Both the position numbers and the translations under genes were made by a program. From Siculibacillus lacustris (GTDB lineage Bacteria; Pseudomonadota; Alphaproteobacteria; Rhizobiales; Ancalomicrobiaceae), in NCBI RefSeq assembly GCF_004328075.1, contig NZ_SJFN01000001.1, forward strand, positions 1 to 64,000: a DNA stretch of 64,000 nucleotides, in the 5' to 3' direction. Below, one piece after another: positions 1 to 64,000 of the stretch (positions within the stretch are counted from its first letter, which is position 1; the number at the start of each line of letters is the position of its first letter). The notes under the pieces were generated by a model that was not told the origin of the DNA, made no database searches, and saw only the letters and a list, made by a program, of their open reading frames with translations.

Positions 1-384
1 CTCGCCCGTTTCGGCAACCGGCCCGATCTGACCATCATCCTGTTCACGTTGGACGAGACGGTCTATTCGCGCGAGCTCGCCCCGCTCGCCGGGCACTATC
101 CGGCGCTGAAGCTCGGGCCGGCGTGGTGGTTCCACGACAGCCCGGAGGGCATGCGGCGCTACCGCGAGCAGGTCACCGAGACCGCCGGCTTCTACAACAC
201 CGTCGGTTTCAACGACGACACCCGGGCCTTCCTGTCGATCCCGGCGCGTCACGACGTCGCCCGCCGCATCGACGCCGGCTTCCTGGCGCGTCTGGTCGCC
301 GAACACCGCCTCGACGGCGACGACGCCTTCGAGGTCGCCCACGACCTCGCCTACCGCCTCGTCAAACAGGCCTATAAGCTCTGA
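1..384 (+). CDS. uxaC: Glucuronate (uronate) isomerase, C-terminal part
   Basis: The reading frame is open from the first base, so the gene begins outside the window. About 127 C-terminal residues are visible of a family usually near 470. The segments GPAWWFHDSPEGM, TAGFYNTVGFNDDTRAF and SIPARHDVARR are typical of the UxaC C-terminus. The enzyme interconverts D-glucuronate and D-fructuronate (and D-galacturonate and D-tagaturonate) in the cytoplasm, the first step of hexuronate breakdown. Mannonate dehydratase uxuA lies in the same direction after an ABC transporter, which supports a hexuronate operon. The oxidoreductase UxuB that would link the two is not in the window. The identification is firm; only the start is unseen. 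Confidence 0.93.
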   Translation, partial: LARFGNRPDLTIILFTLDETVYSRELAPLAGHYPALKLGPAWWFHDSPEGMRRYREQVTETAGFYNTVGFNDDTRAFLSIPARHDVARRIDAGFLARLVAEHRLDGDDAFEVAHDLAYRLVKQAYKL

Positions 385-398
385 GCGAGGTCCCGTTC

Positions 399-423
399 CA
401 CGACGGACGGAGAAACCGTCGTG
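399..423 (+). other. Stem-loop between uxaC and binding-protein gene
   Basis: A perfect 8-bp stem (CACGACGG at 399-406 with CCGTCGTG at 416-423) encloses a 9-base loop. No T tract follows, so it is more likely an mRNA-stabilising or partial-termination element than a strong terminator. A Shine-Dalgarno-like GGGAGAG lies further on, before the next start codon. Confidence 0.45.
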
Positions 424-455
424 ACGAAGCACAAAGAGACGAAGGGAGAGACCCC

Positions 456-1646
456 ATGTTCGATCGCAGCCTATCTCGCCGCGGCTTCTTGCTGACCACC
501 GGCGGTGCCGCCGGACTGCTGGCCGGCGCCGGCCCGGTGTTCGCCGCGCTGGCCAAGCCGGCCGCCCCGGTGACGCTCAACATCGTCGACGTCGCCGGCA
601 ACCTCGCCCTCACCCAGAAGGCGATCGACAACTACCGCAAGGCCAAGCCGGAGTGGGTGTCGAAGATCACCTTCTCCAAGGCGCCGGCCCCGGAACTGCC
701 GGGCAAGCTCAAAGCCCAGCAGGACGCCGACCGCGTCGACATCGACATGGTTCTGACCGGCACCGACGTGCTGTCGGCCGGCGTCGACCAGAAGCTGTGG
801 CAGGAACTGATCCCCGCCCATGCAGGCGATCTGCCCAAGCTCCAGGACGTGTTCCTCGAGCCGGCGTGGCGGATGCAGGCGCTGGCCCAGGGCCAGGGCG
901 TGGTCGTCACCTATTATCCCTCCGGGCCGCTGATCGAATACGCCCCCGAGCGGGTCAAGTCCGTGCCGAAGAACGCCGCCGAGCTGCTCGCCTGGGCCAA
1001 GGCCAATCCGAAGCGCTTCATGTATGCCCGTCCGGCCAACTCCGGCCCGGGGCGGACCTTCATCATGGGTCTGCCGCACATCCTCGGCGACAAGGATCCG
1101 CAGGACCCGATCAACGGCTGGGCCAAGACCTGGGATTATTTGCGCGAACTCGGCGAGACCATCGACAACTATCCCGCCGGCACGACCCCGACGATGAAGG
1201 CGCTGGGCGAAGGTTCCTGCGACATGATCGCCACCACCACGGGCTGGGATATCAACCCGCGGGTGCTCGGCGTGGTGCCGAAGTCGGCCGAGATCTTCTC
1301 GCTGGCCGGCTTCAAGTGGGTCGCCGATGCGCACTACATGTGCATCCCGAAGGGCGTCAAGGCCGACAAGGTCGCGGTGCTGCTCGACCTGATGAACCAT
1401 CTGCTCAGCCCCGAGCAGCAGGCCTATACCTATGACGAGGGCTACTTCTATCCGGGTCCGGCGGTGAAGGGCGTGACCCTGAAGATGGCTCCGGCCGACA
1501 GCCAGGCGGCGATCGCCGAATACGGCCGCCCGATCTACGAGAAGCTGATCGCCGAAACGCCGATCGAACTGCCCCTGCCCGCCGACAAGCTCGTCCAGGC
1601 GTTCCGCCGCTGGGACGAAGAGATCGGCTCGCGCAAGGGCAAGTGA
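456..1646 (+). CDS. ABC transporter substrate-binding protein, Tat-exported
   Basis: This 396-residue periplasmic solute-binding protein belongs to the large extracellular family 1 group used by spermidine/putrescine- and sugar-type ABC importers. The N-terminus carries a twin-arginine signal: S-R-R-G-F-L at residues 7-12, a hydrophobic stretch, and likely cleavage near residues 30-33. It would therefore be exported folded. It heads a set of one ATPase and two permeases. Being flanked by uxaC and uxuA, it probably binds a hexuronate or oligo-uronide; that ligand is inferred from context only. The start follows a GGGAGAG ribosome-binding site. Family assignment is good, ligand unknown. Confidence 0.85.
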   Translation: MFDRSLSRRGFLLTTGGAAGLLAGAGPVFAALAKPAAPVTLNIVDVAGNLALTQKAIDNYRKAKPEWVSKITFSKAPAPELPGKLKAQQDADRVDIDMVLTGTDVLSAGVDQKLWQELIPAHAGDLPKLQDVFLEPAWRMQALAQGQGVVVTYYPSGPLIEYAPERVKSVPKNAAELLAWAKANPKRFMYARPANSGPGRTFIMGLPHILGDKDPQDPINGWAKTWDYLRELGETIDNYPAGTTPTMKALGEGSCDMIATTTGWDINPRVLGVVPKSAEIFSLAGFKWVADAHYMCIPKGVKADKVAVLLDLMNHLLSPEQQAYTYDEGYFYPGPAVKGVTLKMAPADSQAAIAEYGRPIYEKLIAETPIELPLPADKLVQAFRRWDEEIGSRKGK

Positions 1647-1655
1647 GCGGGCGTC

Positions 1656-1683
1656 GGGCGGGCGGGGTTCTCCCCGCCCGCCC
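1656..1683 (+). other. Strong stem-loop after binding-protein gene
   Basis: A perfect 12-bp GC stem (GGGCGGGCGGGG with CCCCGCCCGCCC) has a TTCT loop and starts 9 bases after the stop codon. There is no T run, so it is not a classic terminator. Its place between the binding protein and the ATPase fits 3'-end protection of the binding-protein message. Confidence 0.6.
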
Positions 1684-1753
1684 CGGCCCCTCGTGATCGC
1701 CTCCCTACCGTTCCCTGCGCCGATCCCGGCGCGGCAGCTCGAAGCGAGACCCC

Positions 1754-2823
<1,070 letters not shown>

Positions 2824-2827
<4 letters not shown>

Positions 2828-3708
2828 CCGATCGCGGACCGACCCTGACCCAACGCCTGCGGGCGCGCGGCCTCGACGGCGTGACCCTGCTGGTCCTGCC
2901 CTGCGTGTTGGCGATCATCGCGCTGTTCATCTACCCGTTCCTCTACGGGCTGTGGCTGTCGTTCCAGCCCAAGGACGGCACGACGATGGGCAATTACGAC
3001 CGGTTCTTCCGCGAACCGTTCCTGTACAAGACGATTTGGACGACGCTGAAGATCTCGATCCCGGTGACCATCCTCAATCTGCTGCTCGCCGTGCCGATCG
3101 CCTTCCGGGTGCGGCTGATGAAGCATCAGCGGTTGCTGACCACCATCCTGGTGCTGCCGATCACGCTGGGCACCGTGCTGGTCGCCGAGGGCATGCTGTT
3201 CTACTTCGGACCGCAGGGCTGGTTCTCGCGCACCGTGATGGCCCTCGGGCTGATGGACCACGCGCCGTCGATCACCCACGGCTACTGGGGGGTGTTCCTG
3301 TCGCTGCTGATCACCGGCTTCCCCTTCACCTTCCTCTTGACCCTGTCCTACGTCACCGGCATCGAGCCGGCGCTGGAACAGGCGGCGGCGACGCTCGGGG
3401 CGGGGCCGGCGGCGCGATTCCGCGAGATCTTCCTGCCGCTGCTGCTGCCGGGGCTGGCGATCACCTTCTGCCTGTCCTTCGTCCAGGCCTATTCGGTCCT
3501 GCCGAGCGCGATCCTGGTCGGCGATCCGGCCAACACCACGCGCGTCATCTCGATCGCCGCCTATCAGGCCGCCTTCGAGGACTACGACTACTCGCTCGCC
3601 TCGGCGATCGCGATGATCATGGGGGCGGTTCAGCTCGTCGTGGTCGCGGCGATCCTCGGCGCTCGGACGCTCGTCTATCGCGGCCCCGTCGCCGCCGCCA
3701 AGGGTTGA
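2824..3708 (+). CDS. ABC transporter permease (first of pair)
   Basis: A 294-residue inner-membrane permease of the PotB/binding-protein-dependent type. A hydrophobic first segment at about residues 20-40 is followed by at least five more. An EAA-like loop (EQAAATLGAGPAARFREIFLPLLLPG) faces the ATPase. The ATG at 2824 overlaps the stop of the ATPase gene by four bases, which fixes the start; an earlier in-frame opening exists but would run far into the ATPase gene. It pairs with the next permease to form the heterodimeric channel. Confidence 0.88.
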
Positions 3709-3718
3709 GGAGCGGACC

Positions 3719-4567
3719 ATGCGCGCCAGCAGTCGAACCCCGCTCACCACCCGCCTCTGGGCCTTCGGGGTGTGGAGCGTCGTGATCTTCTTCGTGCTCA
3801 ACCTCCTCGGCCTGATCGGCTCGGTGGTGACCTCGTCCTTCGCGACGCGCTGGCTCGGAACCTGGTTTCCGGCCGGCTTCACCTGGAAATGGTACTTCGC
3901 CGCCTGGGACGAGTTCCAACTCGGCGACGTGCTGTGGGTCACCTTCGAGGTGGTCGGCTGGGTGGTGGTGATCTCCGGCCTGCTCGGGGTGCCGGCGGCC
4001 TATGCGCTGGCCCGTCGCGAATTCCCCGGCAAACGCTTCGTGGTGCTGCTGCTCCTGCTGCCGCTGCTGGTGCCTTCGGTGACCTACGGCATTCCGCTGG
4101 CCACGGTGCTCTACAAGGTCGGCTTCGGCGGCTCGCTGGTCGGGGTGATCCTGGCCAATCTGGTGCCGACGGTGCCCTTCGTGGTGCTGGTGATGATCCC
4201 GTTCATCGAGCAGATCGACCCGCGCATCGAGTCGGCGGCCCGGGTGTTCGGCGCCAACACCTTCAAGGTGTTCGTCTACGTGCTGGTGCCGATCCTGATG
4301 CCCGGCGTGCTGGCGGCCCTGCTCCTGGTGCTGGTGCGGACCATCGCGATGTTCGAACTGACCTTCCTGGTCGCCGGGCCGGGGTCGCAGACCCTGGTCG
4401 TGGCGCTCTATTACGCGGTCTTCGCGGCCGGCGTGCGGGCGGTGCAGTCGATCGACGCCATGGCCGTGGTCTACATGGTGACGACGCTGATCTGGCTGAT
4501 CATCGCCCTGCGTTTCGTCAATCCGACCCAGATCGTCGCGCGGGCCAAGCGCGACACGTCTCACTGA
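3719..4567 (+). CDS. ABC transporter permease (second of pair)
   Basis: A 282-residue PotC-type permease with about six membrane segments and an EAA-like loop ([26 protein letters not shown]). It begins 10 bases after the first permease, with GAGGAG just upstream. It completes a standard importer of one binding protein, one ATPase type and two permeases. uxuA follows 44 bases later, which ties the transporter to hexuronate use. Confidence 0.88.
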
Positions 4568-4611
4568 TCGCCGTCCTGACGCGACGCGACGTCTCCGAGG
4601 AGCGTTTCCCC

Positions 4612-5673
4612 ATGAAGATGACCTTCCGTTGGTACGGCAAGGACGACCCGGTCACCCTCGACAACATCCGCCAGATCCCGGGCATGACCGGCGTCGTCTC
4701 GGCGGTCTACGACGTGCCGGTCGGCGAGGTGTGGCCGCCCGAGCGGATCCGCGCCCTGGTCGACGAGGTCCACGCCCATGGGCTCGCGCTCGAGGTGATC
4801 GAGAGCGTGCCGGTGCACGAGGACATCAAGCTCGGCAAGCCGAGCCGCGACCGGCTGATCGCCAACTACGGCGAGACGCTGCGCAATCTGGCGGCCTACG
4901 GCATCAAGGTGGTCTGCTACAACTTCATGCCGATGTTCGACTGGACCCGCACCACGCTCGACATGAAGCTGCCGGACGGGTCGTCGACCTTGGCCTTCGA
5001 CGCCGCGGCGATCGAGAAGATCGACCCCAAGCAGGGCATCCGTCTGCCCGGCTGGGACGCCAGCTATACGCCCGACGAGCTGCGCGATCTGCTCGCCGAA
5101 TATGCCCATGTCGACGAGGCGAAGCTGCGCGACAATCTCGCCTATTTCCTGCGCGGGGTGATCCCGGTGGCCAAGGAGGTCGGGATCGCCATGGCGATCC
5201 ATCCCGACGACCCACCGCGGCCGATCTTCGGCCTGCCGCGGATCGTCAAGAACCGCGAGGATCTCGCCCGCATCCTCGACGTGGTCGATGACCCGGCCAA
5301 CGGCCTGACGCTGTGCTCGGGGTCGCTCGGCTCGGACGTCGGCAACGACGTGGCGGCGCTGGTGCGCGAATTCGGCGGCCGCGGCCGCATCCACTTCGCC
5401 CATCTGCGCAACGTCAAGGTCGACGCCAGCGGCAGCTTCCACGAGACCGGTCACCGCTCGGCCGACGGCTCGCTCGACATGGCCGAGATCGTCCGCGCCT
5501 ATCACGACACCGGCTTCACCGGCTACGTCCGCCCCGACCACGGCCGGATGATCTGGGGCGAGACCGGGCGACCGGGCTACGGCCTCTACGACCGAGCGCT
5601 CGGCGCGGTCTATCTCGCCGGCCTGTGGGAAGGCATCGACAAGGTCACGCCGACCCCGGCCCCGGCCCCCTGA
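4612..5673 (+). CDS. uxuA: Mannonate dehydratase
   Basis: A 353-residue cytoplasmic UxuA (EC 4.2.1.8), which dehydrates D-mannonate to 2-keto-3-deoxygluconate. Family landmarks are FRWYG near the start, the [12 protein letters not shown] segment, [17 protein letters not shown] and HFAHLRNV; the Cys and His residues in these blocks correspond to the metal site. It is slightly shorter than the E. coli enzyme (394). The ATG at 4612 has GAGGAG about 10 bases upstream. A longer in-frame opening would overlap the permease and is rejected. Its product is the substrate class of KdgT, encoded further along. Confidence 0.95.
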
Positions 5674-5830
5674 TCCGACCTGCGGTGCGCCAACGCGCCT
5701 CGATCTGCGCCTCTCTCACGTGCTCCGCGACCGCCGTCGCGGGGCGCGTCGGCGTTTCGGCCGGGGGTCGCGGGACCGAGCGGCGTCCGCGACCGAGGGT
5801 CGCAGCGCGCGATCTGCGCGGAGTCGCTGC

Positions 5831-5921
5831 GCGTTTCGCGCATGATCGACACCCGTTTCCGCCTTTTGCGCCATCCCTCGCATTTCCGCACTTGATTTTT
5901 GCGCGATTTGCGCATTTTCTG
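5831..5921 (+). promoter_or_regulatory. Tandem TTTCGCGC/TTTTGCGC repeats, candidate DeoR operator
   Basis: The 351-base gap 5674-6024 holds no convincing gene. Its right half carries a run of short direct repeats on the + strand: TTTCGCGC (from 5834), TTTCCGCC, TTTTGCGCC, TTTCCGCA, TTTTTGCGCG, TTTGCGCA and TTTTC. They end about 100 bases before the acid-sugar kinase gene. DeoR-family repressors often bind such TTTC-type direct repeats, and a DeoR gene is third in the downstream operon. The link is inference; no clear -35/-10 was identified. Confidence 0.45.
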
Positions 5922-6024
5922 GAGCTGCACGCGCGGTTCGAGCGGCTTCGGCCGTCGCCGGATCCGGGCCCCGGCTCGCCGACGACCGGCCGCGCCGACC
6001 CTTCGCGAAGAGGACACGAGGACC

Positions 6025-7302
6025 ATGACCGCTCCCTGGCTGATCGTCGCCGACGACCTCACCGGCGCCGCCGACTGCGGCATCGCCTTCGCCGGAGCGG
6101 GCATCGCCACGGTGGTGGTGTGGGACGACGCGTCGCAGGGCGCGGTCACGGTCACCTCGGTCGACACCCGCAGCCGCTTCCTGCCGGCGGCGCTGGCCGC
6201 CGCCCGTCAGGTCGCGGCGACCACCGCCCGCCACACCCCCGGCACGCGGGTCTACAAGAAGATCGATTCGACCTTGCGCGGTCAGTTCGCCGCCGAACTC
6301 GCGGCCCAGCGCGACCTGCTCGCCGAACGTACCGCCGGCGCCGCGCCGATGGCGATCGTCGCCCCGGCCTTTCCGGCGACCGGACGGACCACCGAGGGCG
6401 GAAAAGTGCGGGTCGCCGGGCGGCCGCTCGAAGAGACGCCGCTGTGGGCGCGCGACCACACCTATGCGGACGCCGATCTGGTGGCGATCCTGGCCGGCGT
6501 CGGGATCGGCGCCGAGGCCCTGGATCTCGCGACGATCCGCGGCGATCGCGCCGATCTCGCCGCGACCTTCGCCGAGGCCCGCCGCCGCGGCGTCGCGGCG
6601 CTGGTCTGCGACGCGGTGACCGAGAGCGATCTCGCGGCGATCGCCGCCGCTTCGCTGCCGCTCGCCGATTCGGTGATGTGGGTCGGCACCGGCGGCCTCG
6701 CCAAACATCTGGCGGCGCTGATCGCCCCGAGCGCGGCGGCCGCTTCCGCGCTCGACGTCACCGCTGCCGGAGGGCCGGTGCTGCTGGTGATCGGCAGCGT
6801 CGCCGAGGCTTCGCGGTTGCAGGCGGCCGAACTGGTCGGCTCCGGCGCGGTCGAGGGTTTCGCCGTGGCGGCGGAGGATCTCTTCGCCGGCGAAGGATCG
6901 GCGGCGACCGCAGTGCTGCGCGCGACGATCGCCGCGCGGCTCGCCGCCGGCCGCGACGTGCTGGTCAAACTCGCCGACGATGCCGCCCCGGATCTGGCGC
7001 GCGGCACCGAGCTCGCCGATCTGTTCGCCGACTGGTTGGGGCCGGTGCTGCCGCAGGCCGGTGCCCTGGTGATGACCGGCGGCGACACCGCCTGTGCGCT
7101 GCTCGGGCGGATCGGCGCGGCCGGCATCCGGCTGGTCGCCGAGGTCGAGCCGGGCGTGCCGATCGGCCGGGCGCTGGGGCCTCTGTCCCTACCGGTGGTG
7201 AGCAAGGCCGGCGCCTTCGGCGACGCGCAGACGCTGGCGCGCTGCCTCTCCCATCTCAAACGCGACGCCCGGTCGCCGGCCGCGGCCGACGCCCGCTCCT
7301 GA
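6025..7302 (+). CDS. Four-carbon acid-sugar kinase family protein (DUF1537, DtnK-like)
   Basis: A 425-residue kinase of the DUF1537 family, which phosphorylates D-threonate, D-erythronate or related acid sugars. The N-terminal nucleophile/substrate domain opens with IVADDLTGAADCG, followed by KKIDSTLRG. The C-terminal nucleotide-binding domain contains MTGGDTACALL and KAGAFG near the end. The ATG at 6025 has AAGAGGA upstream and gives a family-normal length. A PdxA2-type dehydrogenase follows; DtnK plus PdxA2 is the established D-threonate route to dihydroxyacetone phosphate. Substrate identity is inferred from that pairing. Confidence 0.88.
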   Translation: MTAPWLIVADDLTGAADCGIAFAGAGIATVVVWDDASQGAVTVTSVDTRSRFLPAALAAARQVAATTARHTPGTRVYKKIDSTLRGQFAAELAAQRDLLAERTAGAAPMAIVAPAFPATGRTTEGGKVRVAGRPLEETPLWARDHTYADADLVAILAGVGIGAEALDLATIRGDRADLAATFAEARRRGVAALVCDAVTESDLAAIAAASLPLADSVMWVGTGGLAKHLAALIAPSAAAASALDVTAAGGPVLLVIGSVAEASRLQAAELVGSGAVEGFAVAAEDLFAGEGSAATAVLRATIAARLAAGRDVLVKLADDAAPDLARGTELADLFADWLGPVLPQAGALVMTGGDTACALLGRIGAAGIRLVAEVEPGVPIGRALGPLSLPVVSKAGAFGDAQTLARCLSHLKRDARSPAAADARS

Positions 7303-7359
7303 CTTATCCGACCCCTGCGCCGGGCCATGCCCGCCCGCGCCGAACCTTTCGAGGCCACC

Positions 7360-8367
7360 ATGCACAAGCCGATCATAGCCATCACCATGGGCGATCCCTG
7401 CGGCGTCGGGCCGGAGATCATCATGAAGAGCTTCGCCCATGACGAGCTCTATGCGATCTGCCGACCGGTGGTGATCGGCGACGCCGGGCGCCTGATTCGC
7501 GCCGGCGAAATCTGCGGCTCGACCCTGACCGTCCACGCCATCGAGGACCTCGCCGCGGCGACCTACGCCCCCGGCGTGGTCGAGGTGATCCAGGTCGGCG
7601 TGGTGCCGCCGGATCTGCCGTTCGGACAGGTGTCGGCCGAGGGCGGCGACGCCGCCTACCGCTACATCGAGCGGGCGGCGCGGCTGGCGGTGGCCGGCGA
7701 GGTCGGGGCGATCTGCACCGCACCGCTCAACAAGGCGGCGCTGCATGCCGGCGGCCATATCTTCCCCGGCCATACCGAGATGCTCGCCCATCTCACCGGC
7801 ACGCCGGAAGTCTCGATGATGCTGACCGCGCCGGGGCTGCGGGTGATCCACGTCACCACCCACATCGGTCTGATCGACGCGATCGCCCGCATCGACGCCG
7901 GACTGGTGCAGCGGACCATCGAACGCGCCCACGCCACCCTGGCCAAGGCCGGCATCGCCGATCCGCGCATCGGCGTCTGCGCGATCAACCCGCACGCCGG
8001 CGAGAACGGCCTGTTCGGCCACGGCGAGGAGGCGGAGAAGATCACCCCGGCGATCGAGGTGCTGCAGGCGCGCGGCTGGCGGATCGAGGGCCCGCTGCCG
8101 GCAGACACGCTGTTCTTCCGCGCCGGTCGCGGCGATTTCGACGTGGTGGTGGCGATGTACCACGACCAGGGCCACGGACCGGTCAAGGTGCTGGGCATCG
8201 AGAACGGCGTGAACATCACCGTGGGCTTGCCGGTGGTGCGCACTTCGGTCGATCATGGCACCGCCTTCGACATCGCCGGCACCGGCGTGGCCGACGAGCG
8301 CAGCCTGCTCGAGGCTCTGCGTCAGGCGGTGGCGCTCGCCGACGTGCGGGCCCAGGCCGCCGCCTGA
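7360..8367 (+). CDS. pdxA2: 4-phosphoerythronate/threonate dehydrogenase, PdxA2-like
   Basis: A 335-residue NAD-dependent, metal-binding dehydrogenase of the PdxA family. Motifs include ITMGDPCGVGPEI, TAPLNKAAL, FPGHTEMLAHLTG (metal His), INPHAGENGLFG and MYHDQGHGPVKVLG (metal His). Canonical PdxA acts in vitamin B6 synthesis. Paralogues beside a DUF1537 kinase instead oxidise D-threonate 4-phosphate with decarboxylation to dihydroxyacetone phosphate. The kinase lies 57 bases upstream, favouring the catabolic role. The start at 7360 is chosen over 7327 because it matches the family N-terminus. Confidence 0.9.
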   Translation: MHKPIIAITMGDPCGVGPEIIMKSFAHDELYAICRPVVIGDAGRLIRAGEICGSTLTVHAIEDLAAATYAPGVVEVIQVGVVPPDLPFGQVSAEGGDAAYRYIERAARLAVAGEVGAICTAPLNKAALHAGGHIFPGHTEMLAHLTGTPEVSMMLTAPGLRVIHVTTHIGLIDAIARIDAGLVQRTIERAHATLAKAGIADPRIGVCAINPHAGENGLFGHGEEAEKITPAIEVLQARGWRIEGPLPADTLFFRAGRGDFDVVVAMYHDQGHGPVKVLGIENGVNITVGLPVVRTSVDHGTAFDIAGTGVADERSLLEALRQAVALADVRAQAAA

Positions 8368-8390
8368 GCGCGGAGCGAACGGGAACACCG

Positions 8391-9158
8391 ATGAACCGCA
8401 CCGAACGTCGCCGTCGCCGTCTGCTCGAGCTGATCACCGCCGGCGAAGAAGACGTCGACGTGCTGGCCGCCGCGGTCGAGGTCTCGGCCTCGACGATCCG
8501 GCGCGATCTGGCGGCGCTCGCCGAGGACGGGCGGATCACCCGCACCTACGGCGGGGCGGTGCCGGCCCGTCCGCTCGCCGAACATCCGCTGACCACCCGC
8601 GAGGCCCTCCACCGCGCCGCCAAGGCCGAGATCGCCGAGCGAGCGCTCGATCTGGTCGAGGACGGCGACAGCCTGCTGCTCGACGCCGGCTCGACGGTGG
8701 CGGCCTTCGGCCGGCTGCTGGTCGGCCGACGGGTGCGGGTGGTGACCGGGAACATGGCGCTGGTGGCGCCGCTGATCCAGGCCGGGATCGAGGTGACGGT
8801 GCTCGGCGGGGTGGTGCGACCGCTCAGCATGGGGGTGGTCGGGCCGCTGGCCGAGGCGGTGTTGCGCCGGCTCACCGTCGACAAGGCCTTCCTCGGCGCC
8901 GACGGGGTGGTCGCCGGGCGCGGGCTTTGCGAAGCGCGCCCCGAACAGAGCGCCCTGAAGGAACTGATGATGGCCCAGGCCGCCCGCGTGGTGGTGCTCG
9001 CCGACGCCTCCAAGCTCGGCATGGCCGGGCAGCCGTGCTGGGCGCCGCTGCCCGGGGCCTGGACCCTGGTCACCGACGCGCAGGCCACCGACGAGCAGAT
9101 CCGGCCGTTCCTGCGCACCGCCGGGGTCGCGGTGCTGCGCGGGCCGCGGTCGACGTGA
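8391..9158 (+). CDS. DeoR/GlpR family transcriptional regulator
   Basis: A 255-residue repressor. The N-terminal winged helix-turn-helix (residues 5-60) has the DeoR pattern VDVLAAAVEVSASTIRRDLAALAEDGRITRTYGGAV. The rest is a sugar-phosphate sensor domain with SLLLDAGSTV, VVTGNMAL, VTVLGGVVR and the GADGV segment. Such proteins release DNA on binding a phosphorylated sugar or acid. It sits 23 bases after pdxA2, so it probably controls its own operon through the TTTC/TTTTGCGC repeats upstream of the kinase. The effector is unknown, plausibly a phosphorylated four-carbon acid. Confidence 0.9.
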   Translation: MNRTERRRRRLLELITAGEEDVDVLAAAVEVSASTIRRDLAALAEDGRITRTYGGAVPARPLAEHPLTTREALHRAAKAEIAERALDLVEDGDSLLLDAGSTVAAFGRLLVGRRVRVVTGNMALVAPLIQAGIEVTVLGGVVRPLSMGVVGPLAEAVLRRLTVDKAFLGADGVVAGRGLCEARPEQSALKELMMAQAARVVVLADASKLGMAGQPCWAPLPGAWTLVTDAQATDEQIRPFLRTAGVAVLRGPRST

Positions 9159-9284
9159 GCCGCGGGCGTGGCCGGATGCGGCGGCGCGGGCTTTCGGTGT
9201 AGAAGAGCCCCATGAAGGGCCGGAGGCGCCGCAGCGGCGGCGCGAGGACACGGGCCTCACGCAGGGCGGGGAGACGGTGCGGGG

Positions 9285-11216
<1,932 letters not shown>

Positions 11217-11336
11217 GGGAAGCCTGCGGCCGCCCCGACCCTGCACGTGGCAAAATCCAACGAGGGCGATGCATTCTGCTCGGCGCAGGCGCCGCGGCGA
11301 TCGACACATCCCTCTGGTCTCACAGCTCTTTTCTTC

Positions 11337-11354
11337 TTGGCACGGAGCTCGCTT
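11337..11354 (+). promoter_or_regulatory. Sigma-54 (-24/-12) promoter of kdgT
   Basis: TTGGCACGGAGCTCGCTT matches the sigma-54 consensus TGGCAC-N5-TTGC at all but one position. The invariant GG (11339-11340) and GC (11351-11352) are exactly 10 bp apart. Transcription would start near 11364, about 100 bases before the kdgT start. The gene immediately upstream encodes a sigma-54 activator with an intact GAFTGA loop, which makes the assignment unusually coherent. I found no convincing palindromic enhancer site in 11217-11336. Confidence 0.8.
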
Positions 11355-11462
11355 ACGCAGGCGCCAGTGGACCCGAACCGGCGCAACGACGCGGTTCGCC
11401 ACACCGCGAGGTCCTCCACGACGACGGGCCGGCGGACGGCCCATCTTCAGGAGGAAACGAAC

Positions 11463-12470
11463 ATGCAGATTCCGATCAAACGCGCGATCGAGAGAGTCCC
11501 CGGCGGGATGATGGTGGTGCCATTGCTGCTCGGGGCGATTCTCAACACCTTCTTCCCCGGCACGCCGAAGTTCTTCGGATCGTTCACCGGCGCCCTGTTC
11601 GCCGGCGGCATGCCGATCTTGGCGGCGTTCTTCATCTGCATGGGCGCCAGCATCGACATCAAGGCGACCCCCTACGTGCTCAAGAAGGGCGGTTCGCTGT
11701 TCGCCACCAAGATCATCATCGGCGCGGTGTTCGGGGTGATCCTCGGGCATTTCCTCGGCGAGGCACCGATCCAGGGCGGCCTGTTCGGCGGTCTGTCGAC
11801 GCTCGCGGTGGTCGCGGCGATGAACGACACCAACGGCGGCCTCTATTGCGCGCTGATGGGCCAGTACGGCCGCTCGCGCGACGTCGGCGCCTATTCGATC
11901 ATGTCGCTGGAATCCGGACCGTTCCTGACCATGACGACGCTCGGGCTGGCCGGCCTGTCGTCGTTCCCGTGGCAGACCATGCTCGGCGCCATCCTGCCGC
12001 TGTTGATCGGCATGGCGATCGGCAACCTCGATCGCGAGATGCGGCTGTTCCTGGGCAAGATCGCCCCGGGCCTGATCCCGTTCTTCGCCTTCGGCCTCGG
12101 TGCCGGCCTCGATCTCAGCAAGGTGTGGAGCGCCGGTCTGCTCGGCCTCGGCGTCGGCGTGGCGGTGGTGGCGATCACCGGTCTGGCGCTGTTCTTCGTC
12201 GACCGGGCGACCGGGGGCACCGGGGTCGCCGGCGTCGCCGCCTCCTCGACCGCCGGCAACGCCGCGGCGGTTCCGGCGATCATCGCCGGCGCCAACCCGG
12301 CCTATGCGGAAGCCGCGCAGAGTGCGACCATCCTGGTCGCCGCGGCGGTGGTGGTCACCGCCATCCTGGTGCCGCTGGTGACGTCCTTCGTGGCGTCGAA
12401 GTTCGGAACCATGACCGACGACGACGACGAGACCGCGGCGGAGACCGACACCGTGCCGGTCCATCCCTGA
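11463..12470 (+). CDS. kdgT: 2-keto-3-deoxygluconate permease
   Basis: A 335-residue integral membrane proton symporter of the KdgT family with about ten hydrophobic segments. Family landmarks are [17 protein letters not shown] at the N-terminus, [36 protein letters not shown] and [12 protein letters not shown]. The tail is acidic ([12 protein letters not shown]). A strong AGGAGGAAAC site precedes the ATG at 11463. It sits behind a sigma-54 promoter and a PrpR-like activator. It would import KDG or a related aldonate, complementing UxuA, which makes KDG inside the cell. Confidence 0.93.
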
Positions 12471-12476
12471 TCGCGA

Positions 12477-12507
12477 CGGTCGGCGGCGGATTCCTCGCCG
12501 CCGACCG
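12477..12507 (+). terminator. Stem-loop after kdgT
   Basis: A perfect 12-bp stem (CGGTCGGCGGCG with CGCCGCCGACCG) around a 7-base loop starts just after the kdgT stop. It lacks a T tract, so termination may be partial and leave some read-through into larA. Confidence 0.55.
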
Positions 12508-12555
12508 CTCCTCGTCGTCCGCCGCGACGCGTCCACCCGAGAACGGAAGCCCCCC

Positions 12556-13848
12556 ATGAACGACACGGTCAACATCGCCTACGGCCGCGGCCATCTCGCC
12601 GTCCGCCTGCCCGACGACGCCGAGGCGACGGTCATCCGCAAGGTCACCCTGCCCAAGCTCGGCGACCAGACGGCGGCGATCCGGGCGGCGCTCGAGGCCC
12701 CGATCGGTGCGGTCCCCTATTCGACCCTGGTGAAGGGCCGGAGGAGCGCCTGCATCCTGATCTGCGACATCACCCGGCCGGTGCCGAACCGGCTGTTCCT
12801 GCGGCCGATGATCGAAGGGCTGCTCGCCGCGGGCATGCCCGCCGCGGCGATCTCGGTGGTGGTGGCGACCGGCCTGCATCGCCCCAACGAAGGCGCCGAG
12901 TTGGCCGAGCTGGTCGGCGACCCCTGGGTGCTCGACACGGTGCGGGTCGAGAACCATTTCGCCCGCGACGACGACGCCCATGTCGACCTCGGCCCGACCT
13001 CGCGCGGCACGCCGGTCAAGATCGACCGCCGCTTCGTCGACGCCGATCTGCGCATCGTCACCGGGCTGATCGAGCCGCATTTCATGGCCGGCTGGTCGGG
13101 CGGGCGCAAGGTGATCGCCCCCGGCGTCGCCCATCACGAGACCATCCGCACCTTTCATTCCGCCCGCTTCATGGAAGATCCGCTGGCGGTCCAGTGCAAT
13201 CTGGTCGGCAATCCGCTGCACGAGGAACAGCTGGAGATCGTCGCCAAGATCGGCGAGGTCTACGCGCTCAACACCGTCCTCGACGAGGACCGCGATCTGG
13301 TCCACGTGACCTTCGGCGAGGTGATCGCCAGCCATCTCGCGGCGATCGAGTTCATCGCCGAATCCACCGCGATCGCCGTGCCGCGGCGCTTCAAGACCAT
13401 CGTCACCTCGTCGGCCGGCTATCCCCTCGACAAGACCTACTACCAGACGGTCAAGGGCATGGTCACGCCGATGGACATCCTGGAGCCGGGCGGCACGCTG
13501 ATCATCGCCTCGGAATGTTCGGAGGGCTTCGGCTCGCCGGAGTTCCGCGACGCCCAGGAGCGACTGGTGACCCTCGGACCGGAACGCTTCCTGGCCACGC
13601 TGAAGGCCAAGACCTTCGCCGAGATCGACGAGTGGCAGACCGAGATGCAGCTGAAGCCGATGCGGATGAGCCGCGTCCAGCTCTACACCACCGGCCTCGG
13701 CGCGGAAGAGCGGCGGATCACCGGCGTCGAACTGGTCGAGTCGGTCGAGGCGGCGATCCGGGCGAGCATCGATCGCGCCGGCGACGTCGCGGTGGCGATC
13801 ATCCCGGAAGGACCCTATGTGGTGCCGGTCCATGCCGCTCGAAGCTGA
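12556..13848 (+). CDS. larA: LarA-family nickel-dependent hydroxyacid racemase/epimerase
   Basis: A 430-residue LarA homologue using the nickel-pincer nucleotide cofactor to racemise or epimerise a 2-hydroxyacid by hydride transfer. The cofactor and catalytic residues are in place: His108 (TGLHRP), His175 and Lys185 (EPHFMAGWSGGRK, where Lys carries the covalent cofactor) and His201 (TFHS). These differ by at most one residue from the L. plantarum numbering. The complete cofactor set larC, larE, larB follows. The superfamily includes enzymes acting on lactate, malate, 2-hydroxyglutarate and D-gluconate. With kdgT upstream and glycerate kinase downstream, an aldonate or glycerate is more likely than lactate. 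Confidence 0.92.
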   Translation: MNDTVNIAYGRGHLAVRLPDDAEATVIRKVTLPKLGDQTAAIRAALEAPIGAVPYSTLVKGRRSACILICDITRPVPNRLFLRPMIEGLLAAGMPAAAISVVVATGLHRPNEGAELAELVGDPWVLDTVRVENHFARDDDAHVDLGPTSRGTPVKIDRRFVDADLRIVTGLIEPHFMAGWSGGRKVIAPGVAHHETIRTFHSARFMEDPLAVQCNLVGNPLHEEQLEIVAKIGEVYALNTVLDEDRDLVHVTFGEVIASHLAAIEFIAESTAIAVPRRFKTIVTSSAGYPLDKTYYQTVKGMVTPMDILEPGGTLIIASECSEGFGSPEFRDAQERLVTLGPERFLATLKAKTFAEIDEWQTEMQLKPMRMSRVQLYTTGLGAEERRITGVELVESVEAAIRASIDRAGDVAVAIIPEGPYVVPVHAARS

Positions 13849-15205
13849 ACCGCTGCACGTCCATCTCGATGCGGTCGGGGGGGCGGCCGGCGACATGTTC
13901 GTCGCCGCCCTGCTCGACGCGCTGCCGCATCTGCGGCCGCGGGTGTTCGCCGATCTCGCCGCGGTGCTGCCGGCGTCTTGCGGCCGACCGGTGCTGGTCC
14001 CCGGCACCAGCGGCGGCATCGCCGTCACCCGCTTCGGCCTGGACGGGCCGGAGCCGGAGGTGGCGCGAGAGCATGGGCATGGGCACGAGCACGCGCATGC
14101 GGCCGGACACGATCACGGTCACTCGCACGGGCACGGCCATGACCACCCCCACGGCCATGATCACAGCCACGACCATGCCCATGGCCACGATCACCCCCAC
14201 TCCCACGACGCCCCGTCCGGGCCGGCGCGGATCGTGCGCTTTCCGGAGATCGCCGCGATGATCGCGGCGGCCGACCTCGCCCCGGGCACCGGCGCGGCGG
14301 CGATCGCCATTCTGCGCCGCCTCGCCGAAGCCGAGAGCCGGATGCACGCGGTGCCGCTCGACGACGTGCATTTCCACGAGCTCGCCGATTGGGATTCGCT
14401 GATGGACGTGGTGGCGGCCGGCAGCCTGATCGCCGCGTTGCCCAACGCCACCTGGAGCGTCTCCGATCTGCCGCGCGGCCGCGGATTGGTGCGCACCGCC
14501 CATGGCCTGTTGCCGGTGCCGGCGCCGGCCACCGCGGCGATCCTCGGACGCTTCTCGTGGCGCGACGACGGCATCGGCGGCGAGCGGGTGACCCCGACCG
14601 GCGCGGCGATCCTCGCCCATCTGATCGACCCCGACACGCCGCATCCCGCCGCCGGGCGGCTCGGTGCGACCGGCACCGGCGCCGGCACGCGAACCCTGCC
14701 GGGGATGCCCAACATCCTGCGCGCCCTGGTGTTCACCGCCGCGCAGGAGGCGGCCCCGGCCGACGACGACGAGGTGATGGTGGTCACCTTCGACGTCGAC
14801 GACATGACCGGCGAGGAGATCGCCGTGGCGGCCGAGCGGCTGCGGGCCTGCGACGGGGTGATCGACCTGACGCTCGGCGCCCGCCAGGGCAAGAAGGGCC
14901 GCCCGGTCACCGACTTCCGCCTGATGGTCCGGCCCGCCGCTCTCGCCGCGGTCGGCGAGCGCTGTTTCCTGGAGACCGCGACGCTCGGCTTGCGTTGGCG
15001 CGCGGAACGGCGCATCTGCCTGCCGCGGGGCGCCGCGGCAGTGGTCGTCGACGGCCGCACCCTGGCGGTCAAGCGGGCGGAACGGCCCGACGGCCGCACC
15101 ACCGTCAAGGTGGAGAACGATTCCCTCGCCCCGATCGACGGGCTCGGCGCGCGGCGCCGGGCGCAGCGGGCGGCCGAGAACGACGCAGAGGAGACCGACG
15201 CTTGA
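13832..15205 (+). CDS. larC: Nickel-pincer cofactor nickel-insertion protein LarC
   Basis: A 457-residue CTP-dependent cyclometallase that inserts nickel into the pincer nucleotide. It starts with the typical LHVHLDAVGGAAGDMFVAALLDAL and ends with the substrate/CTP region (RQGKKGRPVTDF, KVENDSLAPIDGLGARRRAQ). A histidine-rich loop of about 45 residues near 80-125 (HGHGHEHAHAAGHDHGH...) is a likely nickel reservoir. In L. plantarum larC is split and joined by programmed frameshifting; here it is one uninterrupted frame. It overlaps the larA end by 17 bases. An ATG at 13817 is an alternative start. Confidence 0.9.
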   Translation: MPLEAEPLHVHLDAVGGAAGDMFVAALLDALPHLRPRVFADLAAVLPASCGRPVLVPGTSGGIAVTRFGLDGPEPEVAREHGHGHEHAHAAGHDHGHSHGHGHDHPHGHDHSHDHAHGHDHPHSHDAPSGPARIVRFPEIAAMIAAADLAPGTGAAAIAILRRLAEAESRMHAVPLDDVHFHELADWDSLMDVVAAGSLIAALPNATWSVSDLPRGRGLVRTAHGLLPVPAPATAAILGRFSWRDDGIGGERVTPTGAAILAHLIDPDTPHPAAGRLGATGTGAGTRTLPGMPNILRALVFTAAQEAAPADDDEVMVVTFDVDDMTGEEIAVAAERLRACDGVIDLTLGARQGKKGRPVTDFRLMVRPAALAAVGERCFLETATLGLRWRAERRICLPRGAAAVVVDGRTLAVKRAERPDGRTTVKVENDSLAPIDGLGARRRAQRAAENDAEETDA

Positions 15206-15999
15206 CGATCGCCATCCGCGAAGCGGCCCTGGTGGCCGCCCTCGACCGCCACCCCGCCCTGGCGATCGCCGTCAGCGGCGGCGTCGATTCGATGGTGCTG
15301 GCCCATGTCGGCCACCGCCTGTCGCAGGCCGCGACCACCGCGGTCCATGCGGTGTCGCCGGCGGTGCCGGCGCTGGCCACCGCCCGGGTCGAGGACCACG
15401 CCCGCCGCTTCGGCTGGCGGCTGCGGCTGATCGACGCCGGCGAGCTCGCCGATCCGGCCTATCGCGCCAATCCGGTCGACCGCTGTTTCTATTGCAAGAG
15501 CAACCTCTACAGCCGCATCCGCGAGGTGATCGGCGGATCGATCGCCTCCGGCACCAATCTAGACGATCTCGACGACTTCCGACCGGGCCTCGACGCGGCA
15601 CGACGGGCCGAAGTCGTGCATCCCTTCGTCGAGGCGGGGCTCGGCAAGGCCGACATCTACGAACTCGCCCGCGCCTATGGGCTCGACGACCTCGCGGCGC
15701 TGCCGGCTCAGCCGTGTCTGGCCAGCCGCATCGAGACCGGCATCGGCGTCGACGAGGACGCCCTGGCGTTCATCGAGGCGGTGGAGATCGAGCTCGCGGC
15801 GGCGCTGCCCGGCGCCGAGGCGCTGCGTTGTCGCATCACCGCGGCCGGCGTCTTCGCCGAATGCGCGCCGCTGCCCGAGGGGCCGCAGGCCGAAGCGATC
15901 GCCGCTCGGGTCGCGGCACTGGCGGCCGCCGCCGGGCGGCCGTTCGGCGGGCTCCGGGCCTATCGCCGCGGCGCGGCCTTCCTGCGGGACCTGCGATGA
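15202..15999 (+). CDS. larE: ATP-dependent sacrificial sulfur transferase LarE
   Basis: A 265-residue PP-loop enzyme that adenylates the pyridinium biscarboxylate and donates sulfur for the nickel pincer ligand. It has the PP-loop IAVSGGVDSMVLAHV near residue 25, the VDRCFYCKSNLY block, and Cys172 in QPCLASRI, at about the position of the sacrificial Cys176 of L. plantarum LarE. The start is a TTG at 15202 overlapping the larC stop, chosen because it gives the family-normal N-terminus. The CxxC in CFYCK could instead indicate a cluster-assisted variant. Confidence 0.9.
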   Translation: MTIAIREAALVAALDRHPALAIAVSGGVDSMVLAHVGHRLSQAATTAVHAVSPAVPALATARVEDHARRFGWRLRLIDAGELADPAYRANPVDRCFYCKSNLYSRIREVIGGSIASGTNLDDLDDFRPGLDAARRAEVVHPFVEAGLGKADIYELARAYGLDDLAALPAQPCLASRIETGIGVDEDALAFIEAVEIELAAALPGAEALRCRITAAGVFAECAPLPEGPQAEAIAARVAALAAAAGRPFGGLRAYRRGAAFLRDLR

Positions 16000-16661
16000 G
16001 AGAGTTCGAGATCGACTGGGACCGCGAAGCCCGCACCGGCAGTGCCGAAGCGATCCTGTGCGACGGCAAGAGCGTCGCGCAGATCGAGGCGATCCTCGCG
16101 GCGGCCGGCGATCGCCGTCTGTTGCTGACCCGTCTCGACGGGGAGAAGCACGACGCCCTGGCGGCGGCGACGCGGCGGCGGCTCGACCACGATCCGCTCT
16201 CGCGTACGGCGACCCACGGCGCGCCGGCGCCGGTGCGGCGCCCCGGGCCGGGGATCGTCTGCGCCGGAACCTCCGACCTGCCGGTGGCGCGCGAAGCGGC
16301 GCGCAGCCTCGCCTTCGCCGGCTGGGCGGCACCGATCGTCGCCGACGTCGGGGTCGCCGGGCTGTGGCGGCTCTTCGCCCGGCTCGACGAGATCCGCGGC
16401 TTCTCGGTGGTGATCGTGGTGGCCGGCATGGAGGGGGCGCTGTTCGGCGTGCTCGCCGGCCTGATCGCCGCGCCGGTGATCGCCGTGCCGACCTCGATCG
16501 GCTACGGCGTGGCGACCGGCGGCCGCGCGGCGCTGACCGGGGCGCTGGCCTCCTGTGCGCCGGGGCTGGTCACCGTCAACATCGACAACGGCTTCGGCGC
16601 CGCCTGCGCGGCGCTGCGCATCCTCGAGACCTTCCCGACCGCCCCTCACCCGATTCCATGA
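15996..16661 (+). CDS. larB: Pyridinium biscarboxylate mononucleotide synthase LarB
   Basis: A 221-residue enzyme that carboxylates nicotinic acid adenine dinucleotide as the first step of the nickel-pincer cofactor. The PurE-like C-terminal half has GIVCAGTSDLPVAREAA, VADVGVAGLWRL, VVIVVAGMEGALFGVLAGL and PVIAVPTSIGYGVATGG. The ATG overlaps the larE stop (ATGA), so larC, larE and larB are a tightly coupled unit. The order larA-larC-larE-larB supplies the full cofactor pathway apart from a nickel transporter, which is not in the window. Confidence 0.92.
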   Translation: MREFEIDWDREARTGSAEAILCDGKSVAQIEAILAAAGDRRLLLTRLDGEKHDALAAATRRRLDHDPLSRTATHGAPAPVRRPGPGIVCAGTSDLPVAREAARSLAFAGWAAPIVADVGVAGLWRLFARLDEIRGFSVVIVVAGMEGALFGVLAGLIAAPVIAVPTSIGYGVATGGRAALTGALASCAPGLVTVNIDNGFGAACAALRILETFPTAPHPIP

Positions 16662-16722
16662 CCACCCGCCCCGTCCGCGGCTCGCGCCGCGCACGGCTCA
16701 GCAGCCTCCAGGGAGACTCCCC

Positions 16723-17868
16723 ATGAAGATCGTGATCGCGCCGGATTCCTACAAGGAGAGCCTGTCGGCGCTCGAGGTGGCCCTGGAGATCGAAACCGGA
16801 TTCCGCGAGATCTTTCCCGATGCGGTCTATGTCCGCATCCCCGTCGCCGACGGCGGCGAGGGCACGGTCGACGCGATGGTCGCGGCGACCGGCGGCACCT
16901 CGATCGACACGCCGGTGACCGGCCCGCTCGGGCAACCGGTCGTGGCACGCTGGGGCCTGACCGGCGACGGCGGCACCGCGGTGATCGAGATGGCGGCGGC
17001 GAGCGGCCTGACGCTGGTCGCGCCGGACGCGCGCAATCCGCTGCTCACCACCACCTACGGGGTCGGCGAGCTGATCCGCGCCGCCCTCGACCAGGGCTCG
17101 CGGCGCTTCATCATCGGCATCGGCGGCAGCGCCACCAACGACGGCGGCGCCGGCATGGTCGAAGCGCTGGGCGGACGTCTGCTCGACGGCGAAGGCCGGG
17201 CGATCGTCCGCGGCGGCGGCGGCCTCGCGTCGCTCGCCCGCATCGACGTCGCCGGGCTCGACCCGCGGCTCGCCGAGTGCCGGATCGAAGTCGCCTGCGA
17301 CGTCGACAATCCGCTGACCGGGCCGCACGGCGCTTCGGCGACCTTCGGGCCGCAGAAGGGCGCGACCCCGGCGATGGTCGCCGAACTCGACGCGGCGCTC
17401 GCCCACTATGCCGCCATCATCCAGCGCGACCTCGGCAAGGCGGTGGCCGATCTGCCCGGCGCCGGTGCGGCCGGCGGCCTCGGCGCGGCGATGGTCGCCT
17501 TCCTCGGCGCCACCCTGCGGCCGGGGGCCGAAATCGTCACCACCGCGCTCGGCCTCGACGCGGCGGTCGCCGACGCCGATCTGGTGATCACCGGCGAAGG
17601 CCGGATCGACGGCCAGACGGTGCACGGCAAGACGCCGATGGGCGTGGCGCGGGTCGCCGCCCGCCACGGCAAGCCGGTGATCGGCATCGCCGGCTGCCTC
17701 GGCACCGGCTCGGAGCTGGTCCATGGCCACGACATCGCCGCGGTGTTCGCGGTGATGCGCCGGCCCTGCACGGTGGCCGAAGCGCTGGCCGACGCCGCCG
17801 TCAACGTCCGCACCGCGGCGCGCAACGTCGCCGCGGCGATCGCGCTGGGCCGCAGTCTCGCGCGCTGA
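16723..17868 (+). CDS. garK: Glycerate kinase (GarK/GlxK type)
   Basis: A 381-residue glycerate 2-kinase. Landmarks are MKIVIAPDSYKESLSALEVA at the N-terminus, VADGGEGTVDAMV, the FIIGIGGSATNDGGAGMVEALGG block, CDVDNPLTGPHGAS and VITGEGRIDGQTVHGKTP. It phosphorylates D-glycerate to 2-phosphoglycerate, feeding glycolysis. It begins 61 bases after larB with GGGAG upstream and appears to be the last gene of the cluster. A nickel racemase upstream could convert L- to D-glycerate for it; that is a hypothesis from position only. Confidence 0.92.
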   Translation: MKIVIAPDSYKESLSALEVALEIETGFREIFPDAVYVRIPVADGGEGTVDAMVAATGGTSIDTPVTGPLGQPVVARWGLTGDGGTAVIEMAAASGLTLVAPDARNPLLTTTYGVGELIRAALDQGSRRFIIGIGGSATNDGGAGMVEALGGRLLDGEGRAIVRGGGGLASLARIDVAGLDPRLAECRIEVACDVDNPLTGPHGASATFGPQKGATPAMVAELDAALAHYAAIIQRDLGKAVADLPGAGAAGGLGAAMVAFLGATLRPGAEIVTTALGLDAAVADADLVITGEGRIDGQTVHGKTPMGVARVAARHGKPVIGIAGCLGTGSELVHGHDIAAVFAVMRRPCTVAEALADAAVNVRTAARNVAAAIALGRSLAR

Positions 17869-17878
17869 GAGGCGCGCC

Positions 17879-18787
17879 TCAGCGGCCGCTCTCGCGGGCG
17901 AAGCGCCGGGCGACGTCGACGAAGGCCCGGAGTTTCGGCTGGGTCTGGGCGCGCGCCGGAAAATAGAGGTAGAGGCCCGGCCCGGTCGGCAGGTCGGCGG
18001 TGAGCACCCGCTCGAGCCGGCCGGCAGCGACGGCGTCGGCGACCAGCCCGAGCGGCAGGTAGGTGAGGCCCTGCCCGGCCTCGGCCAGGCGCAGCGCCAG
18101 ATCGGCGTCGTCGAGGGTGATCGCCCCCGGCACGTCGATCGACAGATCCCGGCCGTGCCGAGTGAACTCCCAGCGATAGACCGCGCCGGAGGTCGGGAAG
18201 CGGTAGCGCAGCGCCACGTGGCGGGCGAGATCTTCGGGCGCCGCCGGTCGGCCGTGGGCGGCGAAATAGGCCGGGGAACCGACCACCGTCCAGGTGATGT
18301 CGGCGGTGAGGGCCACGGCGATCATGTCGCGGGCGAGCGATTCGCCGATGCGGATGCCGGCGTCGTAGCCCTTCTCGGTGATGTCGAGGGTCCCGTCCTC
18401 GACGGCGATCTCGAGCGTCACGTCGGGACAGGCGGCGCGGAACCGCGCCAGCAGCGGCGCCAGTACCAAGGACACCGCCAGCCGCGGCACGCTCAGCCGC
18501 AACCGACCCATCGGCCGATCGCGGAAGCCGGCGAGCCCCTCGACCGCGGCGCGGATTTCGCCGGCCGCCGGCCCGAGGCGGGCAAGGAAGGCGGCGCCGG
18601 CCTCGGTCAGCCCGACCCGGCGGGTGGTGCGGGCGAACAGCGCCACGCCGAGGCGGGTCTCGAGGGTGCGGATCGCCTGGCCGACCGCGGTCGGGCTGAC
18701 CCCGAGGCTCGCGGCGGCGGCGGTGAAGGAGCGATGTTCGGCGACCGCGAGGAATTCGGTCAGCCCGTCGAAGGGGTCGATGCGCAT
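17879..18787 (-). CDS. LysR family transcriptional regulator
   Basis: A 302-residue LysR regulator. The N-terminal helix-turn-helix contains FLAVAEHRSFTAAAASLGVSPTAVGQAIRTLE, followed by LFARTTRRVGLTEAG, and the remaining about 200 residues form the periplasmic-binding-like effector domain. The start at 18787 (MRIDPFDGL) matches the family N-terminus; an ATG at 18817 would add ten residues. It is divergent from the aldo/keto reductase gene 124 bases away, a common regulator-target layout. The 3' end nearly meets garK, with a short palindrome (GAGGCGCGCCTC, 17869-17880) at the junction. Confidence 0.88.
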   Translation of the reverse strand: MRIDPFDGLTEFLAVAEHRSFTAAAASLGVSPTAVGQAIRTLETRLGVALFARTTRRVGLTEAGAAFLARLGPAAGEIRAAVEGLAGFRDRPMGRLRLSVPRLAVSLVLAPLLARFRAACPDVTLEIAVEDGTLDITEKGYDAGIRIGESLARDMIAVALTADITWTVVGSPAYFAAHGRPAAPEDLARHVALRYRFPTSGAVYRWEFTRHGRDLSIDVPGAITLDDADLALRLAEAGQGLTYLPLGLVADAVAAGRLERVLTADLPTGPGLYLYFPARAQTQPKLRAFVDVARRFARESGR

Positions 18788-18911
18788 CGGATCATGAAGC
18801 CCTGCTTCGCGGTTCATCCAGTCTAGCGCGGTTTATCTCCGCAATGCGAGGGGCGATGGTGAGCGGGTCCGGCGGGAGCGGCCCGCCGCGGCACCCTCGA
18901 GGAGGATCCCC

Positions 18912-19943
18912 ATGCGCACCACCACCCTCGGAGACAGCGGTCTGATCGTGTCGCGGCTCGCCTTCGGGGCGATGACCTTCACCGCCGGCCATCCCGGTCT
19001 GGCGGCGGTCTACAAGACCGAGGCGGCCGAGGCGGAGGCGATGGTCGGCCGGGCGCTCGACGCCGGCATCACCCTGTTCGACACCGCCGACGCCTATGCC
19101 GACGGGCAGTCCGAGGAGATGCTGGGGCGGGCGCTCGGCGCGCGGCGCGACGAAGTGGTGATCACCACCAAGGTCGGCTTCCGCATGGGCGCGCCGCTGA
19201 ACCGGGCCGGCCTGTCGCGGCGCCACATCCTGTGGTCGGTCGACGGCAGTCTGAAGCGGCTCGGCACCGACCGGATCGACCTCTATGTGGTCCACAAGGA
19301 AGATCCCTACACGCCGCTCGAGGAGACGCTGGAGGCGCTCGACGCGGTGGTGCGGGCCGGCAAGGTGCGCTATCTCGGCTTCTCCAACTGGTCGGCGTGG
19401 AAGGTCGCGGCGGCGCTGGAGATCCAGAAGGCACGTGGGCTCGCCCGATTCTGCCACGGCCAGATGCACTATTCGCTGCTCGGGCGCGACGTCGAACGCG
19501 ACGTGATCCCGATGATGCGGCGCTACGGCCTCGGCCTGACGGTGTGGAGCCCGCTCGCTTCCGGATTCCTGACCGGCAAGTACACGCCCGAGACCCTGAA
19601 CGATCCGGCCAACCGCTATTCGGGCTTCGACATCCTGCCCTTCGACAAGGCGGCGGGGTTCCGGCTGGTCGAGACCATGCGGGGGATCGCCGCGGCGCAC
19701 GGGGCGAGCGTCGCCCAGGTGGCGATCGCCTGGCTGTTGGCCAAGAGCGCCGTGTCGAGCGTGCTGATCGGCGCATCGCGGCCGTCGCAGCTCGCCGACA
19801 ATCTCGGCGCCGCCGACCTGACCCTGTCGGCCGAGGCGATTGCCACCCTCGACGCGGCGACGACCCCGGCGCCGGTCTATCCCAACTGGTTCATCGACCG
19901 GCTGGTCGACCCGGCGATGGTCGAAGCGCTGGGCCCGCGCTGA
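18912..19943 (+). CDS. Aldo/keto reductase
   Basis: A 343-residue NAD(P)H-dependent oxidoreductase of the aldo/keto reductase barrel family. The catalytic tetrad is in its usual settings: Asp in LFDTADAYADG, Tyr two residues later in the same block, Lys in VVITTKVGF and His in DLYVVHKEDP. The cofactor-binding end contains SVLIGASRPSQLADN. A strong GAGGAGGA site precedes the ATG. It is likely controlled by the divergent LysR gene. The substrate is unknown; nothing nearby fixes it. Confidence 0.9.
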   Translation: MRTTTLGDSGLIVSRLAFGAMTFTAGHPGLAAVYKTEAAEAEAMVGRALDAGITLFDTADAYADGQSEEMLGRALGARRDEVVITTKVGFRMGAPLNRAGLSRRHILWSVDGSLKRLGTDRIDLYVVHKEDPYTPLEETLEALDAVVRAGKVRYLGFSNWSAWKVAAALEIQKARGLARFCHGQMHYSLLGRDVERDVIPMMRRYGLGLTVWSPLASGFLTGKYTPETLNDPANRYSGFDILPFDKAAGFRLVETMRGIAAAHGASVAQVAIAWLLAKSAVSSVLIGASRPSQLADNLGAADLTLSAEAIATLDAATTPAPVYPNWFIDRLVDPAMVEALGPR

Positions 19944-19988
19944 CCCGCCCGGCGCGACGACCGACCGGCGCCTCGGGGTGTCGACGCC

Positions 19989-20435
19989 TCAGGGCGCCGG
20001 GGCGATCATCGCCACGCAGGCGCGCAGCGCCAGGAGATAGGACTCGACGCCGAAGCCGACGATCTGGCCGCGGACGATCGCCGAGATCACCGAGGTGTGG
20101 CGGAAGGTCTCGCGGGCGTGGACGTTGGACATGTGGACCTCGACGATCGGCACCGTGAGGATCGCCAGGGCGTCGCGGATGCCATAGCTGTAATGGGTCC
20201 AAGCGCCGGCGTTGACCATCACCGCGTCGACGCCCTCGAGATGGGCGCGGTGGATGCGCTCGACGAAGACGCCTTCGTGATTGCTCTGGAAATTCTCGAC
20301 CTCGACCCCGAGCTCGCCGGCGAGCGCTTCGATCCGGCCGTAGATGTCGGCGAGAGTGGCGGTGCCGTACTGGGCGGGATCGCGCCGGCCGAACATGTCG
20401 TGGTTGATGCCGTGCAGCGCCAGGATCTTCGCCAT
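19989..20435 (-). CDS. aroQ: Type II 3-dehydroquinate dehydratase-like protein
   Basis: A 148-residue protein of the AroQ flavodoxin-like family. It keeps ARG-containing lid residues (GRRDPAQYG), QSNHEG, VNAGAWTHYS, VEVHMSNVHARETFRH and a late GFGVESYLLAL. The usual N-terminal GPNLNLLG is replaced by GINHDMFG, and NPGAYTHTS by NAGAWTHYS, so it is a divergent member. It is the last gene of the peptide-uptake operon rather than part of an aromatic pathway, and its substrate may not be dehydroquinate. The start has GGAGA upstream. Confidence 0.75.
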   Translation of the reverse strand: MAKILALHGINHDMFGRRDPAQYGTATLADIYGRIEALAGELGVEVENFQSNHEGVFVERIHRAHLEGVDAVMVNAGAWTHYSYGIRDALAILTVPIVEVHMSNVHARETFRHTSVISAIVRGQIVGFGVESYLLALRACVAMIAPAP

Positions 20436-20507
20436 GTCGCTCTCCGTCGCGGGTTGGGAACGGCGGCGGCGGACCGGCCCGGTCGGGGCCGCTCCGCCGG
20501 GCCGGGA

Positions 20508-20810
20508 TCAGGCGGGGTTCAGCGCGTGGACGGCGCGGGCGGCAATCATGTCGGCGGTCGCGGCGCCATAGGCGGCCATGTGCGGGGCCGCGGCATGGGC
20601 GGCGAGATGAGCGGCGCTCTCCCACTTCTCGATCACCACGAAGGTGTCGGGACCGAAGGTCGCGAGCCCCGGCACGCCGGCGTCGACGGTCGGGCCGTAT
20701 TCGATGCAGCCGGCCTCGGCGCGGACGGTCGGGACGAGCGCCCGGAACAGGTCGAGGACCTGGGCGCGCAGGCCGGGCTTGGTGGTGATGATCGCCACTA
20801 CGTGCAGCAT
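20508..20810 (-). CDS. Antibiotic-biosynthesis-monooxygenase-fold protein (putative quinol monooxygenase)
   Basis: A 100-residue protein of the dimeric alpha/beta-barrel ABM family. It shows VVAIITTKPGLRAQVLDLFRAL, RAEAGCIEYGPTVD, FVVIEKWESAAHLAAHAAAPHMAAY, the usual pattern for YgiN-like quinol monooxygenases. GAGGAAG precedes its ATG. It lies between an isoaspartyl peptidase and an AroQ-like protein in the same direction. The family is often mis-specified; a general small oxygenase or heme-degrading-like role is all that can be claimed. Confidence 0.75.
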   Translation of the reverse strand: MLHVVAIITTKPGLRAQVLDLFRALVPTVRAEAGCIEYGPTVDAGVPGLATFGPDTFVVIEKWESAAHLAAHAAAPHMAAYGAATADMIAARAVHALNPA

Positions 20811-20948
20811 GGGGCTTCCTCGTGTCTGGGAGACGGAACGGCCGGGGCACCGTCGCGGCGCCCTGCGGAGCGCTCCGCGGCCCCGACCTGACAGGCTCGC
20901 TCGGGTCGAGTCAAGGGCTCGCCACGGGAGTGCGGCGAGGGCGACCGG

Positions 20949-21890
20949 TCACCGCACGTCGTCCCAGATCGCGCTGTGGGCGACGCCGTCGCGGCCGATC
21001 CAGGCGCGATACATGCCCTCGCTGTTGTAGGGCAGCGACACCGCACCGGTGGCGTCGACCGCCACCAGACCGCCCGACCCGCCGAAGGGGGCGATCTCGG
21101 CGACCACCGCCGGGGCGGCTTCTTCGAGCGACTGGCCGAGCAGGCGCATGCGCGCGTCGATCTCGTGGCCGACCGCCCAGCGGACGAAGATCTCGCCGTG
21201 ACCGGTCGCCGAGATCGCGCAGGTGCGGTCGTCGGCCCAGGTGCCGGCGCCGATCAGCGGGCTGTCGCCGACCCGGCCGGGGCGTTTGCCGGTCATGCCG
21301 CCGGTCGAGGTGGCGGCGGCGAGATGGCCGTGGGCGTCGAGGGCGACCGCCCCGACGGTGCCGTGGCGGCGGGCCGGATCGTCGTCGCCGGACAGGCCGG
21401 CGGCGCGGCGGGCGAGTTCGTCGTCGAGGGCGGCGAGGCGGGCGTCGGTGGCGAACCACGTGGGATCGGCCATTTCCAGACCGCTGTCGCGGCAGAAGGC
21501 CCGCGCCCCCTCGCCGGTGAGCAGCACGTGCTCGGTGGTCTCCATCACCGCGCGAGCGGCGAGCACCGGGTGGCGCGGCCCGAAGATGCCGGCGACCGCG
21601 CCGCAGCGGCGATCCGCCCCGACCATCACCGCCGCATCCATCTCCTGGGTGCGGTCGGAGGTATAGACGGCACCCCGGCCGGCGTTGAACTGCGGATCGT
21701 CCTCGAGCGCCATCACCGCCGCGCAGACCGCGTCGAGGGCGGCGCCGCCGGCGCGCAGCACCGCGTGGCCGGCCTCCAGGGCGGCGCGCAGGCCGGCGTG
21801 GTAGGCGCGGGCGCGATCGGGAGTGACGACGGCGCGACGGATGGTGCCGGCACCGCCGTGCAGCGCGAGGACGGGAGGAATTTCGGACAT
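20949..21890 (-). CDS. Isoaspartyl peptidase/L-asparaginase (Ntn hydrolase)
   Basis: A 313-residue plant-type asparaginase that would self-cleave before Thr in RRHGTVGAVALD to expose the nucleophile. Landmarks are LALHGGAGT at the start, FNAGRGAVYTSDRTQEMDAAVM, TSTGGMTGKRPGRVGDSPLIGAGT and SATGHGE. It removes isoaspartyl dipeptides or deamidates asparagine. The start at 21890 (MSEIPPVLAL) has GAGG upstream and avoids an unlikely leader. It directly follows a D-aminopeptidase gene, so the operon handles unusual peptide bonds. Confidence 0.9.
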   Translation of the reverse strand: MSEIPPVLALHGGAGTIRRAVVTPDRARAYHAGLRAALEAGHAVLRAGGAALDAVCAAVMALEDDPQFNAGRGAVYTSDRTQEMDAAVMVGADRRCGAVAGIFGPRHPVLAARAVMETTEHVLLTGEGARAFCRDSGLEMADPTWFATDARLAALDDELARRAAGLSGDDDPARRHGTVGAVALDAHGHLAAATSTGGMTGKRPGRVGDSPLIGAGTWADDRTCAISATGHGEIFVRWAVGHEIDARMRLLGQSLEEAAPAVVAEIAPFGGSGGLVAVDATGAVSLPYNSEGMYRAWIGRDGVAHSAIWDDVR

Positions 21891-21922
21891 CGGAACCTCG
21901 AGGGTCGGAACGGACGGGCGGA

Positions 21923-22741
21923 TCACCGCAGGGCGGCGGAGAGGGCGGACAGCGCGTTCATCCAACCGACGGCGTCGGCGGCATCGGCGCAGTCGAAGGC
22001 GACGGTGGTGGCGTCGAGGCGACGGGCCGGCGGCAGCACCGCGGCGAGATCGGCGAGCGCCGGGGAATTCATCTCGAACTCGGCGACGAAGGGGCCGGGC
22101 ACCACGAAGGGCGCCATCGCCCGGCAGCGCGCGACCGCGGCGGCGGCGGCGGCGCGGATCGCGGTGCGGGCGCGGGCCGGCGAGATCTGGCGGGCGGCGC
22201 GGTGGCCCAGCGCGGTCTTCACCGCCACGAACTCGGCCTCCGGGAACAGCGGCCGCGTCTCCTCGACGGTGCGGTCGTCGCCGGTGACCAGCGCCACCGG
22301 CACCCCGAGGGTGCCGGCATAGGCGCCGTAGATGCCGGGCTCGCCGAGCGGCCGGCCGGCGAGGCGGACGGCGCGGAAGGCGAAGCCGTTGGTGGTGTGG
22401 GCGAGCACGCCGCGGCCGCCGGCGGCGCCGTGGTGGCCGACCAGGAACATCGCATCGAAGGCGCGGTCGAGCCCGGCGGCCATGTTGAAGGGCTTGGGCT
22501 TGCCGAGGATCAGGTCGGCGCGAGGATCGAGCGCCTCGGGCAGGAGGTTGATCATCGAGCCGTGGGAATCGTTGACCACCACCTCGGTCGCCCCGCCGAG
22601 AAAGGCGCCGACCACCGCGGCGTCGACCTCGTCGGTCATCAGGCGGCGGGCGCGTTCGTATTCGGGATTGCCCGGCGTGCCCTGGAGGGGAGAAACGACG
22701 CCCGCCACGCCCTCGATGTCGGCGGAAATGAAGATCTTCAT
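21923..22741 (-). CDS. M55 family D-aminopeptidase (DppA-like)
   Basis: A 272-residue zinc peptidase of the M55 family, whose B. subtilis member DppA hydrolyses D-Ala-D-Ala and related D-peptides. Metal-binding blocks are ISADIEGVAGVV (Asp, Glu), VVNDSHGSMINLLPE (His), LVGHHGAAG (His) and the late FEMNSPALADL. The start at 22741 overlaps the stop of the P1 peptidase gene by four bases, which settles it; longer in-frame openings run through that gene. Such enzymes usually form cytoplasmic decamers. Confidence 0.9.
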   Translation of the reverse strand: MKIFISADIEGVAGVVSPLQGTPGNPEYERARRLMTDEVDAAVVGAFLGGATEVVVNDSHGSMINLLPEALDPRADLILGKPKPFNMAAGLDRAFDAMFLVGHHGAAGGRGVLAHTTNGFAFRAVRLAGRPLGEPGIYGAYAGTLGVPVALVTGDDRTVEETRPLFPEAEFVAVKTALGHRAARQISPARARTAIRAAAAAAVARCRAMAPFVVPGPFVAEFEMNSPALADLAAVLPPARRLDATTVAFDCADAADAVGWMNALSALSAALR

Positions 22742-23811
22742 GACTTGTCCTTCAGCACATCGGCGAGCGAGGGGCGAAAATGACCGTCGCGGCCGCCGGT
22801 CGCCGGGGCGGCGAGGAGGGCGTTGAGGACCGCCTCCTGGGTGGCGTCGGCGGCGGCGCGGAACAGGAGATCGATACGGGCTTCGTCGAGCACCCGGCGC
22901 GTGGCGATCGCCGTCGGCGCGCGATGGGGGATGCGTTCGGCGGTGGAGACGGCCAGCGCGACGTCGCCGCTGCCGTTGCCCCAATGGGCGCCGAGCCGGG
23001 CGAGGCCGACGCCGGCCCGCTGCGCCACCCGCCGCAACTGGCGGCCGTCCATCGGCACGTCGGTGGCCAGCACGACGATCACCGAACCGCGCTCGGGCGG
23101 ATCGGCGTCGACGACCGCGGCCGGGCGGCGCGGCGCTCTGGGCGGCCGCGGCCGGCGGCCGTCCGGCAGCACCAGATCGCCGGCGCGGCCGAAATTGGCG
23201 AGCACCAGGGCGCCGAGCGTCAGACCGGTGCCGTCGAGATCGAAACGGCGCGAGGCGGTGCCGATGCCGCCCTTGAAACCGAAGGCGCTCATGCCGGTGC
23301 CGGCGCCGACCGCGCCTTCGGCGACCGGTCCGCCGGCCGCCGCATCGAGGGCGGCCTCGGCGTCGGCGACCCCGAGGGCGCGGGCGCGGATGTCGGACAG
23401 CCAGCCGTCGTTGCACTCGAACACCACCGGATTGACGGTGCCGGTGTCGCGGCCGATGTCGGGATGGGCGGCGAGCGCCCGGCCGACCAGGGCATCGAAG
23501 CCGCAGCCGACGGCGAAGGTATTGGTGAGCAGGATCGGCGTCTCGAGCTGGCCGAGCTCGGCCACCTGCATCAACCCGAGGCTCTTGCCGAAACCGTTGA
23601 TGACCTCGACGGCGGCCGGCAGTTTCTCGGCGAAGAGATCGCCGTCGTGGGGCCGGATCGCGGTGAAGCCGGTGCGGACGTCGCCGGCGACCAGGGTGCG
23701 ATGGCCGACGGCGACGCCGGGGACGTCGGTGATGGCGTCGCACGGTCCGGTCGGCAGGTCGCCGCAGGCGAGACCGAAGGCGCGGGCACGGGCCGGGCGG
23801 GAGCCGTCCAT
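22738..23811 (-). CDS. P1 family peptidase (DmpA/BapA-like aminopeptidase)
   Basis: A 357-residue autoproteolytic N-terminal-nucleophile peptidase. The family is known for L-/D-aminopeptidase and beta-peptidyl aminopeptidase activity. Seen are ITDVPGVAVGHRTL, ILLTNTFAVGCGFDAL, NPVVFECNDGWL, GTGMSAFGFKGGIGTASR and the cleavage/nucleophile serine in PERGSVIVVLATDVP. It begins one base after the permease and overlaps the M55 gene, so all three are co-translated. Together with M55 and isoaspartyl peptidases it indicates an operon for D-, beta- or isopeptide-linked substrates. Confidence 0.9.
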   Translation of the reverse strand: MDGSRPARARAFGLACGDLPTGPCDAITDVPGVAVGHRTLVAGDVRTGFTAIRPHDGDLFAEKLPAAVEVINGFGKSLGLMQVAELGQLETPILLTNTFAVGCGFDALVGRALAAHPDIGRDTGTVNPVVFECNDGWLSDIRARALGVADAEAALDAAAGGPVAEGAVGAGTGMSAFGFKGGIGTASRRFDLDGTGLTLGALVLANFGRAGDLVLPDGRRPRPPRAPRRPAAVVDADPPERGSVIVVLATDVPMDGRQLRRVAQRAGVGLARLGAHWGNGSGDVALAVSTAERIPHRAPTAIATRRVLDEARIDLLFRAAADATQEAVLNALLAAPATGGRDGHFRPSLADVLKDKS

Positions 23812-23812
23812 G

Positions 23813-24697
23813 TCACAGACGCCTCAATTTGGGATCCAGCGCATCGCGCAGACCGTCGCCGAGCAGGTTGAAGGCCAGCACGGTGACGAAGATGGCGAGG
23901 CCGGGGAACAGCGTGACGTGGTCGGCGACGCCGATGTAGTTGCGGCCGTCGGCGAGCATGGCACCCCATTCCGGCGACGGCGGCTGGGCGCCGAGGCCGA
24001 TGAACGACAGGCTGGCGGCGGTCAGGATCGAAGTGCCGATGCGCATCGAGAAATAGACCACGACGTTGGGCAGCGCGCCGGGCAGCAGGTGGCGGACCAT
24101 GATCAGCCGGTCGGCGACGCCGATGGCACGAGCGGCGTCGATGTAGACGGCGCGTTTCAGCGACAGGGTCGAGCTGCGGGCGAGCCGGGCGAACACCGGC
24201 ACCGAGAACACCGCCACGGCGTAGATGACGTTGTCGATGCCGGGGCCGAGGATGGCGATGACGGCGATCGCCAGCAGGATGCCGGGGAAGGCCAGCAGCA
24301 CGTCGCAGATGCGCATGATCAGGCTGTCGACGAGGCCGCCGTAATAGCCGGAGATCACCCCGAGGGTGACGCCGCCGAGGCTGCCGAGGCTGACCGACAG
24401 GAAGCCGACGGCGAGCGAGATGCGGGCGCCGTGGACGATGCGCGAGAAGACGTCGCGGCCATAGGCGTCGGTGCCGGCCCAATGGCGGGCCGAGACGCCC
24501 TCGAGCACCGCCTCGTAGTCGGGGGCGACGGGGTCGAAGGGCACGATCCACGGCGCGGCGATCGCCACGGCGATCAGCGCGCAGAGGAACAGGCCGGCGA
24601 AGAGGGCGACCTTCTGGCGGCGGAAACGGCGCCAGAATTCTCCGAACGGGGTGCGGGTGGCCTCGGCGGCGAGGGAAGCGACGGTCGCGTCGGTCAT
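23813..24697 (-). CDS. Peptide ABC transporter permease (DppC/GsiD-like)
   Basis: A 294-residue permease with an N-terminal cytoplasmic segment, a first membrane helix at about residues 33-52, and the DppC hallmark [24 protein letters not shown]. The EAA-type loop is [24 protein letters not shown]. It overlaps the preceding permease gene by four bases. With its partner it forms the channel of the importer whose ATPase and binding protein lie upstream. Confidence 0.9.
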
Positions 24698-25614
24698 CTG
24701 AAGCGGATCTCCGGATTGGCGAGCGCGTAGAGCACGTCGACGGCGAGGTTGATGACGATGAATTCGAGCGAGAACAGCAGGATCTCGGCCTGGATCACCG
24801 GATAGTCGCGATAGGCCACCGAATCGACCAGCAACCGGCCGAGGCCGGGCCAGGTGAACACCGTCTCGACGACGATCGAACCGCCGAGCAGAAAGCCGAA
24901 CTGCAGGCCGACCATGGTGATCACCGGCACCAGGGCATTTCGCAGGGTGTGCTTCCAGATCACCGTCTGCTCCGGCACGCCCTTGGCGCGGGCGGTGCGG
25001 ACGTAGTCCTCGCGGGCGATCTCGATGAAGGCGGAACGGGTGAAGCGGGCCATCACCGCCGCGACGCCGAGGCCGAGGGTGAAGGACGGCATCACGAAAT
25101 GGGCCGGGGTGCCGTAACCGCCGGTCGGCAGCCAGCCGAGGCGGACCGAGAACAGGTCGATCATCAGCAGGCCGAGCCAGAAGGACGGGAAGGAGATGCC
25201 GGAGACGGCGACGAACATGCCGCCCCAGTCCTGCCAGCGGCCGCGCTTGACGGCGGAGGCGACGCCGATCAGCAGGCCGGCGGCGGTGGCCCAGACCATC
25301 GCGAAGACGGTCAGCCAGACGGTCGGCATCAGGCGTTCGCCGATCTCGGTGATCACCGGCCGGCGGCTCTTCAGCGACATGCCGAAGTCGCCCTGCACGG
25401 CGTGCGACAGGAAGCGCCAGTACTGGTCCCAGATCGGTCCGTCGAGGCCGAGCGACTTGCGCACCGCGGCGACGTCTTCGAGGGTCGCGTCCATGCCGGC
25501 GACCAGCCGGGCGGGGTCGCCGGGCAGGAGGTGCACGAAGGCGAAGACCACCACCGAGATCACCAGGATCACGGGGATCGTCCCGAGGATGCGACGGACG
25601 AGATAGTCGAGCAT
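24694..25614 (-). CDS. Peptide ABC transporter permease (DppB/GsiC-like)
   Basis: A 306-residue permease starting [34 protein letters not shown], the typical DppB N-terminus. About six membrane segments and the loop [28 protein letters not shown] follow. It comes 70 bases after the binding-protein gene, with a strong hairpin in that gap. It partners the DppC-like permease encoded next. Confidence 0.9.
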
Positions 25615-25643
25615 GGCGGCTCCGGCGGCGCGAAGGGTGGGGC

Positions 25644-25678
25644 GGGCCGCCGCCGGGACGTGTCCCCGGCGGCGGCCC
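25644..25678 (-). other. Strong stem-loop between binding-protein and permease genes
   Basis: A perfect 14-bp stem (positions 25644-25657 with 25665-25678) and a 7-base loop lie between the binding-protein stop and the permease start. No T tract follows on the minus strand. It likely protects the upstream binding-protein message or attenuates downstream expression. Confidence 0.6.
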
Positions 25679-25684
25679 GGCGTC

Positions 25685-27211
25685 TCACTTGAGTTCGGCG
25701 TCTTCGACCACGAAGCCGCGGTCGGGCAGCATGTAGACGCCGGACAGCGACTTCGACTGGGCCGAGATGTTCTCGATCACCCCGAGATAGACCCACGGCG
25801 CATCGACCCAGGCGAGCTTCTGCGCCTCGGCGTAGAAGGCGGCGCGCTTGGTCGGATCGGCGGTGCCCAGCGCCCCCTCGATGGCCGCGTCGACCTTGTC
25901 GTTCTTGTAGTAGGCGACGTTGTACATCGCCGGCGGGAAGCTCTTGCCGTAGAGCAGCGGGCGCAGACCCCAGTCGGCGTCACCGGTCGACGACGACCAG
26001 CCGCCGTACTGCAGCTGGACGGTGGCGTCCTCGGGCTTCTGCACCGACCAGATCTTCTGGGCCATCACGCCGGATTCGAGCGGGGTGACCGTCAACTTGA
26101 CACCGACCTGGGCGAACTGCTGCTGTAGGAACTGCATGGCGCGGATCGCATTGGTGTTGTTGTTGGCGAACATCTCCGCCTCGAAGCCGTTCGGGAAGCC
26201 GGCGTCGGCGAGCAGGGCCTTGGCCTTGGCGACGTCGAAGGCGAATTCCAGCTGCTTCTGGTAGAAGCCGAGCTTCTGCGGGATGACCGAATCCGCCGGG
26301 GTGCAGAAGCCGGTGTAGACGATCTTGCAATAGGCGACCTTGTCGACCGCATGGTTCAGCGCCTGGCGGACGCGGAGATCGTCGAAGGGCTTCTTCATGG
26401 TGTTGATCGCCACGTACCACTCGACGATCGACGGTTCCTTGACCACCGACAGGGTCGGGATCTTCTCGGCGACGGCGACCAGTTCGGACGGGAACGGCAC
26501 CGCGTACTGGATCTCGCCGGCCTGGAGCATGGCGAAGCGGGCGCCGTTCTCCGGCACCGAGCGGAAGGTCACGCCGTCGACCTTGGGCCAGCCCTTCTTC
26601 CAATAGCCGTCGAACTTCTCGACTTCGAGCACATCGGCGGCCCAGCGCTTGAACTTGAACGGGCCGGTGCCGACCGGGTTGCGGCCGATGTCCTTGCCGT
26701 ACTTCTCGATCGCCGCGGGCGACAGCATCATCGCGCCGGGATGGGCGAGCGAGTTGATCATCGCGCCGAACGGGGTCTTGAGGATGATCTTGACGGTCGC
26801 GGCATCGATCACGTCGACGTGGTCGACCATCGCCACCAGCGAGCGGCGGGAGAGCTTGTTGTCGGGATTGGCGAGGCGCTCGATGTTGATCTTGACCGCG
26901 GTGGCGTCGAAGTCGGTGCCGTCGTGGAACTTCACGCCCTTGCGCAGGTGCAGGACGAATTCGGTGGCGGTGTCGTTGGCCTCGTAGCTCTCGGCGAGCA
27001 ACGGCACCAGCTTCATGTCGTGGTCGAAGCCGAACAGGCCCTGATAGATCGTCCGCATCGCCGTCTGCGACTGGGTGTCGTTGACGTTGGTCGGATCGAG
27101 GCCGGTCATGTTGTCGGGCACGCCGACCACCAGGGTCTTGGCCGCAGCCAGACCCGGCAGCAGGAGAACGGTCGCCAGAGTGCCGGCGGCCAGAAGGTCA
27201 CGGATACGCAT
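25685..27211 (-). CDS. Peptide ABC transporter substrate-binding protein (family 5)
   Basis: A 508-residue periplasmic binding protein with a Sec signal peptide ([24 protein letters not shown], cleavage near residue 24). Family-5 features include [42 protein letters not shown] and [12 protein letters not shown]. It resembles GsiB/DppA-type proteins for di-/oligopeptides or glutathione. GAGAGGAAA precedes the ATG at 27211, and the double ATPase gene ends 26 bases upstream. The peptidases downstream suggest a modified peptide as ligand. Confidence 0.9.
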
Positions 27212-27237
27212 CGCGGGGTTTCCTCTCTCTTCTCGCG

Positions 27238-29118
27238 TCAGGTGAAGTCGCCGATCGGGTGACGGGCGACGAAGTGTCCGGGTGCGACCTCGACCAGGGG
27301 GCGAACCACGGGGAGATCGTCGAGACGGCGGATCGGGCTGGGGATCTCGCCCTCGAGCATCGGTCGATCGCGGTCGCGACGGGTCGGGTCGGCGATCGGG
27401 ACGGCCGCCATCAAGCGGCGGGTATAGGCGTGCTGGGGGTTCTCGAAGACCGCGATGCGCGGGCCGATCTCGACGATCTGGCCGAGATACATCACCGCCA
27501 CGCGGTGGCTGACCCGCTCGACCACGGCGATGTCGTGGCTGATGAAGACATAGGCGAGGCCGCGCTTTTCCTGCAGTTCCATCAAGAGGTTGACGATCTG
27601 GGCCTGGATCGAGACGTCGAGCGCGGCGACCGCTTCGTCGGCGATCAGCAGTTCCGGCTCGCAGGCGAGTGCGCGGGCGATGCACAGGCGCTGACGTTGG
27701 CCGCCGGAGAATTCGTAAGGGTAGCGCTTGGCGTGTTCGGGTAGCAGGCCGACGTCGGCGAGCAGGGCGGCGACCCGGTCGTCGATCTCGGCGCGCGGCA
27801 CCAGCTCGTGGGTCAACAGCGGTTCGGCGATCGAGAAGCCGACGGTGAGACGCGGATCGAGCGAGGCGAAGGGGTCCTGGAAGACGTATTGGATCTTCTG
27901 GCGCAGCCGCCGCCGCTCGGCCGGGGCCATCGCGAAGATGTCGCGACCCTTGAAGGCGATGCGGCCCGAGGTCGCCGTCTGGAGCTGCATGATGGTGCGG
28001 CCGGTGGTCGACTTGCCGCAGCCGCTCTCCCCGACCAGTGCCAGGGTCTCGCCGGCGCGCAGGTCGAAGGACACCTGCTCGACGGCGTGGACGCGGCCGG
28101 TCAGGCCGCCGAACAGGCCTTTGCGGACGTCGAAGCGGGTGGTGAGGTCGCCGACCTCGAGCAGGGGCCTGTCGCCGCGGACGGTGTCCTGCGGCGGCGA
28201 CTGGGTGGTCGAGCCGGCGACGCCGGCGGCGCCGTCCTCGATCACCACCAGCGGGAAGCGGCGCGGCAAGGTCTCGCCGGCGAGTGCGCCGAGGCGCGGC
28301 ACGGCGGAGAGCAGGGCGCGGGTATAGGGATGGCGGGGGCGCGCGAAGATCTCGGTGGCGCTGCCTTCTTCGACCTTCTTGCCCCGATGCATCACCAGGA
28401 CCCGGTCGGCGACTTCGGCGACCACGCCCATGTCGTGGGTGATGAACATCACCGCCATGCCCATCTCTTCCTGGAGGATCCGGATGAGCCGCAGGATCTG
28501 GGCCTGGATGGTGACGTCGAGGGCGGTGGTCGGTTCGTCGGCGACCAGGAGCTTCGGCCGGCAGGCCAGCGCCATGGCGATCATCACCCGCTGGCGCATG
28601 CCGCCGGAGAGCTGGTGCGGGTGGCGGTCGAGCAGACCGCGGGCCTCGGGGATGCGGACCTTCTCCAGCATCCGCAGCGCCTCGGCGCGGGCGTCGCGGT
28701 CGTTGGCGCCCTGGTGCAGGCGCACCGCTTCGGCGATCTGCTCGCCGATGGTGAACACCGGATTGAGCGAGGTCATCGGCTCCTGGAAGATCATGGCGAT
28801 CTCGTTGCCGCGGATGCCGTTCATCGCTTCGAGCGGCTCGGCGGCGAGGTCGCGCCGGCCCGTGCTGCCGTCGAACAGGATCGAACCGGCGGAGATCCGG
28901 CCACCGCCGAATTCGACCAGCCGCATCAGGGCGAGCGAGGTCACCGACTTGCCGGAGCCGCTCTCGCCGACCACCGCCAGGGTCTCGCCGGGATCGATGT
29001 GGAAATCGAGCCCGTCGACGGCGCGCAAGGCCCCCTCTTCGGTGGCGAATTCCACCGTCAGGCCGCGGACCTGGACGAGGGGCGTCGGCGCGGGGGACGC
29101 GGCGGCGGAAAGGGTCAT
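27238..29118 (-). CDS. Peptide ABC transporter fused double ATPase (GsiA-like)
   Basis: A 626-residue protein with two complete ATPase domains. The first has Walker A GESGSGKS at 51-58 and signature LSGGMRQR; the second has GESGCGKS and FSGGQRQR. Each is followed by the oligopeptide-type C-terminal tail ([16 protein letters not shown]). DppD and DppF are normally separate; fusion is typical of GsiA/YejF. The start at 29118 overlaps the RpiR stop by four bases, which excludes the longer opening through the regulator gene. Confidence 0.9.
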
Positions 29119-30017
29119 TCGCGGAACCTCGTGGAGTCCGGGGCGGCACCTGGGCCGAAGGCTTCGATGTCCTCGACCCACAGATGGGGCGAGATGCGAC
29201 GGGAGAGCTCGGCTTCCGCCGCGGTGCTGCGGCGACGGGCGGTGAGCAGGGCCGCGAAGGCCTCGAACAGCCCGACCACCGCGGTCGGCGAGGCGTGCAG
29301 CAGCGGATGCTGGGCGGAGGCGACGAGCACCAGATCGGCGAGGGCGGCGAGCGGCGCGGCGCGGGCATCGGTGAAGCCGATCACCGTGGCGCCCTGGGCG
29401 CGCAGCGCCGCGGCATGGTCGAGGGTCGCACGGGAATAGCGCGGCAGGGTGACGGCGATCACCACGTCCTCGGGGCCGACGTCGAGGGTGCGGCGCAGGA
29501 TGCGCTCCTGGCCGCCGTGACCGTCGAGCACCACCGAGGCGCGGCAGAACGGACCGATCATGTCGGCGAACAGGTCGACCAGCGCCGCCGACAGGCCGAA
29601 ACCGAGGAAATAGACCCGCCGGGCCTCGGCGACCGCTTCGGCGGCCCGCACCCAGGTGGCGAGATCGAGGCTCGCCCCGGCCTCGCGCAGGTTGGCGCCG
29701 GCGGCCTCCAGCGAAGCGGCGACGACGAAACCATCGTCGCCGAGACGATCGGCCTGCGCCTCGAGCTTTTCGACCGGCGACATGATCCGGCGGAAACCGG
29801 CGACCGCCAGGAGGCGGAAGGCGGCGAACCCGTCGAGCCCGAGGCCGCGGGCGAAGCGGTTGACGGTGGCCACCGAGACGCCGGCGGCGAAGGCCAGTTC
29901 CTCGATGCCCATGGTCGCCGTCTGGACCGGATGACCCGCGACGTAGTCGGCGATCCGCCCCTGCTGAGGCGTCAGGTCGGCGCGGCGCGAGGCGATCAAC
30001 GACAACAGCGGGGACAT
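29115..30017 (-). CDS. RpiR/MurR family transcriptional regulator
   Basis: A 300-residue regulator with an N-terminal helix-turn-helix ([26 protein letters not shown]..., then [31 protein letters not shown]) and a C-terminal SIS domain (residues about 130-260, [20 protein letters not shown]) that binds a sugar phosphate or amino sugar. The start at 30017 gives the normal length. It is the first gene of the peptide operon. MurR-type regulators respond to muramic-acid derivatives, which would suit uptake of cell-wall peptides; the effector here is unproven. Confidence 0.88.
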
Positions 30018-30088
30018 CGGCACCGAGGGTCCTCCTGCGTGTCCGGTCGGCGGTGAAAATATCTCGGTCAGATCGCGCGGCCTTGCAA

Positions 30089-30100
30089 TGAAATTTTTCT
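30089..30100 (-). promoter_or_regulatory. AT-rich near-palindrome, candidate RpiR operator
   Basis: The 310-base divergent region 30018-30327 between the RpiR operon and the transaminase gene has no gene. It contains an AT-rich patch with the near-palindrome GAAATTTTTC (30090-30099) and a related GAAAATATCTC near 30054. In a GC-rich genome this stands out. RpiR-family operators are often TGAAA/TTTCA-type palindromes, so autoregulation is plausible. I could not fix a -35/-10 pair. Confidence 0.35.
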
Positions 30101-30327
30101 CTGTCCCGCCTGAGAATTGGGCCGCCGGGCAGCGGCGGCGTCGAGCGAGCCGCCTCTCCGCACAATGCATGGCACCCGCCCCGAATCCGGGCTTGGGCCC
30201 GGCCCCGCCCGCGTATTAGGCTCCGCGTTTGCCGGAGGCGTCGCCGCCCGTCGCCTCCCGTCCGTCACCCGCCGGCCCCACGCGTCCGAACGACGCAGGG
30301 GGATCGCGCCCGCCCGGGAGCTTCGCC

Positions 30328-31182
30328 TTGAACCGGATCGCCTATCTCAACGGAGACTTCGTGCCCCTCGGGGAGGCCCGCGTGTCGGTGCTCGACCGCG
30401 GCTTCCTGTTCGCCGACGGCATCTACGAGGTCTCGGCGGTGCTCGACGGCAAATTGATCGACAACGACAGCCATCTGGCGCGGCTCGAACGGTCGGTCGG
30501 CGAGATTTCGCTGGCCCTGCCGGTGTCGCTACCGCGTCTGGTCGAGATCCAGCGCGAGCTGATCGCCCGCAACGGGCTCGCCGACGGCGTGGTCTACATC
30601 CAGGTGACCCGCGGCGTCGCCGATCGCGACTTCCACTTCCCCGAGGGCGCCACCCCGACGCTGTTCCTGTTCACCCAGGCCAAGAACATCATCGAGTCGC
30701 CGGCCGCCAAGACCGGGGTCGCGGTCAAGCTGGTGCCCGACCTGCGCTGGGGGCGCTGCGACATCAAGAGCGTGGCGCTGCTCGCCCAGGTGCTGGCCAA
30801 ACAGGCGGCGCACGAGGCCGGCTGCGCCGAGGCCTGGATGACCCGCGACGGCTTCGTCACCGAAGGCGGCTCGTCGACGGCGTTCATCGTCACCGCCGAC
30901 GGCACCGTGGTGACCCGGCCGAACTCGACGGCGATCCTGCCCGGCTGTACCCGCAAGGCGCTGCTGGCGCTGGCCGCGGAAGGATCGATCCGGCTCGAGG
31001 AACGGGCCTTCTCGGTCGACGAGGCCTTCGCCGCGTCGGAAGCCTTCATGACCTCGGCGTCGAGCTTCGTCTATCCGATCGTCACCATCGACGGCCGCCC
31101 GGTCGGCACCGGCCAGCCCGGCCCGGTCGCCACCCGTCTGCGCGAACTCTACATCGCCTTCGCCCGCGCCACCGCGGTGTGA
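30328..31182 (+). CDS. dat: D-amino-acid transaminase
   Basis: A 284-residue class IV PLP aminotransferase. It shows AYLNGDFVPLGEARVSVLDRGFLFADGIYEV, the PLP lysine in CDIKSVALLAQVLAK, TEGGSSTAFIV and ILPGCTRKALL. The RGFLFADG and DIKS patterns are those of D-alanine-type transaminases rather than branched-chain enzymes. A TTG at 30328 with GGGAG 7 bases upstream gives the normal 283-286 length; an ATG at 30229 would add an implausible leader. It is divergent from the peptide operon and could deaminate D-Ala released by the M55 peptidase. Confidence 0.88.
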   Translation: MNRIAYLNGDFVPLGEARVSVLDRGFLFADGIYEVSAVLDGKLIDNDSHLARLERSVGEISLALPVSLPRLVEIQRELIARNGLADGVVYIQVTRGVADRDFHFPEGATPTLFLFTQAKNIIESPAAKTGVAVKLVPDLRWGRCDIKSVALLAQVLAKQAAHEAGCAEAWMTRDGFVTEGGSSTAFIVTADGTVVTRPNSTAILPGCTRKALLALAAEGSIRLEERAFSVDEAFAASEAFMTSASSFVYPIVTIDGRPVGTGQPGPVATRLRELYIAFARATAV

Positions 31183-31210
31183 GCGAGGCTCGCGAACGAC
31201 CTCGGATCCC

Positions 31211-31234
31211 GGCCCCGGCGGCAACGCCGGGGCC
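31211..31234. terminator. Terminator between convergent genes
   Basis: A perfect 10-bp stem (GGCCCCGGCG with CGCCGGGGCC) has a GCAA tetraloop, followed by GTCGTCTTT on the + strand. It lies in the 81-base gap between the convergent transaminase and deacetylase genes and can serve both. Confidence 0.7.
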
Positions 31235-31263
31235 GTCGTCTTTCGGGGCCTCGCCCGGCCGCG

Positions 31264-32142
31264 TCAGGCGTTGTCGCGAACCCAGGCGGCGATCTCGGCA
31301 TGGGTGGCGAACCACACGTCGCCGGTCGCCTTGATGTGGGCGATCAGCTCCTCGAGGATGAAGAAGCGCGAGCGGTAGGTGATGACGTGCGGATGCATGG
31401 TCAGCAGGAACAGCCCGCCAGCGGCGGCCGCGCCGTCGAATTCGCGACGGAAGATCTCGGCCACCGTCGAGGGCGCGGTATAGGGGCGCAGCGCCTGGAA
31501 GCGGTTCATGTTGAAATAGACCGCGTCGTCGCGGATCCATTCGACCGGCAGTTCGACGATGCCGGTGGGCTCGCCGTTTTCGACGATCTCGTAGGGGTCG
31601 TCGTCGGCCATCAGCGAGCTGTCGTAGAGCAGGCCGAGCTCGCGCTCGATCTTCAGGGTCGCCGGCGAGAAGTCCCAGGACGGGGTGCGCATGCCGACCG
31701 GGCGCACCCCGGTGATCTTTTCCAGCGTGTCGGCGGCGCGGAAGTGCAACTCGCGTTCGTCGGCTTCCGGCAGGGCGGTGTTGAGCTCGTGGATCCAGCC
31801 GTGCAGGCCGATCTCGTGGCCCTCGGCGATCACCCGGCGCTGTTCGTCGGGGTGGAGCAGGGCCGAGACCGCCGGCACGAAGAAGGTCGCCGGGATGCTC
31901 TCCCGGCCCAAGAGATCGAGGATCTTCGGCACGCCGACCCTGGCGCCGTATTCGCCCCAGGACAGGCGCCCGAAGGACTTGCCGCCGTCGCGCAACTCGT
32001 TGGTCTCGTGGTCGCTGTCGAAGGACAGGGCGACGGCGCAGCGCTTGCCGCCCGGCCAGGCCTTCGGCTTCAGCGAGCGGCCGGCCCGCACCTTGGCGAC
32101 GCGGGCGCGCCATTCCTCTTCCGGCCATTGCCAGGGTTCCAT
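31264..32142 (-). CDS. Polysaccharide deacetylase family protein
   Basis: A 292-residue NodB-homology deacetylase. The metal Asp-Asp motif is in ALSFDSDHET, the zinc histidines in EIGLHGWIHE, and the later RTPSWDFSP and LTMHPHV blocks are present. It lacks a signal peptide, so it acts in the cytoplasm, like PuuE- or allantoinase-type amide hydrolases in this fold. GGAGG lies 8 bases before the ATG at 32142, which is preferred over 32157 (that would overlap the upstream gene). As the last gene of a peptide-transport operon it probably deacylates an imported amide. Confidence 0.88.
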   Translation of the reverse strand: MEPWQWPEEEWRARVAKVRAGRSLKPKAWPGGKRCAVALSFDSDHETNELRDGGKSFGRLSWGEYGARVGVPKILDLLGRESIPATFFVPAVSALLHPDEQRRVIAEGHEIGLHGWIHELNTALPEADERELHFRAADTLEKITGVRPVGMRTPSWDFSPATLKIERELGLLYDSSLMADDDPYEIVENGEPTGIVELPVEWIRDDAVYFNMNRFQALRPYTAPSTVAEIFRREFDGAAAAGGLFLLTMHPHVITYRSRFFILEELIAHIKATGDVWFATHAEIAAWVRDNA

Positions 32143-32146
32143 CGGA

Positions 32147-33192
32147 TCAACCTCCATGCGGGACGTGGGGGGGAGCGTCGGTCGCCAGATGGCAGGCGAC
32201 GTCGCGGCCGTCGGCGAGGCGGCGCAACAGCGGGCGTTCGACGCGGCAGCGCGCCTCGGCCAACGGACAGCGCGGATGGAAGTGGCAGCCCGGCGGCGGC
32301 GCCAGGGGCGAGGGCAATTCGCCGCTGATCGGCGAGACCCCGCCGGCGGCGTCGGGATCGAGGCGCAGGCGCGGCACGCTGTCGAGCAGGGCGCGGGTGT
32401 AGGGGTGGCGCGGATGGCCGTAGACCTCCGCCGCGGTGCCGACTTCGACGATGCGGCCGAGATACATGATCGCCACGCGGTCGCAGAGATGGCGGACCAC
32501 GCCGAGATCGTGGCTGATGAACAACAGCGTCAGGCCGAGGTCGCGCCGCAGTTTCAGGAACAGATTGACGATCTGCGCCTGGATCGAGACGTCGAGCGAG
32601 GCGACCGGCTCGTCGCAGACCAGCACGTCGGGACGCATGGCGAGCGCCCGGGCGATGGCCACACGTTGGCGCTGGCCGCCGGAGAACTGGTGGGGGAAAC
32701 GGCGGGCGAAGGCCGGATCGAGGCCGACCCGGAGCAGCCATTCGGCGACATGGGCCTGCGCGGCGCGGCGCTCGACGAAGCCATGGGCGATCGGCCCCTC
32801 GGAGATCGTCTCGCCGACGGTCATGCGCGGATCCAGCGAGGCGAAGGGATCCTGGAACACGGTCTGGACGCGGGTGGTGGTCTTGCGGCCGGCGGCGTCG
32901 GTGACCGGCCGGCCGTCGATGCGCACCCGGCCTTCGCTGGCGCGGTGGATGCCGGCGAGGATGCGGCCGAGGGTCGACTTGCCGCAGCCGGATTCGCCGA
33001 CCAGCCCCAGAGCTTCACCCTTGGCGATGGTCAGATCGACGCCGTCGACGGCGTGCAGCACCCGGCGATCGAGGCCGGCGCCGAGATGGGCGAGGAGTTC
33101 CTCGGCGAGCGAGATCTGCGGCGCGAAGATCTTGCCGACCTTGTCGAGCACCACGAAGGCCTCGGCGGCGACGCCGGCGGGCGGGGCGAGGG

Positions 33193-33196
<4 letters not shown>
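32147..33196 (-). CDS. Peptide ABC transporter ATP-binding protein (DppF-like)
   Basis: A 349-residue ATPase with Walker A GESGCGKS, signature FSGGQRQR, Walker B VLVCDEPVASLD and the oligopeptide-type C-terminal domain with the Cys-bearing segment PPGCHFHPRCPLAEARC near the end. The start at 33196 overlaps the DppD-like gene by four bases. It works with the neighbouring ATPase and two permeases as a separate, second peptide importer. Confidence 0.9.
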
Positions 33197-34166
<970 letters not shown>

Positions 34167-34170
<4 letters not shown>

Positions 34171-35045
34171 CGCTTCAGCCTCGGATTGAGTTGGTCGCGC
34201 AACTGGTCGCCGACCAGATTGATGGCGACGATCAGGATGATCAGCGCGACGCCGGGATAGATCGAGATCCAGTAGCGGCCCGAGAGCATGTACTGGAAGC
34301 CGTTGGCGATCAGCATGCCGAGGGAGGGCTCGGTCGGCGGCAGGCCGACGCCGAGGAAGGACAGGGTCGCCTCCAGCGACACCGCGGCGGCGACCTGGAC
34401 GGTGGCGACGACGATCAGCGGCGGCAGGCAGTTGGGCAGGATGTGGCGCAGCACCACCCGCGGCGCCGACAGCGGGATCGACAGCGCCGCCTCGACATAG
34501 TCCTTCTGGCGTTCGGCCGCCGCCGAGCCGTGGGCGGTGCGGGCGAAATAGGCGTATTGCGCGGCGACCAGGGCGGTGATCAGCGGCCCGCGGCCCTGAC
34601 CGAGCAGCGCGGCGAGGACGAAGGCGAGCAGGATCGCCGGAAACGACAGTTGCAGATCGACGATGCGCATGATCAGCGATTCGATGCGCCCCCCCGCATA
34701 GGCCGCGCCGGTGCCGAGCAGGGCGCCGATGACGAAGGCCAGCGCCCCGGCGGCGAGCCCCATCTCGAGCGAGATCCGGAGGCCGTAGAGGATCGCCGAC
34801 AGCAGGTCGCGGCCCTGGGCGTCGGTGCCGAGGAGGTGGTGGATGCCGGTCGAGCCGACGAAGCCGGGCGGACGGCGGGCGTCGCGCAGGGTCAGGCCCG
34901 AGAGGTCGTAAGGGTCCTGGGGGGCCACCAGCGGCGCGAACATCGCCAAGAGCAGGATCACCACCACCACCACCGCGGCGGCGACGGCGACGCGGTTTTC
35001 CAGGAATTCGGCGAGGAAGCGGCGCAGCGGGGTCGAGGTGTCCAT
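34167..35045 (-). CDS. Peptide ABC transporter permease (DppC-like)
   Basis: A 292-residue permease with an initial membrane helix near residues 20-42, the DppC motif HHLLGTDAQGRDLLSAILYGLRISLEM and the loop EAALSIPLSAPRVVLRHILPNCLPP. The start at 35045 shares one base with the stop of the DppB-like gene (TGATG). It is the partner of that permease. Confidence 0.9.
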
Positions 35046-36016
35046 CACGAGCGACCCTTGCTCAGGCGCGGATCGAGCGCCGCATAGGCGAGATCGACCG
35101 AGAGGTTGATGGCGATGAACACGAAGGAGACGATCACCAGATAGGCGACCATCACCGGGCGATCGAGGGCGGTGATCGACTCGATCACCAGCTTGCCGAG
35201 GCCCGGCCAGGAGAAGATCGTCTCGGTGACCACCGCGAAGGCCAGCGTCGAGGCGAGCTCGAGACCGAACACGGTGACGATGGGGATGGCGATCAGGCGC
35301 AGGACGTGGCGGCTCAGCACCGTCCATTCCGACAGGCCGGCGGCACGGGCGAACTTGACGACGTCGCTCGACATAGTCTCGCGGGTGCCGGAGCGGGCGA
35401 GCCGGACCATCATGGCGAATTTGAACAGCGACAGGTTGAGCGCCGGCAGCAGCATGTGGCGCAGGCCGTCGAGGGTCAGGAAACTCCATTCGACTCCGAA
35501 CAGGCTCACCGTCTCGCCGCGGCCGCCGGCGGGCAGCCAGCCGAGATCGACCGCGAAGACGAAGATCAGGACCAGGCCGATCCAGAAGGTCGGCACCGAG
35601 AAGCCGAGGATCGACAGGCCCATGACCACCCGGGAGAAGATCCGGTCGGGTCGATAGCCGGCGTACATGCCGAGCGGCACGCCGACCAGGGTGGCGCCGA
35701 AGATCGCGGTGAGGGTCAGTTCCAGGGTCGCCGGCAGGCGGGTCAGGATCAGCTGGGTCACCGGAATGCCGTAGACGAAGGAGGTGCCGAAGTCGCCGCT
35801 GAGCACCCGGCCGAGGAAGGCGAAATACTGCTCCCACAGCGGCAGATCGAGGCCGTAGCGGGCGATCGTCGCGGCGCGGATGTCCTGGGTGGCATCGGGC
35901 GAGATCAGCACGTCGATCGGGTTGCCGATGGCGTAGACCCCGACGAAGACGAGGGCCGACATCACCAGCATGACGACCACCGCCTGCATCAATCTCTGGA
36001 GTACGAACCCGGCCAT
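35045..36016 (-). CDS. Peptide ABC transporter permease (DppB-like)
   Basis: A 323-residue permease beginning MAGFVLQRLMQAVVVMLVMSALVFVGVYAIGNP, with about six membrane segments and the cytoplasmic loop VVKFARAAGLSEWTVLSRHVLRLIAIP. It follows the creatininase gene by 37 bases. Its cognate binding protein is probably the one encoded divergently at 37528, since none lies in this operon. Confidence 0.9.
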   Translation of the reverse strand: MAGFVLQRLMQAVVVMLVMSALVFVGVYAIGNPIDVLISPDATQDIRAATIARYGLDLPLWEQYFAFLGRVLSGDFGTSFVYGIPVTQLILTRLPATLELTLTAIFGATLVGVPLGMYAGYRPDRIFSRVVMGLSILGFSVPTFWIGLVLIFVFAVDLGWLPAGGRGETVSLFGVEWSFLTLDGLRHMLLPALNLSLFKFAMMVRLARSGTRETMSSDVVKFARAAGLSEWTVLSRHVLRLIAIPIVTVFGLELASTLAFAVVTETIFSWPGLGKLVIESITALDRPVMVAYLVIVSFVFIAINLSVDLAYAALDPRLSKGRS

Positions 36017-36053
36017 CCCGTCCTCTTCTCGCCGTCGCCGACGTCGTATCCGC

Positions 36054-36755
36054 TCAGGCCCAGGGACCTTCGATCGCCGCGCGAGTCTCTTCGACCGCCA
36101 CCGCCCAGATCGCCGCCATCTCGGCGTCGTCGCGCTGGTAGAGGCCGTGGTAGTTGCCGTCGCCGATCAGCCGGCGGCGTTCGCCGGGATCGGACATGGC
36201 CAGCGCCACGCGGTCGATCTCGGGCTTGCGTTCGGTCGGCTGGACGACGCCGGCGACCCGCGTCCAGGGGAAATTCTCCATCCACGAGGCGTGCGAGGCG
36301 GCCGGATCGATCGCCATCACCTTGGCCCAGGTGGCCGGCGCGCGCCACCAGTCGTGCAGCTTGACCCGGCTGCCGCGGCGGCGGTCGAGCCATTCGGCGG
36401 CGATGGTCGCCACCGGACTGTTGCCGCCGTGGCCGTTGACCAGGGTGATGCGGCGGAAACCGGAGCGGTGGAGGCCCTCGAGCAGGTCCTCGATCAGCGC
36501 GCAATAGGTCGAGAGCCGCAGCGACACGGTGCCGGGATAGTCGACGAAACCGGCGGCCAGCCCATAGGGCAGCACCGGGAACACCGGCACGCCGAGCGGT
36601 TCGGCCGCTTCGATCGCGACCTTCTCGGCGAGGACGGCGTCGGTGGCGAGGCTGAGATGGGCGTGCTGTTCGACGCTGCCGATCGGCAGGACACAGCGGT
36701 CGTCGAGCGCTGCGCGTTCGGAAACGCCGTTCCAATTCATCGCTGCGATCCGCAT
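36054..36755 (-). CDS. Creatininase family protein
   Basis: A 233-residue metal-dependent amidohydrolase of the creatininase fold. The metal ligands are in LPIGSVEQHAHLSLATDAVLAE, and the conserved VNGHGGNSPV and later EMAAIWAV follow. Members include creatininase and the riboflavin/F420 pathway amidase, so the name does not prove creatinine as substrate. GGGGAGG precedes the ATG at 36755. It is the first gene of the second peptide operon, implying that the imported compound carries a cyclic or unusual amide. Confidence 0.88.
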   Translation of the reverse strand: MRIAAMNWNGVSERAALDDRCVLPIGSVEQHAHLSLATDAVLAEKVAIEAAEPLGVPVFPVLPYGLAAGFVDYPGTVSLRLSTYCALIEDLLEGLHRSGFRRITLVNGHGGNSPVATIAAEWLDRRRGSRVKLHDWWRAPATWAKVMAIDPAASHASWMENFPWTRVAGVVQPTERKPEIDRVALAMSDPGERRRLIGDGNYHGLYQRDDAEMAAIWAVAVEETRAAIEGPWA

Positions 36756-36843
36756 GAAACCTCCCCTGTCGCGCCCGTCCACGAAGACACCGTTTCGCTT
36801 GCCGCAGAAATGAGCAAATGCAAACGAATGCGTCACCGCGTTA

Positions 36844-36917
36844 GTTCTGATCGGAACCAGATCAAGATGATTGACGGCTCAATCCATTGGTGTCAAGTTT
36901 CATACGGAACTAATTCC
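36844..36917. promoter_or_regulatory. Divergent promoter region with paired palindromes
   Basis: The 182-base gap between the creatininase operon and the MarR gene holds GTTCTGATCGGAAC (36844-36857, one mismatched pair) and GGAACTAATTCC (36906-36917). TTAGTTC (36841) and GAACTAA (36907) are inverted copies of each other. On the minus strand TTGACA (36896-36891) with AATCAT 18 bases on is a fair promoter; the first palindrome would cover its start site. This fits operators for the adjacent MarR protein. Confidence 0.5.
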
Positions 36918-36937
36918 CCGAAGATGACGAGAGCCGG

Positions 36938-37495
36938 ATGGACGCCTTGGAGAGCCGTATCGGGATGCTCTGGCCGGATGCGGCGGCCTTCGCCGCGGGT
37001 CATGGGCTCGATCCGCTGGTGGCCACCAAGCTGTGGGAGAACCCGTGCTGGTTCTCGTTCCGGCTGAACTACCTCGCCCTGCACTTCAACGGACCGGTCT
37101 ACGGCTACATCCAGGAGCGTCACGGCCTGATGCGGCCGGAATACGTGGTGCTCTATTCGCTGTCGCTGAAGGACGGCTCGACCGCCAAGGCGATCAGCGA
37201 ATCCTCGGGCTTCCCCAAGACCACCATCAGCCGGGCGGTACAGTCGCTGATCGAGCGCCGGCTGATCGAGCGTACACCCGATTCCGGCGACCGTCGCAGC
37301 TTTCGCCTCGAACTGACCGCCGAGGGCCGCCGGATCACCGACGAGACCCTGACGCCGATGTTGGAACGCGAGCGCCTGATGCTCGCCCCGCTCAGCCCGG
37401 CCGAACGTTTCATGCTCGCCGAACTGCTCGCCAAACTGGTCGTCGCCGCCCCGACTTGGCCCGACGCCGTACTTCCCGGACCCGCGACCGTCTGA
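36938..37495 (+). CDS. MarR family transcriptional regulator
   Basis: A 185-residue winged-helix regulator. The recognition region reads GSTAKAISESSGFPKTTISRAVQSLIERRLIERTPDSGDRRSFRLELTAEGRRI, with the DxRS wing of MarR proteins. The first 50 residues are an extended helical dimerisation arm, making it somewhat longer than usual. It is divergent from the creatininase/peptide-transport operon and upstream of a peptide-binding protein, so it probably controls both through the palindromes in the gap. Confidence 0.88.
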   Translation: MDALESRIGMLWPDAAAFAAGHGLDPLVATKLWENPCWFSFRLNYLALHFNGPVYGYIQERHGLMRPEYVVLYSLSLKDGSTAKAISESSGFPKTTISRAVQSLIERRLIERTPDSGDRRSFRLELTAEGRRITDETLTPMLERERLMLAPLSPAERFMLAELLAKLVVAAPTWPDAVLPGPATV

Positions 37496-37527
37496 CGACG
37501 GACGGACCGTTCATCGGAGGACTCGAC

Positions 37528-39126
37528 ATGATGCGCATCCGCAGTCTCACGTTGGCGACCTCACTGGTCGCCCTCGGCCTCGCCGCCGCGCTCGTCCCGG
37601 CGAGTGCCCAGACCCTGAACATCGGCGTCCGCGCCGGGCCGCTGTCGATCGACCCGCACTTCACCGCGGTCGGCACCCAGGCCGAGGCGGTCAAGCACAT
37701 CTTCGACAGTCTGGTGGTGTCGGGCAACGATCTCGAGCTGAAGCCGGGCCTGGCGACCAGCTGGACGGTGCTCGACGAGACCCATTGGGAGTTCAAGCTG
37801 CGGCCGGGCGTCAAGTTCCACGACGGCTCCGACTTCACCGCGGAAGACGTCAAGTTCTCGATCGAGCGCATCCCGGCGGTGACCGGACCCAATCCGACGA
37901 CGATCTATGTGCGCCGTGTCAAGGGCATCACCATCGTCGATCCGCTGACCATCCGGATCGAGACCGACGGTCCGGCGCCGACCCTGCCCAACGACTTCGT
38001 CCGGCTGTTCGTGGTGTCGCACACCGCGGCCAAGGACTTCTCGACCAAGGACACCGCGACCGCCGGATTCAATTCCGGCAAGGCGGCGATCGGCACCGGC
38101 CCCTACAAGTTCGTCTCGTGGACGCCCAACGAGCAGTTGGTGCTGGAGCGGTTCGACGGCTACTGGGGCGGCAAGGAGCCCTGGGAGAAGGTGGTCCGCA
38201 AGGAACTGCCCAACGACGCCGCCCGGGTGGCGCAGCTCAAGGCCGGTCAGGTCGACATCATCGCCCGCACCCCGGCCGCCGACGTGCCGTCGCTGGAGAA
38301 GGATCCGAAGATCGCCACGGTGCGCAAGGAGAGCGCCTACATCTTCTACGTCGAGTTCGACATGCGCGAGAAGACGCCGCAGGTCACCGCCAAGGACGGC
38401 TCGCCGCTGCCCAAGAACCCCTTCCTCGATCCCAAGGTGCGCGAGGCCTTCGATCTGGCGATCGATCGCGAGGCACTGACCGAGATCGCCATGGAAGGGC
38501 TCGGCAGCGCCACCGGCCAGCTGGTCACCTCCAACATCTTCGGCTACGACAAATCGATCGGCGTGCCGAAGCCCGACATCAAGAAGGCCAAGGCGCTGCT
38601 CACCGAGGCGGGCTATCCGGCCGGCTTCAAGGTGGTGTTCTCCTTCACCAACGACCGCCTGCCCGGCGACCGCGCCGTCGGCACCACCATCGCCCAGATG
38701 CTGGCGTCGATCGGCGTCGACGCCGCGGCCAACGCCCAGCCCGGCGCCGTCTACTTCCCGGCCAAGACCCGCGGCGACTATTCGCTGACCATGGCCGGCT
38801 GGGGCACGCTGACCGGCGAAGCGAACTACACCCTCGGCGGCCTGCTGCACACCTATGACGCCAAGACCAAGTTCGGCACCTTCAACGTGCGCGGCTATTC
38901 CAACGCCCGCATGGACGAGATCGTCGAAAAGGCCGCGGTGGAGATCGATCCGGCCAAGCGCGAGGCGCTCCTGAAGGAGGGCAACCGGCTGGTCGCCTCC
39001 GATCGGCCGTCGCTGCCGATCGCCTCGGTGGTGACCGTGTGGTCGATGCAGAAGGACAAGGTGACGATCGTCCCGCGTTCCGACGAGGACACGCTGGCGA
39101 TGAACATCAAGCCCGCCAAGAAGTGA
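37528..39126 (+). CDS. Peptide ABC transporter substrate-binding protein (family 5)
   Basis: A 532-residue family-5 periplasmic binding protein with a Sec signal (MMRIRSLTLATSLVALGLAA, cleavage after ASA near residue 28). Typical blocks are LDETHWEFKLRPGVKFHDGSDF, GKAAIGTGPYKF and KKAKALLTEAGYPAG. CGGAGGA lies 6-7 bases before the ATG at 37528. It has no transporter genes of its own and is followed by a terminator; it probably serves the DppBCDF-like system encoded divergently. Confidence 0.9.
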   Translation: MMRIRSLTLATSLVALGLAAALVPASAQTLNIGVRAGPLSIDPHFTAVGTQAEAVKHIFDSLVVSGNDLELKPGLATSWTVLDETHWEFKLRPGVKFHDGSDFTAEDVKFSIERIPAVTGPNPTTIYVRRVKGITIVDPLTIRIETDGPAPTLPNDFVRLFVVSHTAAKDFSTKDTATAGFNSGKAAIGTGPYKFVSWTPNEQLVLERFDGYWGGKEPWEKVVRKELPNDAARVAQLKAGQVDIIARTPAADVPSLEKDPKIATVRKESAYIFYVEFDMREKTPQVTAKDGSPLPKNPFLDPKVREAFDLAIDREALTEIAMEGLGSATGQLVTSNIFGYDKSIGVPKPDIKKAKALLTEAGYPAGFKVVFSFTNDRLPGDRAVGTTIAQMLASIGVDAAANAQPGAVYFPAKTRGDYSLTMAGWGTLTGEANYTLGGLLHTYDAKTKFGTFNVRGYSNARMDEIVEKAAVEIDPAKREALLKEGNRLVASDRPSLPIASVVTVWSMQKDKVTIVPRSDEDTLAMNIKPAKK

Positions 39127-39135
39127 GACCGACTC

Positions 39136-39167
39136 CTCCGTCGCCGCGGATCCCTGCAGCGACGGAG
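39136..39167 (+). terminator. Terminator after binding-protein gene
   Basis: A perfect 9-bp stem (CTCCGTCGC with GCGACGGAG) and a 14-base loop, followed by CGTCTTTCC, begins 9 bases after the stop. It separates this gene from the amino-acid transporter operon. Confidence 0.65.
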
Positions 39168-39262
39168 CGTCTTTCCGGAGGCGCCGCGGGCGCCGACCAC
39201 CGCCCCGAGGCGCGGCCGATCGCCCCGCCGCAGCCTCTGCCATACAAGTTCGAAGACTTCGG

Positions 39263-39291
39263 TTGACGCCATCGGCGGCTTCGGCTTTGAT
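39263..39291 (+). promoter_or_regulatory. Candidate promoter of amino-acid ABC operon
   Basis: TTGACG (39263-39268), a 17-base spacer and TTTGAT (39286-39291) form a sigma-70-type promoter about 75 bases before the first permease start. The -35 is strong and the -10 moderate. Confidence 0.5.
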
Positions 39292-39365
39292 CCCTCCCAA
39301 TCGCTCGCGTGACCCGCACGAGCACGCCCGGATCTGCGCAAGGATCAGGGTGGGGGAGGACGGCC

Positions 39366-40034
39366 TTGTACGATTTCAACTTCGCGCCGGTGTTCGCGTC
39401 GAGCGACCAGCTCCTGCGCGGAGCGGCGGTCACGCTGGAATTGTCCTGCGAAGCGATGGCGATCGGTCTGGTGATCTCGATCGGGCTCGCCGCCGCCAAG
39501 ACCTCCAAGATCGCGCCGCTGCGCTGGGTGGTCCAGGCCTATATCGAGCTGATCCGCAACACGCCGTTCCTGGTGCAGATCTTCTTCATCTTCTTCGGTC
39601 TGCCGAGCATCGGGCTCCGGATGTCGCCGGATGCGGCGGCGCTGCTCGCCCTGGTGGTCAATTTCTGCGCCTATGCGACCGAGATCATCCGGGCCGGCAT
39701 CGAGTCGATCGCCGTCGGGCAGATCGAGGCGGGCCGGGCGCTCGGGCTGAAGCCGCTGCAGGTGTTCCGCTACATCATCCTGAAACCGGCTCTGCGGACC
39801 GTCTATCCGGCGCTGACCAGCCAGTTCATCTATCTGATGCTGACCTCCAGCGTCGTCTCGGTGATCTCGGCCGGCGACCTCACCGCCGCCGGCGCCGACG
39901 TCCAGTCGCGGACCTTCGCCAGCATGGAGGTCTACCTGGTGATCACCGTGGTCTATTTCCTGATGTCGGCCGGGTTCTCGGCGCTGTTCGGAGCGATCGA
40001 GCGCGCCGCCTTCCGCTATCCGTTGTCCCGCTAG
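39366..40034 (+). CDS. Polar amino-acid ABC transporter permease
   Basis: A 222-residue HisM/GlnP-type permease with about five membrane segments. It shows GAAVTLELSCEAMAIGLVISIGLAAAK, ELIRNTPFLVQIFFIFFGLP and the EAA loop EAGRALGLKPLQVFRYIILKPALR. A TTG at 39366 preceded by GGGGGAGGA is chosen as start; an ATG at 39309 would add a non-conserved leader. It forms a pair with the next permease. Confidence 0.88.
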   Translation: MYDFNFAPVFASSDQLLRGAAVTLELSCEAMAIGLVISIGLAAAKTSKIAPLRWVVQAYIELIRNTPFLVQIFFIFFGLPSIGLRMSPDAAALLALVVNFCAYATEIIRAGIESIAVGQIEAGRALGLKPLQVFRYIILKPALRTVYPALTSQFIYLMLTSSVVSVISAGDLTAAGADVQSRTFASMEVYLVITVVYFLMSAGFSALFGAIERAAFRYPLSR

Positions 40035-40044
40035 GAGGCCAGGC

Positions 40045-40701
40045 ATGATCCGCACCTTCGGCTGGAACGAGTTCCTGTTCATCCTGATGGCGATCCGCTG
40101 GACGATCGCCCTGTCGGCGATCGCCTTCATCGGCGGCGGCATCGGCGGGCTGGCGATCGCTCTGGCGCGGACCTCCGGCGACAAGGTCGTCCGTCAGGCC
40201 ACCGCCGGCTTCATCCGCGTCTTCCAGGGCACGCCGCTGCTGTTGCAGCTGTTCCTGGTCTATTTCGGCATGGCGGTGGTCGGCGCGGCGATCAACCCGT
40301 GGATCGCCGCCGCCCTCGCCCTGACCCTGCACGCCTCGGCCTTCCTCGGCGAGATCTGGCGCGGCTGCATCGAGGCGGTGCCGCTGGGGCAGAACGAGGC
40401 GGCGACGGCGCTCGGCCTCAAATGGGCCTCGCGCCAGCGCTGGATCATTCTGCCGCAGGCCGCCCGCATCGCGGTGGCGCCGACCGTCGGCTTCCTGGTG
40501 CAGTTGATCAAGGGCACTTCGCTCGCCGCGATCATCGGCTTCACCGAGCTGACGCGGGCCGGGCAGATCATCAACAACGCGACCTTCGAGCCCTTCACGG
40601 TGTTCTCGATCGTCGCGGGCCTCTACTTCGTCCTGTGCTGGCCGCTGTCGCTGCTCGCCCGTCAGGCCGAAATCCGTTTCGCACGGGCCTCCGCACGCTG
40701 A
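40045..40701 (+). CDS. Polar amino-acid ABC transporter permease
   Basis: A 218-residue HisQ/GlnP-type permease with ALSAIAFIGGGIGGLAIALARTSG, FIRVFQGTPLLLQLFLVYFG and the EAA loop NEAATALGLKWASRQRWIILPQAAR. It begins 10 bases after its partner, with an AGGAGG site. It is the second half of the channel for the binding protein that follows. Confidence 0.9.
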   Translation: MIRTFGWNEFLFILMAIRWTIALSAIAFIGGGIGGLAIALARTSGDKVVRQATAGFIRVFQGTPLLLQLFLVYFGMAVVGAAINPWIAAALALTLHASAFLGEIWRGCIEAVPLGQNEAATALGLKWASRQRWIILPQAARIAVAPTVGFLVQLIKGTSLAAIIGFTELTRAGQIINNATFEPFTVFSIVAGLYFVLCWPLSLLARQAEIRFARASAR

Positions 40702-40751
40702 GAAAGGCCCCGGCAGCGCCGGTCGTCGACCGTCAACAGAGAGGAAATCCC

Positions 40752-41552
40752 ATGAATCTCACTCGTCGCAACGCAACGCTCCTGATCGGCTTCGGGCTCC
40801 TCGGCGGCGCCGCCGTGGGCCCGGCTTCAGCCCAGACCGTGTCCGAGATCAAGGGGCGCGGCGTCATCAACATCGGCATGCTGGTCGACTTCCCGCCCTT
40901 CGGCATCATGAACACCGACAACCAGCCCGACGGCTACGACGCCGACGTCGCCAAGCTGCTCGCCGCCGACCTCGGGGTGAAGGTCAACATCGTGCCGGTG
41001 ACCGGCCCGAACCGCATCCCCTACCTGCTGTCGAGCCAGATCGACGTGCTGGTCGCCTCCCTCGGGATCACCCCGGAACGGGCCGAGAAGGTCGACTTCT
41101 CGTCGCCCTACGCCGGCATCCGGCTGTCGATCATCGGCGACAAGACCAAGGATCTCGCCAGCCCCGAGAAGCTGGTCGGCAAGCGCGTCGGCGTCGCCCG
41201 CGCCTCGACCCAGGACACCGCAGTGACCAAGGTGGCGTTGCCCGGCACGCTGATCCAGCGCTTCGACGACGACGCTTCGGCGACCCAGGCCCTGCTCTCC
41301 GGTCAGGTCGACGCGATCGGCTGTTCCAACACCGTCGTCGCCCAGATCCTCAAGGTGGCGCCCGGCCGCTTCGTCGAGACCTTCCCGCTCAGCCAGCAGG
41401 TCCAGGGCATCGCGGTGCGGCCGAAGCAGACCGAGTTCCTCGCGGCGATCAACGCCTTCGTGGCCAAGATCAAGGCCGACGGCCGGCTCGAGGCGATCAG
41501 CCAGAAGTGGCTGAAGGCGCCGCTCGCCGACTTCGTGGCCGCGGCCAAGTGA
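40752..41552 (+). CDS. Amino-acid ABC transporter substrate-binding protein (family 3)
   Basis: A 266-residue periplasmic protein with a Sec signal (cleavage after ASA near residue 28). Family-3 blocks include GRGVINIGMLVDFPPFGIMNTDNQPDGYDADVAKLLA, LGITPERAEKVDFSSPYAG and the C-terminal DGRLEAISQKWL. The ligand is a polar amino acid or small analogue; exact specificity cannot be read from the sequence. GAGGAAA precedes the ATG. The ATPase gene follows after 24 bases without a hairpin. Confidence 0.9.
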   Translation: MNLTRRNATLLIGFGLLGGAAVGPASAQTVSEIKGRGVINIGMLVDFPPFGIMNTDNQPDGYDADVAKLLAADLGVKVNIVPVTGPNRIPYLLSSQIDVLVASLGITPERAEKVDFSSPYAGIRLSIIGDKTKDLASPEKLVGKRVGVARASTQDTAVTKVALPGTLIQRFDDDASATQALLSGQVDAIGCSNTVVAQILKVAPGRFVETFPLSQQVQGIAVRPKQTEFLAAINAFVAKIKADGRLEAISQKWLKAPLADFVAAAK

Positions 41553-41576
41553 TGTGACGACAGGGAGTCTTCCGCG

Positions 41577-42353
41577 ATGACGACGACGAGCGAGACTGCG
41601 GCGGAGGCACCGCGGAAGACCCTGGAGACGGCGGTCCGGATGGAGGCCGTGAACAAGTGGTACGGCGCCTTCCAGGCGCTGAAGAACGTCGACCTCGAGG
41701 TCAGAAGCGGCGAGCGCATCGTCGTCTGCGGGCCCTCGGGGTCGGGCAAGTCGACGCTGATCCGCTGCATCAACCAGCTCGAGGCGATCCAGTCCGGGCG
41801 GATCTTCGTCGACGGCATCGAACTCACGGCGGGGGGCAAGAACGTCGACGCGATCCGCCGCGAGGTCGGCATGGTGTTCCAGCAGTTCAATCTGTTCCCG
41901 CACATGACGGTGCTGGAGAACTGCACGCTGGCGCCGATGAAGGTGCGGGGCGAGACTCGCGACGCGGCCGAGGCGACGGCGCGCAAGTACCTCGCCCGGG
42001 TCCACATTCCGGAACAGGCCGACAAATATCCGGCGCAACTCTCCGGCGGCCAGCAGCAGCGGGTGGCGATCGCCCGTGCCCTGTGCATGAACCCCAAGAT
42101 CATGCTGTTCGACGAACCGACCTCGGCGCTCGATCCGGAGATGGTCAAGGAGGTCCTCGACACGATGATCGACCTCGCCGACGGCGGCATGACCATGCTG
42201 GTGGTGACCCACGAGATGGGCTTCGCCCGCCGCGTCGCCGACCGGGTGATCTTCATGGATCGCGGCGAGATCGTCGAAATGGCGCCGCCCGACCGGTTCT
42301 TCGACGACCCACAGCACGAACGCACCCGCACCTTCCTCGGCCAGATCGCCTGA
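41577..42353 (+). CDS. Amino-acid ABC transporter ATP-binding protein (GlnQ-like)
   Basis: A 258-residue ATPase with Walker [25 protein letters not shown], signature LSGGQQQR, Walker [16 protein letters not shown] and [10 protein letters not shown], the standard GlnQ/HisP pattern. It is the last gene of the operon. A GGCGGGA/TCCCGCC stem (42354-42379) overlaps the end of the gene and may end transcription. Confidence 0.92.
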
Positions 42354-42551
42354 GGCGGGACCCGGGGGCGGATCCCGCCGCGCCGAGCGCCGGCGAACCG
42401 GCCAGTCGGCCTGCGGACCCCTTCGCTGCGCCGCCGCGAGATCGGGTCTCCCATGCGGCGGCGCAGCAACGCAGGCGTTGCGGGCCGCGGCGGTCGTCTC
42501 TAGAAGAGCTCGGGTCCGGTCGCGGCGACCGAGGCTGCGAGGGACGACCCG

Positions 42552-42941
42552 ATGATCCGCGGTTTCGCGATCCTGCTCTTGTGCCAATTGGTCGGCGAGG
42601 CGATCGCCCGCGGCACCGGTCTGCCGGTGCCCGGGCCGGTGCTCGGCTTCGCCGGGCTGGTGGCGGCGCTCGCCTGGTTCGACCGGCACGGCGACGTCGA
42701 CGACACGATCCTCGCCTCGAGCGATCTCGGACGGGTGTCGAACGGCCTGCTCGCCACGCTGTCGCTGCTGTTCGTGCCGGCCGGCGTCGGGGTGATCCAG
42801 CATCTCGACGTGATCGGCGCGCAAGGGCTGGCGATCACCCTCGCCCTGGTGATCTCGACGGCGGTGACGCTGGCGGTGACCGTCGGCACCTTCGTGGCGG
42901 TCAAACGCTTGATGACCCGCACCGAGGAGCCGCGGCGATGA
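42552..42941 (+). CDS. lrgA: CidA/LrgA family holin-like protein
   Basis: A 129-residue membrane protein with four hydrophobic segments. It contains LCQLVGEAIARGTGLPVPGPVLGF and LGRVSNGLLATLSLLFVPAGVGVIQHLD, the core of the LrgA family, and ends in a short positively charged tail. With LrgB it forms a pair linked to murein hydrolase control or to pyruvate/glycolate-type export. The 198-base gap upstream shows no gene. Confidence 0.88.
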   Translation: MIRGFAILLLCQLVGEAIARGTGLPVPGPVLGFAGLVAALAWFDRHGDVDDTILASSDLGRVSNGLLATLSLLFVPAGVGVIQHLDVIGAQGLAITLALVISTAVTLAVTVGTFVAVKRLMTRTEEPRR

Positions 42942-43651
42942 CCGGCACGGCGCTGTGGGTCTACCTGTCGACCAGTCCGCTGTTCTGGCTGACCGTGACG
43001 CTGATGGTGTGGATCGCCGCCGATCAGCTGTCGCTGGCGGCCAATCGCCATTCGCTGGTCAACCCGGTGCTGGTGTCGATCATCGTGCTGGCTGCGACGC
43101 TGAAGGTGACCGGCACCGACTACCGGGTCTATTTCGACGGCGCCCAATTCGTGCATTTCCTGCTCGGGCCGGCGACGGTGGCGCTGGCCGTGCCGCTCCA
43201 CCGCAATCGCGAGTTGGTGCGCAAGAATCTGGTGCCGATGGCGGCGGCGTTGGTCGTCGGGTCGGTGGTGGCGATCGTCTCGGCGGTGGGGATCGCGCTG
43301 GTCGCCGGGGCCTCGCGCTCGGTGGTGGTGTCGCTGGCGCCGAAGTCGGTGACCGCGGCGGTGGCGATGGCGGTGTCGGAGACGCTGGGCGGGGTACCGG
43401 CGCTGACCGCGACCATGGTGATCGCCACCGGCATCCTCGGGGCGATCCTGCTGACGCCGATGATGGACGCGCTCCGGGTCCGCGATCCGGCGGCGCGCGG
43501 TTTCGCCGCCGGCCTCGCCTCGCACGGCATCGGCACGGCGCGGGCCTTTTCGGTCGATCCGGTGGCCGGCGCCTTCGCCGGCATCGCCATGGCGCTCAAC
43601 GCGCTCCTGACGCCGGTGCTCGCCCCGTTGGTGCTGCGGCTGTTCTTCTGA
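42938..43651 (+). CDS. lrgB: LrgB/CidB family membrane protein
   Basis: A 237-residue integral membrane protein. It includes LVNPVLVSIIVLAATL, FLLGPATVALAVPLHRNRE, SLAPKSVTAAVAMAVSETLGG and ASHGIGTARAFS, the conserved LrgB motifs. The ATG overlaps the lrgA stop by four bases. The pair is complete and appears functional. No LytSR-type regulator is nearby. Confidence 0.9.
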   Translation: MTGTALWVYLSTSPLFWLTVTLMVWIAADQLSLAANRHSLVNPVLVSIIVLAATLKVTGTDYRVYFDGAQFVHFLLGPATVALAVPLHRNRELVRKNLVPMAAALVVGSVVAIVSAVGIALVAGASRSVVVSLAPKSVTAAVAMAVSETLGGVPALTATMVIATGILGAILLTPMMDALRVRDPAARGFAAGLASHGIGTARAFSVDPVAGAFAGIAMALNALLTPVLAPLVLRLFF

Positions 43652-43677
43652 CGGCCGCCGGACTCCCGGAACGGTCG

Positions 43678-43705
43678 TAAATTCGAACGAAGTCCTCGCC
43701 GAAAC
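43678..43705 (+). promoter_or_regulatory. Possible flagellar (sigma-28-like) promoter of chemoreceptor gene
   Basis: TAAA (43678-43681), 16 bases, then GCCGAAAC (43698-43705) resembles the sigma-28 consensus TAAA-N15-GCCGATAA. It lies about 85 bases before the chemoreceptor start in a locally AT-rich stretch. The match is partial and many alphaproteobacteria do not use this factor. Confidence 0.25.
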
Positions 43706-43791
43706 TGTAATTTCAATTTTTATAAACGAATAATCGACCCCTCCGCCGGCAAGAGTGTAGGCCCGACCGACCTCCCGACGAGAGCGAGCAG

Positions 43792-45462
43792 ATGAAGACC
43801 ATTTCCAGCCGTATGTTGGTAATATTTCTATCGCTGTTCCTGTCGATCGTGGGTTTGGCCGGGGTCAGTCTCTACTCAAACTCGCAGATGACCGCCGCTC
43901 TGGAGAGTGTCTTCGCCGACCGGGTGGTTCCCTTGCGTGACCTCAAGGCGGTCTCCGACGCCTATGCCGTCGACATCGTCGACACCACCCACAAGACCCG
44001 GGCGGGTGCGCTGAAGCCCGACCAGGCGATCATCACCGTCGAACACGCGGGAACCGCGGCGCACCGGCGTTGGTCCGCCTACATGGCGACCTACATGGAC
44101 GCCCAGGAGAAGGCGCTGGCCGCGACCGCGGGCGATCGCTTCGCGGCGGCGGATACCGCGGCGGCCGAGCTCGTGACGATCCTGAAGAGCGGCGACCGGG
44201 CGCGCCTGGCGACCTTCGCCGAGACCCGCCTCTATCCGGCGATCGATCCCTTGACCGGGGCGATCGACGACCTGATCAAGCTGCAGGTCACCGAGGCCGA
44301 GGCCTCCTACACCCACGCCGTGGCGATCAACCGGGTGATATGGGGACTGATCGTCGCCTCGATCGTTCTCGGCCTGGGTCTGGTCGCCGGCGGCGCCTGG
44401 ATCGTCCGGCGCTCGGTGGTGCAGCCCCTGGCGGCGATCACCGAGACCATGCATCGCCTCGCCGACCACGATCTCACGGTCGAGATCGGCTCCGCCGGCG
44501 CCCGCGACGAGATCGGTACGATGGCCCGCGCCGTGGTGGTGTTCCGCGACGGGATGCGCGAGGCCGACGGACTGCGCCGCGCTCAGGCCGAGGAAGAGGC
44601 GGCCAAGCGGCTGCGGGCCGAGCGCATCGATGCGCTGCTCGACGGGTTCGACCGCACCGCCGGGCAGATCGTCGGCGTGGTCTCTGCGTCGGCCGGCGAG
44701 TTGCAACTGGCCGCCCGGACCCTGACCGGCGCGGCGGAGGAGGCGACGCGGCAATCGACCGCAGTGTCGGCGGCCTCCGAAGAGGCGACGGCCAACGTCC
44801 TCACCGTGGCGGACGCCTCGGAACGGATCGCCGACTCGTTCCGCCGGATCACCGAGCGGGTCGACGAGGCGGCTTCGGTCTCGGCGGAGGCGGTGCGCGA
44901 GGCCGATACGACGATGCAGTCGGTGAAGGCCCTGACCGCCGGCACGCTGAAGATCGGCGAGATCTCCGGCCTGATCGACGCCATCGCCGCCCAGACCAAT
45001 CTGCTCGCCCTCAATGCGACGATCGAAGCGGCCCGCGCCGGCGAGGCCGGCCGCGGCTTCGCGGTGGTGGCGGCGGAGGTCAAGGGGCTCGCCGACCAGA
45101 CCGCCCGGGCGACCGCCCAGATCACCGCGCAGATCGGCGAGATCCAGGCGTCGAGCGACGGGGCGGTGACGGCGCTGACGACGATCGCCGAGACCGTCGG
45201 CCGTTTCGAGGCGATCTCCGCGGCGATCGCTTCGGCGGTCGACGCCCAGGCGGCGACCAGCGCCGAGATGGCCCGCAACGTCCAGCAGGCGGCGATCGGC
45301 ACCGGCGAGGTCACCACCAACATCGCCGGCGTCAACCGCGCAACGGAAGAGACCTCGTCGGCGGCGACCCAGGTCTACGGCGCCTCGAGCGAACTCACCC
45401 GCCAGGCCGATGCGCTCCGCGACGAGGTCGGACGCTTCCTCGGCGCGGTGCGGGCCGCCTGA
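43792..45462 (+). CDS. Methyl-accepting chemotaxis protein
   Basis: A 556-residue transmembrane chemoreceptor. Membrane helix 1 (residues about 8-28) and helix 2 (about 183-206, [22 protein letters not shown]) flank a 155-residue periplasmic four-helix-bundle-like sensor. A HAMP domain (about 207-260, [23 protein letters not shown]) and a long signalling coiled coil follow, with the hairpin tip [30 protein letters not shown]. There is no C-terminal NWETF-type pentapeptide. The ligand is unknown. The stop abuts the convergent ugpC gene with no spacing. Confidence 0.93.
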
Positions 45463-46593
45463 TCACGCCGCGTCGACCGGGGCCGGCACGACGGCCGCGG
45501 TGGCCGCGGCGCCGAGCGGCGCCTCGAGCCGGCGGCCGGTCGCGGCGTCGAAGAGATGCAGCGCGTCGGGCGGGCAGCCGAAGGCGAGGCCCTCGGGCGC
45601 GCCTTCGACCAGACGGGCCGGCACCTGGGCGACGAAGGTGCGACCGGCGAACAGGCCATGGGCGAGCGCCGCCGGTCCGAGATGTTCGACGAACTGCAGA
45701 TCGAAGCGACCGCGGATCGGCTGCTCGAGCGCCGCTTCGCCGACCACCAGGGCTTCGGGGCGCAGACCGAGGGTGACGGCGCGGCCGGGCGCCAGAGCGA
45801 GGCCGGGCACCGCCAGGGTGGTGCCGTCGGCGAAGGCCAGCGTCTCGTCGCGGCCGACGGTACCGTCGATCAGGTTCATCGGCGGCGAACCGATGAAGCC
45901 GGCGACGAAGCGGCTGGCGGGACGGTGATAGACCTCGGTCGGGGTGCCGATCTGTTCGATCCGGCCGGCGTCGAGCACGACGATGCGATCGGCCAGCGTC
46001 ATCGCCTCGACCTGATCGTGGGTGACGAAGATCGAGGTGGCCGACAGGCGATTGTGCAGGCGGCGGATCTCGATGCGCATCTGCACGCGCAGTTTGGCGT
46101 CGAGATTGGACAAGGGCTCGTCGAACAGGAACACCTTGGGCGAGCGGATCATCGCCCGGCCCATGGCGACGCGCTGACGCTGGCCGCCGGAGAGCTGGGC
46201 GGGACGGCGATCGAGGAGATCGCCGAGCCCGAGGATCGCCGCCACCGCCTCGACCCGGGTGCGCCGCTCGGCCTTGGGCACGCCGGCGACCTTGAGGGCA
46301 TAGGAGATGTTGTCGGCGACGGTCATGTGCGGATAGAGCGCGTAGTTCTGGAACACCATGGCGCAGCCACGCTCACGCGGCTCGAGCTGGTTGACCACCA
46401 CGCCCTCGATGGCGATCTCGCCGCCGGTGATGTCCTCGAGGCCGGCGATCATGCGCAGCAGCGTGGATTTGCCGCAGCCCGAGGGCCCGAGCACCACCAG
46501 GAACTCGCCGGAGCGGATCTCGAGGTCGAGGGCATGGACGATCTGGGTCTTGCCATAGGACTTGGCGACCTTGCGGATGGAAATGTCGGCCAT
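45463..46593 (-). CDS. ugpC: Glycerol-3-phosphate ABC transporter ATP-binding protein
   Basis: A 376-residue MalK/UgpC-type ATPase with Walker [52 protein letters not shown] and a C-terminal TOBE/OB regulatory domain ([13 protein letters not shown] onward). It is the last gene of the ugp operon, 8 bases after ugpE, and ends directly against the convergent chemoreceptor gene. Confidence 0.9.
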
Positions 46594-46601
46594 GGCGCTT
46601 C

Positions 46602-47516
46602 TCACTTCTCGGTGGCGATGAGGCCGCGGACGAACCATCGCTGCATGACGATCACCACCACCAGGGTCGGGGCCATGACGATCAGGGTCCCGGCCATGGC
46701 GATGTTCCATTCGGGAATGCCGCCGACGTTGGGGATCAATTGCTTCAGTTCGGTGACGGCGGTGGCGTGGCTCGGCTCGGTGGTGACCAGGAGCGGCCAC
46801 AGGTATTGGTTCCAGGCCCACAGGAACATGATGGTGGCGAGCGCCGCGACGTTGTTGCGCGACAGGGGCAGGACCATGTCGAAGAAGAAGCGGATCGGTC
46901 CGGCGCCGTCCATCTTGGCGGCCTCGACCAGTTCGTCGGGCAGCGTCAGGAAGAACTGGCGATAGAGGAAGGTGCCGGTCGCGGTGGCGACCAGCGGCAG
47001 GATCAGGCCGGTGTAGGAATTGAGCAGGCCGAACTGCAGATCGACATGGACGCCGGCGAAGCGTTCGATCAGCCAGGTGAGCCCGGTCACGTCGAGGATC
47101 GCCTGATAGGGGCCGAGGACGTTGGCGGCGACCGCATAGGTCGGGACGATGCGCACCTCGAGCGGCAGCATCAGGGTGACGAAGATCGACCAGAAGATCA
47201 GCTGCCGGCCGGGGAAGCGGAAGAACACGATGGCGTAGGCGGTGAGCGCCGAGACGATCACCTTGCCGCCCGCCACGCCGGCGGCGAAGACGAAGCTGTT
47301 GAACAGCTTGTGGCCGAGGTCGGCGCGGGTCCAGGCTTCCGTGAGATTCTCCAGGAAGTGGCCGCCGGGGATGAGCGGCATCGGCACCAGATTGACGTCG
47401 CGCAGATCGTGCGAGGCGGCGACGGCCACCACCACGAAGGGCAGGACCGCGACGACGAAGCCGAGGGCCAGCACCACCTGGGTGACGACGTCGAGAACAG
47501 GCGTTCGTTCGATCAC
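46602..47516 (-). CDS. ugpE: Glycerol-3-phosphate ABC transporter permease
   Basis: A 304-residue permease with six predicted membrane segments, [15 protein letters not shown] in the periplasmic loop, and the EAA loop [25 protein letters not shown]. The pattern matches UgpE. It follows ugpA by 7 bases and partners it. Confidence 0.9.
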
Positions 47517-47523
47517 GGTCGCC

Positions 47524-48408
47524 TCACTTGTAGTGGACCCGCCGCTCGATGAAGCGGAACTGGAGGATGGTGAGCCCCATGATGAGGATCATCAGGATGA
47601 TCGACTGGGCCGCCGCGCCGGAATAGTCGAGGCCGCGGAAGCCGTCGAAATAGATCTTGTAGACCATCAGTTCGGTGGCCCGCGCCGGACCGCCGGCGGT
47701 CATGATGTCGACGATGCCGAAGGAGTCCTGGAAGCTCTCGGTGATGTCGATCACCAGCAGGAAGAACACCGTCGGGGTCAGCAGCGGCAGTTGGATGTCG
47801 ACGAGGCGGCGCAGCACGCCGGCGCCGTCGAGCGCCGCCGCCTCGATGTGCGAGCGCGGGATCGACTGCAGCGCCGACAGGAAGAAGATGAAATCGTAGC
47901 CGACGTATTTCCACGAGAAGGCGGCGATCACCGAGATCATCGCGTCGGTGCCGTTCAGGCCCGGATCCCAGATCCCCGGCCAGACGTCGTTGACGAAGGC
48001 GATCAATCCGGCCTGGGGCGCCAGCATGAAGCGGAAGGCCAGCGCCAGGGCCGGCGCGGCGATGCCGTAGGGCCAGATCAGCACCACCCGGTAGAGCCGC
48101 GAGCCGGTCAGTTCGCGATCGACGCAGACCGCCAGCAGCAGGGCGCAGATCATGGCGATCGCGGTCGAGAAGCCGGCGAAGACGATGCTGCGCCAGACCG
48201 AGGCCCAATAGTTGGGATCGGACAGTATCTCGCGGAAATTGTCGAGGCCGACCCAGATGTTGCCGCCGCCCCAGGGCTGCTGCAGGGTCAGCGACCAATA
48301 GACCGCCTGACCGGCCGGCCAATAGAAGAAGGTGAAGATCAGCACGATCTGGGGGATCGCGAAGCCGATGCCGATCCACCATTGGCGATAGGTCGCACGC
48401 TTTTCCAT
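47524..48408 (-). CDS. ugpA: Glycerol-3-phosphate ABC transporter permease
   Basis: A 294-residue permease with the UgpA-type N-terminus (IGFAIPQIVLIFTFFYWPAGQAVYWSL), the FVGLDNFREI-like block WVGLDNFREILSDPNYW and the EAA loop EAAALDGAGVLRRLVDIQLPLLTP. It lies 219 bases after ugpB, with a large inverted repeat between them. Confidence 0.9.
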   Translation of the reverse strand: MEKRATYRQWWIGIGFAIPQIVLIFTFFYWPAGQAVYWSLTLQQPWGGGNIWVGLDNFREILSDPNYWASVWRSIVFAGFSTAIAMICALLLAVCVDRELTGSRLYRVVLIWPYGIAAPALALAFRFMLAPQAGLIAFVNDVWPGIWDPGLNGTDAMISVIAAFSWKYVGYDFIFFLSALQSIPRSHIEAAALDGAGVLRRLVDIQLPLLTPTVFFLLVIDITESFQDSFGIVDIMTAGGPARATELMVYKIYFDGFRGLDYSGAAAQSIILMILIMGLTILQFRFIERRVHYK

Positions 48409-48462
48409 ACGATCCGAAGCTCCACCTCGCGCCTGTCCGCAATCGTCCGAGCCACGCCGTCT

Positions 48463-48582
48463 GCCGTCATCCCCGGCCGGAGTGCGCGGAGCGCACGCCG
48501 GGAAAGGGGATCCAGCGGCGTCCCTCGAACGGAAACGCCCCCTGGATCCCCTTCCCTCGCTGCGCTCGCCGGGGACGACGGC
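48463..48582. repeat. Large inverted repeat between ugpB and ugpA
   Basis: Outer arms GCCGTCATCCCCGGC (48463-48477) and GCCGGGGACGACGGC (48568-48582) differ at one position. Inner arms GGGGATCCAG (48506-48515) and CTGGATCCCC (48542-48551) are perfect. The ATCCCCGGC/GCCGGGGA type is like dispersed intergenic palindromes of alphaproteobacteria. I see no second copy in this window. It sits where it could protect ugpB mRNA. Confidence 0.65.
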
Positions 48583-48627
48583 GCAGCGAGGGGCGGTGAT
48601 CGAGGGGGCTCGTCTCCGGATCAGGGA

Positions 48628-49968
48628 TCAGGGCAGGGTCTTGCCCTTGTAGGTCGCCTCGAAGCGGCGCAGCACGGCGTTGCCGCGAGTGACGATGCCG
48701 TCGATGGCGGTCTGGACGTCGGACTTGCCGGAGAAGATCTCCTGCAGGCCGTTGCCGACCTCGGCGCGGATCTGGGTGAAGCCGCCCAGCCGGATGCCGC
48801 GGGTGACGGCCGAGGGCTCGGCGGCGGTCAGCGAGGCGATCGCCACTTCACGGCCCTTGTAGGGGGCCTTGTCGTAGAACCCTTGCGCCTTCATGTATTC
48901 GAAGCCGGAGGTGGTGACCGGGATGTAACCGGTGACGGTCGACCAGAACAGCGCGCTCTCGGGCTTGGCGATGAAGGCGAGGAAGGCGGCCGCGCCCTTG
49001 TATTCGGCGGGCGACTTGCCCTTCAGCACCCACAGCGAGGCGCCGCCGACCAGGCTGTTCTGACGCTTGACGCCGGCATAGACCGGCAGCGGCGCGACGT
49101 CCCAGGAGAGGCCGTCCTTGGCGGTCTTGGCGACCGTGCCGTGATCGCCGACCGAGGTCATGATCATCTGGCAGTCGCCGCCGGCGAAGGCCTGGACCAT
49201 GTCCTGACCCTGCTCCTTGGCCTTGATCTTGACGAGGCCGGCGTCATACCACTTCTTCAGATCGGTGACGTACTTGACGAACTTGGTCTTGTTGAACACC
49301 AGTTCCGCGTCGAGCCCGTCGAAACCGTTGTTCTTGCTGGCGATCGGCTCGTTGTGCAGGGCCGAGAACTGCTCCAGCAGCTGCCAGCTCTCGTTGGCCG
49401 AGATATTGATGGCGACCGGGCACTCGTAGCCGGCGGCCTTCAGCTTGGTCGCGTCGGCTTCGACCTCTTCCCAGGTCTTGGGGGCTTCGGTCTTGCCGAT
49501 CTTCTCGAAGGCGGCCTTGTTCCAATAGAGCAGCGCGGTCGAGGAGTTGAAGGGGAAGGAGAACATCTCGCCCTTCGAGGTGGCGTAGTAGGACGAGATG
49601 CCGTGGATGTAGTCGCCCCATTTGATGTCGTAGCCGTTGTCGGTCATCAGCTTGTTGGCCGGATAGAAGGCTTCCGACAGCATCATGGTGGCGGTGCCGA
49701 CGTCGTAGACCTGGACGACGGTCGGCTGTTTGTTGGCGCGGAAGGCGGCGATGGTGTTCTGCAGCGCGGCGTCGTAGTTGCCCTGGCTGGTGCAGACCAC
49801 TTCGAAGTCGCCCTGGGCGGCGTTGAAGCGGCCGCAGACGTCCTGGACGCGCTTCTCGAGGTCGCCGCTGAGGCCGAACCAGAAGTCGAACTTGGTCTTG
49901 TCGGCGGCGGGCGCCGCGGCCGACGTCAGCACGACGGCGACGGTGGCGAGCAGGATCTTCTTGAGCAT
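48628..49968 (-). CDS. ugpB: Glycerol-3-phosphate ABC transporter substrate-binding protein
   Basis: A 446-residue periplasmic protein with a Sec signal (cleavage near AAPAA, residue 22). UgpB landmarks are FWFGLSGDLEKRVQDVCGRFNAAQ, VQVYDVGTATMM, SFPFNSSTALLYWNKAAFEKIG, SLVGGASLWVLKGK and GYIPVTTSGFEYM. It binds sn-glycerol 3-phosphate or glycerophosphodiesters. The order ugpB-ugpA-ugpE-ugpC and a Pho box 82 bases before the start support phosphate-starvation control, as in other bacteria. Confidence 0.93.
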   Translation of the reverse strand: MLKKILLATVAVVLTSAAAPAADKTKFDFWFGLSGDLEKRVQDVCGRFNAAQGDFEVVCTSQGNYDAALQNTIAAFRANKQPTVVQVYDVGTATMMLSEAFYPANKLMTDNGYDIKWGDYIHGISSYYATSKGEMFSFPFNSSTALLYWNKAAFEKIGKTEAPKTWEEVEADATKLKAAGYECPVAINISANESWQLLEQFSALHNEPIASKNNGFDGLDAELVFNKTKFVKYVTDLKKWYDAGLVKIKAKEQGQDMVQAFAGGDCQMIMTSVGDHGTVAKTAKDGLSWDVAPLPVYAGVKRQNSLVGGASLWVLKGKSPAEYKGAAAFLAFIAKPESALFWSTVTGYIPVTTSGFEYMKAQGFYDKAPYKGREVAIASLTAAEPSAVTRGIRLGGFTQIRAEVGNGLQEIFSGKSDVQTAIDGIVTRGNAVLRRFEATYKGKTLP

Positions 49969-50050
49969 GGGCCGTTCCTCGATTGCGCGGAGCGGCGGCC
50001 CGACGGGCCCCGCTGCGTCAGGGAGATGCGGCGGACATTGCTCGGACGAG

Positions 50051-50090
50051 ATGACGGTCGGCCGACGCTTTCATGACGGTCGAATGAATT
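50051..50090 (-). promoter_or_regulatory. Four-repeat Pho box (PhoB site) of ugp operon
   Basis: Read on the minus strand, four 7-base units are separated by exactly 4 bases each: AATTCAT (50090-50084), CCGTCAT (50079-50073), GCGTCGG (50068-50062) and CCGTCAT (50057-50051). The consensus is CTGTCAT with 11-base periodicity. A weak -10-like CAATGT starts 10 bases after the last unit, the usual Pho-promoter layout. The downstream gene is ugpB, a known PhoB target in other species. Confidence 0.75.
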
Positions 50091-50148
50091 CGCCCGGCTC
50101 TCCCCAGGCGAGGCGCGGGCGGCGGGGAGGCGCCGCCCGCAACCCGCG

Positions 50149-50781
50149 TCAGAGGGCGGCGCCGGCGCGGGCCGAGCCGAAGATCGTGTCGCGTGGGGGC
50201 AGTTCGCCCGAGGCGAGCCCGGCGATCCATTCGTCGGTCGGCAGGACCGCGGCGAAGCGCGCCTGCATCACCACCAGGCACACGCGGTGGATCTCCTCGG
50301 CGGTGGCCCGGCCGGCGCGGTTGGCGTAAGCCAGCGACCCGGTGGCGTCGGACAGAACTTCGACGGCGAAGCCCATGTGCAGCGCGTGGATCACCGTCGA
50401 CAGATCGCAGTTGTGGGTCATGTAGCCGACCACGGTGATCGTCTCGATCGCCCGGGCGCGCAGCCAGGATTCGAGGTCGGTGCCGGTGAAGGCGCTGGGC
50501 AGGGCCTTGTCGATCAGGTGGTCGCGCGGGCGGTTCGCCACGACGGGGTGGAGGGTGCCGCCGTGGCTGCCGCGGGCGAAGATCGGCGCGGTCTCGGGGG
50601 CGTTCTGGCGGATCACCACCACGGGAATCCCGGCGGCGGTGGCGGCGTCCATGGCGCGGCCGATCGCCGCGATGCTCTCGGCGAAGGGCGGATGGACGAT
50701 CGGCAGGCCGCCGCCGTCGTAGTCGTTCTGGACGTCGACGACGATCAGGGCGCGGCGCGGGGCGGCGTTCGGTGCGGTCAT
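50149..50781 (-). CDS. Cysteine hydrolase, isochorismatase family
   Basis: A 210-residue hydrolase. The catalytic triad is visible: Asp in ALIVVDVQNDY, Lys in DHLIDKALPSAF and Cys in VVGYMTHNCDLSTVIHAL. Members cleave nicotinamide, N-carbamoyl compounds, biuret or related amides, and specificity cannot be read here. GAGGAG lies 6 bases before the ATG at 50781. It is divergent from a GlxA-like regulator gene, its probable controller. Confidence 0.88.
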   Translation of the reverse strand: MTAPNAAPRRALIVVDVQNDYDGGGLPIVHPPFAESIAAIGRAMDAATAAGIPVVVIRQNAPETAPIFARGSHGGTLHPVVANRPRDHLIDKALPSAFTGTDLESWLRARAIETITVVGYMTHNCDLSTVIHALHMGFAVEVLSDATGSLAYANRAGRATAEEIHRVCLVVMQARFAAVLPTDEWIAGLASGELPPRDTIFGSARAGAAL

Positions 50782-50921
50782 GAGGCTCTCCTCGGGTCGA
50801 AGGGGGTGGCGTGGCGCCGATCCCGTGGTCGCATGGACGGGGCTTGCGGCGTGAGTGGCCCGAATGCCATCATGCGCGGTGATCGGGCCAATATGCCCGA
50901 CGCTCGACGAGACCCTCCGCC

Positions 50922-52040
50922 ATGCCCGCGATCGCGCCCGCGCCCCTCCTCCCGCCCCGCCCCCGCACGGTCGCCGCACCGGCGGCGACGATCGGCGTGG
51001 TGGCCTTTCCCGGAATCAATCCGTTCCATCTGGCGGTGCCGGGTCTGGTGTTCGGGGTCGACCGCGGTCTCGGCGACACCCCGCGCGATCGCCTGCTGGT
51101 CGGCGCCGCGGTGCCCGGGCGATGCCCGACCAGCGGCGGCTATGCCCTGGAGATCGACCACGACTTCGCGGCGCTGGCGGCCTGCGACATGGTGATCGTG
51201 CCGAGTTGGACCGATCCCGACGACGAGCCCGATGCGGCGCTGCTCGACCTGCTGCGCGAGGCCCACGGACGCGGCGCGCGGATCGTCGGATTGTGCCTCG
51301 GGACCTTCGTGGTCGCCGCCGCCGGGCTCCTCGACGGCCGCGCCGCCACCACCCATTGGGCGGCCGCCGAGATCCTGGCGGCACGCCATCCGGCGATCAC
51401 GGTGCGGCCCGAGGTGCTCTATGTCGACGAGGGCGACGTGGTCACCGCCGCCGGGGTGGCGGCCGGGCTCGACTGCTGCCTGCACCTGCTCAGGACCCGC
51501 CACGGTGCCGAGGTCGCCAATCGGGTGGCGCGGCGGTTGGTGGTGTCGCCGCATCGCCAGGGCGGGCAGGCCCAGTTCATCGAACAGCCGGTGCGGCCGG
51601 GCCCCGAGGTCGACCGTTTCGCGCGGGTCCTCGACGCCGTGCGGGCGCGGCTCGACCGGCCGCATTCCCTCGACGCGACGGCGGCCGCGGCATCGATGAG
51701 CCGGCGAAGCTTCGTGCGCCACTTCCGCCGGGCGACCGGCACCAGCTTCGCCGCGTGGCTGCGCCACCAGCGCCTGACCGCCGCGCAGCGTCTGCTCGAG
51801 ACCACCGATCGGCCGATCGAAGCGATCGCCGCGGCGGTCGGCTTCGGGTCGGCGGTGTCGTTGCGCGAGGCCTTCGAACGCAGTTTCGGCACCTCGCCGT
51901 CGCGGTGGCGGGCGACGTTCGCGAGCCGCGAGCCCGCGGGCTCCGGGGCGGAGCGTCGCACGGCGGTCGTCGAGACGGCCCATGCTGCGGTGCAGTCAAA
52001 TCCGCGTCACTCTGTCGCAACCGCGAAACGAATGGCGTAA
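50922..52040 (+). CDS. GlxA family transcriptional regulator (DJ-1/PfpI + AraC)
   Basis: A 372-residue regulator. Residues about 22-190 form a DJ-1/PfpI-like amidotransferase-fold domain with the nucleophile-elbow segment ARIVGLCLGTFVVAAAGLLDGRAATTHW. Residues about 225-330 are an AraC-type double helix-turn-helix (SMSRRSFVRHFRRATGTSFAAWLRHQRL and IEAIAAAVGFGSAVSLREAFERSFGTSPSRWR). Characterised members respond to quaternary amines or arginine derivatives. It is divergent from the cysteine hydrolase. The C-terminal 30 residues after the DNA-binding domain are not conserved. Confidence 0.9.
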   Translation: MPAIAPAPLLPPRPRTVAAPAATIGVVAFPGINPFHLAVPGLVFGVDRGLGDTPRDRLLVGAAVPGRCPTSGGYALEIDHDFAALAACDMVIVPSWTDPDDEPDAALLDLLREAHGRGARIVGLCLGTFVVAAAGLLDGRAATTHWAAAEILAARHPAITVRPEVLYVDEGDVVTAAGVAAGLDCCLHLLRTRHGAEVANRVARRLVVSPHRQGGQAQFIEQPVRPGPEVDRFARVLDAVRARLDRPHSLDATAAAASMSRRSFVRHFRRATGTSFAAWLRHQRLTAAQRLLETTDRPIEAIAAAVGFGSAVSLREAFERSFGTSPSRWRATFASREPAGSGAERRTAVVETAHAAVQSNPRHSVATAKRMA

Positions 52041-52172
52041 GTTCTTTTGCAATGCAGCGAAAGTCGAAAGAATCGGCCATTGTCGCGCCGCGAGGCGACG
52101 CATGATCGGCGCCCGAGACCCCATCCCAGGCGCGGCGCCACAGAGGCCGCCCGGACGAAGCGAGGATTCAGC

Positions 52173-53483
52173 ATGACCAGCGACATCAGATCGATCACCG
52201 TGATCGGCGGCGGCACCATGGGCAGCGGCATCGCGGCGGCCTGCGCGGCCGCCGATCGCGACGTGCTGGTGCTCGAGGCGACCCGCGAACTGGCGGAAGC
52301 GGCGCGGGCGCGGGTGACGGCCCTGGCGGTCGACGCCGACGAGGCGGCGCGCTTCGCCCGTCGCCTGTCGGTCGGCACCTTCACCGACGATCTGGCGCTG
52401 ATCGGCGGCTCCGACTGGATCTGCGAGGCGGTGATCGAGAAGCTCGAGGTCAAGCGCGACCTGCTGCGCCGGCTCGAGCCGCTGCGCCGCGACGGCTCGA
52501 TCGTCTCGACCAACACCTCGGGCATTCCGCTGCACGACATCCTGGAGGGCGCACCGGAGCGGCTGCGGCGCGACACGCTGGTCACCCACTTCTTCAATCC
52601 GGTCCGCCTGATGCGGCTGATCGAGATCGTCTCGGGCGACGACACCAGCGCCGACGCCCACGACCGGTTGGTGCATTTCATCCACGACGTGCTCGGCAAG
52701 GGCGTGGTCGACGCCAAGGACACGCCGAATTTCATCGGCAACCGCATCGGCTGTTTCTGGATCCTGGCCGGGCTGCACAAGGCGACCGCGCATCGGGCGG
52801 CCGGCCTGTCGATCGAGACCATCGACGCGCTGATGAGCGCGCCGGTCGGCATTCCCTCGACCGGGCTCTACGGACTGGTCGATCTGATCGGCCTCGACGT
52901 GATGGATTCGATCGCCCGCAACCTCGCCGCGACGCTGCCGAACGGCGACGTCGGTCGCCATTTCGCCAGCCTGCCGGCGGCGGAAGCGGCGATGCTGGCC
53001 CGCGGTCAGCTCGGCCGCAAGTCGGGCGGCGGCTACTACCGCCTGCAGCGGACGCCGGAGGGCGGCAAGGTCAAGGAAGTCTACGAATCGGCGAGCGACA
53101 GTTGGTCGGCGGCCCGGCGGGTGACGCTCTCGCCGGCCCATGCCGATCTCGCCTCGCTGATGTTCACCGACGACGCCGAAGGCCGCTTCGCCTGGGATCT
53201 GCTCGGCGACACCCTGTGCTACGCCGCCGATCTGGTTCCCGAGATCTCCGACGACATCGTCGGCATCGATCGGGCGATGCGCTGGGGCTTCGCCTGGGGA
53301 CAGGGGCCGTTCGAACTGCTCGACCGGATCGATCCGGCCCGCTTCGCCGCCCGCCTGCGGGCGGAAGGGCGGCGGATCCCGCACATGCTGGCGGTGGCGG
53401 AGAGCGTCGGCGCGACCCGGTTCTACGTCGACGGCACCCATCTCGGCACCGATGGCCGGCGGCGGCCGATCGGGCCGGAGTGA
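52173..53483 (+). CDS. 3-hydroxyacyl-CoA dehydrogenase family protein
   Basis: A 436-residue NAD-dependent enzyme. The N-terminal Rossmann domain carries VIGGGTMGSGIAAACAAADRDV; the active-site His is in THFFNPVRLMRLIEIV, followed by NFIGNRIGCF. After this come one helical C-terminal domain (GIPSTGLYGLVDLIGLDVM) and a second, shorter one (IDRAMRWGFAWGQGPFELLD), so the protein is longer than the single-domain enzymes. GCGAGGA precedes the ATG. No crotonase or thiolase is adjacent, leaving the substrate open; some relatives oxidise carnitine. Confidence 0.88.
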   Translation: MTSDIRSITVIGGGTMGSGIAAACAAADRDVLVLEATRELAEAARARVTALAVDADEAARFARRLSVGTFTDDLALIGGSDWICEAVIEKLEVKRDLLRRLEPLRRDGSIVSTNTSGIPLHDILEGAPERLRRDTLVTHFFNPVRLMRLIEIVSGDDTSADAHDRLVHFIHDVLGKGVVDAKDTPNFIGNRIGCFWILAGLHKATAHRAAGLSIETIDALMSAPVGIPSTGLYGLVDLIGLDVMDSIARNLAATLPNGDVGRHFASLPAAEAAMLARGQLGRKSGGGYYRLQRTPEGGKVKEVYESASDSWSAARRVTLSPAHADLASLMFTDDAEGRFAWDLLGDTLCYAADLVPEISDDIVGIDRAMRWGFAWGQGPFELLDRIDPARFAARLRAEGRRIPHMLAVAESVGATRFYVDGTHLGTDGRRRPIGPE

Positions 53484-53765
53484 GGGCGGCACCGTCGCGG
53501 TCGGCCGGCGTGGTTCGGTCGACCGGCGACGGTGGCTGTGGGGCGACGGTGCGGCGGTGCGGCGGTGCGGCGGGATGGCACGCGCCTCCGCGGGTGACAG
53601 ACTTTATTCCATAACGTCGATCGACTATGATTCCCGACGACGACCCTCCTCCGCCGATCGGAGTCGCGCCGGCCGTCGCCCGAAGCGGATCGTTCCGTCG
53701 TGGCGACGGCGTCGCACCGGTCGAGCCGCGGCGGCGGACCGCTTCCTCGTCGGGAAGGGCAGGCG

Positions 53766-55292
53766 ATGACCGATACCGCATTCGAGGATCGCGCCACCGA
53801 CCATCCCGATCGGCGCGACGAGTCCGGCGCGACGGTCGATCGCGCCGGTCGCGCGGCGATCCCGACCCTGGTGATCGGACGGTGTCTCGTCGCCGAAGCC
53901 GCGGCGGCCAGACCGGATCTGTTCGACGTCCGTCTGCACGTCTGGAACCACGCGACGGCGAGCCTGACCCGACCGCCGGTGGCGCTCGACCCGGACTTCG
54001 TGCGGTTGGCCGCGCCCAAGGTCCGTCGCGAGCTGTCGGCCGATGCCACGCGGCTGTTCCAGCGCAAGTTCGACGATCTGGCCTATGACCTGATCCTGAT
54101 GGATTTCCTGCGCGACACGCGCAATCCGGTGTTCGACATCGACGGTGGGCTGGTCACCTTTTCCGAGGCCTATACCACCGACGTCGCCCTCAACCGGGAG
54201 TTCCTGGCACGGGGCCGGATGATCCCGCCCTATTCCGATCCCCACATCGAACTGTGGTTGGAGGCGATCGGCGAATTCGCAGCGCTCCTTGAGCAATGCC
54301 GACCGACGACGCCGGTGGTCTTCGCGGTCATCCCGGTGGCGCGCGTCCATCGCGACCACGCCGGGGCGATCCACCCTTTCGATGCCGAAACCCTGGCCGC
54401 CTGGGATCTGCAGATCCGCCTGCAGCAGGCGATGGCCCGCTATGCGCTCGGGCTGATTCCGAAGGCGCGGATCTACCGCTCCGACCTGGCGCTGGTCGCC
54501 GGTCACGGGGCGCCCAACGGATTGCCGCTGTCCCCGTCCCATCCGACGCTCGACGGCCTGCGGCGTCTGGGCGCGGGACTGTTCGCCCGGGCGCAGTCGA
54601 GCGAAGTGGACGAACCTCTGACCTTGTGCGATTTCTTGAAGGAATTCGCAGACATTCGACGCCGGTTCGAGCTCGCCAAATGGTCTATCCACCTGGATTC
54701 GCACTCCGCCAATAGAAACAAAACAGAAATGAACCGAGATTTTTCTCTTCGACCAGACCTCGCCGAAGTCGCGCCATTGCCGTGCGAGCCCGGCCTGCGG
54801 CGTCGGTTCGATCAGATCGTCCTGCCGCTTCTCGAGCAGGTGGCGGCCTTACGCGAAGTCGATACGTTCGCCCGCTTTCTCGGCGACACCCGCGGGCGCC
54901 ATCCGATCATCCGCAAGATCGACCTCGAGAACGAGGCCGGCACGACCGGCGACGTCCTGCGGGCCGACGGCGATCATTTTCTCGACGGCTTCGGCATCCG
55001 GATCGGCGTCGGGGCGGCGTGGATCTGGGAGGGCGAATGCCGACGCCTCCTGCTCGACTTTCTGATGCACCCCTGGAGCGGCGAAGCGGAGGTCCGCTGC
55101 GACGGACGGATCCTGACCTTCGATCTGCACCACTCCGGAACGACGACGAAATCGGTTCTGCTGGCCTTCGACGACACCCGTCGGCGGCGCCTGGAGATCA
55201 CGGCGACGGGCGTCGCCAATCCGCTCGGCGACGGCAGCGAGGTCTGGCTGCAACGGATCTGGGCGCTGGAACTTCCACCGGAGGGCCCCTGA
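53766..55292 (+). CDS. Unknown two-part protein (N-terminal DUF6270-like)
   Basis: This 508-residue protein is not confidently recognised. Residues 45-290 resemble DUF6270-type proteins: IGRCLVAEAA, FQRKFDDLAYDLILMDFLRDTRNPVFDIDGG, IPVARVHRDHAG and a late HPTLDGLRRLGAGLF, the general layout of an SGNH-like hydrolase for surface glycans. A linker near residues 315-330 (NRNKTEMNRDFSLRP) is encoded by an AT-rich stretch at 54700-54755. After it comes a separate domain of about 180 residues, rich in beta strands, of unknown function. There is no signal peptide or membrane helix. Start chosen at the ATG after GGGCAGG. Confidence 0.6.
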   Translation: MTDTAFEDRATDHPDRRDESGATVDRAGRAAIPTLVIGRCLVAEAAAARPDLFDVRLHVWNHATASLTRPPVALDPDFVRLAAPKVRRELSADATRLFQRKFDDLAYDLILMDFLRDTRNPVFDIDGGLVTFSEAYTTDVALNREFLARGRMIPPYSDPHIELWLEAIGEFAALLEQCRPTTPVVFAVIPVARVHRDHAGAIHPFDAETLAAWDLQIRLQQAMARYALGLIPKARIYRSDLALVAGHGAPNGLPLSPSHPTLDGLRRLGAGLFARAQSSEVDEPLTLCDFLKEFADIRRRFELAKWSIHLDSHSANRNKTEMNRDFSLRPDLAEVAPLPCEPGLRRRFDQIVLPLLEQVAALREVDTFARFLGDTRGRHPIIRKIDLENEAGTTGDVLRADGDHFLDGFGIRIGVGAAWIWEGECRRLLLDFLMHPWSGEAEVRCDGRILTFDLHHSGTTTKSVLLAFDDTRRRRLEITATGVANPLGDGSEVWLQRIWALELPPEGP

Positions 55293-55558
55293 GGGCCGCG
55301 CGGCTCGCGGCGAGACGGTTTGTGACCGATGGGGCGCGGCCGACGGGCGAAGGGCTCGGCGCCGAGTGATGGAGACCTTCGTCCCCGGCTTCGCCGCGGC
55401 GTGACGGTGGGCGGGGGCGGATGGCGACCGCCGTCGGTCTACCGATGCGGGCACTTGATCGTTCCTACAACGTCATCCACACTACGTTGTCGTCGCGGAA
55501 GCCTGGATCGACCGCCCAACCCGTCGCGGGACGCGACGTGTGAATCGGAAGGTGTCGG

Positions 55559-56989
55559 ATGGCGTATGGATTGACCGAGGTCCATATCGGAGGTGATACG
55601 GTTCTGCTCGGCCGGTCGCGTCTGTTCGTCGATCTGCCGTCCGCTCTCAAGATCAATCGCGGACTCGACGTGGTGCTGAGGCGATCCCTCGCCAGTCACG
55701 ATGCCACGCGGACCATCCGGACCTTCGTGGCCACGGAGAAACTCACCGATTCGATCGCGACGCTGTCGGATCAGGAGGTCCTGGCGACCCTGGAGGCCAA
55801 ATTGGCGTCCGGCCAGATCGAGGCCCTGCTGCTCCGCCAGACCAGAGCGAGAGGCGCCCTGCCGACCAAACGGGCCAAGATCGCGCCGACGACACCGCGC
55901 GCGCCGGCCCGCACTGCCAACCCCTTCGCAATGGGACACCCACAGGTCGCGAGTTCGGGAGCGGGCGCCCCGCCGACGACACCCGCAGCGCAGAGAATTC
56001 CGCCGGGCTTTCCGGCGGCCCAACCCGGGGGCGGGACGGCGCGCCCCGTCGCCCAGTGGTCGACCGAGGAACGCCTCTCCTTCGTGATTCGCGGCGCCGC
56101 GTCGCGGGTCCCCGGGGAACTGGAGCAGGGACTGCTGGAGCTGCTGTCGCCGCAGAGTCTCGCCCTGATGGCCGGTTTCATCGTCGTCGGCGTCGCGGCC
56201 AACATGACTCCCTATGGATGGGTGGCCGATGCGGTGATCGCCGGGGCGGCCTTCGTGTTCGGGGGAATCGCGGCGATCCACGCCCTGAAGGATCTGGCGG
56301 AATGTTTCGCCGAGATCTCGACGGCCAAGTCCGAGAGAGATCTGGACAAGGCCGGCGACGCGCTGGCCCGCGCCGTCGTGGCGATCGGCCTGACCGGCCT
56401 GATGGCGATCCTGCACCGCATCGCCGCGCGGCGAGCCGGGCGAGGGGGGGTCAAGGGGGCGGAGTCGGAGGAGACTCTTCCGAGGAATTCCGAACGCCGC
56501 CCCGATGTTCAGCGAAGTTCAGGCGCCAATTCGTTCGCCGAAAAGCCAGAAAAGCCCTCTCCGAGCCCGGCACGAGAGGAGAAGCCCAAGCCAAAGGAAG
56601 CCACGAAGAGCGTCAAATCACCCAGGACCAATGAAGAAATACGCCAATGGTACAATGATGAAGTCGGCAAAATCCCCGAACTGAATGCGAAGTGGAAGGA
56701 ACAAGGACTCGGAGCGGAAGAGCGTGCTCGACGAGCATATGAAATACGCCATAATGCACGCTTGCAGGCTCGGGCGTTCATGGAAAACCCCGACGAGGTC
56801 GCGGCACTGCGCGCCCGCGACAAGGCGAAATATGGCAATCCTGACGGACCCTCCTTCGAACAACTCGTGGAGGACAACAAAAAGTCGGGGCTCTCCGGAG
56901 ATGAAATCTATGAATCGATGATCGACAGCTCAAGGCGTACGAGCAAAGAATACAATGAAAAATTCGGTATAAAGCCAAGGAGTCCTTAA
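55559..56989 (+). CDS. Putative polymorphic toxin/effector with exchangeable C-terminus
   Basis: A 476-residue modular protein without a signal peptide. Residues 1-100 are an uncharacterised N-terminal domain; 101-170 a Pro/Ala-rich linker. Residues 201-245 form two hydrophobic segments (LALMAGFIVVGVAANM..., AGAAFVFGGIAAIHAL) followed by an amphipathic region to 295, as in contact-dependent or type VI effectors. A charged linker (300-352) leads to a C-terminal module (353-476) with AYEIRHNARLQARAF (His398), RARDKAKYGNPDGP and SSRRTSKEYNEKFG. That block looks like a bacterial nuclease-type toxin domain, but I cannot name the family. DNA for residues 320-476 is clearly lower in GC. A small gene adjoins directly. 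Confidence 0.6.
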   Translation: MAYGLTEVHIGGDTVLLGRSRLFVDLPSALKINRGLDVVLRRSLASHDATRTIRTFVATEKLTDSIATLSDQEVLATLEAKLASGQIEALLLRQTRARGALPTKRAKIAPTTPRAPARTANPFAMGHPQVASSGAGAPPTTPAAQRIPPGFPAAQPGGGTARPVAQWSTEERLSFVIRGAASRVPGELEQGLLELLSPQSLALMAGFIVVGVAANMTPYGWVADAVIAGAAFVFGGIAAIHALKDLAECFAEISTAKSERDLDKAGDALARAVVAIGLTGLMAILHRIAARRAGRGGVKGAESEETLPRNSERRPDVQRSSGANSFAEKPEKPSPSPAREEKPKPKEATKSVKSPRTNEEIRQWYNDEVGKIPELNAKWKEQGLGAEERARRAYEIRHNARLQARAFMENPDEVAALRARDKAKYGNPDGPSFEQLVEDNKKSGLSGDEIYESMIDSSRRTSKEYNEKFGIKPRSP

Positions 56990-57196
56990 ATGCCGAAAAT
57001 CTCCATGCGACTTGAGCCGATATCCTGGGAAAAGACTCCATCGGCGGAATTTCCCTACGAGGCCGAACACGAAGGAAAGAAATTGTCCATAAGGATAAAT
57101 GATTTTCCGGAAGAGCCGTTCTATACGCTCTTTGTCGATCTTGAGCTTGCTGAAAACTTCGATGATTGGCCGAAAAATTGGAAGCGCCCCAAGTAA
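56990..57196 (+). CDS. Small putative immunity protein
   Basis: A 68-residue acidic protein starting on the base after the effector stop (TAA-ATG), with AAGGAG inside the end of the effector gene, so the two are coupled. It contains EFPYEAEHEGKKLSIRIND, FPEEPFYTLFVDLEL and a terminal FDDWPKNWKRP. Size, charge, position and low GC fit the cognate immunity protein of the upstream toxin module. No family is assigned with confidence. Confidence 0.6.
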   Translation: MPKISMRLEPISWEKTPSAEFPYEAEHEGKKLSIRINDFPEEPFYTLFVDLELAENFDDWPKNWKRPK

Positions 57197-57805
57197 TCCA
57201 TCGGGCACGATTTTCGGAGTTTACCTTCTTTGTTGCGTCGGTCGATTTGTCCTGTCGCCGGGCATGCCGTCATGCTCGGCACGAACAACATCAATTCGTC
57301 GACTTCGTCGACTCACCGACATCTGGTCTCGACCGCGGGCTCGTTTCCGTGCGCAACCGAATCGACCGCACCGAGAGGCCCGAGTCATCCTCAGACGACT
57401 TCCGGTTTCGCCGGATACCGAGTCTCAATGTGAGGCCGCCCACCGATCATGACGAGGGCGCGTCGTCGAGTTTTTGATTTCGAGCAACGGAAAGATTTGG
57501 CGATCTCCATCCCGCCCCGGTCGACACCGAACCACCGCGACGCAGAAGGGTCGCCCATCGCGTTTCCGGCTTCGCCTCTGGCCTTCCCCCCGCCCACGAG
57601 GCCCGCTTCCCTGCACGACCCCAGCCGGCGATCCGTCCCCGGATGTCGGCGGGAATGCGCTTCGAGAACTGTGGGAGAGGGTGCCTGAACGTTGCGCAAG
57701 TCGGTTCGGCCCGAACGGCCTGCGTCACACCCTACCTCACGGTCGGGTGACCACACCACTCTGATGGGCTTCAACTCTTTGACGCGTAACACATCTCGGG
57801 AGAGA
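57197..57805. other. 609-base gap without recognisable gene
   Basis: Between the immunity-like gene and the tRNA no reading frame shows family features, a good ribosome-binding site or consistent codon use. Base composition is mixed and moves back to the genome average towards the tRNA. I found no transposase, no repeat of the tRNA 3' end and no clear terminator. It may be decayed accessory DNA. Confidence 0.5.
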
Positions 57806-57890
57806 TGGTGCCCAGGAGAGGACTCGAACCTCCACTCCTTGCGGAACACGGACCTGAACCGTGCGCGTCTACCAATTCCGCCACCTGGGC
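57806..57890 (-). tRNA. tRNA-Leu (anticodon CAG)
   Basis: On the minus strand the 85-base gene runs from GCCCAGG (57890-57884) to a matching CCTGGGC, an A discriminator and an encoded CCA (57808-57806). The anticodon stem CACGG/CCGTG encloses TTCAGGT with anticodon CAG. A long variable arm (GTTCCGCAAGGAGT) marks a class II leucine tRNA, and the T-loop is TTCGAGT. A good promoter lies immediately upstream. Confidence 0.97.
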
Positions 57891-57900
57891 AACGGCGGCG

Positions 57901-57929
57901 TAAGTACGGGCTCGGGCGGGGCTTGTCAA
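57901..57929 (-). promoter_or_regulatory. Promoter of tRNA-Leu
   Basis: Read on the minus strand: TTGACA (57929-57924), 17-base spacer, TACTTA (57906-57901). This is a near-consensus sigma-70 promoter ending 10 bases before the tRNA 5' end. Confidence 0.75.
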
Positions 57930-58048
57930 TCGCCTCGAGGTCGCTCCGACGCGCTTTCCACCATTGGCGGTTCCGCGGGCGCTTCACAGGAGGCGCGGGG
58001 AAGGCTAAGAACCAATCCGGTATTCGACAGGCGAGAAGGTTCGAACGC

Positions 58049-59041
58049 ATGACCGCTCCGCTCCAAGGCTCCTCGCAGGGCAGGCTCGTCACCATCTTCG
58101 GCGGTTCGGGCTTCGTCGGACGACAGGTCGTCCGCGCGCTCGCCCGTCGCGGCTGGCGCATCCGCGCCGCCGTCCGCCGGCCCGATCTCGCCGGCCATCT
58201 CCAGCCCTGCGGAACCCCCGGCCAGATCACCGCGGTCCAGGCCAACATCCGCCGCGAATATCGCTGGTCGATCGACCGGGCGATCGAGGGCGCCGACGCC
58301 GTCGTCAATCTGGTCGGCATCCTCGCCCAGAGCGGCCGCCAGCATTTCTCCGAGGTCCAGGCCGACGGCGCCAAGATGATCGCCGAGGCGACCCGGGCGG
58401 CCGGCCTGACGTCGATGGTCCATCTCTCGGCGATCGGCGCCGACGACGACAGCCCGTCGCTCTATGCCCAGTCCAAGGCGCGCGGCGAGAACGCGGTCCA
58501 CCACGTCCTGCCGCAGTCGGTGATCCTGCGTCCGTCGGTGCTGTTCGGACCCGACGATTCGTTCTTCAACAAGATCGGCGGCCTCGCCGCGCTGTCGCCG
58601 GTGTTCCCGCTGATCGGCGGCGGCCACACCCTGTTCCAGCCGGCCTTCGTGCGCGACGTCGCCGAGGCGGTGGCGATCGCGGTGGAAGGCGGCGCCAAGC
58701 CCGGCACGACCTACGAACTCGGCGGACCGACCGTGAAGTCGTTCCGCGAATGCGTCGAACTGGTGCTGGAGATCACCCATCGCAAGCGCTGGCTGGTCAC
58801 CTGGCCGTCGGCGATGGCCAAGTTCCAGGCGAAATATTTCTTCGAGTGGCTGCCCAACAAGCTGGTCACCGCCGATCAGGTCGAACTGCTGAAGACCGAC
58901 AACGTGGTCTCGGCCGCGGCGGTCGCCGAAGGGCGCACCTTCGCCGGGCTCGGCATCGCGCCGATCGCCGCGGAGGCCGAACTGCCGACCTATCTGTGGC
59001 GCTTCCGCGAGCACGGCCAGTTCGATCGCGGGCTCGCCTGA
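58049..59041 (+). CDS. Complex I NDUFA9 subunit family protein
   Basis: A 330-residue NAD(P)-binding atypical short-chain dehydrogenase. The Rossmann motif VTIFGGSGFVGRQVVRALARRG is at residues 14-35. DAVVNLVGILAQSG, MVHLSAIGADDDSPSLYAQSKARGE and VILRPSVLFGPDDSFFNK are typical of the NDUFA9-like subunit found with alphaproteobacterial and mitochondrial complex I. GAGAAGG precedes the ATG at 58049. It is divergent from the tRNA gene. Its role is thought to be structural or assembly-related at the membrane. Confidence 0.9.
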   Translation: MTAPLQGSSQGRLVTIFGGSGFVGRQVVRALARRGWRIRAAVRRPDLAGHLQPCGTPGQITAVQANIRREYRWSIDRAIEGADAVVNLVGILAQSGRQHFSEVQADGAKMIAEATRAAGLTSMVHLSAIGADDDSPSLYAQSKARGENAVHHVLPQSVILRPSVLFGPDDSFFNKIGGLAALSPVFPLIGGGHTLFQPAFVRDVAEAVAIAVEGGAKPGTTYELGGPTVKSFRECVELVLEITHRKRWLVTWPSAMAKFQAKYFFEWLPNKLVTADQVELLKTDNVVSAAAVAEGRTFAGLGIAPIAAEAELPTYLWRFREHGQFDRGLA

Positions 59042-59165
59042 GCGGCGCGACCCACCGCGGGCGGCAGGGGCGGCGCGCTTGTCGACCCGGCCGGGGCGGC
59101 CTATAGCTCTGGTCATCGGTCGTGCCCCCGGCGAGGTCGGGCGGACGCCGCTTCAAACGGTCGCG

Positions 59166-59858
59166 ATGATCAAGGTCTTCCATCATCCCTTTTCGACGTC
59201 CTGCCGCTTCGTGCGGCTGATCTGCGGCGAATACGGCGTTCCGGTCGAGTTCGTCGTGGAAAAGCCGTGGGAACGGCGCCGCGACTTTCTCCTGATGAAC
59301 CCGGCGGGCACCTTGCCGGTCCTGGTGGAAAACGACGGCCCGCCGATCTGCGGCGCCACGGTGATCATGGAATATCTCGACGAGACCCGCGGCTACACCA
59401 TGGGCGACCGGCGCCTGATGCCCGGCCACGCCGAGACGCGGGCCGAGGTGCGGCGGCTGGTCGACTGGTTCCTCGGCAAGTTCGACGGCGAAGTGGTCGG
59501 CTATCTGGTCCACGAGAAGATCTTCAAGCTGGAGATCCCGCGCGGCCAGGGCGGCGGCGAGCCGGATTCGGCTGTGCTGCGCGCCGCGCGCGCCAACATC
59601 CGCCACCATCTCAAATACATCGGCTGGCTGACCGCGACCCGCGACTGGCTCGCCGGGCAGCGCCTGTCCTTCGCCGATCTGGCGGCGGCGGCGGCGCTGT
59701 CCTGCGTCGACTATCTCGGCGAAGTGCCCTGGGACGACGACGAGACCACCAAGGCCTGGTACGGGCTGGTCAAGTCGCGCCCGTCGTTCCGCCCGATCCT
59801 CGCCGACCGGATCCTGGCGATCCCGCCGGCGGCGACCTACGTCGACCTCGACTTCTGA
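59166..59858 (+). CDS. Glutathione S-transferase family protein
   Basis: A 230-residue protein with an N-terminal thioredoxin-like domain (MIKVFHHPFSTSCRFVRLICGEYGVPVEFV, NPAGTLPVLVENDGPPICGATVIMEYLDE) and a C-terminal helical domain containing LAGQRLSFADLAAAAALSCVDYLG, the conserved fold-capping Asp region. The catalytic residue is probably the Ser or Cys of STSCR. The start at 59166 matches the family; an upstream ATG at 59079 adds an unlikely leader. It precedes cmk by 9 bases. Confidence 0.88.
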   Translation: MIKVFHHPFSTSCRFVRLICGEYGVPVEFVVEKPWERRRDFLLMNPAGTLPVLVENDGPPICGATVIMEYLDETRGYTMGDRRLMPGHAETRAEVRRLVDWFLGKFDGEVVGYLVHEKIFKLEIPRGQGGGEPDSAVLRAARANIRHHLKYIGWLTATRDWLAGQRLSFADLAAAAALSCVDYLGEVPWDDDETTKAWYGLVKSRPSFRPILADRILAIPPAATYVDLDF

Positions 59859-59867
59859 AGGGTCCTG

Positions 59868-60527
59868 ATGTCCGCCGACGCACCGATCCGCCCCTTCGTC
59901 GTCGCCATCGACGGGCCCGCCGCCGCCGGCAAAGGCACGCTGGCGACGGCACTCGCCGCCCATCTCGGCCTGCCCTATCTCGACACCGGCCTGCTCTACC
60001 GGACGATCGGCAAGATCATGGCCGACCGCGGCTGGGATCTCGACGACGGCGAACTCGCCGGGCAGTTGGCGGGGGCGCTCGATCCCGAAGATCTGAAGCG
60101 GCCGGATCTGCGCGGCCGCGAGGCGGGGGAACTGGCGTCGCGGGTGGCGGTGCATCCGCAGGTGCGCGCGGCGCTGGTCGACTTCCAGCGCGGCTTCGCG
60201 GCGACGCCGCCGGGCGCGGTGCTCGACGGACGCGACATCGGCACGGTGATCTGCCCCGAAGCGCAGGTGAAGATCTTCGTCACCGCGAGCGCCGAGGTGC
60301 GGGCGCGGCGGCGCACCGACGAACTCGCGGCCAAGGGCCGCAGCGTCGATTACGCCCGGATCCTCGACGAGGTACGCGAACGCGACGCCCGCGATTCGTC
60401 GCGGGCGACCGCGCCGCTGAAGGCCGCCGACGACGCCGTGGTGCTCGACACCTCGACGCTCGATCGCGACGGCGCCCTGGCCGCGGCACTCGCCATCGTC
60501 GCGGCGAAGCGCGCCGCGGTCGCATGA
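59868..60527 (+). CDS. cmk: Cytidylate kinase
   Basis: A 219-residue CMP/dCMP kinase. The P-loop GPAAAGKGTLA is at about residues 16-26, followed by LPYLDTGLLYRTIG, the LDGRDIGTVICPEA block and ERDARDSSRATAPL, the LID region. It makes CDP for nucleotide and lipid synthesis. In proteobacteria cmk usually sits directly before rpsA; here a 1.3-kb segment with a MerR gene and a decarboxylase-like gene lies between them. Confidence 0.95.
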   Translation: MSADAPIRPFVVAIDGPAAAGKGTLATALAAHLGLPYLDTGLLYRTIGKIMADRGWDLDDGELAGQLAGALDPEDLKRPDLRGREAGELASRVAVHPQVRAALVDFQRGFAATPPGAVLDGRDIGTVICPEAQVKIFVTASAEVRARRRTDELAAKGRSVDYARILDEVRERDARDSSRATAPLKAADDAVVLDTSTLDRDGALAAALAIVAAKRAAVA

Positions 60528-60638
60528 GGCGCGCGCACCCGCCGGCGTTTTCTCGACCACGTTCCGAAGACCCGTCGCGATCCGCCGGTCGCCCGCCGCC
60601 CTGCGCGGGCTGCGGGGCCGGGGCGCCGCAAACGCCGC

Positions 60639-60669
60639 TTGACCTGGAGTGCGCTCCAGCTCGTAGCCT
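60639..60669 (+). promoter_or_regulatory. MerR-type promoter/operator
   Basis: TTGACC (60639-60644) and TAGCCT (60664-60669) are separated by a long 19-base spacer, the hallmark of MerR-activated promoters. The spacer region holds the dyad CTGGAGTGCGCTCCAG (60644-60659). It lies 37 bases before the MerR gene, so it is presumably autoregulated. Confidence 0.8.
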
Positions 60670-60705
60670 CGCGGACCTCGATCGGCCTTCGGAAAGGCAT
60701 TCCCC

Positions 60706-61092
60706 ATGTTCATCGGCGATCTCGTCGCGGCGACCGGCCTCGGGCACGACACGCTGCGGTGGTACGAGAAGATCGGCCTGATCCCGCCGCCGCCCCGCGA
60801 CCGCGGCGGCCGGCGGGTCTATCCGGGCGAGACCCTCGCCTGGATCGCCTTCCTCGGACGGCTCAAGTCGACCGGCATGGGGATCGCCGAGATGCGGGTC
60901 TACGCCGCGCTGCGGGCCCAGGGCGACGTCACCGCGGCGGCGCGGCGCGAGCTCCTGGAGCGGCATCGCGAGCGGGTGCGGGCGGCGATCGCCGCGCTCG
61001 GCGAAAACCTCGCGGTACTCGACGACAAGATCGAGATCTATCGGACGATCGAAGCCGCCGCCCCCTGCCCTACCCCGGAGATCCAGCCATGA
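60706..61092 (+). CDS. MerR family transcriptional regulator
   Basis: A 128-residue regulator. The N-terminal helix-turn-helix reads IGDLVAATGLGHDTLRWYEKIGLIPPPPRDRGGRRVYPGETLAWIAFLGRLKSTGMGIAEMR, followed by a dimerisation helix to about residue 120. There are no cysteines for metal binding, so the inducer is probably organic or the protein belongs to the AdhR-like aldehyde/electrophile-responsive group. Its stop overlaps the next start (ATGA), and a textbook MerR promoter precedes it. Confidence 0.9.
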   Translation: MFIGDLVAATGLGHDTLRWYEKIGLIPPPPRDRGGRRVYPGETLAWIAFLGRLKSTGMGIAEMRVYAALRAQGDVTAAARRELLERHRERVRAAIAALGENLAVLDDKIEIYRTIEAAAPCPTPEIQP

Positions 61093-61523
61093 CCGAATCC
61101 CTCTCCCTCGACCGCTTCGAACGCGGCTCCGCCAAGCTCGCCGAGATCGACGGCGCCGCCGGCCACGCGGTGGTCGCGGCGCTGGCCGACATCGCCCCCG
61201 ACTTCGCGCGCCTGCTGGTCGAATTCGGCTTCGGCGACGTCTACGCCCGGCCGGGGCTCGACCTGCGCTCGCGCGAGATCGCCACCATCGCCGCCCTGAC
61301 CGCCCTGGGCACCGCGACACCGCAGCTGAAGGTCCATCTCGAGGCCGGGCTCAACGTCGGCCTGACCCCCGACGAGATCGTCGAGACGCTGATCCAGATG
61401 GCGCTCTACGCCGGCTTCCCGGCGGCGCTGAACGGGCTGTTCGCGGCCAAGGAGGTGTTCGCGGCGCGCGGGCTGCGGCCGAGCGGGGTCTCGGCCGTGG
61501 CCGATCGCGCCGGAAACACGTGA
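61089..61523 (+). CDS. Carboxymuconolactone decarboxylase family protein
   Basis: A 144-residue AhpD-fold protein. It shows LDLRSREIATIAALTALGTATPQLKVHLEAGLNVGLTPDEIVETLIQMALYAGFPAALNGL, the PcaC-like pattern, and has no CxxC, so it is not a peroxidase of the AhpD type. It is co-transcribed with the MerR gene; such MerR/CMD pairs are often linked to stress from aldehydes or quinones. The true substrate is unknown. Confidence 0.88.
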   Translation: MTESLSLDRFERGSAKLAEIDGAAGHAVVAALADIAPDFARLLVEFGFGDVYARPGLDLRSREIATIAALTALGTATPQLKVHLEAGLNVGLTPDEIVETLIQMALYAGFPAALNGLFAAKEVFAARGLRPSGVSAVADRAGNT

Positions 61524-61539
61524 AATCCCGCGGTGGCGC

Positions 61540-61568
61540 TTGCCCGCGGGGCCCGCATCCGCTATGGA
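61540..61568 (+). promoter_or_regulatory. Candidate rpsA promoter
   Basis: The 307-base gap 61524-61830 has no gene. It holds TTGCCC (61540-61545), a 17-base spacer and TATGGA (61563-61568), a fair sigma-70 promoter that would give a leader of about 255 bases. The long leader could be a site of autogenous S1 control; a short palindrome CCTCTCGATCGGAGG is at 61741-61755. Confidence 0.45.
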
Positions 61569-61830
61569 ACGCCGGTTCGATCGGCCGGGCTCCAACGAGT
61601 GCGGACCGTCCGTGCGGTGGCCTCGTCGGAGGCCGTCGGCTCCGCCTCCAGCGGCACGGGCGACCCTTCGGACGCATGGACTTCACCGGTCTCGATCATC
61701 GTTCGCCGGCGCCGGCCCGCGGAGAACCTCCGTGGCAGCCCCTCTCGATCGGAGGGGTCGGACATGATCGAAACTGCGCATCAACACGAACCCGCCGGCG
61801 CACGCCGAACCATCGGCTTCAGGAGTTTCA

Positions 61831-63525
61831 ATGTCTCAGATGAACCCCACGCGCGAAGATTTCGCGGCTCTCCTCGACGAGTCGATGGAGGGGTCCAATC
61901 TCTACGAAGGCAGTGTCGTCAAGGGCACGGTCGTCGCGATCGAGAAGGACCTCGCCGTCATCGACGTCGGACTGAAGGTCGAAGGCCGCGTCGCGCTGAA
62001 GGAATTCGGCCTGCCCGGCCGCGAGAGCACCCTCAAGGTCGGCGACATCGTCGAGGTCTATCTCGACCGCGTCGAGAACGCCCTCGGTGAGGCGGTCATC
62101 TCCCGCGAGAAGGCCCGCCGCGAAGAGAGCTGGACCCGTCTCGAGGAGGCCTTCGCCAAGAACGAGAAGGTCACCGGCCTGATCTTCAACCAGGTCAAGG
62201 GCGGCTTCACCGTCGATCTCGACGGCGCCGTGGCGTTCCTGCCGCGCTCCCAGGTCGACATCCGCCCGGTGCGCGACGTCGGCCCGCTGATGCACGTGCC
62301 GCAGCCGTTCCAGATCCTCAAGATGGACAAGCGCCGCGGCAACATCGTCGTGTCGCGCCGGACCGTTCTCGAAGAGACCCGGGCGGAACAGCGTTCCGAG
62401 CTGGTCCAGAGCCTGCAGGAAGGCCAGATCGTCGACGGCGTGGTCAAGAACATCACCGACTACGGTGCGTTCGTCGACCTCGGCGGCATCGACGGCCTGC
62501 TGCACGTCACCGACATCGCGTGGCGCCGCATCAACCATCCGTCCGAGGTTCTCACCATCGGTCAGACCGTCAAGGTCCAGATCATCCGCGTGAACCCCGA
62601 GACCCACCGCATCTCCCTCGGCATGAAGCAGCTCGAGGCCGATCCGTGGGAGGGCATCGCCGCCAAGTATCCGGTGCAGGCGAAGTTCCAGGGTCGCGTG
62701 ACCAACATCACCGACTACGGCGCGTTCGTCGAACTGGAGCCGGGCATCGAAGGCCTGATCCACGTCTCCGAGATGAGCTGGACCAAGAAGAACGTCCATC
62801 CGGGCAAGATCGTCGCCACTTCGCAGGAAGTGGAAGTGATGGTGCTCGAGGTCGATCCGGTCAAGCGTCGCATCTCGCTCGGCCTGAAGCAGACCCTGTC
62901 GAACCCCTGGGAGGTCTTCACCGAGAAGTACCCGCCGGGCACGGTCGTCGAAGGCGAAGTCAAGAACAAGACCGAGTTCGGTCTGTTCGTCGGCCTCGAC
63001 GGCGACGTCGACGGGATGGTCCACCTCTCCGATCTCGACTGGAACCGTCCGGGCGAGCAGGTCATCGAGGAGTTCCGTCGCGGCGACAAGATCAAGGCCG
63101 TGGTCCTCGACGTGGATGTCGACAAGGAGCGGATCTCGCTCGGCGTCAAGCAGCTCGCCGGTGACCCCTTCGAGAAGGCCGGCGACATCCGTCGCGGCTC
63201 GATCGTCACCTGCGAAGTGACGGAAGTGAAGGACGCCGGTCTCGAAGTGAAGATCGTCGACACCGAGTTCTCGACCTTCATCAAGCGTTCGGAACTGGCG
63301 CGCGAGCGTCCCGACCAGCGCCCGGATCGCTTCGCCGTCGGCGAGCGTCTCGATGCCCGCGTCATCCAGTTCGACCGCAAGACCCGCAAGGTCTCGGTGT
63401 CGATCAAGGCGCTGGAAATGGCCGAAGAGAAGGAAGCGATCGCGCAGTTCGGTTCGTCCGACAGCGGCGCCTCCCTCGGCGACATCCTCGGGGCGGCGCT
63501 GCGCGCCCGCACCGACGACAAGTGA
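61831..63525 (+). CDS. rpsA: 30S ribosomal protein S1
   Basis: A 564-residue protein with six S1 RNA-binding repeats. Clear repeat cores include VVKNITDYGAFVDLGGIDGLLHVTDI, RVTNITDYGAFVELEPGIEGLIHVSEM, EVKNKTEFGLFVGLDGDVDGMVHLSDL and KDAGLEVKIVDTEFSTFIKRSEL. It recruits mRNA to the 30S subunit. AGGAG is 5 bases before the ATG. Codon use is more biased than in neighbours, as expected of a highly expressed gene. The length is normal. Confidence 0.97.
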   Translation: MSQMNPTREDFAALLDESMEGSNLYEGSVVKGTVVAIEKDLAVIDVGLKVEGRVALKEFGLPGRESTLKVGDIVEVYLDRVENALGEAVISREKARREESWTRLEEAFAKNEKVTGLIFNQVKGGFTVDLDGAVAFLPRSQVDIRPVRDVGPLMHVPQPFQILKMDKRRGNIVVSRRTVLEETRAEQRSELVQSLQEGQIVDGVVKNITDYGAFVDLGGIDGLLHVTDIAWRRINHPSEVLTIGQTVKVQIIRVNPETHRISLGMKQLEADPWEGIAAKYPVQAKFQGRVTNITDYGAFVELEPGIEGLIHVSEMSWTKKNVHPGKIVATSQEVEVMVLEVDPVKRRISLGLKQTLSNPWEVFTEKYPPGTVVEGEVKNKTEFGLFVGLDGDVDGMVHLSDLDWNRPGEQVIEEFRRGDKIKAVVLDVDVDKERISLGVKQLAGDPFEKAGDIRRGSIVTCEVTEVKDAGLEVKIVDTEFSTFIKRSELARERPDQRPDRFAVGERLDARVIQFDRKTRKVSVSIKALEMAEEKEAIAQFGSSDSGASLGDILGAALRARTDDK

Positions 63526-63532
63526 TCGCGCC

Positions 63533-63604
63533 GGCCGGGCCTTCGGGTCCGGCCGAACGCAACGCTTCTCGAGACCCGCGTCGGGGAACCGGCGCGGGTC
63601 TTTC
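63533..63604 (+). terminator. Double hairpin terminator of rpsA
   Basis: The first stem, GGCCGGGCC (63533-63541) with GGTCCGGCC (63546-63554), has a stable TTCG tetraloop. The second, AGACCCGCG (63572-63580) with CGCGGGTCT (63593-63601), runs into TTTCG and is the better intrinsic terminator. Confidence 0.8.
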
Positions 63605-63730
63605 GTCGTCGCCACGCCCCCCCGGGGCGCCGATTTCGGCACCGTCGGCAGGCGGCGAAGAAATGTGACTGGACGCGCCCTTTGCTTCGTCGCCTAATGG
63701 CGAAAGCGTCATCGGAACCGCTCGTTGATG

Positions 63731-63759
63731 CCGTCACTCTCCCGTCATCGAACCTTCGT
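63731..63759 (+). promoter_or_regulatory. Pho box upstream of Na/Pi cotransporter gene
   Basis: CCGTCAC (63731-63737), TCTC, CCGTCAT (63742-63748), CGAA, CCTTCGT (63753-63759): two good and one weak 7-base units with exact 4-base spacing, as in PhoB sites. It ends 33 bases before the start codon of a phosphate-transport gene. Confidence 0.65.
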
Positions 63760-63792
63760 CGAAAGGTCTCGTCCCGAGAGGCGCCCGCGCCC

Positions 63793-64000
63793 ATGGCCAC
63801 CACGTCGTTGCTCGTCGATCTCGCCGGAACCGTCGCGCTGCTGCTGTGGGGCATCCACATGGTGCAGACCGGGATCCAGCGGGCCTTCGGATCGAGCCTG
63901 CGACGGGTGATGGCGGCGTGGGTCGGCGGACGCCTGCCGGCCTTCGCCACCGGCCTCGGAATCACCGCGGCGCTGCAGTCGTCGACCGCCACCGGCCTGA
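63793..64000 (+). CDS. Na/Pi cotransporter family protein, N-terminal part
   Basis: The gene runs off the right edge; 69 residues are visible. The sequence opens with a membrane helix containing LAGTVALLLWGIHMVQTGIQRAFGSSLRR and continues to GLGITAALQSSTATGL, the first QSSTA repeat of NptA-type sodium/phosphate cotransporters. A Pho box upstream suits a phosphate-related role. Whether a PhoU-like C-terminal domain is present cannot be seen. Confidence 0.85.
   Translation, partial: MATTSLLVDLAGTVALLLWGIHMVQTGIQRAFGSSLRRVMAAWVGGRLPAFATGLGITAALQSSTATGL

Follow-up and report, generated by a model that had tools for sequence, protein, structure and literature searches.

A lar gene set between a permease gene and a glycerate kinase gene in one operon

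The window, a stretch of 64,000 nucleotides from Siculibacillus lacustris, carries on its forward strand one tight operon (11463-17868) in which genes for a KdgT-family permease, LarA, LarC, LarE, LarB and a glycerate kinase follow one another at intervals of 85, −32, −4, −4 and 61 bp and without internal stops (Table 1). The preliminary description had placed a larA-larC-larE-larB set between a permease and a glycerate kinase, and all of these genes are indeed present and in frame. LarB, LarC and LarE are all encoded within the operon, each scoring above its own NCBIfam cut-off; larE begins with TTG and overlaps the stop codon of larC. Residues 81-135 of LarC are His-rich, with 22 His. GarK is the sole match in a genome-wide search for class I (PF02595) and class II (MOFRL-type) glycerate kinases.

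Table 1. Features of the window, with the evidence for each assignment
Feature	Positions	Strand	Evidence
UxuA mannonate dehydratase	4612-5673		Pfam/NCBIfam
DUF1537 kinase	6025-7302	+	Pfam/NCBIfam; 188.6 vs D-threonate equivalog cut-off 450
PdxA2 (dehydrogenase)	7360-8367	+	Pfam/NCBIfam; 341.7 vs D-threonate equivalog cut-off 583
DeoR	8391-9158	+	Pfam/NCBIfam
PrpR-like sigma-54-dependent activator (PrpR_N, PAS, AAA+, Fis-type HTH)	9285-11216	+	Pfam; NCBIfam below PrpR equivalog cut-off
Sigma-54 (-24/-12) promoter candidate TGGCACGGAGCTCGCT	11338-11353	+	110 bp before KdgT start
KdgT-family permease, predicted importer of glycerate or other small aldonate	11463-12470	+	PF03812 379.9 bits; tree
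LarA homolog, predicted glycerate (short-chain 2-hydroxyacid) racemase	12556-13848	+	Lar_N and LarA_C
LarC, nickel insertion, LarC1-LarC2 in one frame	13817-15205	+	TIGR00299 and LarC2, each above cut-off
LarE, ATP-dependent sacrificial sulfur transferase	15202-15999	+	TIGR00268 above cut-off
LarB, first step of nickel-pincer cofactor synthesis	15996-16661	+	NF033503 above cut-off
GarK-type class I (PF02595) glycerate kinase	16723-17868	+	TIGR00045 505.9 vs cut-off 168; PF02595 507.7 vs 23.3

The DUF1537-PdxA2-DeoR block (6025-9158), made up of four-carbon acid sugar genes, is probably a unit separate from the KdgT-garK operon; an ABC transporter lies further upstream of it. These neighbors had been described as D-threonate-type, and they do exist, but the kinase and the dehydrogenase both score below the D-threonate equivalog cut-offs.

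The sigma-54 promoter candidate scores 21.0 of 22.5 in a scan with weights that we set ourselves, a value reached by 0.3% of 300 dinucleotide shuffles. Comparable sites precede the permease gene at five related loci (L195, L003, L004, L007 and L070), and the same scan, which left out L009, finds none before it at L005, L006, L008, L145 or L146. At L005 a site lies ahead of the operon's first gene, and at L006 the 137 bases scanned in that position hold none. Orthologs of the PrpR-like activator, 66-69% identical, lie near KdgT or LarA at L003, L007, L070 and L195; at L004 the promoter site is present and PrpR was not found in the stretch. A search for a common activator-binding word upstream of KdgT yielded nothing convincing.

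LarA has the catalytic residues and a short-chain 2-hydroxyacid racemase pocket

LarA scores above the Pfam cut-offs for both Lar_N (193.6 bits) and LarA_C (56.5 bits). Its catalytic residues D71, H108, H175 and K300 correspond to D72, H108, H174 and K298 (LarA numbering), and R74, K185 and H201 correspond to the cofactor residues R75, K184 and H200. The preliminary description quoted H108, H175, K185 and H201 exactly; D71, R74, Y296, Q297 and K300 are in place too. An AlphaFold model of LarA aligns with 9eid in Foldseek with a TM score of 0.86, and its fold agrees with LarA structures. We dropped the model for pocket geometry because pLDDT is below 50 at residues 171-185, 198-219, 288-294 and 352-364.

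The pocket consists of F176, M177, W360 and Q361. This fits the signature of the short-chain 2-hydroxyacid racemase LarAIp (Sar) group described in PMC7583248, namely L-M or F-M after the second catalytic His and a Trp at W358. It departs from the signatures of D-gluconate 2-epimerase (GntE; usually E,V,A,H; PMC11770544), malate racemase (MAR; H/Q then K at W358/T359, where the window LarA has W,Q) and 2-hydroxyglutarate racemase (HGR; usually Y,F,H/Q,T). LarA scores below the cut-offs of both NCBIfam MAR models (293 vs 500 and 264 vs 462 bits) and of the lactate racemase equivalog NF033504 (341.9 bits vs 460).

The F-M-W-Q pocket is shared by 103 of 108 context rows, among them cousins from L-fucose-type clusters, and for that reason glycerate is not picked out as the substrate by sequence alone. 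No pocket residue among the context rows divides glycerate-linked from lactate-linked LarAs. The clade linked to KdgT is marked only by V168, I172, F354 and the presence of the first Met, near but outside the named pocket, and these marks may be explained by common ancestry as well as by function.

The operon recurs, and LarA is repeatedly linked to glycerate kinases

We compared the neighborhoods of related loci (L-numbered), taking as LarA relatives the best 80 of 533 matches, a choice that leaves the contexts of more distant LarAs unseen. At several loci a contig end truncates the neighborhood, and the tblastn searches for neighboring genes, for which proteins of the window or of clusters served as queries, can miss remote homologs. 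A plasmid of Rhodovastum atsumiense carries PrpR-KdgT-larA-larC-larE-larB-glycerate kinase in the order of the window, followed by transposase genes. Just 248 bases separate the PrpR gene there from the end of the plasmid record. In that record, searched by tblastn except for 246 bases (150001-150246), there is no DUF1537 and no PdxA2. The glycerate kinase gene lies inside the unit in the window, L195 and L003, the last of which has PrpR, KdgT, LarA, LarC, LarE and GarK and in whose stretch neither DUF1537 nor PdxA2 was found. At L006, a 2-hydroxyacid dehydrogenase and a tartronate semialdehyde reductase (487 bits vs a cut-off of 397) precede GarK, KdgT and LarA, and L005 holds members of the same gene clusters in unchanged order. 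A MOFRL-type glycerate kinase, non-homologous to GarK, lies near LarA and on the same strand at L070, L037, L039 and L202.

Together, a glycerate kinase of one of these two unrelated families occurs in 9 of the 80 fetched stretches (best 80 of 533), against about 0.1-0.2 expected (0.11-0.18 from kinase density, recomputed with 135 MOFRL matches); the loci are not independent, so we attach no probability to this comparison. On a 108-row LarA tree, the presence of a glycerate kinase changes at least 11 times. The window LarA falls into a clade of 12 rows, 10 of which have KdgT (0 of 93 other rows) and 7 of which have a glycerate kinase (6 of 93 others; Fisher p 4.5e-5, rows not independent). LarA is thus genetically linked to glycerate kinase across lineages, though in 7 of 12 clade members. 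In the stretches of the other five (L002, L004, L007, L009 and L010) no glycerate kinase was found. At the nearest relative, L002 (88%), neither KdgT nor GarK was found nearby, in a stretch that ends ~1.6 kb past the start of the larB match. The genomes of L002, L007 and L070 have no PF02595 gene, and MOFRL kinases are present in all three. Among the six rows outside the clade with a glycerate kinase nearby, L073, L074 and L175 have it on the opposite strand, and therefore outside any LarA operon. Pfam searches of 20 genes beside other relatives returned mixed families and no common partner, and a search of plasmids for the L003-type KdgT gave no match. The data presented so far show which genes are present, that the catalytic residues are complete, which residues form the pocket, that the unit recurs and is linked to two unrelated glycerate kinase families, and where promoter candidates lie.

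Alternative substrates for LarA

The upstream UxuA and a permease named after KDG invite the idea that LarA is a GntE-like hexonate C2-epimerase acting on gluconate and mannonate. We rejected this reading, which we consider very improbable, on the pocket and on missing recurrence: the usual GntE residues are absent, GntE2 (4nar) stands farthest from LarA among the solved relatives listed, and UxuA was found in none of the 80 relatives' stretches (best 80 of 533).

LarA might instead act on tetronates that KdgT brings in, interconverting D-erythronate and D-threonate or their L counterparts, with one DUF1537 kinase and PdxA2 then degrading both epimers to DHAP and GarK serving a side route. DUF1537, PdxA2 and DeoR lie directly upstream of the operon; KdgT homologs accompany DUF1537, PdxA and DeoR without LarA at L148-L151, L197, L198 and L199; and L146 reads KdgT-LarA(37%)-LarE-LarB-LarC-(DUF1537 fused to PdxA2)-reductase-DeoR, a LarA type that a search of its class recovered in 2 of 274 genomes, both previously known. 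DUF1537 also lies near KdgT-LarA-GarK at L005 (Pfam), L006 (same cluster) and L008, and together with PdxA2 near LarA at L064 and L077. LarA-family enzymes C2-epimerize 4-deoxy-threonate/erythronate in vitro, but for LarA1, LarAH51 and LarAH43 at rates far below those with lactate or glycerate (PMC11770544). The stretches of the other 11 clade members yielded no PdxA2, DUF1537 too was not found at L003 or in the Rhodovastum plasmid record, both of which have garK, the upstream block has its own DeoR and the ABC transporter beyond it, and window-type, LarA-linked KdgTs branch, with moderate support, apart from those of tetronate operons. That KdgT group also takes in one Pantoea KdgT without an adjoining LarA; in the tree as a whole, the window permease groups with four-carbon-acid- and LarA-linked permeases, apart from the L152/L154-L156/L158-L160 group. 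We regard a tetronate epimerase as unlikely, though it is one of the main rivals of the reading that we favor. A combined scheme, to which we likewise give only a small chance, would have KdgT and LarA invert C2 of glycerate and four-carbon acids alike, D-glycerate being drawn off by GarK and D-threonate/D-erythronate by the DUF1537 kinase and PdxA2. If true, tetronate C2-epimerization would be a reaction new to the LarA superfamily, as far as the literature consulted shows, and recruitment to it would have happened independently in two LarA lineages that are 37% identical.

The remaining alternative is a general lactate (short-chain 2-hydroxyacid) racemase acting on L- or D-lactate in vivo, with the garK linkage incidental. 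LarAIp, the closest relative with a solved structure, has a preference for lactate and 2-hydroxybutyrate, and the same pocket is found in relatives within L-fucose-type oxidative clusters with an FAA hydrolase and an FAD oxidase. The genome holds four FAD-oxidase_C genes, and its FMN_dh matches are partial only (27 and 23 bits), so an LldD-type L-lactate dehydrogenase is probably absent; L-lactate could be used by way of a racemase and a D-lactate dehydrogenase. Against this, the operon lacks a lactate oxidation gene, LarA is repeatedly linked to two unrelated glycerate kinases, and the FAA hydrolase context occurs in 0 of 12 clade members (11 of 93 other rows). The earlier statement that no lactate genes are nearby holds for the two families covered by whole-genome searches: neither FMN_dh (LldD-type) nor FAD-oxidase_C (D-LDH-type) has a match in the window, whose gene annotation extended to about 26 kb. 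The same description took tight clustering with proven lactate racemases as the sign of a lactate enzyme, and here the picture is mixed: LarA is closest to LarAIp, which acts on lactate, and its same-pocket cousins probably serve lactate, while L. plantarum LarA is more distant (28.5% vs 43.5% identity). On balance we think a lactate role improbable.

A putative route for glycerate assimilation

We therefore favor, as the probable explanation, a glycerate-assimilation module in which LarA is an L- to D-glycerate racemase feeding GarK. The PrpR-like activator would sense a signal and start transcription at the sigma-54 candidate, and KdgT would import glycerate. LarB, LarE and LarC would build the nickel-pincer nucleotide, to be tethered to K185 of LarA with H201 as nickel ligand. 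With H108 and H175 as acid/base pair, LarA would convert L-glycerate to D-glycerate by proton-coupled hydride transfer, and GarK would pass D-glycerate through phosphoglycerate into glycolysis. Enzyme activity, transport, regulation and growth are the steps that we infer here. No paper pairing KdgT with L-glycerate or glycerate kinase was found in the open-access literature searched, so glycerate transport by KdgT is unsupported there; KdgT relatives examined outside the LarA-linked groups often lie in four-carbon acid operons.

The preliminary description offered two readings. Gene context gives good support to the conversion of L- to D-glycerate for GarK, since garK lies in the unit, non-homologous kinases lie near LarA and the pocket is like that of glycerate racemizers. 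Epimerization of an imported aldonate fares less well because the GntE signature is absent and PdxA2 was not found in the other 11 clade stretches, and it keeps some support because KdgT relatives and the distant operon at L146 are tied to four-carbon-acid genes. The role of LarA seems to follow the operon, because same-pocket cousins sit in L-fucose-type clusters predicted to release lactate. Depending on the operon, a single active-site signature apparently serves either lactate or glycerate, and LarA homologs should not be called 'lactate racemase' as a matter of course.

That LarA enzymes racemize glycerate in vitro has been published before; what is new is the dedicated operon. An operon of LarA, importer and glycerate kinase suggests a concrete role, use of L-glycerate as carbon source by way of nickel, and, if right, would provide a physiological role for a reaction that has so far been seen in in-vitro assays only. 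In the open-access literature searched, supplements aside, the phrase 'glycerate racemase' was not found in main texts, no paper treats lactate racemase and glycerate kinase together, and larA was not found in the papers retrieved by a further search.

Comparison with known systems

GarK resembles class I GarK/GlxK glycerate kinases, with TIGR00045 far above its cut-off, but falls below the equivalog cut-offs for the E. coli-type enzymes (515 vs 686 and 488 vs 625). Likewise, the permease resembles the 2-keto-3-deoxygluconate permease KdgT by PF03812 but falls below the cut-off of the equivalog TIGR00793 (382.3 vs 453.8 bits).

In Lactiplantibacillus plantarum, lactate racemase comes with the cofactor genes larB, larC and larE, likewise present in the window operon. 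Its LarA (5HUQ) shares the fold and catalytic residues of the window LarA, but is 28.5% identical and has the pocket F-F-W-T instead of F-M-W-Q. LarABw and LarASp, of the same superfamily, match the window LarA weakly in sequence; they are single-catalytic-His enzymes with Asn at the second catalytic His (PMC12611868), whereas the window LarA keeps both His.

The closest solved relative is LarAIp/LarAH2 (Sar) of Isosphaera pallida (PDB 9EIA/9EID), first both in sequence score (345 bits) and in fold (TM 0.86), which is 43.5% identical to the window LarA, has all catalytic and cofactor residues in common with it and shares M-W-Q in the pocket, with L where the window LarA has F at the first position. 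LarAIp (W-Q) racemizes L-glycerate and also acts on lactate, 2-hydroxybutyrate and others, and polar side chains lower its rate (PMC11851776), a point against the glycerate reading. The window LarA is probably promiscuous, acting on lactate and 2-hydroxybutyrate. LarAH43 of Enterocloster asparagiformis, a glycerate/lactate racemase compared by description only, is a member of the LAR group, whose pocket is usually F,F,W,E/Q, and uses glycerate at least as well as lactate in vitro, a preference for which the Gln at its LarA T359 position has been offered as the explanation (PMC11770544); the window LarA has Gln at that position as well.

The KdgT-lar-GarK operon

The gene set recognized in the preliminary description is confirmed: KdgT, LarA, LarC, LarE, LarB and glycerate kinase all lie in one compact plus-strand operon, in that order, with intergenic gaps of 85, -32, -4, -4 and 61 bp. 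LarC residues 81-135 (window 14057-14221) hold 22 histidines in 55 residues, with HGH/HDH repeats, a stretch that is probably nickel-binding. At 456-5673, a four-gene ABC transporter set (open reading frames named by eye) is followed by UxuA; no UxuA turned up next to LarA among the best 80 of 533 relatives.

Features of the operon and its flanks
Feature	Coordinates	Strand	Location
UxuA mannonate dehydratase	4612-5673		further upstream
DUF1537 kinase, PdxA2, DeoR	6025-9158		ahead of PrpR-like activator
PrpR-like sigma-54 activator	9285-11216		upstream of KdgT-lar-GarK operon
KdgT permease	11463-12470	+	
LarA	12556-13848	+	
LarC	13817-15205	+	
LarE	15202-15999	+	
LarB	15996-16661	+	
Glycerate kinase (GarK)	16723-17868	+	

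The genome contains one Lar_N match, GarK is its sole match to PF02595 (class I glycerate kinase), and MOFRL, the non-homologous glycerate kinase family, has no match in it. Because FMN_dh gives partial matches only (27 and 23 bits) and four FAD-oxidase_C genes are present, a lactate role is plausible on gene content. The sporadic occurrence of LarA suggests horizontal gain: it is found in 23/385 genomes of the class, including 0 of 4 same-order genomes listed, and in 4/398 genomes of the phylum sample, of which one, besides the window's own, belongs to the window's order.

Glycerate kinases recur beside LarA

Relatives came from a search that took a single genome for each species, and their neighbourhoods were compared by tblastn with window proteins, clustering, and Pfam/NCBIfam scans of chosen neighbours. 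Of the best 80 of 533, which were kept, 8 have KdgT near LarA, 4 have a GarK-type kinase there, 5 a MOFRL-type kinase, 10 FAA hydrolase, and 14 at least one of FAA hydrolase and FAD oxidase. The 9 glycerate kinase loci in these 80 stretches compare with about 0.11-0.18 expected from class density, and since the loci are related we claim no probability for this excess. MOFRL occurs in 129/270 class genomes and a GarK-type gene in 8/270, the window's own included.

In a tree of 110 LarAs, built by a quick method with SH-aLRT support only, the window LarA falls in a 12-row clade (support 99). KdgT is present for 10/12 of this clade versus 0/93 other relatives, glycerate kinase for 7/12 versus 6/93 (Fisher p 4.5e-5, rows not independent), and FAA hydrolase for 0/12 versus 11/93; these counts omit LarAIp (the broad-spectrum racemase of Isosphaera pallida), LarALp (L. 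plantarum LarA) and the relatives' stretches L145, L146 and L200. The glycerate kinase state, positive in 13 of 108 rows, changes at least 11 times on the tree.

On a Rhodovastum atsumiense plasmid, a sigma-54 regulator, KdgT, larA, larC, larE, larB and glycerate kinase stand in the order of the window (identities: PrpR 67%, KdgT 84%, LarA 81%, GarK 72%), and transposase genes come after the kinase. The regulator gene is 248 bases from the record end; window DUF1537, PdxA2 and DeoR had no tblastn match in this record, all but 246 bases of which were covered. L003 carries PrpR, KdgT, LarA, LarC, LarE and GarK. In L006, GarK, KdgT and LarA come after genes for a 2-hydroxyacid dehydrogenase and for a tartronate semialdehyde reductase that scores above its NCBIfam cut-off, and L005 has proteins of these sequence clusters in identical order with an HbpS-like protein in between. 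A MOFRL kinase, of a family that shares no common origin with class I kinases according to PMC2063504, lies upstream of PrpR-KdgT-LarA in L070 and downstream of the lar genes in L037, L039 and a Rhizobium ruizarguesonis plasmid (L202); for L073, L074 and L175, with MOFRL on the opposite strand, linkage is weaker evidence. Clade members L002, L004, L007, L009 and L010 have no kinase in their stretches, and L002 and L010 also lack KdgT, the L010 stretch being short upstream.

The FAA hydrolase/FAD oxidase group is an oxidative cluster also containing aldo/keto reductases, amidohydrolase and SDR, presumably an L-fucose-type pathway with pyruvate and lactate as end products. In L201, L203 and Rhizobium/Phyllobacterium loci (L042, L050 and L078, for example), larA and larCEB are interwoven with an oxidative sugar cluster that includes FAD oxidase, an arrangement suggesting that L-lactate is recycled via D-lactate; gloA is also present in L201 and L203. 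In Ancylobacter and kin (L013, L014, L019, L026, L027, L028), larACEB adjoins, by eye, apparent formate dehydrogenase and selenium genes. Directly ahead of larA in L014 is a gene with AIRS domains, itself preceded by one with a transglutaminase-type domain.

A candidate sigma-54 promoter motif ahead of KdgT

A strong -24/-12 match lies ahead of KdgT in the window, L195, L003, L004, L007 and L070, and in none of them did more than 0.3% of 300 shuffles reach its score; PrpR was not found in L004's stretch. The scan gave no such site ahead of KdgT in L005, L006 and L008, whose GarK precedes KdgT, or in L145/L146, which also showed no PrpR. L005 does have one ahead of the first gene of its operon; in L006, the 137 bases scanned there held none. 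With these exceptions, the motifs fit a KdgT-lar-GarK unit that would be under PrpR/sigma-54 control, separate from the four-carbon block's own DeoR.

Glycerate or a tetronate as candidate substrate

Four-carbon-acid pathways are described in PMC10580937 and PMC12540250. DUF1537, PdxA and DeoR occur with KdgT homologs and without LarA in L148-L151 and on Paraburkholderia, Caballeronia and Roseomonas plasmids, and the L146 operon joins KdgT, a distant LarA, larEBC, a fused DUF1537-PdxA2 protein, a reductase and DeoR; a threonate/erythronate C2-epimerase is therefore a serious alternative to a glycerate racemase. The L146 LarA is 37% identical, with pocket F,F,W,Q, and scores above the NCBIfam lactate-racemase cut-off. 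However, no PdxA2 was found near the other 11 clade members in the fetched stretches, published rates on 4-deoxy-tetronates are low (PMC11770544), and window-type LarA-linked KdgTs form a group (support 94/96, not starred) apart from the tetronate KdgTs (83/73). A Pantoea KdgT with no LarA beside it (L196) falls inside the window-type group.

The L146 DUF1537 kinase and PdxA2 share a single 792-aa open frame (L146:1867-4245, minus strand), an apparent natural fusion. A longer, second type of KdgT occurred here exclusively near LarA (L003, L004, L005, L006, L007, L145, L146); it accompanies LarAs of two lineages and, in L003-L007, is 35-37% identical to the window KdgT. In L064 and L077, DUF1537 and PdxA2 lie near LarA, larBCE did not turn up in the stretch, and a PfkB kinase follows downstream, as scanned in L064; this may be another four-carbon-acid context.

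The LarA pocket and known racemases

The catalytic and cofactor residues of LarA are all present where the preliminary description had placed them. Among solved relatives, LarAIp scores best (345 bits), followed by malate racemase Mar2 (190) and L. plantarum LarA (180-183); aligned identity is 43.5% to LarAIp versus 28.5% to L. plantarum LarA. The predicted fold agrees with LarAIp (TM 0.86), with low model confidence at the active site. The four specificity positions are F, M, W, Q. According to PMC11770544, gluconate enzymes usually carry E,V,A,H, hydroxyglutarate enzymes Y,F,H/Q,T and the lactate group F,F,W,E/Q, and malate enzymes have H/Q and K as their third and fourth residues; comparison with these predicts a small hydroxyacid substrate, lactate and glycerate not being separable by pocket alone.

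LarA had been proposed to act on an imported aldonate or glycerate; the glycerate half is supported, and the broader aldonate half, though possible, is the weaker one. Glycerate and deoxythreonate were earlier proposed as possible LarA-family substrates (PMC7583248), and in-vitro glycerate racemization is already known from measurement (PMC11770544); linkage of LarA to glycerate kinase did not turn up in a search of open-access papers. LarAH43, the lactate-group enzyme whose fourth residue is Q, performs best on glycerate (PMC11770544). LarAIp (L,M,W,Q) prefers lactate and 2-hydroxybutyrate, with L-glycerate next (PMC11851776); it shares M, W and Q with the window LarA, whereas the first position is L in LarAIp and F in the window.

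Follow-up and report, generated by a model that had tools for sequence, protein, structure and literature searches.

Between a gene for a sigma-54-dependent activator and a gene for a KdgT-family permease lies a short stretch of DNA (TTGGCACGGAGCTCGCTT, 11337–11354, forward strand), and the question arises whether it serves as a sigma-54 promoter, which genes it would switch on and which compound these genes would handle. The initial annotation had taken it for a near-perfect sigma-54 promoter that controls kdgT and possibly the lar genes. The question reaches beyond this locus, as in vivo roles and true substrates are open for most LarA-family nickel racemases. It was pursued here in the window, i.e., the whole stretch of 64,000 nucleotides (64 kb) that was analyzed, in the 5.02-Mb genome and in related loci of other bacteria.

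Genes on either side of the element

Downstream of the element, kdgT, larA, larC, larE, larB and a glycerate kinase gene form a compact run on the forward strand. The permease gene (11463–12470; PF03812, 1.3e-113) is followed by a larA homologue for an NPN-dependent 2-hydroxyacid racemase (12556–13848), larC for nickel insertion (13835–15205, start codon uncertain; TIGR00299 and NF052512 above cut-off), larE for a sacrificial sulfur transferase (15202–15999; TIGR00268 above cut-off) and larB (15993–16661, start codon uncertain; NF033503 above cut-off). The run ends with the gene for a glycerate kinase of the GarK/GlxK family (16723–17868; PF02595, 1.8e-152; TIGR00045 above cut-off), behind which a LysR gene is encoded on the opposite strand (17879–18817). 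The larA product combines the Lar_N and LarA_C domains with the two catalytic histidines, H108 and H175, and a W360-Q361 pair, and with larB, larC and larE alongside it has the features of the LarA superfamily. LarB, LarC and LarE would make the nickel-pincer cofactor for LarA. Lactate racemase was rejected as its default name, the score being 341.9 bits against the NF033504 equivalog cut-off of 460 bits. LarC contains a loop with a long histidine-rich stretch (window positions 14070–14205, HGHEHAHAAGHDHGHSHGHGHDHPHGHDH...), which plausibly binds nickel.

Upstream of the element, the activator gene (9285–11216, forward strand) was characterized by Pfam domains, motifs and orthologues. It encodes a sigma-54 activator (EBP) with the domain order PrpR_N, PAS, AAA+ and HTH_8, in which GAFTGA is found at residue 402 and the Walker A motif GESGTGKE at residue 355. 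Labelling it a PrpR orthologue was considered and dismissed: it scores 359.4 bits against the TIGR02329 cut-off of 499.2 and 327.2 bits against 703 for NF011953, its neighbours are lar genes and kdgT rather than prp genes, and the architecture is all that it has in common with PrpR. Directly 5′ of the activator gene (4642–9158), a UxuA-type mannonate dehydratase, a DUF1537 acid-sugar kinase (DtnK-like), a PdxA2-like dehydrogenase and a DeoR regulator are encoded, probably a four-carbon acid-sugar locus.

The −24/−12 element and its candidate activator sites

The −24/−12 element itself, TGGCACG-N4-TCGC (core TGGCACGGAGCTCGC, 11338–11352, forward strand), was examined by pattern and weighted scans, by shuffling and by comparison with counterparts in relatives. 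Its GG (11339–11340) and GC (11351–11352) are separated by 10 bp, as in TGGCAC-N5-TTGC, and its sole mismatch to this sequence is a C instead of a T at −14. No other site on either strand of the window comes within one mismatch of the consensus, and in the weighted scan the element is the best −24/−12 match there and the only site at 5/7 or better; among 2000 dinucleotide-shuffled versions of the 246-bp intergenic region, 3 reached its score. Sequence and scans thus bear out the initial annotation as regards the element and its position between the gene for the GAFTGA activator and kdgT. From spacing alone, a transcription start is predicted at 11364 on the forward strand, 12 bases 3′ of the C of the −12 element, giving a kdgT leader of 99 bases in which an AGGAGG ribosome-binding site (11449–11454) lies 8 bases 5′ of the ATG at 11463. 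Neither a sigma-70-like promoter nor a terminator was detected in 11150–12600, the spaces between the genes included. The genome contains rpoN in a single copy (TIGR02395, 434.6 bits, above cut-off).

By itself, the −24/−12 motif is weak evidence. Genome-wide scans were pattern-based, the weighted scan being that of the 64-kb window, and TGGCACN5TYGC occurs 16 times in the whole 5.02-Mb genome compared to 11 times for the reversed pattern; because of this control, the motif alone proves little. The initial annotation had named a top-ranked hit in a genome scan with a sigma-54 weight matrix as support; the element ranks first in the weighted scan of the window, and its genome-wide pattern count is not exceptional. 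Proximity to activator genes is more telling: an EBP gene is located within 3.5 kb of 6 of the 16 matches and of none of the 11 controls (Fisher p = 0.027; about 2e-6 against chance placement), and the window element counts among these six. The remaining five EBP-linked sites (C2:259055, C5:44656, C12:72372, C13:67524 and C65:3914, given as contig and position) are likely to represent further activator-target pairs.

This and related promoters contain, 5′ of the −24 element, a palindrome resembling TGYGGYAAAATRCCRCA in two copies with a spacing of 21–23 bp. The first automated dyad search had returned GC-rich noise only; the palindrome was then spotted by eye and tested with a matrix. Scored with a matrix derived from the other loci and not from the window, candidate site 1 (CGTGGCAAAATCCAACG, 11246–11262, forward strand) comes first among the 63,984 positions of the window. 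In a leave-one-locus-out analysis, the top-scoring site of each orthologous promoter was placed first or second within its locus, ranks that are somewhat optimistic because the sites had been chosen by eye before the matrix was built. The centre of site 1 lies 85 bp before the −24 GG, compared to 82–85 bp in relatives. Candidate site 2 (CGATGCATTCTGCTCGG, 11267–11283), 21 bp after site 1, is weaker; its matrix score of 4.3 is low, yet it is the second best of the region and adheres to the conserved 21-bp/64-bp spacing. When three mismatches were allowed, the upstream site alone showed no genome-wide excess (53 versus 47 in the control). A GAFTGA-bearing activator is thus combined with candidate upstream sites at a distance that appears helically consistent.

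From these elements a mechanism can be proposed. The EBP, a one-component regulator, would bind the two palindromic sites and, once its PrpR_N domain has bound a small hydroxy acid as the presumed ligand, its GAFTGA-containing AAA+ domain would remodel the sigma-54 polymerase, from which one transcript spanning kdgT-larA-larC-larE-larB-garK is expected to result. What speaks against it are the C at −14, the weak second upstream site and the fact that neither the element nor the upstream site is unique genome-wide. One could regard the −24/−12 match as a product of chance in a GC-rich genome, with kdgT expressed by read-through from the upstream genes or from another promoter, a reading to which the −14 mismatch, a genome count barely above the reversed-pattern control and the failure to find a terminator 3′ of the EBP gene would lend themselves. 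Against chance speak the top rank of the upstream site and its position at the distance expected, as do equivalent sites in nine related promoters, where the upstream sites are arranged similarly.

Recurrence of promoter, activator and genes in other bacteria

Beyond its own genome, no orthologue of the EBP was found in the same family (15 genomes), class (385 genomes) or order (397 genomes), nor was an orthologue of KdgT found in the 385 genomes of the class. The module is thus rare and has probably been acquired horizontally. An alignment scan for LarA across 84,980 species yielded 80 LarA loci. EBP orthologues that are 65–68% identical to the window protein are present in four Alphaproteobacteria (L059, L079, L083 and L143), each adjoining kdgT and larACEB. 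On the Rhodovastum atsumiense plasmid (L059) the order is the same as in the window, activator-kdgT-larA-larC-larE-larB-glycerate kinase. In Rhodospirillum UBA1311 (L079), Rhodoplanes tepidamans (L083) and a Rhodospirillales MAG (L143), too, kdgT and lar genes are accompanied by the activator or a relative. In Accumulibacter/Propionivibrio (L081, L082), kdgT and lar genes are linked to a divergent PrpR_N activator (36%). The loci differ in gene order, and some of them have a distant KdgT paralogue (36%) as the permease.

Counterparts of the −24/−12 element precede kdgT, larA or the first gene of the operon in eight related loci. Among the alphaproteobacterial loci, they are located at L059:2392 (TGGCATATCGCTTGC), L079:5519 and L143:5740, and in Rhodoplanes at L083:6909 directly before larA and at L083:14829 before kdgT, with scores that were matched by 0–3 of 2000 shuffles each. 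A site also precedes the operon in the beta-proteobacterial loci L080, L081, L082 and L084. The distance from the −24 GG to the nearer copy of the palindrome amounts to 61–64 bp in the window, L143, L079, both L083 promoters and L080 and to 73 bp, about one helical turn more, in Rhodovastum; in L081 and L084 two candidate copies are retained, but farther away. Direct alignment of the intergenic DNA of the window with that of Rhodovastum was uninformative, the regions not being alignable. The promoter elements that they have in common are consequently not residual similarity, and since the pattern repeats in DNA that is otherwise not alignable, a chance match is most improbable. Promoter and activator sites recur with the same spacing and at the same genes in unrelated bacteria, and the motif is for this reason very probably a real promoter.

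The composite of −24/−12 element and upstream sites was encountered in 7 of the 80 LarA loci. Each of these has KdgT, and among 72 loci without KdgT none has the composite. In a LarA tree, all composite loci fall into one well-supported clade of 12 rows, of which three members have no composite: L078 and L086 are without KdgT, and in L085 kdgT is broken. In the latter, a Gemmatimonadetes MAG, the kdgT gene before larA is apparently split into three frames (5982–6900), and neither an activator gene nor a composite site is present. Other Proteobacteria (L055/L069 and L058/L070) have kdgT-larA pairs that are only distantly related (about 36% identical) and are joined by larB, larC and larE, with no strong −24/−12 site; the partnership of KdgT and LarA seems to be older than, or independent of, sigma-54 control.

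In all nine related promoters position −14 is a T, and calling the window element, with its C, near-perfect was generous. Its −24/−12 score is the lowest of the ten promoters (5.75 versus 6.25–7.0), and one of its upstream sites is weak. The promoter could hence be ancestral and real in the relatives but weakened here, with low or lost sigma-54 activity and the operon expressed by read-through. We consider this improbable, as every gene is intact, GG and GC are retained, and the EBP-linked site C12:72372 of the same genome (TGGCACGGGCTTCGC) likewise has TCGC.

What the sequences and their comparison show is the promoter element, the conserved sites with their geometry, the syntenic activator and the gene run, and sigma-54 control of kdgT-larACEB-garK appears well supported on this basis. 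The best explanation of the whole, which we hold with good confidence, is that 11338–11352 acts as a sigma-54 promoter through which the adjoining EBP switches on this set of genes. For kdgT, the proposal made in the initial annotation is strongly supported by the conserved promoter, the enhancer-type sites in fixed geometry and the syntenic activator. For the lar genes, 'possibly' can be raised to 'very probably', given the compact same-strand run and the situation in Rhodoplanes, where larA-larC-larE-larB and kdgT-activator are separate units, each with its own perfect −24/−12 site, and where the larA promoter also has an upstream site.

Candidate substrates and known systems

The name KDG permease suggests a substrate that the data do not favour. 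The window protein belongs to PF03812, but its 382.3 bits stay below the TIGR00793 equivalog cut-off of 453.8, so that KDG permease was rejected as a default name; its closest homologues outside the module (70–76% identical) are mostly encoded in D-threonate-type operons (DtnK-PdxA2), and a KdgT that imports D-threonate is known (PMC10079672). The substrate label of the initial annotation is thus not upheld. KDG is not necessarily what the permease carries, and the neighbouring genes would rather favour uptake, racemization and phosphorylation of glycerate. We lean towards a glycerate pathway in which the permease would import glycerate, LarA would interconvert the L- and D-forms and the kinase would phosphorylate the product. 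Glycerate is our first choice because of the recurring glycerate kinases, the dehydrogenases of L081 and the W360-Q361 pair of LarA. A glycerate kinase is encoded in seven of the nine composite loci (window, L059, L079, L081, L082, L084 and L143) and was not seen in L080 and L083 within the locus stretch examined; L081 additionally has a GarR-type dehydrogenase and a D-2-hydroxyacid dehydrogenase. The glutamine Q361 corresponds to that of LarAH43, an enzyme highly active on glycerate in which the residue matching the second one of the W-Q pair is also Q (PMC11770544). The kinase of L143 is of the MOFRL family, unrelated to GarK, and in Rhizobium (L068) larACEB is followed by a MOFRL glycerate kinase gene without kdgT. 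Next to larACEB, MOFRL therefore replaces or parallels GarK in these two loci, a non-orthologous replacement in the same operon context.

Our second choice is a four-carbon acid, because DtnK, PdxA2 and DeoR are encoded directly upstream (6022–9158) and a relative of KdgT imports D-threonate, as experimentally confirmed for Ralstonia/Cupriavidus (PMC10079672). KdgT would then import threonate or erythronate, LarA would epimerize it at C2, and DtnK and PdxA2 would degrade the product. In line with this, close KdgT relatives (70–74%) reside in DtnK-PdxA2 operons, LarA-type enzymes epimerize 4-deoxy-threonate/erythronate (PMC11770544), and a DUF1537 kinase gene is added in three beta-proteobacterial loci. 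It is nevertheless unlikely that such an acid is the substrate: neither DtnK nor PdxA was seen at the Rhodovastum, Rhodospirillum and Rhodoplanes modules within the stretch examined, PdxA is encoded in none of the 80 LarA loci, and a glycerate kinase recurs, an unrelated family even taking its place. The kdgT-dtnK-pdxA2 operons of Burkholderiaceae and Roseomonas, with a KdgT 70–74% identical to that of the window, have a DeoR regulator, no strong −24/−12 site by the permease gene and no larA.

Tentatively, we envisage a mobile module in which a PrpR-like activator may sense glycerate (or a C4 acid) and control, via sigma-54, a nickel-pincer-dependent glycerate racemase pathway. If true, a glycerate-active LarA enzyme would thereby gain a physiological role, and the operon would be the first under sigma-54 control that we have found for a nickel racemase. 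An inducible, conserved sigma-54 switch with a ligand-binding activator also offers a handle, as the inducer of the activator is probably the substrate. With the palindrome, a group of PrpR-like activators that had been unassigned receives a concrete candidate motif for binding, and KDG permease should not be the default label for KdgT-family permeases, which travel with different acid-degrading modules.

Known LarA/LarAH superfamily systems with LarB, LarC and LarE (PMC7583248, PMC11770544) share the full cofactor set and the catalytic histidines with the window, and the closest solved relative of the window LarA is the broad-spectrum racemase 9eid/9eia; in contrast to these systems, the window LarA, with its score below the lactate racemase cut-off, is linked to a permease, a glycerate kinase and sigma-54 control. 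PrpR and prpBCDE for propionate catabolism resemble the window in the PrpR_N sensor, the GAFTGA-bearing AAA+ domain, the Fis-type HTH and the sigma-54 promoter of an adjacent catabolic operon, but the target genes differ and the window EBP remains below the PrpR equivalog cut-off (359 versus 499 bits). The nearest parallel for kdgT comes from regulon reconstruction in Clostridiales, where XduR and sigma-54 control kdgT-uxaA (PMC6615313). There, too, a one-component EBP, an upstream motif and a sigma-54 promoter serve a gene for a KdgT-family permease, whereas the partner is uxaA (altronate dehydratase family) rather than a nickel racemase gene, the phylum is another one, and the motif published for XduR, TGT-N10-12-ACA, sets it apart from the EBP with TGYGGYAAAATRCCRCA described here.

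The initial annotation had considered sigma-54 control of a KDG permease and a nickel racemase unusual. For the racemase, a search of open-licence literature turned up no operon of this kind under sigma-54 control, and papers on the sigma-54 regulons of Salmonella, Desulfovibrio and bacteria at large listed no kdgT or larA gene. For kdgT, 'unusual' was overstated in view of XduR and of an Escherichia albertii plasmid; the nickel racemase operon is an interesting target of such control. On this plasmid (NZ_CP043261.1; L063, position 5212), the −24/−12 site TGGCGCAGTAATTGCT is found just 5′ of uxaA-uxaA-kdgT, followed by a gene for a PrpR_N-type activator, probably another case of a sigma-54-controlled kdgT. 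A perfect −24/−12 site (TGGCACAAATCTTGCA) also occurs on a Priestia megaterium plasmid (L065, position 6152), where it is located between a PrpR_N activator gene and a fumarate-hydratase-type gene pair.
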